Assembly: GCF_004027225.2 (NCBI RefSeq) | Contig: NC_044288.2 | Span: 2,944,719 to 3,008,718 of the forward strand | Length of the DNA stretch: 64,000 nucleotides | Source of the DNA: Strigops habroptila | Taxonomy: Eukaryota; Chordata; Aves; Psittaciformes; Psittacidae | Direction: 5' to 3' | Part shown: one piece after another, positions 1 to 64,000 of the stretch | Layout: each line of letters starts with the position of its first letter | Numbering within the stretch: the stretch's first letter is position 1 | Program-made: the position numbers and the translations under genes | The notes under the pieces: model-generated | Seen by the model: only the letters and a program-made list of their open reading frames with translations | Told to the model about the DNA's origin: nothing | Databases searched by the model: none

Positions 1-3000
1 CCATTTCCAGGCCGGTGAGATCCTTTCCCAGGCTGCAGCACATGCTTTCCCAGAGGTTTAACCCTGTGCACTCTTGTCTTGTTTTCTTTTTAACTCATCC
101 CTCGGTGAACTGTAGCTTCACCTGACTTCTTATAGTCCTTAATGAGAAAAAACCCCGTGAAATAAACCCATGATGTGATATTTACTGACCTTACAAATCA
201 AAATGAATTGTTCACACCATGCTGGAAAATTTGGCAGGAGAGGCCAGTTCCTGCCCTGCGCAACGCACATTTCCTGGGGAATGCCTGTTTTCCCACTGAG
301 TTGAGGTTATTGGGCAATTGAGAGCAGCTTTCGCAGCCCTTCCAGCAGCGTTCATAGCTACTGGTGTCATTCACCAGGTACTGCATGTCTCTAAATGCAC
401 CAAGGTGCTCAAATACGTAGGGATTTAAGTTCATTTTAGTAAGCAAACAAAAATGGCCATGGGAGGGGAGGTAAAGGTCAGGGCATGATCCAGGAGCTAA
501 TCTCAGAGAGGCAGCTGTAGCCGGAGCAGGCTGGGCACGGATTAGGCGGCAGTGGAAACTCTGAGCCTGCTGCCTGATTTATCCAGGGAGGAATTCACTG
601 CTGCTGGGGTAGGACTGTGCTGCCTTTTCTAACTGCACCATGCCCCAGCAGCCTTGATGCTCAAATCGGCTTGCAGAAATATGGTAAAAAATCAGCCAAG
701 AAGGGACCATGAGGAGGTTTCTGGTGTAGGTTTCTCCTTGGTGTCTGTTTGCTGTTCATGTTCGTCCTGAAGTGAGTCTGAATCTTCTTCGGCTCATCTT
801 GGCTGCAGGTTGCTCCTCCCTCCCTTCAGCAGACACTTGATGTGTTTGAAAGCTGTTGGGCATCCCATCTGCACTTGGGCATCAGCAGCCTCAGTCCCCC
901 TGCTCCCTCCCTGCAGGTCGTGTTCTCCACACTTCCATTTTATTGTTCACATCCTCTCTCTATGGTTTATTTTTCTCTTCAATCACATCTCCATTTGTGT
1001 TCAGCTTACACCGGCTCCCGCTTTTCTATTTTCCCTTTTCCTCTGCATTTGCTGCCCAAACAGTTCCTTCTATGCCTTACTGATGCGAGTGCATCTTTAT
1101 GGTGCCTGGCGCTTGTCCCTACTGACCTGAGGTCTGTTTTTTCAGACCATTTCCCTAACTTGACAAAACCATTTTGAATTCAAACCCTGTGCTCCAACAC
1201 GTTCTCAGTTTCTCCCAGTGGGTGTCATCCCTATGTTCAATGTACAACCTCCTCCATCATGCCAGTCACACGAACCTGTCCATGCAAGCACAGCCCAGAG
1301 CTGTAATATAATCACACACTTGGAAAGGACCATGTCTGGAGCACAGTATGGCAGCATTCCTGTTCCCAGGTTGCAAGTAGATGCTCAGACAAACAGTACA
1401 GAATCATAAATCTTTCAGTGATTTCTGAAATCAATTCTCTTTGAACGTACCACCGGTGCTTGCAATTCCTTGTACATTCACATCTGTGGAAGCAGGGGTT
1501 GCTTTATTTGTAGGAATATGACTGTCCTTTGCAGAAAGCAAATACCTGCAGAAGGATGCCAAAATGTCACAACAAAAAATGCCTGTGAAGCTGATTTTGG
1601 GATGCTGGCCAAAACTCAGAGGTAATGTCATTGATTTCAGCAAAGCGGTTTCACATCCTGCCTGTCACACACCTTGTGAGTAATCAGGGAAGAATCTTGC
1701 TGGTGACACAAGGGTTTTGTTTGCACTTGCGAAATAAAAGGAGAGTGAAGAAAGTCACACCAAGTGCTCTGTGTTTGCAGCACGGGAACAGGAAAAAGGG
1801 GTTTCGGTGCTGTAATAACCCGCACGTAGCGAATGATTTGCCTGACTGAAATTCATAGGGTAAAACTGTGGTGGAACAATAGTGCTCTAGAAGAATGGCC
1901 AAGCCCTTCACCCAACAGAGCAGTTATTGTAACTGCATTCAAGATTGCAGAAAGGAAATAGATGGTGATAGTCATAGAACTCCTCTGAGAATAAATCAGT
2001 CCTTTTACTGCCTTTAAAAGTCACTGGTTGTTCTTCCATTAAGTTCCCATTCAAGACACCTCTGCAATTTTTCCTGATACATCCTTTTAAACTTTGCAAG
2101 ATCCAGCCTAAATTGTAATTTGCCTACATTTATCCCACGTTTTACCTCTGAAAACCATCCAAATCACCGCTCCCCCTTCCAGGTAGTTAGCATTTCTACC
2201 TGACAGGCAGCATGTTGTCCCTTAACCAAATCCTTTTGTAAATCCAAAGCACATTTGGTCCTTTCAGCTTCCTTTGCAAAGCTATGTCTCAAAAAATCCC
2301 CCGAGGAATTTGCTCCAATTTATCACATCACTTTGATAATGAAGTGTCTATAAACAGATAAACAACCTTCTCTGCAACCAGTGTGATCTGTAGAATAACA
2401 TGACTGTTGCAGCTCAGAGCTCTGGCCCAAATGCCATTCAGGTACTAATATACCTCCTCCTGGTCACAGGTTCAGCACACCTACCCTCTTGGATTTCTGT
2501 ATGGCCAAGGATGGGATGCAATTAGTCTCATGTGTTGCTACCTTCATTTTCCGGCCCATGGGGTGAGTATCCACTCACTGCCACATTCAGTGAGGACAGC
2601 CCATTCCCTGGATCTGGACCCAAGCTCCCATCAGGCTCCACTGGCTCCATGGGGGTGACACCTTCTGTAACCTATGTCCTGACATTGGAATGACACTGAT
2701 ACAGTTGCCATGACAGCTTGTTCTCCATCCAAGAATGACAGGCTGAACAGATCCTTGTGTTTCTCCCACAGCATCCTCTAAATCACAGTAGCAGACTACA
2801 CTGTGGGGTCCCATCACTGCAACGCGTGTGCCTACCCAGGTTCCTAAATGTGATGGTCATATCCTCCTCAAAGGACCGTAGCACAAGAGTTGAAGTGATG
2901 GGGCTGCTCAAAACCCCACTCGAAAGCTTCCCCTTTCCCACTAGGTGCTGTTGTGGTTTATTTTGGAGGGAGAAGCAAGAAGCCTGCCCTGGTCCTGGAT

Positions 3001-4572
3001 TGCAGTGTGCTGCATTGCTACCTGCTGCTGTTCCACTGCAGTGATGTAATGCTGTAGAGAGCACATGTACAGAGACATCTGCATCTGCATCAGGCGAACA
3101 CGTGCAGGGATAGCGGGGGGTGAACTGCCTTGTGAAGTGCTCATTGCTCAGACACCTTCACCTTGCCTGTTCCTGCACCCCTGCCCCTGGGGGACTGCGG
3201 ATCTCACTCTCTGTCTGTAACATACTGGAATCAGGAGGATTTGGGAACCTGGAAGCCATTAAAAAAGAGACTTTTCACAAGTCGACAAAGCTGAAGCAGA
3301 GTCTCACGTAGGATAAGCTGTTAAACTCTCAAGCCAAGTTTTGGCTCAGCCCTGCTAACTGCATTCACTCTGGCAGACCCACTGCTGCCCTCCTGCCCTC
3401 CCTGGTCTCTGACTGACCAGAAGGAGTTGTGGGGCTTGGGCCGGGGCTGCAGGAGGGGCTGCTTCTCTCAACCTTGGGGTGTCACCCTTTCTCTCCTTCC
3501 CACCCCACTGATGGGGTGAGATGGGTCTCTTTCTCCTTCACTGTGGCTTTGGTGTCCATTCTCTGCCATTCCCTTCTCTCCCTTCTCAAGGTCAAGTCAT
3601 CACCATTCCTTCCTCCCCTTCTTTCCCTTCACCTCTCTCAGTGTTTTGGAGTTTCTCCCTGTCTCAGACCCTCTCCACCCCATTCAAATATCAGCCTGAC
3701 CCTTTGCAGCACACCTTGTTGCTTCCCATCCTTTCCATCACCTTCCTTCGTCTGTATGGCTGCTCCTCTTGGACAGCCACCACTGATTTTATCCCTCCCC
3801 TCAACCCTGCTTCTGTCCCACACATTGTAGGGATGCTGCCATGGGAGCAGGGCTGGGAGAGAAGGACTCAGGGATGGATCAACTTCAGCTGCAGAGGCAG
3901 AGCACTAGAAGGCAGGCAGGTATTTTGGCAACACCCTGCAAACCTCTCCTGCAAAAGGCAGTTGCTTTATGTCAAGAAAGACTGTGTCTGATCTGCATGA
4001 GCACAGCCTACGAGAGAGATGTAGCTCTGAGGTTTGTTGCCACTCCAGTAAATAAAAAGCAGGCCCTTTTATCATTTTAAGTGGCTTGTTTTTCATCTGG
4101 AGGCATGTGGAATTCAAACAGGGCAATAAACTTCAGTCTCTCCTCTTTAACGGGCTTTGCCCTGTAAAATGCAGCCAGACCTACCATGCCAAGACTCATG
4201 TGATGTGAGGGTCAGGCAGGGATCACTCTTCATTAGCAGCATTAAAACGCTAGCCCTGCTGCTCTCTTCCAGACAATGCCAGGCCCTGGTGCAGCCAAAG
4301 GGAGACCATTAACTGAGAAGCAACATTCTGCCCACAGGCTTTCCACAAGACACAGAGGGGAAGTTCCTCTCTGTGCACCCCCAGCACTGCCTTGCACTCA
4401 TTCTCCCAACACTTTGGTCACCCAAGTGTAACCCAGCCTTTATGAGAGGGTTTAAGCTCAGGTACCTCAGGGTTTATGCACCTGGAGCAGCTGGGACACA
4501 GCCCCACAATCCCACGTCCCCACCAGTCACCTCTGTTACCCCTGGGTGGTGAAGCCCAAAGATGTTATAAGT
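1..4572. other. Intergenic, no gene recognised
   Basis: I see no exon set, RNA gene or clear mobile element here. Short open frames exist on both strands, but none resembles a protein I know and none is bounded by convincing splice sites. Pyrimidine-rich stretches near 3,430-3,830 keep two frames open by composition alone. About 2,060-2,450 is AT-richer and could be an old decayed repeat or a weakly conserved noncoding segment. Confidence 0.5.
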
Positions 4573-4730
4573 GCCCCATCCCTGGCAGTGTTCAAGGCCA
4601 GGTTGGACACAGGGGCTTGGAGCAACCTGCTCTAGTGGAAGGTGTCCCTGCCCGTGGCAGGGGTTTGGAACTGGATGAGTTTTGAGGTTCAACCCAACAC
4701 AAACCAGGCTGTCACCCTATGATTCTATAA
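4573..4730 (+). mobile_element. CR1 LINE fragment, 3' end
   Basis: This is a 5'-truncated CR1 3' end of about 160 bp. It shares with the other copies the conserved block around 'ttcaaggccaggttggacac' and 'ctctagtggaaggtgtccct', and it ends in the CR1 tail type (a 'gattctat' octamer). Sense strand is plus. It is noncoding. Confidence 0.85.
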
Positions 4731-6920
4731 GCAAACCTGAGGCTGGAGAAAAGACATGGCTGCACTCACAAGAAGAGATGGTGGCATTGCTAAAAGAGAG
4801 ATCCCACATGGGCACACTCACACAGGGGCATTTTTGAGTGAGGGGGATTAAAAAGGGTGAATTCAAGATTAGAGGTTACTGTGGCCAGCAAGAGAGAGGA
4901 GAAACGACATGAAACTACCTCGATAGCAGGCGCAATTGTCAGCCAGCAGCAGAAACTGTGGTCAGGTAGATGAAATGAAGTAGAAGAGGCACACAATAAG
5001 GAGCTAGATGCTTACATCAGAGCCAGCCCCACTCAGCTCCCTCCAGGTAAAAACAAAAGCCTGAATGGTCCACCAGGCAACTCACTTGCCATGCGTTGGG
5101 TAGGGGGGAAAGGCTCTCTGGGGGTTCCTTTTCTCTCCCTTGGCTACAGGTAGAGTCTGAGGCTGAAGCACCTAAGCTGGGAGTTGTGTTTCTTCTCTTC
5201 TCCTCCCAGTGCAAAGCCTCATGTAGGATAGTTTGGCAGCCACAGTCCAGTTGACATTTGAACGTGGACAAGCTGAGACCACATCAGAGTCTGAGCATGT
5301 GTCTGGGGGCTCCTCGGACTTCAAAGGGCAGGAGGCACAGACCACCCTCCTTCCAGCAAAGCGAGCTTTCCAAACAGCTGTAAAGCGGAGAGAAGCCAAA
5401 CCAGAAACCCTGCCAGCCCCTGACAAGATGTGATCTATGTGCAGTGTAGTGTTTGATAGCCAATGACAAAGAGAATTCAGCTAAAGGCAGGAAGAGGAAC
5501 ACCAGGAAAACAAGGGTAGCCGTGCAGGAGGCTGGCTTTATGACTAATGCTACCTTCTGGGTAATGCTTAAACCGAAACATAAATAGCAATCAATCCTGT
5601 TCCACTCCATCCGGAGGACAGAGCAGAGCCCACTTTGCTTGGCCAAAACAGGCCTCAGTGTGTAACCACAAGAAAATCCTCCTCAAGTTTTATTACTTAC
5701 TGTAAGGACTGTAAAAGCCCCTCAGTTAGGAAATACAGCTTCTGGTGGATTTACAACAGGAGCTCTTGGACAGGCTGCTTCCCGTTCGGTTGCATTTTGG
5801 GAGGTGGGACAGGATGAGCTGCTGGTTAATAGTGGGGGTTGTATTTCCATTTAAGCCCTTGCCCAGTCGTGTCCCATTGGCTTTCTCTGAAGCTCTTTGG
5901 ACAAGTGGCAAAGCTGAGACCTTTAGTCCTTGCATCATTTTAAGCTCCCAAACCAGGGGCCAAACAGCTCATTCAGCTCATGCTGCTGGACACAGGTCTA
6001 GATGGGGATGCTCTTCTCCCACCTTTGCAACTCCTCCTCCCTGGGCATTCAGCTCTGAGCTCAGCACATCCCTCTCTCATCAAAGAGGTGTGAGACCCGC
6101 TGAAAAAAGCACTCAGTGCATCTGGCTCTCTGCTGCTGAGCCTTGTGTCTTCTGCGTTGGGTTTATTGACACCTTAGGGACACTGTGGGGGGTATTTTGG
6201 CTCACAGGTTGTTTTATTTGTTTAAAAAAGGATGATTTTTGCCAAAGGATTATAACACTGATGACTTGGGGTGGATGGAGACTCCTCCATTGTGGAACAG
6301 TGTGAAGGCAGGCAATGGAGGGTCCAGGAGATGGGATTTGGCCAGAGAACACAGAGCAAGGTCCAGAAGGATGCACGAGGCACTGCAGAACGTTTCTGGA
6401 ATTAAAAGAAAAAGGGGAGAGGGGGGAGAAGCAAAAAAGTCCTATTGATTTTCAGCCCAAAATTCTCAGAATTTGGATATTCTATGAGAAAAGCAGTAAG
6501 TTTCTCCTGATCCTCTCCCAGGGAACGGGAGTTGTACTGTTTCTGCCTATCTCTATTATCTGTCTGTTTGTGATCTCTCAGCACCATGTCCTGGGGGAGA
6601 TGATGGGGCTTCCCAGCCTTCCCAAGTGCAGGGAACACCACAACGGGTCAACCCAGAGGTCCCTGAGATACCAGAATTAGGAAGAAAATGCCTGAAATGC
6701 CTGAATCTTGTGATTCTTGGATGTTGGCATCCCGATTTGTGAGGAAGCATCATAAATGGCTGGTTATTGGAGCTGCTCAGGAGAAGCTGGCTTTCTCACC
6801 TCCTCTGGGAGGTATAAATCCAAACGCTGTCCATAAGAAATGCAGCATAATCCCTCTGCTTCATGTCCATAGTCAGAACCACACGCAATGGGCATTGCCT
6901 TTAAAGAGGGATGATGATCA
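4731..6920. other. Intergenic, nothing recognised
   Basis: No gene or repeat family is recognisable. Longer open frames at 5,745-6,305 and 6,315-6,680 have no similarity to known proteins that I can see and no flanking splice structure, so I treat them as chance. Confidence 0.45.
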
Positions 6921-7115
6921 GCAGGAGACAGTCCAGAGGAGATCAGGGAACGTGATCAGAGGTCTCAAAAACACGACCTGTGGGAAGAGGCTGCGAGAAC
7001 TGGGCTTGTTTAGTCTAGAGGCGATGGAGGGAGACGTGATAACAGCCCTCAGCTATGCGAGAAGTTGCTCCACGGAGAAGGGAATAAACTGTTCCCCACA
7101 TGGCTGGATACCAGG
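6921..7115 (+). mobile_element. Old CR1 LINE fragment
   Basis: The segment matches the CR1 3'-region layout (a 'gtccagaggag' start, then an 'aagaggctgcgagaactgggc' type block). It has diverged much more than the young copies elsewhere, so it belongs to an older insertion or subfamily. A young CR1 copy lies just downstream in the same orientation. Confidence 0.6.
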
Positions 7116-7222
7116 GAAGGGGGATTTCGGGTAATTTAGGAAGAACACCCTGATGAGAGGGAAGGGAAGTCCCAGATTTGGCAGTGGAGGAGGTTTGGGG
7201 TCTTACCTGTGGTTGGGGGATC

Positions 7223-7532
7223 CAACCAGGCTGGAGAGGGGCTTTGGACGAGGACCTGTAGGGACAGGACAAGGGGAAAGGCTTTAACCTGCCAGAAGGG
7301 AGACTGAGATGAGCTGTTAGGCAGGAGTTCTTCCCTGTGAGGGTGCTGAGGCTCTGGCACAGGGTGCCCAGAGAAGCTGTGGCTGCCCCATTCCTGGCAG
7401 TGTTCAAGGCCAGGTTGGACACAGGGGCTTGGAGCAACCTGCTCTAGTGGAAGGTGTCCCTGCCCATGGCAGGGGTTGGAGCCGGATGACCTTTAAGGTC
7501 CCTTCCAATACAAACCATTCTATGGTTCTATG
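7223..7532 (+). mobile_element. CR1 LINE fragment, 3' end
   Basis: About 310 bp of young-type CR1 in sense orientation. It begins in the 'ggagaggggctttgg' block and ends in the octamer tail 'ccattctatggttctatg'. It is 5'-truncated, and the open frames through it are shadows. Confidence 0.9.
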
Positions 7533-8064
7533 AAGAGGAGATGGGACTGGACACCTGCTGAGACCCAGCCCCACCACGTATCCCAAAAGGGAGCAGGAGC
7601 TGCAGAGGAAGAGCATGTCACCATGTGTGTCCCGACAGGCACGGCTGAAGCCCTGCTGGCTGTCTATGCAGGCTGCCACACACCTCACAACACCAGGAAG
7701 AAAAGACTTCGAAAGTGTGTGGAAAGGGGAGAACCTGGCATTTGTAATCCCTGCTCCATCTCCTTCGGTCCCAGCCATGGCAGAGCACCACAAAGGTTCA
7801 ACACTTGCTCCCAGCCCTCACTGGGAGAAAGCGTCAGTGTCTGGAGCCAGCACGGAGAACCCCTGTTCGGAGGCCTGGGGAGAGCATGTGGTTTTGATGC
7901 GGAGGCCAAGTGTTCTGGAAGGGAATCCTTGAACTGGGTGGTCCTTAAAATCAGAAAACACAGAGGGAGAGGGAGAGATAACACATCCAGTTGGAGCACA
8001 CACCGTGGTTGTACAACTGATGGTTTTATTGCTTGTCATGGATACAGACAGACCTGCACAGGGG

Positions 8065-8120
8065 TCATAGAATCATAGAACCCACTAGTTTGGAAAAGAC
8101 CTTTGGGATCACCAGGTCCT
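8065..8120 (-). mobile_element. CR1 tail remnant
   Basis: A 56-bp antisense CR1 3' terminus: the octamer tail 'tcatagaatcatagaa' followed by the 'tttggaaaagacctttgggatc' type block. That block marks an older subfamily than the 'ggaagggacc' copies. Confidence 0.65.
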
Positions 8121-9450
8121 CTTTTGGTTTAGATTAGTACCTCACCCAATTCATCGCACGCTCTTATTTCACTTACGGAGATATGGGAATTCTCACTGAT
8201 CTTGGAGGAAACAGCTTTTCCTTTGATTAGGAATAATTAGGAATGCCATTTAGCTCCACTTAGTTAGGAGCGCAGGAGAAGAAATTTGCCTCGTGAAGTA
8301 TTTCTTGTTCAAGACCAGGTAATAAGAAGCAAAGCCCTGGATCTGCAGCCTAGGAAACACATCCCCTGCTTTCCAATGGAACAATTTAAGCTGCTATTCT
8401 GCTCCTCAGAGCAGTTTTCCCATTCAATGTGCAGCACAAATTCATCAGGGATAATATAAACCTTTACTGCTACTGGCTTTGGGGCTACAAAAACCTGGTG
8501 GTTCTGTCTCTTGGCTTGGAGATCAATACTGGAAGTTAAGTGGCTAACATCCCCATACAAGGCTAGAATTTATTCTCTGCAGTTGTCTATAAATCAGGGA
8601 CAATATGATGTCCATTCTCCTCATGCCTGTAGTTTATGGGGAGCAGCCATCCAGGATTTGACTAATATGTGAAACTATTTCTGTCCATCTGGTCCAACAG
8701 GCCAGGCAGGCATGTTGGAGAAGCACAACTCTTCCAAGAGCTGCCTTTGTTCATAATAAATCTCTGATTAAAACCAAACAGATGTGGAGGGTGGATGTTT
8801 CACGCAGACCTTCGCCCGTGTCCTGCATTGTTAGCCCAGGACTGAGACGTTGAAGAAGATTCCCGGCATTCTTGGATTGCTTCAAATCGAAGCCTACTGA
8901 GAAAACATCTCTGTACTTTTGGGCTGTTTGACCCACTGGGTCATGAAAATAAACATCTGAGGGGAAGGCCTATTTCTGTTAAATTCATATTTCCAAGGGC
9001 TTGATTCTTGCTCCTGCTCATGAGGTTGCAAGTGCCCATGGCATGGTCCATCCTATGGCAGAGGCAGGGACCTGATGACAGGACCACTGGTGACTTTTTG
9101 GGCAACTCCTGTTCCTCAGCAAGAAGAGCTCCAGCACAGAGTGGGGTTACCCCAGGGAGGTGATTAGGAGTTATAAGAAGGAAGGGGTTGAAGGAGTAAA
9201 GCATTGATTTCTGCTGATGCACGATGTGACCTGCATCTACCTCACAGCAATGTGACCCGACAAAAACAACTATTTCTGTAGGGTTGGTTTGGGTTTACAG
9301 AGATTCATCCTGTTGGCAGGGTCTGGTGAGTGGAGGGGCTCTGCACAGCTATCCCAAGGGATACTACTTGGATGGCTGTACTCGGCTCAGCTCAGCTCAG
9401 CACAGCATGGCATGGCTCAGCGGTTGGCCTTGGCCCATCAGCCAGCCAGT

Positions 9451-9558
9451 GGTCCCGGTCCCAGTCCTGGTCCTGATCCTGGTCTCAGTCTGGTCCTGGT
9501 CGTGGTCCCGGTCTCAGTCTGGTCCTGGTCATGGTCCTGATCCCGGTCTCGGTCCGTG
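9451..9558 (+). repeat. GGTCCy hexamer-type tandem repeat
   Basis: The sequence repeats six-base units of the form ggtccc/ggtcct/ggtctc for about 108 bp. Just upstream (about 9,382-9,403) a five-base 'ctcag' repeat occurs. The periodicity keeps long frames open on both strands, and these are not genes. Confidence 0.85.
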
Positions 9559-12046
9559 CCCCACTGGCTGCCTGCTGGAGTGGAAGGGAATGGGGAAAGC
9601 CAAGCGGGAAAAGAGAATAGAACTTGAAAAGTGCCCATTTCCAGTGGCTGTCTCTGGGAAGGCCACGAGACAGTCACACTGCTGGGCTTTGCTACCTTAC
9701 ATGGAACACACTGTGAGAGACACATCCTGATGGGACTGAGGTTCACACATTTCCAAATGTGTCTACAGAAGTTTTGATAGGAAATTCAAGTGAGATGACA
9801 CTTTAACTGGAAATAACTGCAGAGAGAAATCAACAAACTTCAGGCCTTGGATTCTGCTCCTTCCTTTTCATCAGATCCAGCACATTCGTCTCCAAGCGTC
9901 TGGAGCAGACTTTGTGTGTATTTATTCTTTGTGATCCCAGAAGATCCCACAAACAGTTTCTGTTTCAAATTATGAAGCAATAAAAGAAACCTCACCACAG
10001 AGATGTTTGTTACTGATTATGTTACTTCTGTTTTTATATCACCGACTCCAAGCTTCAATCCACTTGCAATAATAATCAAAAAGCAATTCAGGTCAGATTT
10101 TACAACCCTTTAAACATATTATCTCTGTGCTTCCAATCAAATAATCAGTCCCATATTCTACGCCTATAAGACATGTTCTGCAGATGTTTCTGAGCATGAG
10201 CATAGCTGTCTTCTCTGCTGATGTATAGGCTGCTGTGATTATATGATCACTGCCATCCCATGCTTAGGGGTGTAATTCAAGCTTGGGTGGCAGCAGAAGA
10301 TCGACCCAGCATCCTATTTAGGCAAGATTCAAGAAGAGGTTTATCTTGCAGGTGGGGAGCTGAGGCAATGGATGTTTCTAAGGGTAAAATGCACCTGATG
10401 TGGCATTAGGAGGGGTTTAGAGAACCCAAGGCCCTGCTGAACCACCAAACACAGGTCCAAAGGGGTAGGCTCTTATGTGTTGAGTCATTGCTGTCCTTGG
10501 GGTCTGCAAGTGCTCAGAGAGGGCAGGGCAGCTGAGAGCCCTCTACAGAGCCCTTATATCCCAACAGAGAAAAACCTGTTCTTATTTAGGCTCCAAAGTC
10601 TTGTTGTTTCTGTGGTTTGTGTATGCAAAGGGAAACCACCAAAGCTTCGTGCTCTGGGGAAGCCTCCTATGCGGATATCATTCAAGTCCTTGTGACTCTG
10701 AGCCCATCTCTCCCTACTGATTGTTGGGCATCCCTCCCACCTCCCATGGACACATCCCTCCACAACACTTTGCCAAAGTGGAGCTGCCTGACCTGCCTGC
10801 CACAGCCTGGTAATTTCCAATCCTTCTCACATCATCCAGGAGTAAAGCTGTGATCTCCCTGTGTTCCACCAAGCTCAAGTTGTTCTGCACCCTCATCACT
10901 CATGGCCTTGGCTTTCTCCCCTCCCAGGTGCTACCTAGGGAGAAGGGATAACTCAGGAATTGGAAGCTGTGATACCATGGAAACTAAGCGCAATTCCTAC
11001 AGGAATGGAACAGGTAAGAGAAGCCATTTTCTCTCAGATACAGGTGCCTGTCTTGGAAAACCCTCTGCCATGTCCTCATCCAGCACTAAGGTGCAAGGAG
11101 CAGCCGTTGCTCTGGGGCTGGTTGGTAGCACCATGATCTGCATGCCCCGCTCCACTGCGGCTCCCAGCTGAGGGCAGGGACATCTCTGCTTTTTGCTTAA
11201 GCTGTTTTCCAAGCAAAATCCTAACTGGAAAAAGCCCCAGTGGCTCCCCAGGGTCCCAGCAGCATGAGTACAGCTCCTTGTCTCCGTGCCTGAGCTCACC
11301 CCAGTGCGGAAGCAGGGATAGTCTGACACTGCCAGAGGGAACACGTCCTCCACGTCCCAATCCTAGCTCAACGTGCTGCTGCACACCTCAGAGACATGCT
11401 TTTCCCTATGCCCCCATTTGCAGGGTGCACTCCTCTGCCCCATTCCTGTAGTCAGGCTCTTCTTTGCAAATTCATCTCTGAAATTCACTTATAGCTCTTC
11501 TCCTTCACACACTGCCAGTAAATGCATCTATCGAGTGCATCACAAGCAGCGTGCTAAGGAAAAAAGGTTACCTGGCTCCAGTTAAGAGGAAAATGAGTGG
11601 GTGCTTTTACACTCTGGACAACCACATGTGTAAAGATGGATTTAGGGTTGAGGGCTTGGTTTGCTTTTGAAGAGCCTGTCAAGGAGTGCAGAAACCCCTG
11701 TGTTGTCCCTGGTTTGGAGCAGATCAGAGACCTCCTGCCAAGAGGGTTTGGGTCTGCAGGGTAAGGCATCTGAAGCACAGCAGCCTCAGCACTGCTGTGC
11801 TTGTGCTGGCAATGACCAGCCAGGCTGGGGAAAGGACTGTGCAAAAAGCATTAGAAATGGTCCTTTCTGTCATGCCACAATGGAAGGTTTTAGCAATATG
11901 AAGTTCCCTGATGCATCCACAGAACATAACCTATGGACAGGGCCAGGCCTTGTGCCGTGAAAGTGGTGGCCAGGTTTCATACCTCAACCATCTCTCCTTG
12001 GATGGCCCCAGTGGCTATATGAGCCCCACAGCAGCTCCTCAGGGGA

Positions 12047-12127
12047 TTTGGAACTAGATGATGTAGGCTGTAACTAGGTGATGTTTAAGGTCCTTTCCAA
12101 CCCTAATCATTCCTTGAATCTGTGATT
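12047..12127 (+). mobile_element. CR1 tail remnant
   Basis: An 80-bp sense CR1 3' end of the 'ggtcctttccaaccctaatcatt' type. It contains a short internal duplication of the 'aactagatgatg' block. Confidence 0.65.
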
Positions 12128-12412
12128 TTTCAAGGCACTTGTTGGGATAGGAACAGTCCTTGTGCCTGTGGACAAAAATGAGGCATGCACTGAAGGAGCA
12201 AATACCCATCTGCGAGGGAAACCCCTCCATCTGCTCCCAGCCCCAGGAAACCCCCAGTTCTAAGGCCAAGGACACAAGAGGTGGCTGAAGGTGAATGTAG
12301 CAGGGGAGCAAATGCAAAGAGAAGGGTCTCCAGGGTTCCACCTCCAGGTTTATCTCCTATATTGATGGTAGCTCTCAGCACTACAACAAGACACTGACCC
12401 CCCCTTCATTTG

Positions 12413-13016
12413 TTCATAGAATCCCAGACTGGTTTGTGTTGGAAGGGACCTTAAAGCTCCTCCAGTTCCAACCCCCTGCCACGGGCAGGGACACCTTCCA
12501 CTAGAGCAGGTTGCTCCAAGCCCCTGTGTCCAACCTGGCCTTGAACACTGCCAGGGATGGGGCAGCCACAGCTTCTCTGGGCACCCTGTGCCAGCGCCTC
12601 AGCACCCTCACAGGGAAGAGCTTCTGCCTCAGAGCTCATCTCAGTCTCCCCTCTGGCAGGTTAAAGCCATTCCCCTTGGCCTGTCCCTACAGGCCCTTGT
12701 CCAAAGCCCCTCTCCAGGTTTCCTGGAGCCCCTTTAGGCACTGGAGCTGCTCTAAGGTCTCCCCTTCAGGAGCCTTCTCTTCTCCAGGCTGCCCCAGCCC
12801 AGCTCTCTCAGCCTGGCTCCAGAGCAGAGCTGCTCCAGCCCTCGCAGCAGCTCCGGGGCCTCCTCTGGCCTCGCTCCAGCAGCTCCACGTCCCTCTTGTG
12901 CTGTTGCCCCAGAGCTGGACCAGGACTGCAGGGGGGGTCTCCCCAGAGCGCAGCACGAGGGGCAGAATCCCCTTCCTGACCTGCTGCTCCCGCTCTGGGG
13001 GTGCAGCCCAGCACAA
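12413..13016 (-). mobile_element. CR1 LINE fragment, about 600 bp
   Basis: A long young CR1 3' region in antisense. It starts with the tail 'catagaatcccagactgg' and runs to 'gggggtgcagcccagcaca'. It is of the 'gggcaccctgtgccag' subtype. Similar open frames of 60-176 residues recur in all the copies because the copies are nearly identical; none is a host gene. Confidence 0.92.
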
Positions 13017-14124
13017 AGGCTTATACCTGCCACCAGCTTAGCACTGAATCCAGGTTAGGATTTGTTGCCAAGCCCTGTGCAAGGACAGTTGGTCCTGTAC
13101 CCTGGGATGAGCTGCTCAAGCAGAGGAGAGCGATGAAGCATCACTGCCCTCTACCTCTGCTCCTCACCCCAGCGCTGGAAGGGGAAGGGGCCGAGATGCC
13201 CACGTGTTTGCTATTAAGCAGCACCAGCATTGCCAAGGATGGGTCTGCAAAGCCCAGGGAAGCAGAGCTGCCAACAGCATCGTCAGAAGTGTGTTCAGCA
13301 TTCAACCATCTCTGGCAGCCAAGTCTTGCTGGCTGGGTCTGACGGCTTCGTTGGCTTTCCCTCTTAGTGTTGGTGGTTTTAAGAAGTCGAGCAGCTCTGC
13401 AGGAAGCTGATGTGCTGCTGGCTCCCAGCCTTCATCTGGGGGGTTTGGAAGCTCTGGGAATGGGCCCCTCAGGACAGATAATGGGGAAGTTTATTTGCAA
13501 GGGGGGAAAAGAAAAGGCTTTTGATTAAAGATATTCATTGGTGCTCAGCGAGCAGGATAAAGGCCTTCTCTTTGCTGGAAGTGGAGAACTCAAGGGCTTT
13601 ATTTGTTGAGTGAGCAGTCATTTTCTGTGGAAATAGTGTTTTCTGATGGAAAGATAAGAAGTGATTTTAGGTCAGAAAAGTGTTTAGGTGGAAAATTCCT
13701 CCCTGGCTGGAAAGATTTCCCCAGTCTCCCTGGAGGATGTGGGGAGTCGGGAAGGGAAAAGGAGCAGCGAAGATTTTAACCCAGCTATAAAAGAGGCTCT
13801 CAGAATGCTCATAAACTAGAACAGCTCCTTCACCATCACCCCAGGGACTTCATGGAAACCTAGATAGCTTGCAGAGTGGCAGATTGCATGTGGGTAGATC
13901 AGTATGGGGAGAGAAAGATATATATGGAGATCGACAGGATAGAGAGACGTCAAACTTTTGGTTCATCTTCCAGCAAAATAGCTGTGCCCTTTCTTCCTTA
14001 TCCCTTCCACAGGGAAAACTTGGCCCAGAGTCACTGAAATGAGGGTGCCTGTGGCAAAATCCTGTTTATAGGAAATCTGTGCTTTTCTCGGGTTGTTTTA
14101 TGCCACATGGAAACCTGCTGTTCT

Positions 14125-14420
14125 AGGGCTACTAATAGGGAATGGGGAGGTCTAGCAAATGCAGGATTTCTCCCCATTTACATTGGCCATGGCTTTGGCC
14201 AAGCTTTGCAAACCTCCAAGGATGGAGATGCCTCCACCAGGGCAGCAGCACCCTCAGTGAAGGACCTCCTGTACGTCCCAAGTCACAGCTTGGTACTATC
14301 CACCAGTACCAAGAAGAGTTTGGGTCCATCATCCATCATTTCTATCTGTCCTTCAAAGAGCTGTAGGCTGCTGTTAGGTCCCATCTTGGCCTCCTCTTCA
14401 CTCAACTAAATAAGCTCCAG
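14125..14420 (-). mobile_element. Old CR1 LINE fragment
   Basis: The order of blocks matches an antisense CR1 3' region: 'aaacctccaaggatggagatg', then 'ccctcagtgaaggacctcctg', then an 'agagctgtaggctgctgttagg' block. It is diverged and has lost its tail, which suggests an old insertion. Confidence 0.6.
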
Positions 14421-15371
14421 AGCCTCCCCTCTGCAGTTGGAGTGGGGAGCTGCCAAGACCTCAGCAGGCTCCCAGATATCTGCTGTCACTCTCTTTCCCT
14501 GGGGGGGAACTCTCTTTCTCCAGAGGGTCTCCATGACCTCTTCTTCCAAGGAACACACCACAGGCTTGCACAGACTCTGTTTGCCACCTCCTGCCCCTGG
14601 GGACACAGACATTGCTCACACCTCCACATGTTCCCAATGCAAGTGGTGTGTTCCCTCAGTTTGCAAGCACCGATTTCTTTGGCTTTGTTGTTAACTCATC
14701 CCAAGTGACAGCCAAGCAAACAGGGTCTGGGCCATGCAGAGCATCTCCTGCCTATCCATATGGGACATCAGGAGATCTCCAGGCTGCTCTTTCCCTGCTC
14801 CCAGCCAGGTGTCCATGATAAATCCTGCTCTCCGAAGCCTGCTGGCCACCGGGCTTGCACCTAATATGTTGCTGTCATTTCAGTTCATGTTCCAGGCAGT
14901 TTTCAAAGACACTTCAGTCATTTTCTTGGCTCTGCTGAACGTGCATGGCTGCATGTCCTCTGTGCTTGACATGAGCTTCAGAACAGCGCAGGCAAGGTGC
15001 AGATGGATCTGGGGGCATGAGGGGAAGGATACTGGGTAGTTATTCAATTAGTGCATGTCCTACAGCCCCATCAGCTCTGGTAGGACACTGTATTTGCCCC
15101 ACCAGCCTCCTGGATAACATCAATGTCTGTAGTTTGGGTTCCTGCGGATGGGCTTGCCTCAGTTTCCCAAAGCAAAGCAGAATGGATGTAGTTGAGCTCC
15201 ACGTGAGCAAATGCACCCATAGACACATGTTCACAAAGCCAAGGCCTGGGTTAGTCCTACAACAGCACATCATGCCTGGCCACTCAGCACTCATTTCCTG
15301 GTATAGCTTGGTGCAGTGTCCCCAGCACCGAGTGTGGGAGGCAGGATGCATCCTCGCTCCTCGGTGGGCTC

Positions 15372-15433
15372 ACATAGAATTATAGAATGGTTTGGGTTGG
15401 AAGGGACCATAAAGATCATCCAGTTCCAACCCA
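15372..15433 (-). mobile_element. CR1 tail fragment
   Basis: A 60-bp antisense CR1 3' end with the intact octamer tail ('catagaattatagaatgg') and the 'ttggaagggaccataaagatc' block. It is severely 5'-truncated. Confidence 0.85.
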
Positions 15434-16036
15434 CATCAGCAGCTGGTGCTAGGAAGAGAGGCAGGGGCTGTGTGGAGAGGGACAGGAAGTCTCCAGCTCA
15501 CTGCAGCAGTCATGAATGTCCGTGCTACTCATGGCTGGGGGAAGAAATAGGTCAGCAAGAGAAGTCTGAGGTCAGAGCATCCTTGCAGGATCGGCAGGTC
15601 ACCCGTCTTCTTCTTTTCTTTCTTCAATGTTTTTCTCCATCTCTGCCTAGAGCCTGGATTAGTTGTGGATCCAGTGCCTGTGACTCCAGGGATTTCAGGA
15701 AAGCTACAGTGTGTTTTAATCTCTTCCTGATTCAGGCTTCATTCAGGACTGTGGCTCTCTCCTATGATGCAGGAGGGGGTCCTAAAACTGTGTGTGAGCT
15801 ATGACACCAAAATCCTCCTTCCCTGCCTGACTTCCTCCTCCTCCTCCTCAGGTCCAGAGAGGAGAGAAAGGCCAGGCACAACCCCTGGGCATGCGTCAGC
15901 TGGGTCAAACAAGGGAGCATGCAGCATAGAATGGGAAGATGAATGAAAAACCAGGTTCTTTCCATCAAAGCATTGTGCACAAGGGTCTCCCATAGGCGTG
16001 ATTCCCAGCGTCTGGCTCCTGCAGCCTGGACATAGT

Positions 16037-16380
16037 GATGCCTTATTGCTCTCTCCAACTGCCTGACAGGAGGATGGAGCCAGGAGGGGGCTGGTCTCTG
16101 CTCCCAAGGAACAAGGGATGGGACAAGAGGAAACGGCCTCAAGCTGCACCAGGGCAGGTTTAGGTGGAGATGAGGAACAATTCCTTCCCCAGAGGGTGCT
16201 CAGGCATTGGAACAGGCTGCCCAGGGCAGGGCTGGAGTCACTGGCCCTGCAAGTGTTCGCACACCGTGTAGCCGAGGCCCTCAGTGCCATGGGTTAGTGG
16301 TGGCCTTGGCAGTGCTGGGAACGGTTGGACTTGATGAGCTTAAAGGTCTTTTCCAACCTCATTGATTCCGTGAGTCGATG
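16037..16380 (+). mobile_element. CR1 LINE fragment, older subfamily
   Basis: About 340 bp of sense CR1. Markers include 'gggacaagaggaaacggcct', 'gcattggaacaggctgccca' and the end block 'ggtcttttccaacctcattg'. The sequence belongs to a different, older subfamily than the 'aaggtcccttccaac' copies. Confidence 0.85.
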
Positions 16381-17650
16381 ACTCTCTGCCGAGCCCTGCA
16401 TCCCACAAGCAGTGCAGGAACCTTTCTGACTTATAAGGCCAGCTCTCCAAACTGCTGCTGACTGCCTAAAAAGGATGGTGACATTTAGTGGAGAAGAGGC
16501 CACCAAAGCGCATGGGACAGGAGGCACCAGCGGAGTCCCAAGGGACCATCCGAGGCTCTCCGGGTCTCCGGGTACAGCATCCCGAGGAGTTAGCAGGAAA
16601 ACGGCCCTTTGAAGGTGGGAGATGAAGGAAATGAAACGTTTTGACCCCCCTTTGTCTAGTCCTGTTCCAAAAATCCCTTAACAAATTCATACACCTGGCA
16701 GATGAGAACATGGCTTTTATTGTCCTGGTGTAACGGGACTGTGACAGCTCTGCCTACGTGGGGATGCAAGGGAGGCAAATCTGCAGGGCTGAGTCACAGC
16801 CATCATTAGATTAAACAGCACGTAGAGAAGAAAGGATGGCCAAACTTGCTGTTGTCCATGGGCACCCCAATTTGTGGCTATAAACCAGGCCTTATTTTCC
16901 AGCTCTACCATTTGATTTCATGAAAAACACCTTTTTTCTTCCTACAGATGTTGCCTCTTTCACTGTGCCTTCCTCAACCGAGCACTCCTGGGTGGAGGTA
17001 AAGGATAATTATTGGCTGCTTTATTTCTTCTAAGCACTGCTCAATCACAGAAGTCACACAATCGATGACGAACATGTTCTTAAGCATGGAAGGGGGTTTT
17101 ATTTAAAGCAAAACTATGATTCACCCTCAAATTTTACATTCAAAGTGCTTTAGAACTTGCAAATCTGTGGGGAACAAAGACCTTGCAGCCACATTGCCTA
17201 GGAAGACAAGAGCAGATACTGGAATGATTTCAGTTGTGACCTCAGTCAGACCTGTAAGAAAGCCTGGCAGGTTCAACTGCACCCCAGCTTTCATAGAGAC
17301 ACCCACCATGAGGTGTGTGCTCACATTAGAGAGGGCTGCTGGGTTCACCCATCCTACAGGACCCAGCCTGCTGCTTCTTGACAGCCCTTGAACACAGAAA
17401 ACCCCTTTCTTATTCTAAGAAGGGGCAATGTCTCTATTGCCTCAGCTCCTTTAACAACACTTGGCTTTTACAAAGCTTTCCTAAGTGGTGTCTTTATGTT
17501 TTTTTACACTGTCAGGTTTTTGAAGCCCTTGATGAGCCCAGCTATGGACTATGTGAATCCTTAAGGATTCCTTCCCATGTCCCTCCCAGCCCCTCCTGCT
17601 TCTCATTTTCCACTCAGCTTCCTTTGCTCTGGGATGTGCCGGATGGGGGT

Positions 17651-18270
17651 ATCATAGAACCATGGAATGGTTTGTGTTGGAAGGGACCTTAAAGTTCATC
17701 CAGTTCCAACGCCCTGCCACGGGCAGGGACACCTTCCACTAGAGCAGGTTGCTCCAAGCCCCTGTGTCCAACCTGGCCTTGAACACTGCCAGGGATGGGG
17801 CAGCCACAGCTTCTCTGGGAAAAGTCTGTGCCAGCGCCTCAGCACCCTCACGGGGAAGAGCTTCTGCCTCAGAGCTCATCTCAATCTCCCCTCTGGCAGG
17901 TTAAAGCCATTCCCCTTGGCCTGTCCCTACAGGCCCTTGCCCAAAGCCCCTCTCCAGGTTTCCTGGAGCCCCTTTAGGCACTGGAGCTGCTCTAAGGTCT
18001 CCCCTTCAGGAGCCTTCTCTTCTCCAGGCTGCCCCAGCCCAGCTCTCTCAGCCTGGCTCCAGAGCAGAGCTGCTCCAGCCCTCGCAGCAGCTCCGGGGCC
18101 TCCTCTGGCCTCGCTCCAGCAGCTCCACGTCCCTCTTGTGCTGTTGCCCCAGAGCTGGATCAGGACCGCAGGGGGGGTCTCCCCAGAGCACAGCAGAGGG
18201 GCAGGATCCCCTCCCTGACCTGCTGCTCCCGCTCTGGGGGTGCAGCCCAGCACACGGGAGGGTTCTGGGT
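17651..18270 (-). mobile_element. CR1 LINE fragment, about 620 bp
   Basis: A young antisense CR1 copy of the variant subtype with 'tctctgggaaaagtctgtgc' in place of 'tctctgggcaccctgtgc'. It otherwise runs parallel to the copy at 12,413-13,016 along its full length. Confidence 0.92.
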
Positions 18271-19704
18271 TCACCGATGGGTCATATTCTTGTATTGAAA
18301 TTCACTGGTCGAATTAGCACAAAAGGGAAGAAAATGTTCACTTTATTGCATCAAACCCCTCGTTGTCCCTCTCCCCGGGATTGCCCCTCCTGGGCTGTGC
18401 TGTCATATTGCTGCTGTGGATCACCCAGCCAGAGGGAGGGGATGCTGTGGGACGTGGGGAGCTGCACATCTCTGCTGCAAGGGCAGAAGGGAATGAGTCA
18501 GAGAGGAAATAGGGGGAGGGAGGCAGCTGATGAAAAGTCCTTGTTGTTAGAGGGAGATGGGGGGAAAAAAGAGGACAAAGAAGAAAAGGAAACACCAAAC
18601 CAGAGCTGCCCCGGTGCTCCTGAGGAGCCCCCATGAAGGAGGGTGACGTGAGGGCAGCCTGTGCTTCCCACACTGCTGCCTCCATCACCAGCACCCGCGC
18701 CAGCTCTGAGGGTCCCCAGCGCCTCCGGCCATCTGCAGCATCCCTACGTGACGGGTGGGAGGATGCTCTTGGGATGGGGTTCCTCCGGGACTGGGAATAA
18801 GCTGAGTCCTTGTGATGCTGGGACGTGACGTGTCCCTCGCTGGCGTCTGGGGAGGAGGGAAGCCAAAGAGTGGAAATGGGACCCTACCGAAAGAGCCAAA
18901 GCTGCAAGTATCTGTCAAAGCAACTCTTTCCACTCCTCACTCTTCCCCCTGGGATATTCCGAGCAGAGAGCTCAGTGCTCTGCTTCCCTGACCCAAATGA
19001 TGCTGCATTTGAGGGGATGCTTGTGGGTTTATGGCCCCGATCTGAGCACAGATAACACGGATGATGCCAGGAATAAAGCACAACAGCGGTGCTGCGTGGC
19101 TTGGAGAAATGCCCTCCTGAGACCATTCTGTCAGGGCCACCCCATGGAGTGTCACATGGAGCTGGGTAGCTCCAGAACAGGCAGTGGGACTGCAGGGTTT
19201 AGCTGGGAGAGGGGAGTTCTGCTGGAGATGGAAAAGGAGACACCCTATAACCTCTTGAAGTGCATGTGTATACAGGCTCCTACTATCAAAGAGAGATGAA
19301 GGGTGGGATTTACTTCATGGGCGACTGAGCAATGTGGGATGATGCTCTGGCTGTTGCCTGGAGGAGCTCTGGGGTGCCCTGTGTGTACCCCATTCCCCCA
19401 ACCAGCTGCACAGGGGAGGACTGCAGAGTCCAAGCAAACTCATCTCCCCCTTTGCAGTCTCTGGGTGGCCTGAACTAGGATTTGGTGGTGTTTAGAGCTG
19501 GTTCTATGTCCCTAAGCCCAGTGTTAGGTCTAGTTTGAGATCTGGAAAACCTCACAGGAGATCACCCACCACCTGCCCCAGCACCAGCAAGAGCTTGCTG
19601 GGACTCATTTGCAGGTAAGGCTTCAGCAACCTCTACACCAGGGAAAGGTCGCTGTCTTGTTCCCTTTCTTGTACCAGTAGATGTGGCTCTTCGGCAGCAG
19701 GAGG

Positions 19705-19773
19705 ACATGGCAGGGGGTTGGAACTGGATGATCTTAAGGTCCTTTCCAACCCAAACCATTCTATGGTTCTATG
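19705..19773 (+). mobile_element. CR1 tail fragment
   Basis: A 69-bp sense CR1 3' end: 'catggcagggggttggaact' through the octamer tail 'ccattctatggttctatg'. Confidence 0.85.
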
Positions 19774-20106
19774 TACACCTCTGCAAAGGACTCAGACCCC
19801 TGTTAGCTGCTGAGCCTTGTACAGGGTGAGCTGTACAGGGTGTGGGAAATGACCATCTGAACAGCACCTCTGATGGGAACCCCAACCAATGCAGTTGGTG
19901 GCACTGGTGGTGGCCTCTGACAACCCCCTCCTGTCCCCGACTGGACAGTGGGGGACATCTCCTTGGTGGGAGCAACCTGGATGGTCAGTGATTGCAGAAC
20001 AAAACCCTCCTGAGACAGCTCTTCAGCGCCAGCTCGAGCCCATGGCCATCATCCCATCCTGCCAGCCCCAGGGCTGGTGCTGGGCTCCTGTAGAGTCAGG
20101 GCAGGG

Positions 20107-20256
20107 ATCATAGAATCCCAGCCATGTTTGAGTTGGAAGGGACCTTAAAGCTCATCCAGTTCCAACCCCTGCCACGGGCAGGGACACCTTCCACTAGAGC
20201 AGGTTGCTCCAAGCCCCTGTGTCCAACCTGGCCTCTAACACTGCCAGGGATGGATC
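20107..20256 (-). mobile_element. CR1 LINE fragment
   Basis: A 150-bp antisense young CR1 3' end. It begins with the tail 'tcatagaatcccagccatg' and is truncated after 'cactgccagggatgg'. Confidence 0.88.
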
Positions 20257-21707
20257 CATGCAGGAGCTCATCGGTTTCCCATCTGGGTAAGCATCTCCCT
20301 GCCCAGGGGACTTTGTGCGTGGTGAAGAAGCAACTCTGTGCCTCTCTGAGAACACGTGAGCCAGGCTGGGGGGATGGAGAAGGTCACTGGAAGGGTGACA
20401 GCAGGGTGAGGACCAGCAGTGGGACATCATGTCCCAGCGAGGAGCATTGGGGCATCCCTGCTGCACCCTGGAGAGCCGCTCACATCCCTGGGGCCGCGCT
20501 CACCCGCCTGTGACCGAGCTGCAAACAACAAGACAACACTTATTTATCTCCTTTTCTTTTTAAAGACCAGATTTGGGCTTTTTTTACCCCAGAACAAGAC
20601 CTGCAAAGCTGCAGCAACCCATATGTGCTACAGCAGCACGTGTCAGAATGGGGTTAGCCGGGGCGAGGCTGCTCCGCTGCCTTCGGGAGCTGCTGGGATA
20701 CAGCCTGTTCCCACTCCCATCAGTGGTATTTATAGATGCAGATGTTTCTCTAGCAGCAGGGTTCAAGCTCGATGGGTTTATTTCTTTCCTTCTGACTCCC
20801 TGTCTTCCTTCACATCCCCTTTGCTCTTCAAAGCACTGCTGAGGGCAGGGGAAGCAGCTCCAGACACCAGCAGGGAGGTAGCAGAGTCACTGCCCGCGCT
20901 GGGGTTCAGGTGGGTTGAGGTGCCCCCGTGGCCCCCCACAAGGCCAAGGGCACAAACTGCTGCCCTGGCCCACAGGAGACACAGCAGCCCCATTGCACCC
21001 AGTGCAAACCACTGGGAGGGATTACTCGAGGGCAGGAGGGGGCTGAGCATGGGCACAGGTCCCTGGAGCATCCCCATTGTCTCAGCCAGCAGCAAACCTC
21101 AGCCCAGGGGATGCTTGGTCCATGCATCTGCAGAACAAAATGGAGATACTGGAGGCTAAGTGATGTTGGGCTGGTTGCTCCCCACTGTACTGTGGGTTTG
21201 ATCCCCTCAGAGGGGTCCCTCTCACCCTTGCCCATGGCCACAGGGCTCAAACACGCACAGAAGAGTCCTCACAGATGATGCTTGCCCACAAGCCCAGCCA
21301 AGCAGCCCTGATTTCACAGCCCCACTTGGCTTATTCCTCTTCCTGCTTTAACCCCAGCATCCTCCTACCCCAGGGGAGCCTGGTTGAACATCTGGGAAAG
21401 AGAAAAGACCCACTGAAATAAATGCATGCCCAAAGGGGCCAGCACCGGGTGATGCTGCCGCTGCCTCCCAGCATTATCTTTGGAGGCTGGGCACTGGTTT
21501 TGCTCCACAATTAATTAGAGCTGCTCTGTGGTGTGCCTGGGAGGCATTGATGGCTCCAGATGCGGCTCATGGAGCTCGGCGTGGCACTGGGAACACGCTG
21601 CAGGTCCAATGTGGATTTCCCCGGGTGCCTCATTGCAATGAATTATGTAAATGCTTTCCCCTCCTCTTCTGAGCAACAGCCAGTGCTGCTGCCCTGTGTG
21701 TGCACCA

Positions 21708-21983
21708 CAGAGTCAGAGTCACAGCCTGGGTTGGGTTGAAGGGACCTTAAATCTCCTCCAGTTCCAAGCCCCTACCACGGGCAGAGACACCTTCCACTAG
21801 AGCAGGTTGCTCCAAGCCCCTGTGTCCAACCTGGCCTTGAACACTGCCAGGGATGGGGCAGCCACAGCTTCTCTGGGCACCCTGTGCCAGCGCCTCAGCA
21901 CCCTCACAGGGAAGAGCTTCTGCCTCAGAGCTCATCTCAATCTCCCCTCTGGCAGGTTAAAGCCGTTCCCCTTGTCCTATCCC
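21708..21983 (-). mobile_element. CR1 3' piece of an inverted pair
   Basis: About 275 bp of antisense young CR1. It runs from the 3' tail region and stops in the 'ccattccccttgtcc' block. In consensus order, the point where it stops is next to the point where the plus-strand piece at 22,308-22,509 ends. Confidence 0.85.
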
Positions 21984-22307
21984 TCTCTTCACGTTTGGGA
22001 CTCTGGGTGCCCCCATCACCCTGGGCCTGGGTCCTCCGGGGGGTTCCTAAACCACTTCATGACCCACCCGAGCAGCTCCAGGAGGGCACCATCCCCACCC
22101 TTGGCTTTAAATTCAGTTTAATTTGGCATCACAGAGCTCACAGTTCCCTGTTGTAGAGCAAAACTGCTGCCTGGCTTTGCCTGGGCTCCCCAATGTTCCC
22201 ACATTATGCTTATTTCCCCCCATATCCATCATTCTGAGGTGCCCCCTCCCCAGGGAGAGCAAATTAGAGCAATTAAAGCCATATTAGAGCTAACTAAAGC
22301 CAACACA

Positions 22308-22509
22308 CGAGGGACGTGGATCTGTCGGAGCGAGTGCAGGGGAGGTCACAGAGATGCTGCGAGGGCTGGAGCAGCTCTGCTCTGCAGCCAGGCTGAGAGA
22401 GCTGGGCTGGGGCAGCCTGGAGAAGAGAAGGCTCCTGAAGGGGAGACCTTAGAGCAGCTCCAGTGCCTAAAGGGGCTCCAGGAAACCTGGAGAGGGGCTT
22501 TGGGCAAGG
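22308..22509 (+). mobile_element. CR1 internal piece, inverted partner
   Basis: About 200 bp of sense CR1 internal sequence ('gagggctggagcagctctgc' through 'gagaggggctttgggcaagg'). It has no 3' tail. Its 3' limit is adjacent in the consensus to the 5' limit of the opposite-strand piece at 21,708-21,983. Confidence 0.82.
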
Positions 22510-22840
22510 AGTGCAGGGTGCTGGCTGCAGGTTGAACGATGCAGAGCACAGGATGCAGGGTGCCAGACTCAGGGTGCACTACACAGGGAGCAGGATGCAG
22601 GGTGCAGAGAGCAGAGTACGGCTTAGAGATACAATATGCGTGGTCCAGGGTGCAGGGTGCTGGGTGCATGATGGTGGGTGCATGATGCTGGTGGAGGGTG
22701 CATGATGCTGGTTACATGATGCTGGGTGCAGGGTGCATGATGGTGGGTGCATGATGCTGGTGCAGGTTGCATGATGCTGGGTGCAGGGTGCATGATGCAA
22801 GGTTCATGTTGGGTGCAGGGTGCTGGGTGCTGGGTGTGCT
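22510..22840 (+). repeat. Minisatellite, gggtgcatgatgctg type
   Basis: Imperfect tandem units such as 'gggtgcatgatgctg' and 'ggtgcagggtgcatgatg' run for about 330 bp. The array begins exactly where the CR1 piece ends. A related but looser 'tgtgcacccctatgctg' pattern appears at 23,020-23,170. Confidence 0.85.
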
Positions 22841-23396
22841 TCAGCGTGTACCGCCAGCGCCCCCTCGTGGCTCAGCGCTGTCCTCTCTCTGTCCCCGCCT
22901 GCTCCTGGGGTGCGCAATGGGCCCCTCTCGCCCCACGGCTGCTGCAGGGCAGGGACCCCCCAGCACAGTGTGCACCCACCCAGGGACCCCCCGGCAGGGT
23001 GCACCCTGCGTGGGACACAGCCCAGCATGTGAGATGTGAACTCCAGCACAGCGTGTGCCCACCACGGTGCTACCCCCAGCCCCATGTGCCCCTGGGCACA
23101 GTGTGCACCCCTATGCTGTGCGCACACCATGTGTGTACCCCTATCTGTGTGCACCCCATGCTGTGCTCTCCACTTGGCTTACCACGACCACCACCCACTC
23201 TGTGACTCTTGGGGTGCCCGAGGCTGGCAGCAGGGTCCAGGGCTCCAGGCTGCTGTGACAGTTTATTCCCCCCCTGCCTGCACCCCCAGGGGAGCAGCGG
23301 TGCTCTCACCCTGGCATCAGGGCTGTTTAATCCATCCTTCTTCCTCCACCTCTCAGCACACATCAGGAAAGACTCCACAAGGACACATCTGATGGG

Positions 23397-23419
23397 TTTA
23401 TTCCAAACGAGACTTTATT
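23397..23419 (-). terminator. Candidate SERINC2 poly(A) signals
   Basis: Two copies of TTTATT on the plus strand (23,397-23,402 and 23,414-23,419) read AATAAA on the SERINC2 strand, about 540-560 bases past its stop codon. A third candidate is at 23,262-23,267. No cleavage site can be proven from sequence alone. Confidence 0.55.
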
Positions 23420-23958
23420 ACCAAGGAAACCCAACCTGTGCTCCAGTGAGGAGCAGGGACTGTCCTCCCATGGATGGGTGGGCAGGAGAGCCCTGGAGGA
23501 GCTGAGGCCATCACCACGGCTGGGGGATGCAGTGGGACATCTGCCTCCAGCCACAAATCCCTGAGGTCCGTTCTCATCCAGGCTCTTTGGGGAGGGAAAC
23601 CAGCCAGGTCCTGGGTCCTGGCACAACGGCAGGTCCTCAGACCCCCTCCAAAAGGCACCACGGTTCTGGAGCTCCAAGTGAGCTGGTGACACCAAACCCT
23701 CCCAAGGCAAGGCGGGGTGTCCGCTAGAAGAGGAGGGGATGGAGGCACCCCTAAAGGCACTAGACAAGCATGATAAGAGATGAGAAGAGCTTCAAAAACA
23801 TCCTCAAGTCTTCCCCAGCCCTTGCTGATTTTCAGTGCTTGGCACTTCATCCCTTTCAAATGAAAGCAGAAGACCTTCAAGAAGGCACAACCCAGCATTG
23901 CTGGGGCTGCCCCAGCCTCGAGGGACAAGGACACAATGGCTCCAACCCCAGGGCCACC

Positions 23959-26900
23959 TCAGCTGAAGTCCCGGTCCGGCAGCACCAGCGGAGCCACCAA
24001 GGTCCAGAGGTAGAGCAGGAGCCCGGCCCAGCTGGAGCAGATCTTCACCCACACGGCGGTCCAGGGGCTCGACAGCACCTGCAAGCTCTCATCCGGCCTG
24101 GAATCCCAAAGAGCAGCAGCACCCATCACCGTGCTGCAGTGGGTGGCATCTCCCTGCGCATCCCAAGCACAGTGGCAGCCGCCACGCTGGGGAGGGATGG
24201 ATGCTGCGAGCACCAAGCCATGGGTGCAACACAAAGAACACGGAGGAGAGAGGGGAGAACCCCCATGTGCAGGCACGCAGCTCCCCACAGCTTGTCCAAG
24301 TGACCCCACTAGTGCAGCCACAGCACCCCCAGGGCTGGATCCTGGCTCGCCCCACATCCCAAGGGATCCCAGGCTGCAGCAGGGAGCTGGTGAGCCCGGG
24401 CACAACCTGCCATAGGCAGCACTAAGCATAATCAACACTGGTAATGGTGCACATGAAGTGGGTTCTCACTTAGGTGCACCTCAGCAACCAGCTCTGCCCA
24501 GTGTAGGAGCAGGGAGGACACCAGGAGAAGGGGCTGCAGGGGAAGGGGTTGCTCTGCCCACCTGTACCAGTTGGTGAGGGTCATCATGATGTAGAGGGCA
24601 GCGAGGAGGAGGCAGAGGTGGAAGAAGGTGTAGTTGTAGGACACCCCATCCTGCTCGTTGTCATAGGCACGGTGCTCCCCGCGCTCCGCGGCCTCGCTGT
24701 CCACCCCGGCCCCGCTCTCCTCCGTCAGCATCAGCTTGTTCACCTCGGGGTGGTCGGAGGAGCGGATGCTGCAGCGACAGGAGGCTCAGGGATGCTGAGT
24801 TTTGACCCCCCCCCCTCCAGCATCACCTATTCCCTAAGAGCCTCCCTCTGCTCCAGGCAGGCAGAGGGATGATGCAGTCCCCAGGGCCACCAGCCAAGTC
24901 CTCACCTGATGAAGAGGGTGCAGAGGATGAAGATTACGAGCCCCACGATGCTCGGGGCGTCCCACCAGGTTGTCAGTGGCTGTGTGGCTGTTGCTGAGCT
25001 GGTGCTGTTCCTCACCAGCAGTGTGGGGTTACAGGCCTGGACTGGGGGGGACATACAGGGGGTTCAGCACCTTTCCCCAGCACACAGAGACCCAGGAGGG
25101 CAAAGCAGCCACCCCAGTGGGTGCCTCATGTATCCCCCTCCCAAACCAAGGCCGCATCCTGCTTACTTGGTACATTGGCCAAGGCAGCCCAGGTGATGTA
25201 GATGGTGTAGAGGGTGATGAGGGACGCCTGCAGCAACCCCGAGTGTGGCTGAGCCTCCTGCAAACACAACCGTGGGTGCTCAGAGCTGGTCCTGTACCCC
25301 ACAGTGACATGGCCACCAGCCTCCAAGGTGCCCTCCCCATCACCTAACCTGGATCTTGGGCAGTATGGACACAGCAGAGACGATGAGGCAGAGGATGAGG
25401 TTGATGCTGATGAGGACCTTGCCCTCCTTGCAGCCCTCGGGCTTGGTGTAGTAGACGTAGAGCAGCACTATGGCCGCGATGGAGATGGCGTAGAAGATGA
25501 AAGTGATGGTGCAGAGGGCTGAGGGAGGAACCAAACAGGAAAGGGGCTGGAGCAGAGTCCCCCATATCCACCAGCTCAACGTCACCAGCTCCAGAAGGAG
25601 CTTCCCCATCCCTAAACCCTGCATGGTGCCATTGGGACTGACCTGCATACCAGCCCTTGGCGTTGCTCTCGTTTGCGTTGCGCAGCCACAGCTGGCTCCA
25701 GGAGTGGGCAAAGTCGATGAGGAGGAGGAGCTGGATAAGGATGAAGAGGAAGGAGCCGACCACGCCGAAGTAAAACCAGACTTGAGAGAGGAGAAAAACC
25801 AGTCAAGAGCAGGGAAAGGGGGACTGTGGCACAGGGGCACACAGCAGTGGGGATGCTGAGTCCAGCCCTGGCTGAGGGATAACCCGGAGATGCCAGGAGA
25901 GCAGGGGCAGCTCCTCACCTGAGGTGAAGGCACCATCAGGGATGTAGAAGGCCCCCACCGTGATCCCCACCAGCACCAGGAACTTGAAGAACCAGAAGCT
26001 GTGGGAGGAGAGAGGTGGCACAGTTGGGAGCAGGAACCCAGCTCCCAGGGAAGGGGGGGTCTGGTCCATCCCCACACCAGCATCCCTCCTCCGGGATGAG
26101 GGCTCACCCATTCTGCACAGCGGCCCGCGGGTCCTTGCTGCTGCGCACACACACCATGAGGATGGCAAAGAGGAAGAAGAAGGCGGCCATGGCGAAGCCC
26201 ATGCGGTACACAGCCTTGAGGCCCAGGAAGCTGCTGCAGTCAACGCGGGTCTGGACCCCCAACACTGACCCGCTGCCTTCACAGAAGCCGGGGAGCTGCA
26301 ATGGTGATGGGAGGGTGAGCATCATGCCAGCATCCTGCACCCACCACAAACCCTGGTGCCATCAGTGATGCCCGTGACTGCTCCGATGCCACCCATAAAG
26401 CACGTGGTTGGCTTGCTTAAGGACAGCCATGGAGTGACACAGCTAAAGCCAACAGTCATTGCAGGAAAGCTGGGATAAAACCAGCATTTCCCATATAGTC
26501 TTGTCCAGCCTTCACTTAGCTCAGCTGGAGACATCAAACCCTGTGTCTGATGTCCCAGAATGGCTTTAACCTGCCAGAGGGGAGAATGAGATGAGCTCTG
26601 AGGCAGAAGCTCTTCCCTGGGAGGGTGCTGAGGCGCTGGCACAGGGTGCCCAGAGAAGCTGTGGCTGCCCCATCCCTGGCAGTGTTCAAGGCCAGGTTGG
26701 ACACAGGGGCTTGGAGCAACCTGCTCTAGTGGAAGGTGTCCCTGCCCGTGGCAGGGGGTTGGAACTGAAGGAGCTTTAAGGTCCCTTCAACCCAAACCAT
26801 TCCACGATTCTATGACTTGCAAGTCACTTGGCCAGTTGAACCCAAAAAATGGGATGTAGGAAACTTTCCTGGGAAAGATCCGGGAAAACATGCTAATGCA

Positions 26901-29900
26901 TGAAATTATCCCACTGCATCTTCCCCGTGTGGAAAATCAGGGTCAGTAACACCTCTCCCAGTGAGATGCTCAGAAAAAAGGGAACGGAAGCAATATCATG
27001 CCCCAAAAATTCACTTTCTGATTCAGCCCCATGTACCCACCATGAGCTAAACTTCTTCCCCGTGGTGCCCAAGCCCAGCAACCTCCAGGAGTTATTTACC
27101 TTGTGCAGCTCCTTCTCCACAGCAGGGATTATCATAATGATGGACACGAGGGTGCCGAGGAAGAGGAAGAAGGTGAAGACGAGGCGGGAGATGGTGGAGT
27201 TCTTGGTTGAGGGGCAGCAGCCGCAGAGCAGACATGGTGCAGAGCCACAGAGGCAGGACACCTGCAATGAGAGCATCCTGTGTCAGAGGGTTTGAGATCG
27301 GCCCCAAAACACGTGCCCAGGTTGAACCATATGGGGATCTGCCCAGGAATCCGCACCACTGCTTAGAGCTCCTCACCAGCATTGCAGCCTGCAGGACCTC
27401 ATGGAAATGGCCCCAAATCCCACCAAAAGGTTGCTGCAAACCAGAAGAGCTGCAGGAACAAGTTCACTCCAATACCCAACCAACTTGGAAAATGGCACCA
27501 GGAGTCCTGGAGACACCCCTTGTCTTCTTTTCTGCTCCCCCATTTGGATATTCACCCTCCTATTTCATAGAATCACAGAATCCCAGACTGGTTTGTGTTG
27601 GAAGGGACCTTAAAGCTCCTCCAGCTCCAACCCCCTGCCACGGGGGTTGGAAGGGACACCTTCCACTAGAGCAGGTTGCTCCAAGCCCCTGTGTCCAACC
27701 TGGCCTTGAACACTGCCAGGGATGGGGCAGCCACAGCTTCTCTGGGCACCCTGTGCCAGCGCCTCAGCACCCTCACAGGGAAGAGCTTCTGCCCAAGAGC
27801 TCATCTCAATCTCCCCTCTGGCAGGTTAAAGCCATTCCCCTTGTCCTGTCCCTACAGGCCCTTGTCCAAAGCCCCTCTCCAGGTTTCCTGGAGCCCCTTT
27901 AGGCACTGGAGCTGCTCTAAGGTCCCACCTCTCCAGCCTGATCCAGGTCCCTCTGGATCCCATCTCTTCCGTCCAGCATGTCAACTCCACCGCACACCTT
28001 GGTATCACTGAGCCACCAAGCTGTGTGGTCAAGCTTTTTCATGGCCCCTGGTGCCTTCCTTGGATATCCATCCCCCCTCTAAGCTGCAAAGGAAGCTTCA
28101 TCCTTTGCAAGGAAGTTTCATCCTATGCAAACATACTTCATCCAGCCTCTGCCTGGGCACCTCTTGATTTCAGCCTTTTTCTTTCAAAAGCAACGGGTTA
28201 AGAGCAAGGGAAGTCCTGCCCCATTAAGGCAGCACTGGCCATGCTCTCATCCACATCCATTAAAGACTTCCAAAGACACCCTAAGAGCAGGATGGCAAAA
28301 GCCAGCCAAGGGAGTGGCTGCAGGAGAGCCTGTGGTAATGAGGAAGCTTCAGGTTCCAGCCGCTGCAGATGAAAGACTGATCTCTCCAGTTTCACCATCA
28401 GCTTCCTCATGGAACCCAGCTCACTCCCAGCACTACTCACACCTAAGGGCTGCTGTGCTCCCTCTGCCTGCAGGCTGGGAGAGCGTGGATGGAGATGGAC
28501 AAGCACTGTCCAGCCAGTCAGGGAAACACAACAGCATGAACCCAACTACAGCACCCCAACAACAACAACCCCAACACCACCAGGCCGACAACGCCAGCCC
28601 AGCTACACCAAATCAACAGCACCAGTCCAACTAAACCAGCCCAACTACACCAAATCAACAACCCCACCCCAACAACACACCTTCTGCAAGCTTTCACCCT
28701 GGCAAACCCAGGGCTGCAGAGCCTGAGTCAACCCAAAGCAATGCAGAGCAACCAGTTCTTATCCCCAGTTCAATCAATGACCAGCAGGTTAATGAGTACT
28801 GAGCCCACAGGGTCAGGCGTAGGCTTGGGAGGCTGGTGGCTCTCACGCCTGGCTTTATGTTGGCACAATGAGGCTGACAGTCCCCATGAGGTGCCCAAAC
28901 CATGCTGGAGGGCTGCATGAGCCCCCAAGACTCCCATCGCCATGGGCAGCCTTCTGCTGGCAACACCAACTCCATCCCATAAGGAAAGCACCTTGAGATG
29001 ACCGTTCCACTCATGGCAGTGGTAGGCAGAGTCTGGCAAATCATTGGAGGCAGAGAAAGGGAAATACTTCTTGGGTGCTGCAAAGTCTCACTCAGGGACA
29101 GCTTGTAGAGAAAGTGCTGCAGAGGTGGCTGGGCAATCTGGTGCTGCTTTCACCCAAATGATACAGGCTGACCAGGAGTTAGTTTAGATTCTCTTGTTAA
29201 AAACCATGCAGATTTGGGGGGAGTGGATGTTGGTTTTGGTTTGGTTATTTTCCTTCTTGTGGTTTTTCAGTTCAGAATTGAGCTAAAACATCCCATTAAC
29301 CAGCCAGCTCCACTTGAAGGAACAGGAGAATTAAACCTACATAGCAAGTCCCTGCCCTATATAGCAACTCCCTGCCCTATATAGCAACTCCCTACCCTAC
29401 ATAGCAAGTCCCTGCCCATGGCAGGGGGTTGAAACTGGATGACCTTTAAGGTCCCCTCCAACCCAAACCACTCCGTGATTCTATGGCCTGAACCAGAATA
29501 GCTTTTTTGGGGACAAATATCCACAATTAGGCCAGAAACCTCCCCAGCCCTGCTCCAGGGGAAATCCCAGCTTTTCCAGTACCTGCCCATAAGGAAAACT
29601 ATTGGCCATGTGTTACAGACAGGTCCTGCAGACCCTCCCCGCGTACCATCTGGAGTTTCAGAAGCTCCTGTTGGTCAAACCTCCACAGCTTTGAGGTCAA
29701 GTTGCACAACCAGCCCCGTTCCCAGGTTTCCAGGCTCCCGGGTTGGTTCCGCAGCCCTGGCCCCATGCCCGCAGGTGAGGCAACAACAGGAAAGGCAACA
29801 CCAGCCATGGGGCTGCCTGTGTCACTGGGCACAGCGCCCCGAGTCATGCACCCTGCCCTGGGCCATGGCACCCACTGAGCCCCCCTGCCTCCCAGCTCCT

Positions 29901-30905
29901 TCTCTTACTGCATCCCCAGCAGTGAGAACCAGGCAGGACCCAGTCCCTCAGCATCACATGGGTGCAGCAGGACTGGCCTTTCCCCCTTAAGGAATTGGGG
30001 CCAGAACCCCCTGAATTCCCCCAGTGCAGCAGGGCATCACTCCTACAACTCCCCACATCCCCAAGTGCACTGGGCTCCATCACTCCAGGCACCTTCAGAC
30101 TCACCGCTCCCCTCAACCACGACACTCATGAGCCCCAGAGTTATCTGGGGTGAACCCTTTGGGTCTCCCTTGGATTTTCCTGGGTGCAGTGGGATGCCTG
30201 CTCTGGGGATCCTCCCATGTACACAGGGGTGCATCCCCCTGGGTGTCCCTGTATCCCACATGTTCACAGGGCTCCATCCACTCGGGAGTCCCCTGCATCC
30301 CCCCTGGGTGTCCCCTGTATCCCCCGTGTTCACAGGTCCTCATCCCCTCGGGTATCCCTGTATCCCCCATGTACATAAGGTGCATTCCCACAATGCGTTC
30401 CCTGTATACCCCATGTACACAGGACTGCATCCCCCGGGTATTCCCTGTATCCCTCGTGTACACAGGGCTGCATCTTCATAGGGGTCCCTGCATCCCCCCG
30501 GACACAGATGGGTACATCCCCCTGGGTGTCCCCTTCATCCCCCGTGTACCCAGGGATGCATCCCCCCGCGTATCCCCTGCATCCCCCCGGGTGCAGCGCG
30601 GGGGCACCCTCCGGGCTCCCCTTGGACCCCCCTACGTCTCCTCCACCCCTTTGGCTGTACCGTGGCCCATTCCCGGGGGCACCCCCGGGCCTCCCCCTCA
30701 ACCCGCAGCCGCAGCGACTCCCCGCCCCGCGCCGCGCCCGTCGCTGCGGCGCTCGGAGCCGGCGCAGCCCCGCTCCCTCTGCGTGTCCTCCCGGTGTCCT
30801 CCCGGTGTCCTCCCGGTCCCCCCCCGCCCGGTGCCGCCCCGCTGCCCCGGCCGGGCGGGCACTCACGCAGCCGAGCAGGGAGCAGACGCCGAGACAGGCC
30901 CCCAT
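23959..30905 (-). CDS. SERINC2: Serine incorporator 2, ten coding exons
   Basis: SERINC family polytopic membrane protein, 449 residues here against about 455 in human as I recall it. The family is linked to serine incorporation into membrane lipids and to lipid scrambling. Exons in transcript order: 30,867-30,905; 27,100-27,261; 26,108-26,295; 25,919-25,998; 25,643-25,780; 25,349-25,518; 25,167-25,257; 24,906-25,041; 24,562-24,768; 23,959-24,097. All junctions are GT-AG and the phases add up to an open 1,350-base frame. Family landmarks are the start [13 protein letters not shown], the CLCGSAPC cysteine block, RDPRAA-like [16 protein letters not shown], a [15 protein letters not shown] segment and the C-terminal WTAVWVKIC...RDFS. 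Hydrophobic spans near residues 37-59, 100-117, 131-149, 159-180 and 205-227 fit membrane helices, with more in exons 8-10. SERINC2 rather than SERINC1/3 is supported by the ending and by the neighbour FABP3. Intron 1 is large (3.6 kb). Confidence 0.96.
26557..26814 (+). mobile_element. CR1 LINE fragment in SERINC2 intron 2
   Basis: About 260 bp of sense young CR1, from 'aatggctttaacctgccaga' to the tail 'ccattccacgattctatg'. It lies antisense to SERINC2 transcription, between coding exons 2 and 3. It is of the 'gggtgcccagagaagctg' subtype. Confidence 0.9.
27565..28020 (-). mobile_element. CR1 LINE fragment in SERINC2 intron 1
   Basis: Antisense relative to plus, so in the same direction as SERINC2. 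It contains the 3' tail and about 365 bp of standard 3' region. It then jumps to a more 5' CR1 block (around 'ccaggtccctctggatccca'), so a stretch of CR1 is missing internally. A short extra copy of 'gggttggaaggga' occurs at about 27,643-27,655. Confidence 0.87.
28540..28680 (+). repeat. CAA/ACC-rich tandem array
   Basis: A low-complexity segment with two recognisable copies of a 'cccagctacaccaaatcaac' type unit, embedded in caacaacaacc-like sequence. It lies in SERINC2 intron 1. The open frame it creates is compositional. Confidence 0.75.
29338..29416 (+). repeat. 20-bp tandem repeat, four units
   Basis: Four units of the type 'atagcaactccctgccctat' stand head to tail. The last unit runs directly into the truncated CR1 that begins 'gtccctgcccatggcaggg', so the repeat unit shares the CR1 words 'tccctgccc'. 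Confidence 0.85.
29409..29485 (+). mobile_element. CR1 tail fragment in SERINC2 intron 1
   Basis: A 77-bp sense CR1 3' end with the tail 'ccactccgtgattctatg'. Its 5' edge is fused to the 20-bp tandem repeat. Confidence 0.85.
30196..30600 (+). repeat. Minisatellite in SERINC2 intron 1
   Basis: About 400 bp of imperfect units built from 'catccccctgggtgtccctg' and 'tatcccccatgtacacaggg' modules, with a period of roughly 50 bp. It begins about 270 bp inside intron 1 from coding exon 1. The array keeps long frames open on both strands, and these should not be annotated as genes. Confidence 0.85.
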
Positions 30906-31080
30906 GTTGCGGCCGCGGACCCCGCTCCGGTCCCCGCTCCCGCCGCTGGCTCCGCCCGGGGCCCGTCGCTCCCGCCGCGCCTCCCCCGGGGCGGGTCCTG
31001 GCACCCACAAACACCCCCCCCAAGCGGCAGCCCCGGAGCCTCCTTCACCGGGCACCGCCGAGGGGATCCGCTGGCACAGT
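30640..31080. promoter_or_regulatory. CpG island / SERINC2 promoter region
   Basis: A strongly GC- and CpG-rich segment surrounds SERINC2 coding exon 1. No TATA box is evident, as expected for a CpG-island promoter. By analogy with head-to-head SERINC1-PKIB and SERINC3-PKIG in human (from memory), it might also start the divergent PKI transcript; this is inference. Confidence 0.75.
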
Positions 31081-31112
31081 GAGAGCGGCTCCGGGATGCC
31101 CCGAGTGAGGGG

Positions 31113-32850
31113 ATCATAGAATCATGGGATGGTTTGTGTTAAAGGGATCTTAAAGCTCATCCAGTTCCAACCCCCTGCCACGGGCAGGGACACCTTCCAC
31201 TAGAGCAGGTTGCTCCAAGCCCCTGTGTCCAACCTGGCCTTGAACACTGCCAGGGATGGGGCAGCCACAGCTTCTCTGGGAAAAGTCTGTGCCAGCGCCT
31301 CAGCACCCTCACAGGGAAGAGCTTCTGCCTCAGAGCTCATCTCAATCTCCCCTCTGGCAGGTTAAAGCCATTCCCCTTGGCCTGTCCCTCCAGGCCCTTG
31401 TCCAAAGCCCTTCTCCAGGTTTCCTGGAGCCCCTTTCGGCACTGGAGCTGCTCTAAGGTCTCCCCTTGAGGAGCCTTCTCTTCTCCAGGCTGCCCCAGCC
31501 CAGCTCTCTCAGCCTGGCTCCAGAGCAGAGCTGCTCCAGCCCTCGCAGCTCCGGGGCCTCCTCTGAGCTCACTCCAACAGCTCCACGTCCCTCTTGTGTT
31601 GGGGACACCAGAACTGGATGCAGTATCCAATTGGGGTCTCCCCAGAGTGCAGCAGAGGGGCAGAATCCCCTCCCTGGACCTGCTGCTCACGCTCTGGGGG
31701 TGCAGCCCAGCACATGGTGGGGCTCTGGGCTCAAATGCACATTGCCCGCTCATGTCCAACCTTTCATCCACCAGGACCCCCAGGTCCTTTTCTGCAGAGC
31801 TGCTTTCCAGCCAGGCAGCCCCCAGCACATGCTGGTGCTGGGATTGCTCTTCCTGGGGGCAGAACTTTGCCTTTCTCCTTGTTGAACCTTGTGATGTTCT
31901 TGTCAGCCCATTCCTCCAGCCTGACCGTCCAGGTCCCTCTGGATGGCAGCACAACCCTCTGCTACATCAGCCACCCTTCCCAATTCAGTGTCATCTGCAG
32001 ACTCGCTGAGCTGACACTGCCCCATCATCCAGATCATTAATTAAGATGTTAAACAGGATTGGACCCAGTATAGACCCTTGGGGTACCCCACCAGGGACTG
32101 GCCTCCAACTAGACTTGGTGCCACTGGTCACCCACCACCCCTGGACCTGGCCATGCAGCCAGTGTTCAACCCACCTCACCTCGATCCATCTGCATCTACA
32201 GCTTCTCTGTTAGGATTTTAGGGAAGACAGTGCCAAAGGCCTTCCTGAAGTCCAGGCAGGCAATACCCTCTGCTTTCCCCTGGTTACAAATCCAGCCCTT
32301 TCATTGAATAAGTCCATCAAGTCGGTCAAGCATGGCCTCCCCATGCTGACTTCTTAATGTGCCTGGAAATGATTTCCAGGATCAGCTGCTCCACCACCTT
32401 CCCGGGAGTCAAGGTAAAGCTGATAAGCCCATAGTTCCCTGGGTCCTTGCTTGCCCTTCTTGAAGATAGGAGTGATGTTTGCTTTCCTCCAGCCTTCAGG
32501 CTCTTCTCACAGTCACCATGATCATTCAAATGCTGTCAACGCTGGCCTCGCAGTGACATGTGCCACCTCCCTCAGCACTCAGGGGTGCATCCCAGCAGGT
32601 CCCATGGACTTATGTATGTCCGGTTTGCTTAAGTATCCCCTGACCTGATCCTTTTCTACCAAGGGCATGTCTTCCTTATTCCAGCCTTCCCACAGGGTCT
32701 CTGGGACCTGGGATTCCTGAAGTCTTGCAAGTAAAGAGTCAAAGAAGGGGTTCAATTCCTCAGTCTTTCCCATGTCTGGCAGCATCAGTTCTCCCATCTC
32801 ATGGAGCAATGGACCCATATTTTCCCTCTTCCTCCTTTCATCACCTATAG
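31113..32850 (-). mobile_element. CR1 LINE, about 1.74 kb, with RT sequence
   Basis: The longest CR1 copy in the window, antisense to plus. It starts with the tail 'tcatagaatcatgggatgg', passes through the full 3' region (subtype with 'gggaaaagtctgtgcc') and extends into the reverse-transcriptase ORF. On the minus strand, translated fragments show the CR1 RT landmarks [34 protein letters not shown] and FNKEKGKVL. The frame is broken by several stops and frame changes, and the 5' part of the element is absent, so it is inactive. It ends about 200 bp upstream of SERINC2 coding exon 1. Confidence 0.93.
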
Positions 32851-33690
32851 CAGCCCTTCTTGCTATAGGTGCTCTGACAACATACCCTCCATCTCCAGCA
32901 GGCCCACTGGCTCCAGGAGACCCACCAGCACGAATCCACTCCCTCTGTGGGGCCAGACCCCAGGAAAGGGGGTCCAAGGAGCATCTTTCCACTCACAACC
33001 GAGGGTGGGAGCTGGGGCTGGGCCAGCAGCAGGTTTCCCAGCTCTTCTTGGCACATCCACCCGGAGCAGCAAGCGCTACTGTTGGCATGCATAATGCAGG
33101 GGCTGACATCAACTGGGATGTGCTAGCCTGCTTCCAGACCCTAAATTTAGACAGCAAGGAGAGGACATGAGTACAGAGCAGGATTGGGGGGGTATGGGAA
33201 TGAGGGAAGCCAACCTGCCCTCTGTGCCCTTGAGGAAGAGGAGGGTGTCACGCTGCTCGCTCCAGAGGTAAAGCCACAGGGCTTGGCCTCTCATCACTTG
33301 GCACAGGTTAAGCATCCCGGGCTCCCATCAGCTCTCGGTCCGGCAGCAGGAGAGGTCAGAGCCCGGAGCTGCTGGCTGATCCCAGTGGAGCTCAGGTTGC
33401 TGGTCCCGGCAGGGGTGTGCGTTGGGGACCTGCCTGGACTGGCTGTGTGCGGGCACGGGTCTGGCAGCGCCCGCGGGGACATGATGGGCTGGCTCCAAGC
33501 ACGGCCCCCGTGCCGAGGTGGGGGGCTCTGGCAGCTCCTGTCTCTTCCCGGCTGGATATGGGAGCCCTGTGACACCCACAGCAGGAGTGTCATTCAGCCA
33601 CTGTCCTCATGGGAAAGGCAAAGCGGCCACAGAGGTATTTGTCCTTTTGGTCCTGCTATCCCTCTGTGCCTTGTGGGGACATGAGGAGAC

Positions 33691-34054
33691 GGCTCCTTAA
33701 GGGGAGACCTTAGAGCAGCTCCAGTGCCTAAAGGGGCTACAGGAAACCTGGAGAGGGGCTTTGGACAAGGGCCTGTAGGGACAGGCCAAGGGGAATGGCT
33801 TTAACCTGCCAGAGGGGAGATTGAGATGAGCTCTGAGGCAGAAGCTCTTCCCTGTGAGGGTGCTGAGGTGCTGGCACAGACTTTTCCCAGAGAAGCTGTG
33901 GCTGCCCCATCCCTGGCAGTGTTCAAGGCCAGGTTGGACACAGGGGCTTGGAGCAACCTGCTCTAGTGGAAGGTGTCCCTGCCTGTGGCAGGGGTTGGAG
34001 CTGGATGAGCTTTAAGGTCCCTTCAACCCAACCCAGGCTGTGGTTCTGTGATTC
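33691..34054 (+). mobile_element. CR1 LINE fragment
   Basis: About 360 bp of sense young CR1, from 'aaggggagaccttagagcag' to the tail 'gtggttctgtgattcc'. It carries the 'cacagacttttcccagag' variant shared with the copies at 17,651, 31,113 and 51,952. Confidence 0.92.
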
Positions 34055-35555
34055 CAGGAGCTCCCTGTCATGCCGGGAGCAGCAATCCACAGAGCATGGA
34101 GGGATCGGTCCTCCCCACACTGTCCCCTCGCCCCCTTTGGCGGTGCCGCCAGATGGCAGTGCCGGATGAGACCAGTGCACACAGCAGCTGGACACTGGGG
34201 ACGGTGCCTGGGCTCCATCCCTGCTGCAGGATGGCAAAGCAGGGCCCTGGCTGCCAGGAGAGAGAGGGCTTCACCACCCTCAGCATCACCCCCTCGTTGT
34301 CACCTTCTCAGCAGGGGGCTTGAGGGCACCCCAGGACCCACAATGCAAGCACCAGGTTCACAAGTGACAGAGCTGTGGCAGTCCCACGGGCACCAAAGGA
34401 TGCTGGTTTTACACCACACTGCACTATGAGGAATGAGGGATGATGCCAGAGCCCAAGGGCATGTGCCTGCCTCCAGCTCCTCCTTGCAACAGAAGCCCCC
34501 ATCCTGCGTCCCATTGCTCAGCAGGGCTGGGAGCATCCTTGCCCATATACCCCTAAAAAATCACCTTTTTTCTGCTCTGCCTCCCTGTCCACTCCTTCTC
34601 TGCATCACTCAGCATCCTCTAGGCACAAGGGGTCATCTTCTTCCCCCCCTTCACCCAGTGCCTGGTTCATTAGGGGTGAGGGTATCATTTTCTGCCTGCT
34701 GTGGGGTGATATTAGGGCTGGGGGTGGCACCAGACTGGTGGTGACAAGGCCCAGGAGCAGCTTGCCAGGGACTTGGGGGGGACAACAAATGGTCTCGTGA
34801 CTGTATCTGGGACAACAGCAGCTTAGCCGTGGGCGCAGGCAGAAGGGTTCCTGCTGAGCCCCAGCGATGCTGCTCCTGGCTAAACCCACATTACAGTAAT
34901 TAATAATAATTAATAATCGAGCCTGTGTTTGGAAAAGCAGCTAAACCCAGCAAGCATCCTTCAGAGCATCACCCAGTGCACGGCGTAAGGTGCCTTTGGG
35001 GGGTTGGAGAAACCCCTGGTCCATGGGCTTGTCCTACCTCCAGTGCCCTGGGGGCTGGCCCCACTCCTGGATGGGGCTTTTAGGGCACCCAAACCCCTTC
35101 CCTTGGCCACCAGCTGCCAGCAAGCACATCACAGCCTTGTGGTTTGGGTGCTTTGGGGAGCTGCTCCAAGATGTCAGGGTGCTGCTCATCATGGGAGGTG
35201 TGAGGGTCCCCCTGCCCTGCCAGGAGGCCAGGAATGAAGGTTCCCCCCCTGTTTACAGCCAGCAGTGCATGTTCTCAGCTGTGCTGCCTCTCTTGGGGTT
35301 TCCAGCCCATAGATGAGAAGGGGAATGGGCACAAAGCCAGCCTGGGATGGGAAGGACAAATGGAGAAGTCCTGAGATTGAAGCATCTCCCTCCCCCCTTG
35401 TCCAAGGATGCCTTTGAGTAAGGGAATTAGTTTTCCACTAAGCTCTTCCATAATGAACACTCACGGAGCACCAGCAATGGGAATTGCTTGGTCCTTGGTT
35501 ACAGGCAGAGGGGGGTGTTCAGGGTCAGGATTCAAATCCAGTGGAAATGAAGGGG

Positions 35556-35687
35556 ATGTGTTCAAGGCCAGGTTGGACACAGGGCCTTGGAGCAACCTGC
35601 TCTAGTGGAAGGTGTCCCTGCCCATGGCAGGGGGTTGGAGCTGGAGGAGCTTTAATGTCCCTTCAACCCAAACCACTCTGTGATCCT
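35556..35687 (+). mobile_element. CR1 LINE fragment
   Basis: A 130-bp sense CR1 3' end that begins abruptly at 'gtgttcaaggccaggttgg' and ends near 'accactctgtgatcctg'. Confidence 0.88.
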
Positions 35688-38600
35688 GATTTTCAGGAGG
35701 ACATTCAGGCACCTGCAGGACCTTCTGTGCTTGAGCACTTGGGATCATCTTCAAGGACCTTTTGCCAGATTGAGATAACTTAAAGGCCAGTGGGGTGATG
35801 TGGAGCTGACATGATGGTGGCGTTTGTAATGGGCCATCACCAGAACTATCACTTGTCATCCAGCAGGCTGGGGTCTTCTCCCCAAACCCTCTCCCAGCCA
35901 GAAGAGTGAAGGGCTGTGAGGCCAAGAGGCACTGGCCACCCTTCACCTCCATCCTTGAAGCTTGATTTAGCCTGGGCTGGAAAAGCTTCAGCATTTCCCT
36001 GTTGAGTTTGGACAGATGCTGTTTATCTGTCTCATGGCGGTGGCCAGATGCCTGGGTGGTGATGGATGATTGTGTCCTGCTGAGCTTTCTGCGCTGTCAC
36101 AACCACTGTGTCTCTCATGGGCTGGAAAATTTCGGGGGTTGACTCCACTGTGAGCTGGATTCCTTCCCCAATGTACCAGGATCCAAGTGAACAGAGGAAT
36201 GGGGGGATAGGGAGCAGGAAGAAGTGGTGTGAGACCTTGATCTGAAGGTGTCCTTGGTCCATGGCGCAGGAGGACGTGGTTCTTCCACTCCCAGCCTGCA
36301 GCCCCACACTGCTGGGTGCTTCTGCCTCGATGCTCACCTCAGCTTTGGATTCGAGCCCTTCAATTTGCTCTCTGAAAGGCTCCATCCTTCCTCTAAATTC
36401 CAGCACGAGCCCTCCTGAACCCATTCCATGCATCTCCCATGTCCTTTAGTTGACAGGGCATTCCTGGTGCCACAGCCTGGCTGGGGCTATGCCGGGGGGA
36501 TTGCACATTGGGAATGCCTATGGAAAGCTGCATATAGCACAGGCAGTTTTCCAGCTTGTTCATCTTCAGCCTTAACAATCCTTCCTCCCAGAGAAATAGC
36601 TAATGAGCCATAGGGATCCAATTAGATCCCTCCAGGATTCGTTGCTGTTTAAACCCAAAGGAAAAGACCCACAAGCGCAGTGCGGAGACAATTAGATCAG
36701 TGTCTCCATAATGACTTCATGGCTCCGGAGGAAATATCTGCCTTTGACAGGCAAGGCAGAGACTGAGCTGCCCCCATGGGCGAGCATGGGAGCCGCGTTC
36801 CCCCCTTGTCAGACCCTTTTGGGGTGTGGGTGACCCCACACGATGCCTCGGCTGGTTTGGGGTTTGCTCCCTGCACCGGGTGCTTCACACAACACCCATG
36901 GGGATGCCCGGAGCCATGTGGCTGTTCTTTGTTAAGCACAGCAGCACCCTGGGGTTTTACATGGTGGTTTTGTAGGATCAGGGATGCTGATGAACTCCAG
37001 ATGCTCCCCCAGCATTAAATACCCAAAATTGGGTGGAAAAACCACAGGAAACCCCAGGCTGAGAGGCGGAGAGAAGCACTGGGATGCCATTGGGAGCATC
37101 CAAGCAGCGGTGATGCTCTCCGGGATGGGGATGAGAAACCGCGGGGGGAAAGATGCCACCAGCAAGGACCTTATTGTCCCCCCCCGGTGCTGGCAGACCC
37201 CACAGCCTGGCTGTAATGCAGCAGTGCTGCCGAGCCCCACGTGGCCCTGCCGAGCAGCAGATTTTGCTTAGCTGCCTGGGCTATATTTAGCTGCCTGTAA
37301 AAGGGGTTAGTGAGCAGCGCCGGAGCCAGTGGCACAGTGAAGAATGTCAACGTAAGAGCAGCCAGGGATAAAAAAAGCCCATCCTGGGTGCCGGGAGCTT
37401 TGTACAAATCCCTGCTGGAGCTGGAGCTGGAGGCAGGGCTGCAGCAGCCCCCTGCAAGGGGGCACTGGGTGGTGGCTACTCGATAGCCACCCGGTTGGTG
37501 CTTTGCCCGCAGTGATTTGGGGATGATTTGGCTGCTTTGCAGCATTCTGGTGTTGAGCTGCACAGGGAGGGTCTGCGGAGGGAGAATGGGGCCTCAAATC
37601 TGGAGGGTTGGGTTAAATCATAAGGCTTTTGGGGCAGGCATCCCCCTCCATGGGCAGGGGGCAGAGGCAGGATGGAGGCCCAGCCTGCTCCCACCAAGGA
37701 GGTGTTTGTGAGGCTCCCTGTATCCCCATCCTGGCATCTGGAAGTTACTGGAGCACGAATAATAGATTTGAGCTGCTTGTTTTTTCCCTACAAAGACATC
37801 TTTTTGGGATGCTTTCTTTATGCTCGGTTAATCCCAACACACCTTTCTTCCAAAAGCTCACCTCACTGCCCCGATCAGGCCTCTTCAAGCAAAAACTGGG
37901 AAATCCCACCACATCCCAGCTCTTCCCAAACCCTCCTGTTCTACTCTGAGCTCTTCCACACATCCCTGGCCTTGCCTGGGCTTCCTTCCTGCCTGTGTGA
38001 ACCAGGCTGCTGCCCGGAAACATCAGATTTAAACCACTATAGGTGTCAGTACATAGGAAAAGTGGCTTCCAAAACTGTAGCTATTTTGTACCAGAAACAA
38101 TTTGCTTGTTCTGCTTGTCCATTGGGGCAGGTGATGTGAATAGTTCCATGTCTGGACCCCAAGAGAGACACATTGGATGGGGATGCTGTTGGTGGAACCG
38201 CAGCTCCTGTGATGAACTGGATGAGCCCCAAGCTGTGGCTGTGTGACCCACCATAGCTTTGGGTCAGGAAAGAGCTTCTGCTGCAATAAATAAAAGGAAG
38301 ATGTTGTTATTTTGGTTGGATTTTCCCATTCTGCTGGGAATGGGCCAAATTGCAGATGAGTTACAAAGACCTGTGCAACTCATTGCAGGTATTCAAGCTG
38401 CTTTGAGCTACAGGAATAGGAGAAGCAGCTCATTTGCTGTCCCCTGTCGAAGGGGGAAGCATGGAAGGGATGCGCTGGGCTGTGCATGGGCACAGCGTGG
38501 GGAAGGTCTCCATCACCTCCATCATGTCGTGCCCAGGGGGAGATGGTGCTGCATAATCCATGTCCCTGTGAAGGACGACGCAGACATCCAGATGGCTGCG

Positions 38601-40666
38601 TACTGGGATACATGAGGATGCTCGGGAAGGGCACTGCTATCTGCTGTAACCTTACATCTCCTGCCGAGGCAGCATGGAGATGGCCAGACTTCCATCTCCA
38701 CCCTGCCTGGTGACAAATTGCATCCCTGGGAGGTGTTTGCTGGCATTTTCCCTCTTGCTTTGAATCCTCCAGGCAACCAGATGCTCTCACTGCCTTTGGC
38801 CTCCGGGATCTCACAGAGAGGATGGTTGTTCTCAAGGGCTGAGCATGATTTCTGCAGATCCATCCTATAGGAGCCACCTCCATCTCTATGGGGCTGATTC
38901 AGAGCCCCCCAGTCTGTGTCCTGCCCACGCTCATGGAAAGTCCCTGTCCCCAGCCAGGGAACAACCTGCAGGTCCCCAAACCCTGTGACCCATGTCCCGA
39001 AATAGCACCTTAACGGAGGGACTGACGCAGCCCCGGGCTGAGCTCAGCTCAGGAATAGCCTTTCCTCTACATTACCTCTGTACCCAGCCAGAAACCAGGG
39101 TCTTAAACGGGCTGGGAATTAGGAAGATACATCTAAAAGAGGAACAGCAAAATGCTGCTCTCCCTCAGAGGTGACTTTGAGCTGAGATCAGAGCCCACAG
39201 CAGTGAGCAGGAGAGCTTGATCCTCCCCTGCTGCAGCCCAGCGCAGGGGGATGCTGCCTCCATCCCCATCAGCAGCTCGAGGGTCGGCGGGTTTTGATGA
39301 CCAGTGGAATAAAGCAGCTCAGCAGCAGCAGTGGGAGCAGAACAGACTCTCCCAGACCATTTCCTCCCTGTTCTGGATCCTTTTGTTTCAGGACAAAACA
39401 GGATTTAAAGCAGGTTGTGGGGCAGGGAGGGGTCTGAGCTCACCCTCACTGGCTTCACCTCCATGATGGATAAAGCAGGGGCTCTCCCAGTACTGGGGGA
39501 GGGCACGGATGGGGTATTTGAGGTCCCTGCCAGGGGCATTCTGGCAAGAGGCTCCCGACATCTGCAAGGCCTGAAGGAGCAGAGGAGGAGCAGAGCAGCC
39601 TTTGCTCCATGTGGGTACAGCGCGGGGCACTGCCCCACACCAACACTGCCTGGTAAGGGAATAATCCTTCCCTTCCCACTGATGTTCTTTTGCATTGCTG
39701 GGGCTTGTACCCAAGAGCTTTGTGGGCTTCAGCTGGAGTTTGGGCTCTGATGCTCACCATGTCCTGGGTGCGGGCAGGTTTGGAGAGGTTATTCAGCACC
39801 AGCGGTGCACATGGAGACTCAAACGCCTCTTGTGTGCCTCAGTTCCCCCAGCTCCCCCAGCCCAGCCATTCCCAAAGGATCATCTGGCAGAGGGAAGCAT
39901 TCAGCCAAGGAGGATGCAGGGACTGCACCAGAGATCTCCCAGGGCAGAGCATCCCTTGGGGTCACCCGGAGGGTGGAAAAAGGGGGACCCACTGCAGGGT
40001 GCTCCATCATGACCCTCCCCACCCATCCTGCGCTTCCCTTCTCTCCCTCCATGTCCCTCCGCAATCTCCGCCCTTGCTCTCACACATGTCCTGGCTCAGA
40101 GGGACGCAGCCCTCGCGCTCCATGACGGGCAGTGTCACATCCGATTGGGTGCCAGGCAGGATAAACATCCCTGATGCTCGGCCTGAGACTGCTCCGGAGA
40201 GGGGAGACAGTCAAGGAGAAAACGGAGCGTGAGGAGCTAAAAATAGCATCTGGTGAAGGCTCGGTCCCCGCGGGAGCTGCCAGCGCCCGTCACCAGCAGC
40301 AGGATGAATGTGTCGTCCCCCCCCGCTGCCAGCTCCAGCCCCACTGAGCTCTTGGGGTATGGGGGGACCTGAGTCCTGGCTGGTTCCGTGGGTCTCATCC
40401 CTCCACAGGGATGGAGGTCAGAAGAGCATCGCCCTTCATGGGTCAGCAAGCTCTGCTCCTCCCCAGGGCCCAGGAGTGGTGCTGAGCCCCACAGGGAAGG
40501 GGCAGGATGGGCACCTTGCTGTGGGTGCTCAACGTCACCCCTCACCATAGGCAGGGGGAGGAGGTTGGCCACAGACAGGAATTTGGGAATGTGCCCCTGT
40601 TGAGAGCAGCATCTGGGTGTAGGGACAATGGCACCCATGGGTGCACCCCGCTGCTCCACCCTGGGA

Positions 40667-40806
40667 CATAGAATCATGGAATCCCAGCCTGGTTTGGGTT
40701 GGAAAGGACTTAAAGCTCATCCAGCTTCAACCCCCTGCCACGGGCAGGGACACCTTCCACTAGAGCAGGTTGCTCCAAGCCCCTGTGTCCAACCTGGCCT
40801 TGAACA
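40667..40806 (-). mobile_element. CR1 LINE fragment
   Basis: A 140-bp antisense young CR1 3' end: the tail 'catagaatcatggaatccc', truncated after 'caacctggccttgaacat'. Confidence 0.9.
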
Positions 40807-41299
40807 TCCACCCTGAGAGCCAGGAGGGGACGTTTGGAGGCTCTCCCCCAACCGCACCCCATTTCCCATTTGCACACACAGGCAATGGCAGCCGGGGGGG
40901 GGGGGATGTCCCCTTCCCACGTGCAGATTTGGGTTGATTTCAGTCCATGCTCAGGCTGCTCTCCCCTCCTCACTGCTCCCATCCAGCTCCGGGGTGCGGG
41001 TGGGGACCCCCCATCACACACACTCGGTGCTGCCCATGTCCCCCCAGAGGTGGCCAGTCCTTGTGTTGGGCAAAACACGGGCTGGGGCATGAGCAGGTGG
41101 ATTTTCCAGCTGGATCCAGGCTCTTCCCAGCCCACCCCCACCCTCCAGGGCTGCATCCCCATATTATCTTTAATTATTATTCCCAAGATTTTGATCCTGG
41201 GGCTGGAATAAGTGCTCCGGGGGGGGTGTGTGGACTAAACTGCCCCAAGTAGAACCCCCTTCACCCCGCTATGGGGCTCCATCCGCAGACCCGAATTCA

Positions 41300-41850
41300 T
41301 CAGGAGCCGGGGGTTTGGCACTTCATTCCCGAGCGGAGCCGCTGCCGCGCTGCGAGCCCCCGGCCCGGGCTGCCGGGTGCTGCCGGTGCCTCGTACAGGG
41401 GGGTGATGGCACCGGGGGGGGGTGTCAGAGCGCGGGGGGGACACGGGAGGACACGGCGGGGCGGCACCGGCGGGCGGGGCGCGGCGGCGGCGGCGGCGGG
41501 GGGGGCGGCGGGTGGGTCCCCCCCGCACGGAGCGTGGGCCGGGAGCGGCGGGAGCGGCGGCGGCGGCTCGGCCCCGGTGCCCCCAGGGCCGCCTGCGAGC
41601 CGGAGCGCCGAGCATCCTTCCTGCGGTCACCGGGCGGCACCGGCAGCAGCGCTGACACCGGTGTCAGCAGCGGCACCGGCAGCGGCACCGGCATCAGCAC
41701 CGGCATCAACGCGAGCATCAGCATCAACACCAGCATCGGGATCAACAGCATCACCGGCGTCGACACCGGCAGCAGCACCACCACCAGCACCGGTACCGGC
41801 TCCGGTATCGGCATTGGCACCGGCTCCAGCAGAGCTCAGGTGAGCAGCCG
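41300..41850 (+). promoter_or_regulatory. Orphan CpG island, candidate PKI first exon
   Basis: A dense CpG segment with a (GGC)n run near 41,480-41,520 and G-runs. It ends in a strong splice-donor match, ctcag|gtgagc, after 41,839. No coding exon of a known gene lies within it. It sits 10 kb upstream of the PKI coding exon on the same strand, so a noncoding first exon of that gene is a reasonable guess. It could equally be an unrelated promoter or enhancer-type CpG island. Confidence 0.5.
41640..41832 (+). repeat. Trinucleotide-like array (accggc/atcagc)
   Basis: Six- and twelve-base units such as 'accggcatcagc', 'agcatc' and 'aacacc' repeat through the 3' part of the CpG island. Translation gives Gly/Ser/Thr or Ala/Pro runs in all frames, a mark of simple repeat and not of a gene. 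Confidence 0.8.
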
Positions 41851-41930
41851 ATGGGTGGTGGGTGCTGGTGATGTGGTTACACCAAGGACCTGGGCCATGG
41901 TGGTGGATGCCTTGTGCTGATGGGTGCTGA

Positions 41931-42030
41931 GGATCTGGTGCTCACCATGAGGACTGGGTGCTCACCATGGGGACTGGGTGCTCGCCACAGGGACTGGGTG
42001 CCCGCCGCGGGGACTGGGTGCCCACCCTGA
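41931..42030 (+). repeat. 20-bp tandem repeat, five units
   Basis: Exactly five 20-base units of the type 'ggactgggtgctcaccatgg' lie in phase over 100 bp, with increasing substitutions towards the right end. Confidence 0.9.
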
Positions 42031-44769
42031 GCACCTCCATGGCAGCGCATCAGAGCAAAGGCAGGAGGAGGCTCAGAACGTGGTGGTGGCTATAGGGCAC
42101 AGATGGGGCTTGGGGGGAGGAAACTTTGCATCAGGCTGTGGTGCTGAGCAGGGCATTGGGCGTCTCTCAAGGGCTTGGGAGGGTCCGTGACCATCCCGCT
42201 GGGGGTAGGTGGCTCTGGGGAGGATCAGGGTGAGCAGTGATCGGGCACTGAGCAAGGCTCATCCATCTGGGGTGGGTATCTCAGATCAACCCCCATGGTG
42301 ACACCTTGGTCACATCCTGGTCCCTCAGCCCCTGCTCCTTCCTCCCCTGCAGGTCCTGGGGTCACCATTGCCCCCACCACCTTCCACCCTGTCCCATCCT
42401 CATCTCATCTACCCCAATCCCCCCAGCTCCAGCCCTCACCTTCCCAGATTTGAGCTTCCCAGATGATTTCAGGCCTGGGGAGCTGCGGGGGTCCCAAGCA
42501 GTGAGACCCAGCACGGGCTGAGCACTGCTCTGTGCAGGGGACACGCTCCTCCCGGCGGCATCCTCTTGGGATGAAAGGGCTTCCCCAGAGACAACCCCTC
42601 CCCGCTGCCTTCAGGGCATTATTTTGGCAGGTTGCCCCTGCAGATGCTTGGATCAGGTCCCTTTGGTTCCCGGAGCTGGCTGCTGTCCCCTGGCTGGGTG
42701 GCAGGGACACCAAGGAGGTGACAGTGGCAGGATGTCCTGCGCTTACCCCGAGTACTCACAGCCCATGACCTTGGGGCTGTCCACCAAGGGACACCACAGC
42801 TCTTGCTGTCACCCTGGGTCCTCCCAGCATATCCCCCCTCATCATGGCCAGGCAGAAGAGGTGGGAGCTATAATGGGGGGGTGACAGCCTGACCACCATC
42901 TCCACCCTTTATGTGCTCAGCAGCATCTCCTCCCCGAAACAGGAGGTTTTGGGGGGGAAGGTGGTGGCTGAACCAGGATCCCTCCTCACTTCTTTAAACT
43001 GGGGGACTCACAGTGTTTGTTCCCGGCCTGGGGTGCTGGGAGGAGGTGGCTGGGAGCAGGGGGATGCTCGGTGGGAGGCTGTTGGAGTCTGGGGTTGCTG
43101 CCTTGGGGTTCAGCTGCTGTTTCAGCCAGTGGAGCTCTGGCACCCAATCCTGACCTGGCCCCGGGCTCCCTCAGGGTGCTCCAGTCCCTTGTGGGCACAT
43201 GGCACCATGAAGGATGGGGACGGTGCCCACAGCCCTGCTCCGACCTTGGCTCCTCAGGCAGGAGGTCCAAGTGCCTGCCTCAGCCAAGGGGTGATGGATC
43301 CAGGCTGGGGATTCCAATCCCTATCTCTGATCCCAGGGTGCCTGCATGGATTTGTTCCCTCCTTGGCTTTCAGTCCCTTCCCCAGCATCTCCTCAGGGGC
43401 TGGGTGGGTGTCACTGGGTGATGAGGAAGGTCTGGTGACAGCCACCGCATCAGGGAATCCTGATGATGCTCCTGGCATCCATGGAGGGGTGGGGGGAAAC
43501 ATCTGGATCATCTCCATGTGATGCCTCACCACGAGGGAGGCCCATCCTCAGGAGAGGATGCTGCGTGGGGAGCAGGGCACCTGGGCAGGTTTCCACATCC
43601 CTGCTTGGATGAGCTGCAGTGGGAAGGAGAGAGGCCCTGGGGGGAAGCACATGCAGCACGTGGGAAGCCTCAGCTGGCTTTGCCCCCTGAAATTCAGGAT
43701 GTGGGGGAACCTGCACGTGTCCTGCTGCTTCGGCAGGGCTGGGAGCATCCTCTGCATTCCATGCTCCTTCCTCAGGGCATCCCGCTGCCCTCCCCACCAT
43801 ACCCAGCTGGACCACACTCTGCTCCTGGTGCTGACCAGTGGCAGATGGAGAACAGCGACCTTGTGATGGGACAAGAGGCTCCTGCAGTGCATGGCTGAGA
43901 CCATCCAGCTGCGTATCAGAGATGCCTGGTGGCTCGTGTCACCTAGTACAGCCCAGAATGAACATAGTGGCACCCAGCAGCCCCCCCGATGTCCCAGCCC
44001 CTGCATCCCACAGCCTGCGTTGAAGCATCTTCACATCTCCTTGGGTTTCCCCTGGCACAAGTCCCGCTGCCACCCACATGCTCCACAGCCGGGATGCCGG
44101 GAGCATCGAGGATGTCCCTGTCCCCAGCACCTCGGATGGGGCCCGTTGGCTCCCACCCAGGATGCTGAGGCTGGAGCAGCTGATGGAAAGCCCTTTGGGG
44201 AGGAGGGAACCTGGAAGTGGTGGGGAACGGAAGCGGTTGAGATGTGGGTGACACGTTTATTGTGCCAAATTACAGTTTGTGCTGCCGGGGGAGCAGCTAA
44301 CTCAGGGTTACGGTGGGAGCTGTATTAGCCAGGGCTCAATCACTGTAATTACCTCCCATTAGATCACCTGCTCTGCAATGGAGCCGTGTGGAAGGGGAAG
44401 CTCCTGCTTATCTCCCTTGGCTGCAGAAGGAAGCGTTGCTTTACCCACAGTGCCAGGTCCTCTCCATGGGGCTGCACTTGGGTTTCCATCACCTCCCTGT
44501 GAAATGGGCTGTTTCATTTCCCCCTTGGACTCCATAAGGACCCAAATGCAGAGGGTGGGCCTGAGAGCATGAGGAATAGGGGGGAGATGGGCTCAGCCCT
44601 CCCACCCAGCACCCAGCACCCTTGTGGGGTCCCCTGAACCCCCACCATGGGAGATTCTTCTCCTCCCAGCACACCAATTAAAGGCGATGAGCTGATGGGG
44701 TGTGGGCAGGGATGGGCACAAGCACAGCCTGGCCTGGGAGTGGCTGGAGCAGCCTCCATCACTTCCTGG

Positions 44770-44945
44770 GATGTGGTGCAATCCCTTCCTCCATCCTTCC
44801 CCGGGATGTGCTGGGATCACTCCCTGCATCCCTCGCTGAGATGTCTCCATCCCTCCCTGGAATGCAGTGGGATCCCTCCCTCCATTCCTCCATGGGATGT
44901 GATGGGATCCCTTCCTCCATCTCTGCCTGCACCTCTGCACAGGGA
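44770..44945 (+). repeat. About 43-bp tandem repeat
   Basis: Around four imperfect units are built on 'ccctccatccct' plus 'gggatgtgatgggatc' modules. Frames stay open across it by periodicity. Confidence 0.75.
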
Positions 44946-46077
44946 TCTTGCAGCTCCCATCAGCCAGGGAGCAGGGGCCCTGCTCTTTAGGCACGTAAAA
45001 GCCAGAAGTGCTTCTTGTTAGCACAAAGAAAAGGAACATTTTCCTTTCCCAGGTTCCCAGGGGAGAATTGGGAACCGAGGGGAGATGGGGTGGGATGGGA
45101 AGCAGTGGTGTGCATTGGGCTGGGAGCTCCAGGTTCCAGGGGGATGGAGATGAGGAGCTTTTGGGTGCAGGGTAAGTGCCCAGCAAGGCCCAGCAGTGAT
45201 GCTGCACCGTCAGCCCTGCTGAGCTTTTAGTGCTTTCCTCTTTAATGACAGCAACTCAGGTTTGTCCAGGGATGAAATCGGGATGGTCCAGAGGGCATCA
45301 CACATTCAGGTTTCCCCAGTGCTTTTGGCATCTTCCCGGGATGCTGCTCCCACAGGAAAAGATGCCTCTATTTTGTCCATGCATGGACTTGCAGGAGATG
45401 CTGTGCTCAGCAAGGTTGAGTTGGGATTAAACTGCTGAGGCCTCCGGAGCACTGTTCCCTGGCCCAATCCAGGTCTGCAGCAACAAAAAGGGATTTTCCC
45501 TGCAGTCACTGCCCTTTAGGGGAGCCAAGCCATGATGTGGGACATGGTGGTGAGCACCACATTTGGGTTGGCAGCATCGGGTTTACCCTGCAGATGCTGG
45601 GGGAAGCTTTGGGTTGGGATGGCAGCGAGCGCCTGAGCTGGTTTCACTCTTACCCTCAAGCAGGACTTGCTCTGATTTGTGTTTGCAGTGTTATAAACCA
45701 GAGTGACAGCTCATGCAAACAGCCTGGAATCCTGTCTGGAGAGGCTCAGGTTGGATTTTATTTGCTTTCGGGAGGGTATTAACCAGAGCTGAACTCTGCC
45801 GTCACCCCTGTGCATGATGAGACAGGGATTGATGGAGCAAGAATCACCCTTCGTTCCTCCCAGCGGCTCCATCCTATGGATGTCAGCAGCAAAAGCCACC
45901 TCTTGGGCTCATGTCCCTGTTGGCATCCAGGGATTACGGGGAATGAAGGTTATCAGTGTCCCGTTTTGGAGTCCTTCATTGTCACTCTTTGCCTTGAATG
46001 GGAATTTAGGTACCAATATCTAAGAAGCCTGGATGAGTCCCACTGCAGAGACAGGGAAGCGTTTACATTTGGTTTAG

Positions 46078-46176
46078 CATCATGGAATACTTTGGAAGGG
46101 ACCTGAATGCTCATCCAGCTCCAATCCCTTGTCACGGGCAGGGACAACTTCCACTAGAGCAGGTTGTTCGAAGCTA
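46078..46176 (-). mobile_element. CR1 tail fragment, diverged
   Basis: A 100-bp antisense CR1 3' end, 'catcatggaatactttgg' through 'gagcaggttgttcgaagc'. It is somewhat more diverged than the other copies of its type. Confidence 0.82.
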
Positions 46177-49100
46177 CATCCCACCAGCCCCATCTAGGCT
46201 GGTGTTAGCTCGGACACATCCCAGGTTTTAGGGTGAAAAAGAGACTTCAAGTCCTACAGCTGGAGAAAAGATCCTTAAAAAATAAGTCAGCCCTAAGGCA
46301 TGCAAAAGCAAATGGAGGGTGAAGCCAAGGGAAGGGAAACCTTTAAAAGCATCGCTGTAATCCTGGGAGAGGTTTGGGTGGAATAATTCAGGACTGGGGT
46401 ATGAGCAGGAATGGGACTGAGCTTAGACCTGGTCACTGAGCTTAGCCCTGGTCTTGCCCACCTGCAAAGCAGTGATGGGGAGCAGGGAGGGAGCAGGAGA
46501 AGGGGCGAAGAGGGATGTGAGGATGATGAGAGGGATGTCGGATGATGGAGGGGAGGATGAGACACTCTGGCGTGCCCCAGGATGGATGAGGCAACCCAAG
46601 CACAACAGGAGCTGCGGAGAAGAGGGGAGGCAGGTCAGGCTGTGAGGATGAGCGTGCAGGAGTGAGAGCAGGGAGGAAGGTCAAAGCACAACGTGGGGTG
46701 CAATGGGGCTGAGAGGGTAACGAGAGATACTGGTGTTAGTCTAAGGAGGGAGAGGAGCTGCTCAGCATGAGGGGGGATGGTGGGAGCCCATGTGCTGGAT
46801 GCTGATGTTCCAACACCAGCCCTTCTGAGGCTGGGACAGAGATGTGGGGAGCTGCCAGTGTGACCTTCTCTCTGAAAACCTGCTGGAATGATTCCTCAAA
46901 GCCTTAAGAAGGAGCTTTGGGAAGGAGGAGCCAGAGAAAAATGTGGGAAAATACAGTGTGAGACCTCAATGATGCTCCGAGCATCCAGGCACAGGTTTGC
47001 TTGGATCCCTTGCACGGCTTTGCTCCAGACTGTGACACCATCCCTGGAAAGGCACGAGGCAAGATCCAAGCTCTTCGCCATGGAAAGACGGATGTTTAGG
47101 GACAAAAGTGCAGTCAGAGAGGTTTTGCTGCCGAAGGCAGGCAATGGGGTGTCAGCATCCCCCATGGGCTGCATCCCACCCAGCACCCTTCCATCAACAG
47201 GAGTGATCATCATCTCGAGACACTTGGGTTGAGACCACCTCACTGACGGGCTTGAAGCAAAACCTGTTCTCCATGTCATTCTGCGTCAATATCCCAGCAC
47301 CCGCCAACATTCCTGAGGCCTTTTCCATCCATGCCCTGGAGATGATGAGTTTGGGACAATATTTATTCCCATCCTTCCCTTTCACCTAGATCCTGGGAGC
47401 TGTTTATGGGCTGCTGACAGCTGACAAAGCCCATTGCCACGTGGCCACGGGTGCTGCTGAGCATCTCCTGTGCCCGCAGCCACATCCCTGGCGATGAACC
47501 CACCGGGTCCCAACCTGCTGCCTCCATGGGGGATCCCTCAGCTCTGCAGACTTTACCCTGTGTTTGATCATTGCCATCTGCTCTTCCCAGCTCCAGGAGC
47601 TGTTTGCTCTGCCTGGTTCCTGTCGCTCTCTGGTTAAGTCAGTCCCGTTGGATTTGCCTCCCATGTGGATTCATCACTGGATGATGCTCTCATCCCCTTC
47701 TGATCCGGGGTAGCTCTTTCCATCCTGGCTTGCAGCCTCATTTAATTCAGCGTTACAGCTACGCCTCTGTAAATCCTTCCCATGTTTCATCCCGTTCATC
47801 ATCCCTTAATAACACGGATGTCCCGGGCTCGCGGGTGGATTTTCAGAGGGCTCATGCTGGGCTGCAGCGTTTCCCAGCCTGTGGCTGGAGAGGCTCAGCA
47901 CAGACCCCACAACGCATTGAATCAAAGGAGCATGAAGAACCCCCCTTATAAAGCAAGCTGAGGACATGGAAGGTACCAAACCTACATTTCAGATGAGCCA
48001 ATGACACACCAACTGCTTAGAAGGTGAAGCAGCAAATCCTATGGGGAAATGAATCCTTAACAAAACTTCCCAGCCATCGTTGTCACATCTCCCTGGTCCT
48101 AAATACCCCAGAGCAGTCCTGGTTCATGTGCCCTGGGAGAGGGAACGTGGTTGGCAAAGGTGCTGCGTGACCATGGTGGGGTCCATGAGATGTCCCATGG
48201 TCCCCATGCTCCGGGTTCTGGCTCTGGCTGTGGTCACAGATGCTGTTTCGGATGAGCCCATGAGCGTGGTTCACTCCTCCCACATCGCTGGAGGGGACAT
48301 CCCTGCCTCAATCACTGCAGAGGACCCAAGCACATGCTGCCCATGGAGGTGTCTGATCCCACACTGAACTCTTGTTCTCTTCAGTTGCTCCATCCCCGAG
48401 GTGCTTCACACCTTCCCCTGCTCATTCAGCATCTTCCTTCCTTCCTCCAGGGCTTTTATATCCCGGGAAATGTGAATTAAGCCAAACCTTGGGCAGGAAT
48501 GGTGCTGCGCCAGAGGGAAGACATCCCCCATCAAACCCCACTGCTCATCCCACCCAAACCCTCACGGGAAGGGACCAAGCTCCTCCTAATGGTTTCCTCC
48601 CATCGATGACAAAGCCCAGGTCTGGCACAAGGGTGTCCGTGGCATCTCCCTGTCCATGCTGGGTTATCTCTGCCTGCTGGTGGTAGGGAAAGGGGTGGCT
48701 GTTTCCACCCCAGGTCATTCCTTTGGCTGGGTCCTTCCTGAAGGAAGGGTCCTTCCCTGGCCCAAGGCTGGTAAAGGAGGAGGAATTGGGGGAAGAAGAA
48801 GAGGAGGTCGGGTGCTTCTCACCCCAAACCGCTCTCCCTGCCAGGGCTGCTGCTCTGGCTCTCAGTGTCCGGCTGTACCACCTCCTCCACAAAATCCACA
48901 TGGATTTGGGCTTTTGGGGGCTTGGATGAGGAGGTTTGGAGCAAAGAGGATGAGGAGGTTTGGAGCAAGCAGGGAGCAGGGCTGGGGCAGGAGCCCTGCA
49001 TGCTGCTGCCCACAGGTACAGGAGCTCCCCAGGCTAAAGAAAAGCAGTGGGGCAGCAGCCAAACCAAGGTTCAGGAGATGTTTCCCGCAGCAGCTCGTCC

Positions 49101-50210
49101 TGGATGATCACGGATACTGAAGGAAAGGCCTAATCCCACCGAGGCTGCCTGGACACTGGGCATGGGGTGAGGATCTGCAGCAGCACGTGATGGGGAGCAG
49201 CACATCCCGTGGGATGGCAAAACCTCACTTCTCTGCGCTGTCACCTCATCCTCACTTTGCATCTCACCCAGTGGCCTCCAGCCAGACCATCCCCTTCCCC
49301 TCTTGTGCTTGAACTGGTCACTGCTGCATCCAAGTGATGCTGCTGAGCATCCCAAGCCCAAACCAAGCAGCTCAGCACGTGCCCATGGTTCTCACCTATG
49401 TGGCACGAGAGCATCAGGGCTCAGCAGCACCATGGGGATGGGAGCTCTTGTGTTGGGAGGACGTTGTGTTGCTTGAAGATGCCCAAGGTTTGGGGGCACC
49501 ACAGCCTGGATATGGCCTTGTAGGACACTTTCTGGTCTCCTGGTGGCCTCTCTGCAAGAGGCAGCTTTGTGGCAGCAGGGGCTGGCTTGATTCCCAAGGG
49601 AATTGACCAACGGGATATGATGTATCCCTGTGCCATGTCCTCCCTCCACCTCTTCCCAGGAGCTTCCACCACAGCCCATCTCCAGGAAGGATTAAGGTTT
49701 ATTTCTGCCCCAACCTCCTATATCCCATTAGGGGCATTAAAGCAAGAGCTGGTGGCCCCAAGGACCTTCCATGTGACTCCAGGAGCTATTTTAAGATGAG
49801 ACCATATTAAGCCCCACAGAAACAGTCCCTGCTTAGAGGGGAAATCCCTGCCCAGGCAGGGGTGGGTTTGGGACCACTCGGCGGCGCTGGCACCCTGGAC
49901 CTGGCTCCCATAGGAACACAGGGATGCAGCGGGATGGGGACAGCGCGATGGGTGCTTGGTTACAGCGATGCTGCACCCAGGAGTGCTCAGGATCCCCACC
50001 CATGACAATCCCTGCAGGGCCCCAGCACCTTTTCTGATCTCTCTGCATGGCGTTTTGGGGAGTGTACAGGATGGAACCTCCTCCCGCATCCCGGGTACCC
50101 CGACCCCATGTCCCTCGAGCTGCAGGATGGACACAGGCAGGATCCAGAGCCAGTGGGAGCTGCTGGGAAGCGGCTTTGATCCGGCTCTGCAGGGCTCCTG
50201 CCCTGCTGGA

Positions 50211-51020
50211 TGCGTGTGTGTGTGTGTGTGTGCATGTGAGCATCCATGTGTGTATACATGCCTGCACACGTGCATGCAGGTGTGCACCTATGCACATGTG
50301 TAGTTGAATGTGTGCATGCATGACTATGTGTGTGAACAGGAGTGTACACGCGTGTGTGTGCACCGTCACATGCACTGGGTGTCAGCCCAGCCCCTGTTCC
50401 CACTGGATGACAGGGGGACACGGTGGCTGCTCCGACACCCACATGGATGTTACATGTGTCCTGCCCGTGTTCTGGTGCCCAGGGTCAGGGCAGCCACAAT
50501 TGGTGCCACATGGATGATGTGAACTCGAACGTGTGATGTGTGATGAGAACCTCAATGAGCAGGGGGTGACACAGCCCTGGCACTAACAGGAGCCCTCGCG
50601 CTGACATGGGGTGCACATGTGTGCTGGTGTGCACACACATGCACATGTGTGCCAGGGGATGCCATGCATGCATGCACACACATGTGCCGGAGGATGCCAT
50701 GCATGCACAGACTAGTGCTACAATGCACCAACTATGCACATACATGTGCCAAAGGATGCCAAGCACTCACATACGTGTGCCATGGGATGCCATGCATTCA
50801 CACACATATGCTCCAATGAGCTATGCATGCACACTCGTGTACCAGAGGGTGCCATGTGTGCACGAATATGTGCTACCATGCACCATGTATGCACACATAC
50901 GTGCCACGGGATGCCAAGCGTGCACACATGTGTCCCACAGGACACCATGCATGCACATGTGTACCAGAGAGCACCACACACGCACACCCTGGGCTCAGCT
51001 CCAGCTATGCATACATGTTC
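50211..51020 (+). repeat. TG repeat and CATG/TGCA minisatellite, left of PKI
   Basis: A (TG)n tract near 50,213-50,232 grades into alternating purine-pyrimidine sequence. From about 50,590 an imperfect minisatellite follows, with units of roughly 35-40 bp built on 'gtgccatgggatgccatgca' plus 'tgcacacacatgt'. Such alternating sequence can adopt left-handed DNA. The several open frames here are repeat artefacts. Confidence 0.85.
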
Positions 51021-51453
51021 ACTCATGTGCCCCAAGAGAGGTGGAGAGGAAGGATGGAGGCCACCCATCTGCAACGTCCTGTATCACTCATGTCACCCCC
51101 CTCTGCAAAACCCTCCTACAGAAGTCCAGCCCATTTACCAGCACTGAGCAAACATCCCAGTATGGTCCCAGCGGCGGGTCCATGGGGCAGCCACAGCTCC
51201 TGTGGGCACCCTGTGCCACCCTCACATCCCACCTCCATGTCCCCATCCCTGTTCTCCATCCATCTCTCCAACAAGGGGTCCCTGCCCTTCGCAGCCCGGT
51301 TTGCTGTAGCCCCGCGGGGAGGAGGGTGCTGGGAGCTCTGGGTGCCCCCCATAGGGACACAGCCTCTCCCACCCCTGGGCTTGTTCCAGCTCCCTCCTGC
51401 ACAGCCCATGGACACCAGCCCCATTGCTGACTCCCTGCTCTGCCTCCCCCCAG

Positions 51454-51609
51454 GTTGGAGCCGGACAGGACCCAGCTGGGGGTCCCCATCCGCCGGGGGG
51501 TCCCTCACTGCCTGTGAGACGTTGGGAGGAGGAACCACCGAGCCAGGGAGCAGAGCAGGACCCTGGGCACGGGGGAGACACAGCACGAGGCCAGGCTGGA
51601 GGGTGCCCG
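51454..51609 (+). other. Candidate 5' UTR exon of the PKI gene
   Basis: A 156-base segment bounded by a pyrimidine tract with cag acceptor (ctgcctccccccag|) and a donor (cccg|gtaagg), about 140 bp upstream of the coding exon. It has no start codon in frame with the PKI product. Splice-signal evidence only; it could be fortuitous. Confidence 0.3.
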
Positions 51610-51654
51610 GTAAGGCTGCTGGGGATGGGGGTGTTGGTGGGACCCCTTTTCTCC

Positions 51655-51700
51655 ATGATAATAGACTGGTTTGGGTTGGAAGGGACCTTAAAGTTCATCC
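51655..51700 (-). mobile_element. CR1 tail fragment upstream of PKI coding exon
   Basis: About 45 bp of antisense CR1 3' end ('agactggtttgggttggaag' to 'aaagttcatcc'), ending about 43 bp before the PKI coding exon. It lacks most of the octamer tail. Confidence 0.8.
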
Positions 51701-51750
51701 TCGGTGCTCCGAGGGGCTGATGGGCAGGGATGTGTCTCTGCAGGGTTAAC

Positions 51751-52715
51751 ATGACCGAGGTGGAACCCGTGCTGGACTTCGCATCCTCTGGGAGGACGGG
51801 CCGGCGCAATGCCCTGCCCGACATCCTGGGCTCTCCAGCCGGTGTCAGCCCCTCCGACCTGCCCCTCAAGCTGGCAGAGATGTCCCTGAGCGCAGGTGGG
51901 TGACAAGGACCATGGAGGATGGTGCAGGGCAGGCAGGAACTGGGGCTGCTCATCATAGAACCATAGAATCACAGACTGGTTTGGGTTGAAGGGACCTTAA
52001 AGCTCCTCCAGCTCCAACCCCTGCCACGGGCAGGGACACCTTCCACTAGAGCAGGTTGCTCCAAGCCCCTGTGTCCAACCTGGCCTTGAACACTGCCAGG
52101 GATGGGGCAGCCACAGCTTCTCTGGGAAAAGTCTGTGCCAGCGCCTCAGCACCCTCACAGGGAAGAGCTTCTGCCTCAGAGCTCATCTCAATCTCCCCTC
52201 TGGCAGGTTAAAGCCATTCCCCTTGGCCTGTCCCTCCAGGCCCTTGTCCAAAGCCCCTCTCCAGGTTTCCTGGAGCCCCTTTAGGCACTGGAGCTGCTCT
52301 AAGGTCTCCCCTTCAGGAGCCTTCTCTTCTCCAGGCTGCCCCAGCCCAGCTCTCTCAGCCTGGCTCCAGAGCAGAGCTGCTCCAGCCCTCGCAGCAGCTC
52401 CGGGGCCTCCTCTGGACTCCAACAGTTCCACGTCCCTCTTGTGTTGGGGACACCAGAACTGGATGCAGAATCCAAGTGGGGTCTCCCCAGAGCGCAGCAG
52501 AGGGGCAGAATCCCCTCCCTGACCCGCTGCTCATGCTCTGGGGGTGCAGCCCAGCACACAGGGGGCTGTGCCTGAGCACACACACACAATGTGGGTCACG
52601 TTCGGTCTCTCATCCCTGGTCTCTCCCCACAGGCAGCGCTCAGGACATGCAGTCTCCATCGGCGGAGGTGCCCCCTCCGCAGCCCCCCAGCCCCGAGCTG
52701 AAGGACACATCCTAA
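51751..52715 (+). CDS. cAMP-dependent protein kinase inhibitor, PKIB-like paralogue
   Basis: Encodes a 75-residue heat-stable inhibitor of the protein kinase A catalytic subunit. Coding exons are 51,751-51,895 and 52,633-52,715, joined by a GT-AG phase-1 intron. The coding exon opens after a cag acceptor at 51,743. The pseudosubstrate core FASSGRTGRRNALPDI occupies residues 10-25, with the key Phe, the P-6, P-3 and P-2 arginines and Ala at the phosphoacceptor position. LPLKLAEMSL (residues 37-46) matches the leucine-rich nuclear export signal. Length fits PKIA/PKIB/PKIG (76-78). Residues 20-44 resemble PKIB most, while GRTGRRNA is the PKIA form. The segment before Phe is one residue shorter and carries a proline, and the C-terminal tail is proline-rich and not acidic. 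The intron rules out a retrocopy. It sits between SERINC2 and FABP3, the place of PKIB between SERINC1 and FABP7. No AATAAA is seen within about 1 kb downstream. Confidence 0.92.
51952..52575 (-). mobile_element. CR1 LINE fragment filling the PKI intron
   Basis: About 620 bp of antisense young CR1, from the tail 'tcatagaaccatagaatcac' to 'gtgcagcccagcacac', of the 'gggaaaagtctgtgcc' subtype. It makes up most of the 737-bp intron between the two PKI coding exons. Its internal block 'ttgtgttggggacaccagaa' is shared with the copy at 31,113. Confidence 0.93.
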
Positions 52716-53800
52716 CCCCGCTCCAGGGGGGCCATTGCTGACCAGCGGAGGAAGGAGGAGGCTGCGGAGCATCAGCCCAGCTTCCCTGGCACAGCCGGAG
52801 TCCGCTGGGTTCTCCTCGGTGCTGCCATCGGGCATCATCCCCCCGCCATGGGGCGAGCATCGCACGGGGACCTGCCGGGATGATTCCCAAGGGGCAATTC
52901 CCACCCGGGGCGAGGACTCGAGGGAGGAATGTGTTTCTCCTGGGACACTGAGCAGAGCCGAGCACAGGGGGTTCTCCGGGGGGTTCCTCCTGGCCGCAGG
53001 AGCAGCCTGTGGTGTTTCTAGCTGAGTGTGGTGTTCACTGTGATGTTTTGGGTACCACCTCCGTCTCCTCGCCTTTCTTCCTGCGTGATGCAGGGGCCTT
53101 TTCCAAGGAGGGGAAAGAGGGGATGCGCAACCCCAACATCCCCCCCTAGCCCTTAAGCAAAGCACCCCCTGGCACCCAGCACCTTGCTAAGGGTTCCCAC
53201 CAAGGAGCAGAGCACCCCAGGGTGGTCCCTGCCCCATGCACAGGGTCTCGGCTCCATGGACAGGGGGATGCTGGTGATTTGGGGTGGGGAGCAGGGTGAT
53301 GCTGTTTTGAGCATCCCCCCTATGCCAGCGCCACCCATGGGTGCCCATGCCCGCTCCCCTCCCAAAGCCCTGGGATCCCCTCGTATTCCCTGGGGAAAAC
53401 CCAGGAGGGGGAACAGCAGCAAACGGGTCCTGCAGCGCTTTGGGGGGGGTATGAGATGGAGCCGGGCTTTCCCAGGCTCTGCTCCCCAAAACCTGCTGGT
53501 GGGTGGGATGGGGACCCTCCTGCCCGGGCACCGTGGTGCTGGGAAGGACTTGGGTGGCTGGGTGCTGCCCAGGCCAGGGGCTGCATTCCCAGGCTGGGGT
53601 TTGCTGGTGGGAAGCTGGATCCAGGCAGAGCACGTCGAGCCGGACCCATCTCCATCACGATGCTGACCTATAGCTGTCGCTGTGGGACCAGCAAATGAAG
53701 CCCAAAGCCCAGGTCCACTCTGGCCACCACCCTGGGGGTGACTGGGTGAGGGACAGTGGTGTGGGGCCACATGTGGGGTCACCGTGTCCAGCCAACCCAA
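52716..53800. other. PKI 3' region, no further gene seen
   Basis: Presumed PKI 3' UTR and flank. No canonical poly(A) signal is visible in the first kilobase, so the real end is unknown. Open frames on the minus strand (53,153-54,133) have no recognisable product. Confidence 0.4.
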
Positions 53801-53804
53801 GGAG

Positions 53805-54660
53805 GACACAGCAACATGTGTGTGGATGCATGTGCGTGCATGTGCACAGGGACCCTTGCTCATGGGTGCCTGCGCACATGGGTGCCTCTGTGCATGGAGC
53901 ACCCACATGTGTGAGCACCTTTGTGCATCCATGTGCATGGGTGTTGTGCACACAGTGTGCATGGGTGGCATGTGTATGGGTGCTCCTGTGGATAGATGTT
54001 CATGTGTGCAGGCAGCCATGTGCATGTATGTTCGTGTGCATGCATGTTCATGTGCATGGATGTTCATGTGCATGGACATCCATGTGCATGTACATTCATG
54101 TGGATGGATGTCCATGTGCGTGGATGTCCACACACATGGGTGCTACCACAGGTGGGTGTCCATGTGCATGGGCATGTATGTGCATGCGTGTTAATGCACA
54201 TGGGTGCCCATGTGTGCAGTGGGTGTCTGTGAGTATGGGTGCCCATGTGCATGGGTGTTCCTGTGAGTGCGTGTCCATGTGTGTGAGCGATCATGTGCAT
54301 GGGTGCTCAAGCATGTGAGCGGGTGTCCATGTGTGTGGTTACCTATGTTCATGGGCACGCATGTGTGCGCACATGCATGGGAGCAGGTGGGTGGGTGTCT
54401 GTGTGCATGGGTGTCCATGCAGGGCATGGGGATGTGCTGTTGTGTGTGGGTACCCATGCATGTGGGTGCTCCTATGCATGGGTGCTCCTATGGGTAGATA
54501 TCCATGTGCAGCCGTGTGCACCCGTGTCCATGCTCATGGGCAGGTGTGTGCACACGTGTTCACATGCAGGGCTGCTCGTGTGCATTGGAACCCACATACA
54601 TGGTGTGCCTGTCATGGGTGCCCCTTTGGGTGGGTGTCCCTGTGCCCTGCATGTGCTCAT
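53805..54660 (+). repeat. CATG/TGCA minisatellite, right of PKI
   Basis: About 850 bp of imperfect units of roughly 24-30 bp, built on 'catgtgcatgggtgtccatg' and 'tgtgtgcatgggtgctcc'. The array alternates purine and pyrimidine and matches the composition of the array at 50.6-51.0 kb on the other side of the PKI gene. Translation gives His/Cys/Met/Val-rich strings in every frame, a repeat artefact. Confidence 0.88.
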
Positions 54661-55480
54661 CCACATCTCATGGTCCCACTGCCTCAGGGGGCGGCTGGGG
54701 GGGACATGTGGGACACCCCGTGTCACCCACCCCGTGTCACCCACCCCTCGGGGTCTGTCCCCGTCTCCCCATGGCGAAGGGTCCCGTCGCAGGCAGTGCA
54801 GCAGGAGGTGGCTGAACACGAGCTCTGGCTATTTTTGGGTGCCTGCAATGACACCCTGGGGCCAGAGAGAGGGAGAAAGTGTCCTCGGGTCCCTTCCAGC
54901 CCCTCTGACCCCGCTGTCCCCAAGGCTTGGGGACACGCTGCAGCCAAGGGGGGTGAGGCCACCACCACACACCCCGCCCTAAGGTGGGACCCCCCCAATG
55001 CTGGGGATGTGGGGTCTTGAGGGTTGGATCCTACTGCCACCAGAGCCCGAAGCAAGGGAACACATGTGGGGACATGCTGTGGGTCCCATTGCCCCATGGC
55101 TGTCCTTGTCCCCTGTGTCCCCCTGCCCCGCAGAGCATCACTGAGTGCACACGTGTGTCCCCACACATAGGGATGGGGTCACACGTGTGTGTCCCACACA
55201 CACACACAGAGCAGGGATGAGGGCACACGCTTCCCCACGCTCCCCCCAGACCCCTGACCCCCCTTTCCCGTGCCTCAGTTTCCCCACCCCACCTCCCTGT
55301 CCTCATCACACACCACCTTGAAGGACCCCGCTGCTCTCCCCACATCCTCCCCTGCTCCGACCTCACACAACCCTCCTCCGCGCTCCCGCGGGGCGGTGCA
55401 CACACCCCTGCCTCAGTTTCCCCTTCTCCCTTTGACCACCAAAGCCGCCGAGACCGGACGCAACTCATGACACGATTGAC
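54661..55480. other. Intergenic between minisatellite and FABP3 promoter
   Basis: C-rich DNA with nothing recognisable as a gene. Open frames of 60-200 residues here come from high GC content. Confidence 0.45.
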
Positions 55481-55772
55481 CCGCTGCGCTCTTCCCCATG
55501 CGTGCGCGCTGCCCCAGGGCACGGGGGGCTGCGGGCCGGGGCCGGGGCCGCTGGCGGGGCGCGGGTGGCCGCTGGCAGCGCTGCCGAGGAGGAGTATTTC
55601 TGGAGCGCGGTTCTGCTCTTTCCAATCATGTGATGGGGACATTATTTAAGGCGGTGGCGAGACCAGGCGGGAGCTGCGGGTTGGGCGCTGCTGAACCACG
55701 CTCCGAGCCGGGCCCCGGCACCCTCTGAGCCGCTGAGTGTGACACCCACCCCCCCGCCAGCACCCCCGCACC
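55480..55772 (+). promoter_or_regulatory. FABP3 promoter and 5' UTR
   Basis: A CpG-rich block (about 55,480-55,600) is followed by a CCAAT box at 55,622-55,626, an overlapping catgtg E-box-like word at 55,627-55,632 and a TATA-like TATTTAA at 55,643-55,649. This spacing predicts transcription starting near 55,675-55,680 and a 5' UTR of about 95 bases. Confidence 0.7.
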
Positions 55773-58700
55773 ATGGCCGATGCTTTCGTGGGCACCTGGA
55801 AGCTGGTGGAAACGACCAATTTCGATGAGTACATGAAGGCGTTGGGTGAGTAACGGGGGGGGTTGGAGCCGCGGCATCACCCCCTTTGTGGTTTATATCC
55901 CCCCCCCCCTCCGCACACGCGGCTGTGGTTGGGGGGTGCGGGTGTGAGGGGGGCGCTGCTGTGGGTGGGTGGTTTATGGGGGGGCTCTGGGGGTTGGGCT
56001 GGGTGAAGGGGGTTCATCATTCCCTGCCCGTTTGGGGGGGACACGATGCGACACCCCCCCCCCCCGGGGTGCTGGGAGCTGCTCAGGACCCCTCCAGCCT
56101 TCACCCCCCTCAGCCCCCCATCATCCCAAACCACAGAGTGGTCCATGGGGGGGTGAAACTGGTGAACCCCGCAAACCCAGCTGTGGATCCGGGTGCTGCA
56201 ACGGCAGCATTCCCAGCCCCTTTTCCCATTGCTCCTGTCCTGGATCCCGCCCAAGCACAGCAGGAACACACTGGGGGTCCCCAGGACCACGGGTGGGTGG
56301 TTTTGGGGTTCACCTCCCCCCACCCATGAGGAAGAAGGTGATGCTGGAGGGTGATGCCGCATCCTGCCCCTCCGCGCACCCTCACCCTGCACCCTCAGGC
56401 GTGGGCTTCGCCACGCGGCAGATGGCCGGGCTCACCAAACCCACCACCATCATCGAGCTGGATGGTGACAAGGTGACGGTGAAGACCCAAAGCACCTTCA
56501 AGAACACGGAGATCAGCTTCAAGCTGGGCGAGGAGTTCGATGAGACCACGGCAGACGACAGGCACGTCAAGGTGAGCCCTGACCCCCAAGTGGGACCCCC
56601 AAAAGGGTCTGTGGGTTGCATGGGATGCGGCTGTCACCCCGTGGCTCTGCGGCTCCAGCCTTGTTGCCGATGGAAGGATAAACCCTCTTTGCTCACCGGG
56701 GTTGGGGTTCAAGCCTGGTCTCCTTCACCCCATTTTCAGCTGGGGTGTCCCGGGAGCAGCACGGGGAGGGCAGGGAGGTTGTGCAAGAGCTGGGCTTGCT
56801 CAAGAGGAGGCGAAGGGATGTGGTGGGGTGGTAGCAAGAGGAGTCCCTGCTCCAGGGCGGGGATCGGGGCACAGAGCTCTGTGTTGAGCCCCCTCTTTGC
56901 TCTCTGGGCAGAGCTGCAGCAGGGATGGAGCAGTTGGGTGATGCTGAACCCAATCAGGCTGTTCCTCCCCATAAGAGCAAGGACAAACCACCTCAAGAAG
57001 GGTCCAAGCTCCTTCCTTGGCCTCTCCCCCCTGCACAGACATTGTCCCTTGCAGCACTGGCCCAGCCCCTGCTGCTTCTTAGCTCCCCAGCAGCTGATCC
57101 CATGCACCATCACATACACTGTGCATGGGGCAGTCGCAGCCCTGTGCCCCACAGCCCAGGACGCATCTCGGGGGGAGGCTTTGGGGCTCATTGGACACAA
57201 AACCCCTTCCCCAGCCCTAAAGCAGCAAGTGCAAGAGCTGGGCGTAGAGTGAGGATGGGCTGAAATGGGATGAGTGCTGGGGGATACAGGGCAGTGGATC
57301 CATGTCTGCAGCGGATCCGTGTCCACAGCAGATCCGTGTCCACAGCGGATCTTTATCCACAGCAGATCTCTGCTCACACTGGCTGGAGCTGGTGGAAACT
57401 ATGCTCGGAGCAGCAAAGCATGTGACCAGCACCAGCCCCTGCCACAGCCCAGGACGTGTCCTTCGGGTGCTCTTCGGCTGGTGGCCAAAGGGGACAGGAG
57501 GCTGCCCGGGCCCCATGGGGCTGCACAGGATGGGGCTGCGGGGCTGCCACCCTGTGGGGCACCCCAGATATGTGGGTCCAGGGCCATGGGGCTCCCAAAT
57601 TATGCAAGGAGATGAGTTGTGGGGAGACCCAAGGTGTGCAGTCTGGCTGGGGGCACCCAAGGTCTTGTGGCGCAGTGGGGACAACACCATGGGGAGACCT
57701 GAGCTCTGGGTGGGGGGGGAACCAGAGCCATAGGGGGACCCGAGGGACTCTGGAGGAGCTGGGTGTGGGGCACAGGGCAGGATGTGGCCCTGGCAGCCCT
57801 GGTGCTGGAGCCTGTCCCGGCACAGCTCTGGGCTCACACTAACCTTGGCACCGGCGGGGCTTGGGTGCTGAGTCAGCAGCAGCAGCTGTGCAAACAGCAG
57901 CCCAGGAGCACGGGCGTTTGCTGGGTCAGCCCCTCCAAAACCCTGCCCAGGCCCTCTGGGTGCGGATCAGAGCCCTGGGACCTGCCCTGATACCTGCCCC
58001 GATGCCTGCCCTGATACCTCCCCTGGTACCTGCCCTGATACCTCCCCTGGTACCTTCCGTGATACCTGCCCTTGGTAATGGTGGGTCTTGTTCTCTCCCC
58101 TCAGTCCTTGGTCACACTGGATGGAGGCAAACTGGTCCACGTGCAGAAGTGGGATGGGAAGGAGACATCACTGGTGCGGGAGCTGAAGGATGGGAAATTA
58201 ATTCTGGTGAGGAAATAGAAACGGTTGGAAAGAAGCACAAGTGGTAAGGTTGTTGAAAATAGGTGGATTAGTGGGAAAACCAGGGAGAAAAACTGCTCTG
58301 GGGATGCAAGAAGCAAAATCATTATGTAGAATCTATTTAAAAGCCATAATGGGAATGGTGTAACATAAGGGGTGCAGTCATGCTTTAAAAAAGAGGAGGG
58401 GGGGCTTCAAGAAATGTGGAGAGGGGGTTTGGACAAGGGATGTAGGGACAGGCCAAGGGGAATGGCTTTAACCTGCCAGAGGGGAGATTGAGATGAGCTC
58501 TGAGGCAGAAGCTCTTCCCTGGGAGGGTGCTGAGGCACTGGCACAGGGTGCCCAGAGAAGCTGTGGCTGCCCCATCCCTGGCAGTGTTCAAGGCCAGGTT
58601 GGACACAGGGGCTTGGAGCAACCTGCTCTAGTGGAAGGTGTCCCTGCCCGTGGCAGGGGTTGGAGCTGGAGGAGCTTTAAGGTCCCTTCAACCCAAACCG

Positions 58701-58850
58701 GGCTGTGAGTCTGCAACCAGAGGGGTTCAGCCCAGGACAGGGCAGGCAGGAGCCGCACCAGCATCACAACTAACCCCCCCCTATTTCTACCACCAGACTC
58801 TCTCCATGGGCAACGTCGTGTCCACCCGCACCTACGAGAAGGCCACATAG
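55773..58850 (+). CDS. FABP3: Heart-type fatty acid-binding protein, four exons
   Basis: Cytosolic carrier of long-chain fatty acids, chiefly in heart and skeletal muscle, and a member of the intracellular lipid-binding protein family. Exons 55,773-55,845, 56,399-56,571, 58,105-58,206 and 58,797-58,850 give 73, 173, 102 and 54 coding bases, the standard FABP gene layout, and 133 residues, the same length as human FABP3. The N-terminal lipocalin/FABP signature is [18 protein letters not shown] (residues 7-24). The carboxylate-binding residues Arg107, Arg127 and Tyr129 (in TRTYEK) are present. It resembles human FABP3 closely (for example [10 protein letters not shown] and [10 protein letters not shown]), more than FABP4 or FABP7, and the neighbours SERINC2 and ZCCHC17 agree. 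All splice sites are GT-AG, and nothing appears broken. Confidence 0.97.
57296..57378 (+). repeat. 18-bp tandem repeat in FABP3 intron 2
   Basis: Four to five units of the type 'ggatccgtgtccacagca' stand head to tail within the 1.5-kb second intron. Confidence 0.85.
57978..58076 (+). repeat. 12/24-bp tandem repeat near FABP3 exon 3
   Basis: Units of the type 'cctgccctgata' and 'cctcccctggta' repeat for about 100 bp and end roughly 28 bp before the exon 3 acceptor, next to the likely branch-point and pyrimidine-tract region. Confidence 0.85.
58401..58708 (+). mobile_element. CR1 LINE fragment in FABP3 intron 3
   Basis: About 310 bp of sense young CR1, from a diverged 'ggggcttcaagaaatgtgga' start to 'caacccaaaccgggctgtga'. 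It lies in the same orientation as FABP3 and ends about 90 bp before exon 4. Confidence 0.9.
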
Positions 58851-59060
58851 ACGCTGTCCCCAGCTCCTTGCCCGTCACCTGGTGCCACATTCGCCCCCCA
58901 CACACCTCAGTCCTCGCCCCACGCCGGGGTCCCGGAGCCCGTCACGCCGTGGGGGCCACCCGCTGCCCCTGTCCCCATCGCTCGGGGGCTGCTGGGGCTG
59001 GTCTCGTGGGTCAGGGCTTCTGTTTTTTATTGATAATGGGAAAAAGCCACGTGAAGAACG

Positions 59061-59066
59061 AATAAA
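59061..59066 (+). terminator. FABP3 poly(A) signal
   Basis: A canonical AATAAA lies 211 bases after the FABP3 stop codon, in a normal 3' UTR position. Confidence 0.85.
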
Positions 59067-59782
59067 GGTCTCGTTGGTACAGCTCTGGGAGCAGCTCCTT
59101 GGGAAGAGGGGGGCTGGCACGTGCTCACCCGCGGGCTCCATGGGGTGTTTGTGGGGGGGGGTAAATCCAGCCCCAGCACTGATGGGGTTAAGGAGCCTCG
59201 ATCCCTGTAGCTGGCCCCAGCCTGTTCTCTGGGCTGCGGTCAGAGGTGGTCAGGGATAGAAATGTACTTCCCCAGGGGGAATAGGAGTTTACTCCCACTG
59301 CAGCTCTGGCATCGGTGCTCCAGCTTCCTGGCATGTTCCATCCCAGCGGGAGCCACCGTTCCACAACCCGTGTGCTCTGCCAAAGCTGCTCCGAGACGGG
59401 GGCTGAGGCCACCAGCACCTCGGGTGTGGGTTTGGGAAGGAACCGGCCCCAAAGGGGACTTGGCTGTGGGGAAATGGGGTGAGAAGCACCAGGACAAGGA
59501 GCAGCTGCCCCATGTCCTGCCATGGCAATGGCCGAGCTCCATCCAGCCCCATTCCCACCTCCACAGGAGGAACAGCTCCCATGTGGCACATCTGCCTGGC
59601 TGGGACACGCAGGGGACCTTCTTCTGCTGGTACACGAGATCCCAGCTCTGCCACCCCTTCCCCTGGCCTTCAGCTCCAGCTACAAGGCTCATCCTCCCCA
59701 CCAGAAGGGTTCTCACCCCATCACACCCCCCCTTCCCACTGCAGGGAACCTCACAAAGGAGCCAGGACTTTCAAACACCCCC
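59067..59782. other. Spacer between convergent FABP3 and ZCCHC17
   Basis: FABP3 (plus) and ZCCHC17 (minus) converge here. Apart from the poly(A) candidates, nothing is recognised. Open frames at 59,262-59,945 and on the opposite strand are not supported as genes. Confidence 0.45.
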
Positions 59783-59788
59783 TTTAAT
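59783..59788 (-). terminator. Candidate ZCCHC17 poly(A) signal
   Basis: TTTAAT on plus reads ATTAAA on the ZCCHC17 strand, about 775 bases after the stop codon. It is the best candidate I see; no canonical AATAAA lies between it and the stop. Confidence 0.4.
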
Positions 59789-60372
59789 GCAGGTCTCACT
59801 CCCTCCCACAGCCCTACCCCGACTCTTTCACTGCCCAAGACCAAGCGTAGAACACACAAAGGACAAGACCAGGTACAAAGTGCAGCCGGAGGTTGGAGAG
59901 GTTGATTTTCCATCACTTACCACGGTGCCAACACACCACAGTTAATGTTTACTTCAAATATCTCCACTCACCTCTTTGCTCCTTCCTTTTCCCCTCCCAG
60001 TGTTTGCAGCCAACATAAAGGGGAAGGTTTAAGCCTAAAAGCCAAGAGGCTCTGCACTGGGGGGACACAGGATATGGTGCTGGGATGGGAGGACACAGGA
60101 CACGGTGCAGGGATGGGCAGGCAGAGCATGGCTGAGCTGCTCCACCTTTCCCACGCAATGAAGGGGTTGGTGTCATGCAGGCCCCACATCCAGAGAGCTC
60201 CCAGCACTGGCAGCACCCATGGGATACGAGGCTGCAGCCAGGATTGGTGCTGAGGAAGGGGTATATGGAGCCTGTGGATGGGAGACAACAGCCTCCTGCA
60301 CCTAAAGTAACAGGGCAGGACTGGGATCAACTCAACCCTGCCCCACTGCACACCCAGAGTTACACACCCAGA

Positions 60373-60480
60373 GCTCCCAGGTGGAGATTACTCCGAGGTG
60401 GGTGCTGTGGAACACACCTCCCACTGGAAAGGCATGGGGCAGAGCATCCCAAAGCGGATGAAAGGCTGTTTAAGGGTGGC
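60373..60480 (+). repeat. Direct repeat copy A, ZCCHC17 3' UTR
   Basis: About 107 bp containing 'cacacctcccactgg' and 'ggcatggggcagagca'. It matches 61,474-61,580 with substitutions and a small gap. It lies just past the ZCCHC17 stop codon. Confidence 0.8.
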
Positions 60481-60562
60481 TGTGCTGTTCAGCTCTGCTC
60501 ACTCCTCGTGGTGCACAGCAGGGGCTCACACCGCTGGTACCCCACCACCAGCCTGCTCAGCC

Positions 60563-60757
60563 TCAGGGCTTCTTCTTATGCTTCTTCTGCTTCTTCTTCT
60601 TCTTCTTCTGGGCCTTGCTGCCCTTCGCCGAGTGCTTGTTCTTCTTGCTGGCTGGTTGAGCCCCGTCGCTGTCCGAGTCTGAGCTGTCCGAGGCCGACTC
60701 GGAGGAGGAGGAGGAAGAGGAGGGCTGATGCTTGTGCTTCTTCCTCTTCTTCTTCTC
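60563..60757 (-). CDS. ZCCHC17: ZCCHC17 last coding exon (partial gene)
   Basis: The terminal exon of the zinc-finger CCHC protein 17 (pNO40/PS1D), a nucleolar and ribosome-associated protein with an S1 RNA-binding domain and a CCHC knuckle; those domains lie in upstream exons outside the window. The exon begins after the acceptor ttttctag| and encodes 64 residues: a lysine-rich start (EKKKRKKHKH), a serine/acidic stretch (SESASDSSDSDSD), and a basic tail (SKAQKKKKKK followed by QKHKKKP). This order of basic, serine-acidic and poly-lysine blocks matches the C-terminus of human ZCCHC17, which ends in a similar KKKHKKKHKE tail. Synteny with FABP3, which it neighbours in human in the same convergent arrangement, supports the call. 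No earlier exon is visible up to 64,000, so the preceding intron exceeds 3.2 kb. Confidence 0.88.
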   Translation of the reverse strand, partial: EKKKRKKHKHQPSSSSSSSESASDSSDSDSDGAQPASKKNKHSAKGSKAQKKKKKKQKKHKKKP

Positions 60758-62004
60758 CTAGAAAATGAAGGAGAACAAATTAAGGTGGGAAAACTGCCAC
60801 CTCAGCTCACCAGGGCAGTGAGACACACTCTGCAATGAGCCCTACAAGCTGTGACAGGAACAAGCCCGTTCCTAACCCGGGATGTGCGCTCAGGACCCAT
60901 GAGGCTGGATCCAGGTACTGCTCTGTCCAAGCTGCAGTGAGCAGAGGAGGGTGTCGAGGTGTAAATCCAAGCCTGAAAACAGTCAGGTCACAAGAAAAGA
61001 GCCCCTGCTCCACAGAGCCTACTCTGTTATTTGAGGCCGTTCTTTTTAATAGAGCTTGGCAGGATGAGGCCCTTTTGGCCACCAAAACGGGTTTGTACAG
61101 CAGCCCCATGGGTGCAAGCACCATCCCCACCCCTCCAGCAGCCCCAGCCCGGGCAGTGCAATGTGCAGCCGTGCTGGAACACCCCCAACACACCCTTCCC
61201 CTTGCGGGAAAGCCCAGGCAGTGCCAGGCAGAGGCTCCCTGGGCTGAGGGGTTTGGGCAAGCCCTTGCACAACCTCCAGGCAGATTGCACAGCCTTCCCC
61301 TTTCCCCAGCACAGCAGCACTGAGCCTCTGGGCTGTGCTGCTGCAAAGCCCTGAAGCAAAAGATAAGCAGAGCTCAAGAGATGACGTTTAGATGTAGGAT
61401 GGGAAAGGCTGGTGCTGGAATAAAGCTCCTGAGGAAGTGGGAAATGGATCTAAACCCTCCGTTTGGAGGTGTCTGACTCCCAAGTGGAGATTACTGTGAG
61501 ATGAGCGCTGTGGTGCACACCTCCCACTGGAATGGCATGGGGCAGAGCACCCCAATAGCTGTAGGCTGTTTAATGGTGCAGCACTGCAAGCTGTAGGTAG
61601 TTGATTAGCAAACAGGAGTGGGGAGAGGATCTGATCCCCCCGGATCAGATGCCAGTGATACACAAACTACTGTGAGCTGAACTAGATGCAGCTTTATTCC
61701 TCAGCCACAGCACAGCTCCTTCCCCCCTACACGTACTTTTTCCTTTCTGGACACATCTCCTCTAGCCTGGTGTCATCCTGGGTTTGTAAGAACACAGCCT
61801 GCAGCTGAGATGGCCCAGCAGCACTGCAGCTGAAGGGTGAAGCAGAGCATGAGCCATGGCACTGCCCTCCCCACTGGCCACCACCTCTGCAGGGCTGAGC
61901 TCTCTGTTACAGCAGGAATGAGCTTGGCTGAGCCTGTGCCAAGAGGTGGGGGAAGCGGAGGATGTTCACTTCAAAGCATCAATCAATAAGGCATCATTAC
62001 AGCT
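60758..62004. other. ZCCHC17 last intron, near part
   Basis: Intronic sequence of ZCCHC17 (minus). It contains direct-repeat copy B and a small perfect inverted repeat at 61,629-61,650. No other gene or exon is recognised. Confidence 0.5.
61474..61580 (+). repeat. Direct repeat copy B, ZCCHC17 last intron
   Basis: The second copy of the block at 60,373-60,480, in the same orientation, 1.1 kb away and on the other side of the last exon. I do not recognise it as a known interspersed repeat. Confidence 0.8.
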
Positions 62005-62706
62005 TGGGCAGAGACTGGATGGAGCAGCCCTGAGGAGAAGGATTTGGGGGTGCTGGGTGAGGAGAAGCTCCCCATGACCCGGCTTCAGTGTGTGCTTGAG
62101 CCCAGAACCCCCCCGTGTGCTGGGCTGCACCCCCAGAGCGTGAGCAGCAGCTCAGGGAGGGGATCCTGCCCCTCTGCTGCGCTCTGGGGAGACCCCCCCT
62201 GCAGTCCTGGTCCAGCTCTGGGGCAACAGCACCAGAGGGACGTGGAACTGTTGGAGTCCAGAGGAGGCCCCGGAGCTGCTGCGAGGGCTGGAGCAGCTCT
62301 GCTCTGGAGCCAGGCTGAGAGAGTTGGGCTGGGGCAGCCTGGAGAAGAGAAGGCTCCTGAAGGGGAGACCTTAGAGCAGCTCCGGTGCCTAAAGGGGCTC
62401 CAGGAAACCTGGAGAGGGGCTTTGGACAAGGGCCTGGAGGGACAGGCCAAGGGGAATGGCTTTAACCTGCCAGAGGGGAGATTGAGATGAGCTCTTGGGC
62501 AGAAGCTCTTCCCTGTGAGGGTGCTGAGGTGCTGGCACAGGGTGCCCAGAGAAGCTGTGGCTGCCCCATCCCTGGCAGTGTTCAAGGCCAGGTTGGACAC
62601 AGGGGCTTGGAGCAACCTGCTCTAGTGGAAGGTGTCCCTGCCCGTGGCAGGGGGTTGGAACTGGAGGAGCTTTGAAGATCCCTTCAACCCAAATCATTTT
62701 ATGACT
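62005..62706 (+). mobile_element. CR1 LINE fragment, about 700 bp, in ZCCHC17 intron
   Basis: Sense young CR1 that starts upstream of the usual truncation points ('gaggagaaggatttgggggt') and runs through the complete 3' region to 'aatcattttatgactcagt'. It is of the 'agggtgcccagagaagct' subtype and is antisense to ZCCHC17. Confidence 0.92.
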
Positions 62707-64000
62707 CAGTATAAACTGGTGTCAGACCTTTACCCCCCATGGCCAGCCCTATGCTCATCTGCCGGTGCTGGAGCAGGTGGAAATAGCTGCCCACCCCACT
62801 CATCCTGCTCTGTTCGGGTCTCTCATGGACCTGGCTGTTTGCCACTGTTCCCTTATGGAATCACGGGTTCATTCTCTCCCCCTTGGCTTAGCTCCTGGAG
62901 GCTGGGGTGTCCTCAGCCAAGGAGGTGGCCTCCCGGAGGACTCCTTGTCCTGGGACTGGCATAACCGTGTCCTTGGACTTGCTGCTTTCTGCTTCCTTGT
63001 GAAACGAGGGCATGGCCCCAGCATCCCTGCCAAGGCAGGGGTGACACAGCAACCCTCCCCTCGTAACACTCTGCAAGCCCAAGGGTACCCTTGAGGTTGT
63101 TGGGGACACTCTTGGCAAGGAAAGGAAGCCAAGTGCTTGGCTTGGGACTCCAGGCTTCTCCCATTACACCCTGTCCTGCAGGGGAATGTAGAACGTGGTT
63201 GTGGTTTATGTTTGGAGCTGGCACTTGACCAGGGTCTGTGTCCCATTGTGCTGCTCCCCAAAGCCTGGGCAGGGCCATGCTCTGAACACCCCCTCATGCA
63301 CCCTTCTTGCAGTTAGAAGTGGTGGTGGTGGGAAGCTGGGCTTTCCATCTGCCTCACACCAAGGCTTTTCCTGCTGTAGTGATCATAGAATCACACTGGG
63401 TTATCAGTGAGGGACCACAAAGGAGGGGAAGGATGTAGCAGCTTATTTAACATGAAACAGAACAACTCTTTTAGGGAGGTGGAAGAGCAAAGACAACACA
63501 TGGACAGAGCTGAACATGGAGCAAAGAGGCCTTTGGGGCTGCAGGGGGAGAGCAGAGAGGTGAGTTCCCCTGGCAGGGAACAGGTTGGTGTAGTTCCACA
63601 ACAGCACCCTGCTCATGGATGTCACCAAAACTGGAATGTCTACATTTTTCCATGGGACAATACCACATCAAAGTCCCCCACCCCCAGATGAAGGGCAGAA
63701 GGAAGTTGTAACAGTCTTTAGAAGCAGCAGCTGGTAAAGAGTTAAAGCTTCCAGAGAAAGGGATGCAGCAAGGAGAATTTTCTCAAGCTTTTCCAGCCTG
63801 TGCACATGGTGAGAAAGTTTGACAAGACCTTAACAAGTGAGAGAGTTCCATTCCCGAGCTTGGGAAACTTTGCTCAGCATGGGAAGGCTGAAGACAGGAC
63901 AGGATGTCACACGCGTTCCTTCAGGCTTGCAGGGGGAAGGGAAGGACACACGTGGACATTGTGCTGCCTGAAACAACAACCTTGTCCCCTTTCTGAGGGC
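62707..64000. other. ZCCHC17 intron, right edge of window
   Basis: No exon is recognised. A short 'atcatagaatcacactggg' at 63,381-63,400 resembles a bare CR1 tail. Otherwise it is unique intronic-looking sequence up to the window end. Confidence 0.4.

Follow-up and report, generated by a model that had tools for sequence, protein, structure and literature searches.

The window analyzed here, a stretch of 64,000 nucleotides (C12:2944719-3008718) from a probably avian assembly whose 89 contigs total 1.15 Gb, harbors a gene of the PKI family in the interval between SERINC2 and FABP3, for which we use the working name PKI4. The names SERINC2, FABP3, PKIA, PKIB, and PKIG are our own assignments, given by likeness and position. 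The features of the locus, in window positions, are as follows.

23971..27258, minus strand: SERINC2, seven exon matches of PF03348, bounding the PKI4 interval
51454..51609, plus strand: possible 5' untranslated exon of PKI4 with AG and GT sites at its borders, predicted from sequence only
51751..51895, plus strand: PKI4 coding exon 1, 145 nt, opening with ATG and carrying the pseudosubstrate FASSGRTGRRNALPDI and the export-signal-like stretch LPLKLAEMSL
51896..52632, plus strand: PKI4 intron, 737 nt, GT-AG, phase 1, containing an interspersed repeat
52633..52715, plus strand: PKI4 coding exon 2, acceptor CTCTCCCCACAG/G, Ser/Pro/Glu-rich C-terminal tail, stop TAA
53694..53699, plus strand: AATGAA, weak poly(A) candidate of PKI4, the sole hit to the scanned set of variant hexamers in the 3 kb past the stop
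55773-55844, 56398-56571, 58105-58206, and 58797-58847, plus strand: FABP3 coding exons, bounding the PKI4 interval

Exon 1 ends in phase 1 at the donor CAG/GTGGGT, and the joined coding exons form a single open frame (MTEVEPVLDFASSGRTGRRNALPDILGSPAGVSPSDLPLKLAEMSLSAGSAQDMQSPSAEVPPPQPPSPELKDTS) of 228 nt, that is 75 residues, with 0 internal stops. The product matches the Pfam PKI profile (PF02827) at 73.8 bits (E 1.4e-20; curated cut-off 25 bits), residues 2-63 aligning with positions 1-64 of 69, and as a profile score this is far in excess of chance. The closest solved relative returned by a PDB sequence search is PKI alpha (chain 3wyg_D, E 4.3e-08), and the gene follows the exon plan of the family, also seen in PKIA, in which a phase-1 intron past the export-signal stretch separates two coding exons. 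The initial annotation had described an intact two-exon PKI gene between SERINC2 on the minus strand and FABP3 on the plus strand; the frame, the splice sites, the Pfam match, and both neighbors bear this out, the coordinates and the 51895/52633 junction proved exact, and PKI4 is confirmed as an intact PKI-family gene. The notion that the match is a chance resemblance is refuted by the E value, and that of a processed PKI pseudogene by the intron, which has good splice sites and follows a phase-1 donor such as the other PKI genes also have; no point was found in support of either, and together they retain a negligible probability.

PKI, a mostly disordered protein, is PKA's classic endogenous inhibitor, and the family is marked by heat stability and by inhibiting the catalytic subunit of PKA at nanomolar concentrations. 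The pseudosubstrate of PKI4, FASSGRTGRRNAL, reads F-x4-R-x2-R-R-N-A-hydrophobic, with Ala at the phospho-acceptor place and no break relative to PKI alpha, from which we presumptively carry over the residue roles. By homology, PKI4 would act as a pseudosubstrate block of the catalytic subunit, in which Phe10, Arg15, Arg18, and Arg19 (Met counted) would dock in the PKA cleft, Ala21 would stand at the place of the substrate Ser/Thr, and Leu22 would occupy the P+1 site. With Met counted, these numbers equal those of PKI alpha with Met left out, owing to the missing residue. The stretch LPLKLAEMSL, in which the hydrophobic spacing is retained as judged by eye from the alignment with PKI alpha, is a putative leucine-rich nuclear export signal that may direct CRM1 export of the bound kinase from the nucleus; the roles of both the docking and the export residues are assumed to be those of PKI alpha. 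Neither PKI4 nor PKIB has an equivalent of the PKI alpha Tyr7, and with this residue absent and another missing before Phe10, the potency of PKI4 may differ from that of PKI alpha. A title on PKI isoform potency and amino-terminal residues appears in the reference list of a review (PMC6143667).

A genome search with PF02827 returned at least four PKI loci out of seven candidates, both counts being lower bounds.

C1:30010572, minus strand: PKIA
C6:9254923, minus strand: PKIB
C12:2996472, plus strand: PKI4
C13:11101760, plus strand: PKIG

In all four genes, exon 1 (145 to 151 nt) ends at a phase-1 donor. The second exons of PKIA, PKIB, and PKIG come from a scan in which phase 1 was presupposed and the candidates were ordered by composition; those of PKIA and PKIB were the top rows, the former agreeing with the PKI alpha tail, whereas that of PKIG, the least certain of the three, was the fifth of seven rows and was chosen for its resemblance to PKIG. 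The initial annotation had raised the possibility that PKIB is absent from its SERINC1-FABP7 place, but the gene is present there on C6 of the same genome. Since PKIB is among the four loci found, PKI4 is not PKIB moved elsewhere, and a relocated PKIB is ruled out. Relatives were absent from the 40 stretches that matched a search pattern among viral contigs and from the 496 stretches taken from a collection of genome contigs.

The neighbors of these genes extend the comparison. Searching the genome with PF03348 gave 37 SERINC exon matches, seven each on C6, C12, C13, C26, and C9 and two on C1; we take the genes on C6, C12, and C13 to be SERINC1, SERINC2, and SERINC3 and those on C26 and C9 to be SERINC5 and SERINC4. 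All four PKI genes have a SERINC head-to-head with them, at about 25 kb on C12, 81 kb on C6, 31 kb on C13, and 70 kb on C1. Among the 12 FABP matches obtained with PF00061, the nearest beyond PKI4 and PKIB are FABP3, whose start lies 3 kb past PKI4, and FABP7, matched about 16 kb past PKIB, in mirrored order and orientation. In order and orientation, SERINC2-PKI4-FABP3 on C12 matches SERINC1-PKIB-FABP7 on C6, as had been proposed from human gene order; SERINC3 and PKIG lie head-to-head on C13, and on C1 three FABP matches lie about 1.1 Mb from PKIA. C13, which carries PKIG, gave no PF00061 match, and the FABP gene of this block may thus have been lost or relocated. In the gap between SERINC2 and PKI4, a Pfam scan confined to 27300-34501, in three plus frames and one minus frame, detected no domain at an E value of 0.01, and further genes may lie in the gap.

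The two SERINC matches on C1 make the paralogon fuller than the initial annotation had held, in that a SERINC relic also adjoins PKIA. The exons concerned, at C1:30080211-30080363 and 30109440-30109619 (loci L005 and L008), are open and share 51% and 53% identity with SERINC3 and SERINC1 exons. When seven exon profiles, derived from all five SERINC genes, were run over 80 kb at PKIA, two profiles matched the relic exons (1.5e-14 and 3.5e-15); the best E value of the other five in the same 80 kb was 0.07, and the exon 1 background reached 0.01. Of the two relic exons, the first lacks a GT at the donor place, and the second retains both splice signals. This is probably a decayed fourth member of the SERINC1-3 group. 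SERINC1, 2, and 3 are cited as ohnologs in the part of PMC8316019 that treats them.

Three further families, picked because they are known or published as belonging to these regions and hence not a random sample, were placed by genome profile search. Four strong syndecan matches fall on C12, C6, C1, and C13, with a fifth, weak one (1.5e-4) on C10; all 19 EYA exon matches lie on the same four contigs (four on C12 and five each on C13, C1, and C6), single EYA exons falling below the whole-protein cut-off of the family; and the six TPD52 matches are shared two each by C6, C13, and C1, with none on C12. We take the gene named TDE2l to be SERINC2. The relevant part of PMC1464127 shows that the four syndecan regions are paralogous, places FABP3 and TDE2l beside SDC3 in human and mouse, and pairs SDC1 with SDC3 and SDC2 with SDC4. 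That pairing predicts that the PKI of C12 should be nearest to the PKI of C6, that is PKIB, as found. PKI4 thus sits in the fourth of the paralogous chromosome blocks that carry the PKI genes, and the placement of SERINC, FABP, syndecan, EYA, and TPD52 supports the earlier proposal of an ancestral SERINC-PKI-FABP triplet quadrupled by the two vertebrate genome duplications.

The age of PKI4 was approached through its divergence from the other copies. Exon 1 of PKI4 is 76% identical to that of PKIB, 55% to that of PKIA, and 40% to that of PKIG; the exon 1 local alignment of PKIA with PKIG, which spans only 24 residues, was left out of the comparison. Between PKI4 and PKIB, pS is 0.77 and pN 0.131 over exon 1, to be set beside a pS of 0.74 and 25% nonsynonymous differences for SERINC1-SERINC2 and 90% synonymous and 16% nonsynonymous differences for exon 2 of FABP3-FABP7; with synonymous sites saturated in all three pairs, these values give a lower bound on the split and not a date. 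By these substitution counts, the PKI4-PKIB divergence is old and constrained. When 4.5 kb around PKI4 was compared by blastn (E 0.01) with the surroundings of PKIB (30 kb), PKIA (30 kb), and PKIG (20 kb), only exon 1 (70%, with PKIB alone) and an interspersed repeat aligned. A recent segmental duplicate is rejected, since the flanks are unaligned except for the repeat, and the synonymous saturation, together with the restriction of alignment to exon 1 and the repeat, indicates that the split from PKIB is old.

A tree of seven sequences over about 50 residues (IQ-TREE with ultrafast bootstrap, human sequences provisional) placed PKI4 beside bird and human PKIB with a support of 53, and the clade of PKI4 with PKIB at 77; none of four topologies was rejected (p-AU 0.77, 0.52, 0.28, and 0.14), the 1000 resamplings of the AU test being too few according to the IQ-TREE warning. 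In the best tree, PKI4 falls outside each of PKIA, PKIB, and PKIG, in agreement with the distinct fourth clade for which the initial annotation had proposed to test, but the rival topologies are not rejected. A PKIB copy that arose later, in birds or reptiles only, and was inserted into the SERINC2-FABP3 interval could draw on the topology that sets PKI4 beside bird PKIB (p-AU 0.52) and on the 76% identity of bird PKIB to PKI4 over exon 1, compared with 70% to human PKIB (PKI4 to human PKIB being 57%, with the human sequences provisional). Such a copy, however, would need to have landed with its intron in the homologous slot of a paralogous block and in the matching orientation, its synonymous sites are saturated, its flanks and intron are unaligned bar the repeat, and PKIB is still in place. 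We regard this origin as very unlikely; the tree alone cannot decide the matter, and the duplicate, which the initial annotation had recognized as a threat to its reading, is not favored once pS, the unaligned flanks, and the homologous slot are considered. It is of note that SERINC1 is nearer to SERINC3 (71% identity) than to SERINC2 (62%), so the pairing of the SERINC genes does not mirror that of the PKI genes. Based on the intact two-exon gene, the single PKI on each of the four paralogon contigs, and the presence of PKIB as well, PKI4 is in all likelihood the PKI ohnolog of the SERINC2-FABP3 block, derived from the two early vertebrate genome duplications and nearest to PKIB.

The sequence at its presumed transcript ends bears on whether this ohnolog still works. 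Neither AATAAA nor ATTAAA occurs in the 3 kb past the PKI4 stop (52716-55715), compared with six occurrences at PKIA, six at PKIB, and three at PKIG over 3 kb each; GC over this distance is 63% for PKI4 and 37-48% for the other three genes, and FABP3 and SERINC2, in the same window, have such signals at 58-59% GC. The acceptor just 5' of the start codon has a short pyrimidine tract, and a repeat fragment (51658-51699) lies about 50 nt upstream of that codon. The lack of a canonical poly(A) signal, the short tract, and the repeat fragment would suit a true fourth ohnolog that no longer works here, having recently lost its expression with the frame still open, but we consider this unlikely: the start, splice sites, frame, and stop are all intact, pN is 0.131 against a pS of 0.77 relative to PKIB, the pseudosubstrate is unbroken, and the AATGAA at 53694, which a GT-rich stretch follows, may serve in place of a canonical signal. 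PKI4 is most likely a working PKA inhibitor, as judged from its likeness to PKI alpha. The interspersed repeat inside its intron, at about 51952-52567, is presumably CR1-like, and related copies occur near PKIB and PKIA. Between PKI4 and FABP3, at about 53800-54640 of the window, lies a degenerate GTGCATGGGTGTCCATGTGCATG-type repeat stretch.

The PKI of the SERINC2-FABP3 interval is not known in mammals and was presumably lost there. It is likely that early jawed vertebrates carried one PKI gene in each of four SERINC-PKI(-FABP) blocks, that the fourth PKI, beside FABP3, survives in functional form here and was lost in mammals, and that the fourth SERINC, by PKIA, decayed. If this reading holds, the three-isoform picture, drawn from mammals, is incomplete. 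The isoforms are given as three, and their ablation in mice as being without apparent phenotype, in the sections of the review that deal with them (PMC6143667). Neither a fourth PKI nor a PKI-SERINC-FABP synteny appeared among the literature matches listed, and automatic annotation of PKI4 may exist in public databases. With a fourth PKI outside mammals, the family count would change, and the gene would provide a natural variant of the pseudosubstrate that lacks PKI alpha's Tyr7, as well as a lineage in which PKA inhibition is split four ways; the four-fold SERINC-PKI block with its SERINC relic also illustrates clearly how ohnologs are retained and lost.

With respect to known systems, PKIA (PKI alpha), from which the inhibitor peptide PKI 5-24 derives, resembles PKI4 in its GRTGRRNA core, its export-signal-like stretch, and its exon structure, whereas PKI4 lacks Tyr7 and Ile11 and has another tail. 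PKIG shares with PKI4 the phase-1 donor of exon 1 and a head-to-head SERINC neighbor but differs in its 40% identity over exon 1 and in having no FABP match on its contig. The syndecan/matrilin paralogon (PMC1464127) is comparable in that the four contigs with PKI genes are also those of the strong syndecan matches; PKI has 0 occurrences in the main text of that article, and the main text of PMC8316019 holds 0 occurrences of PKI, FABP, or synten-, and its passages on the SERINC ohnologs name no fourth SERINC of the SERINC1-3 group. PKIB, finally, is like PKI4 in the phase-1 donor of exon 1, in NALPDILGSPAG, and in the order and orientation of its SERINC-PKI-FABP block, whereas PKI4 lies on another contig, has one residue fewer before Phe10, carries Thr16 in place of Ala, and ends in a different Pro-rich tail.
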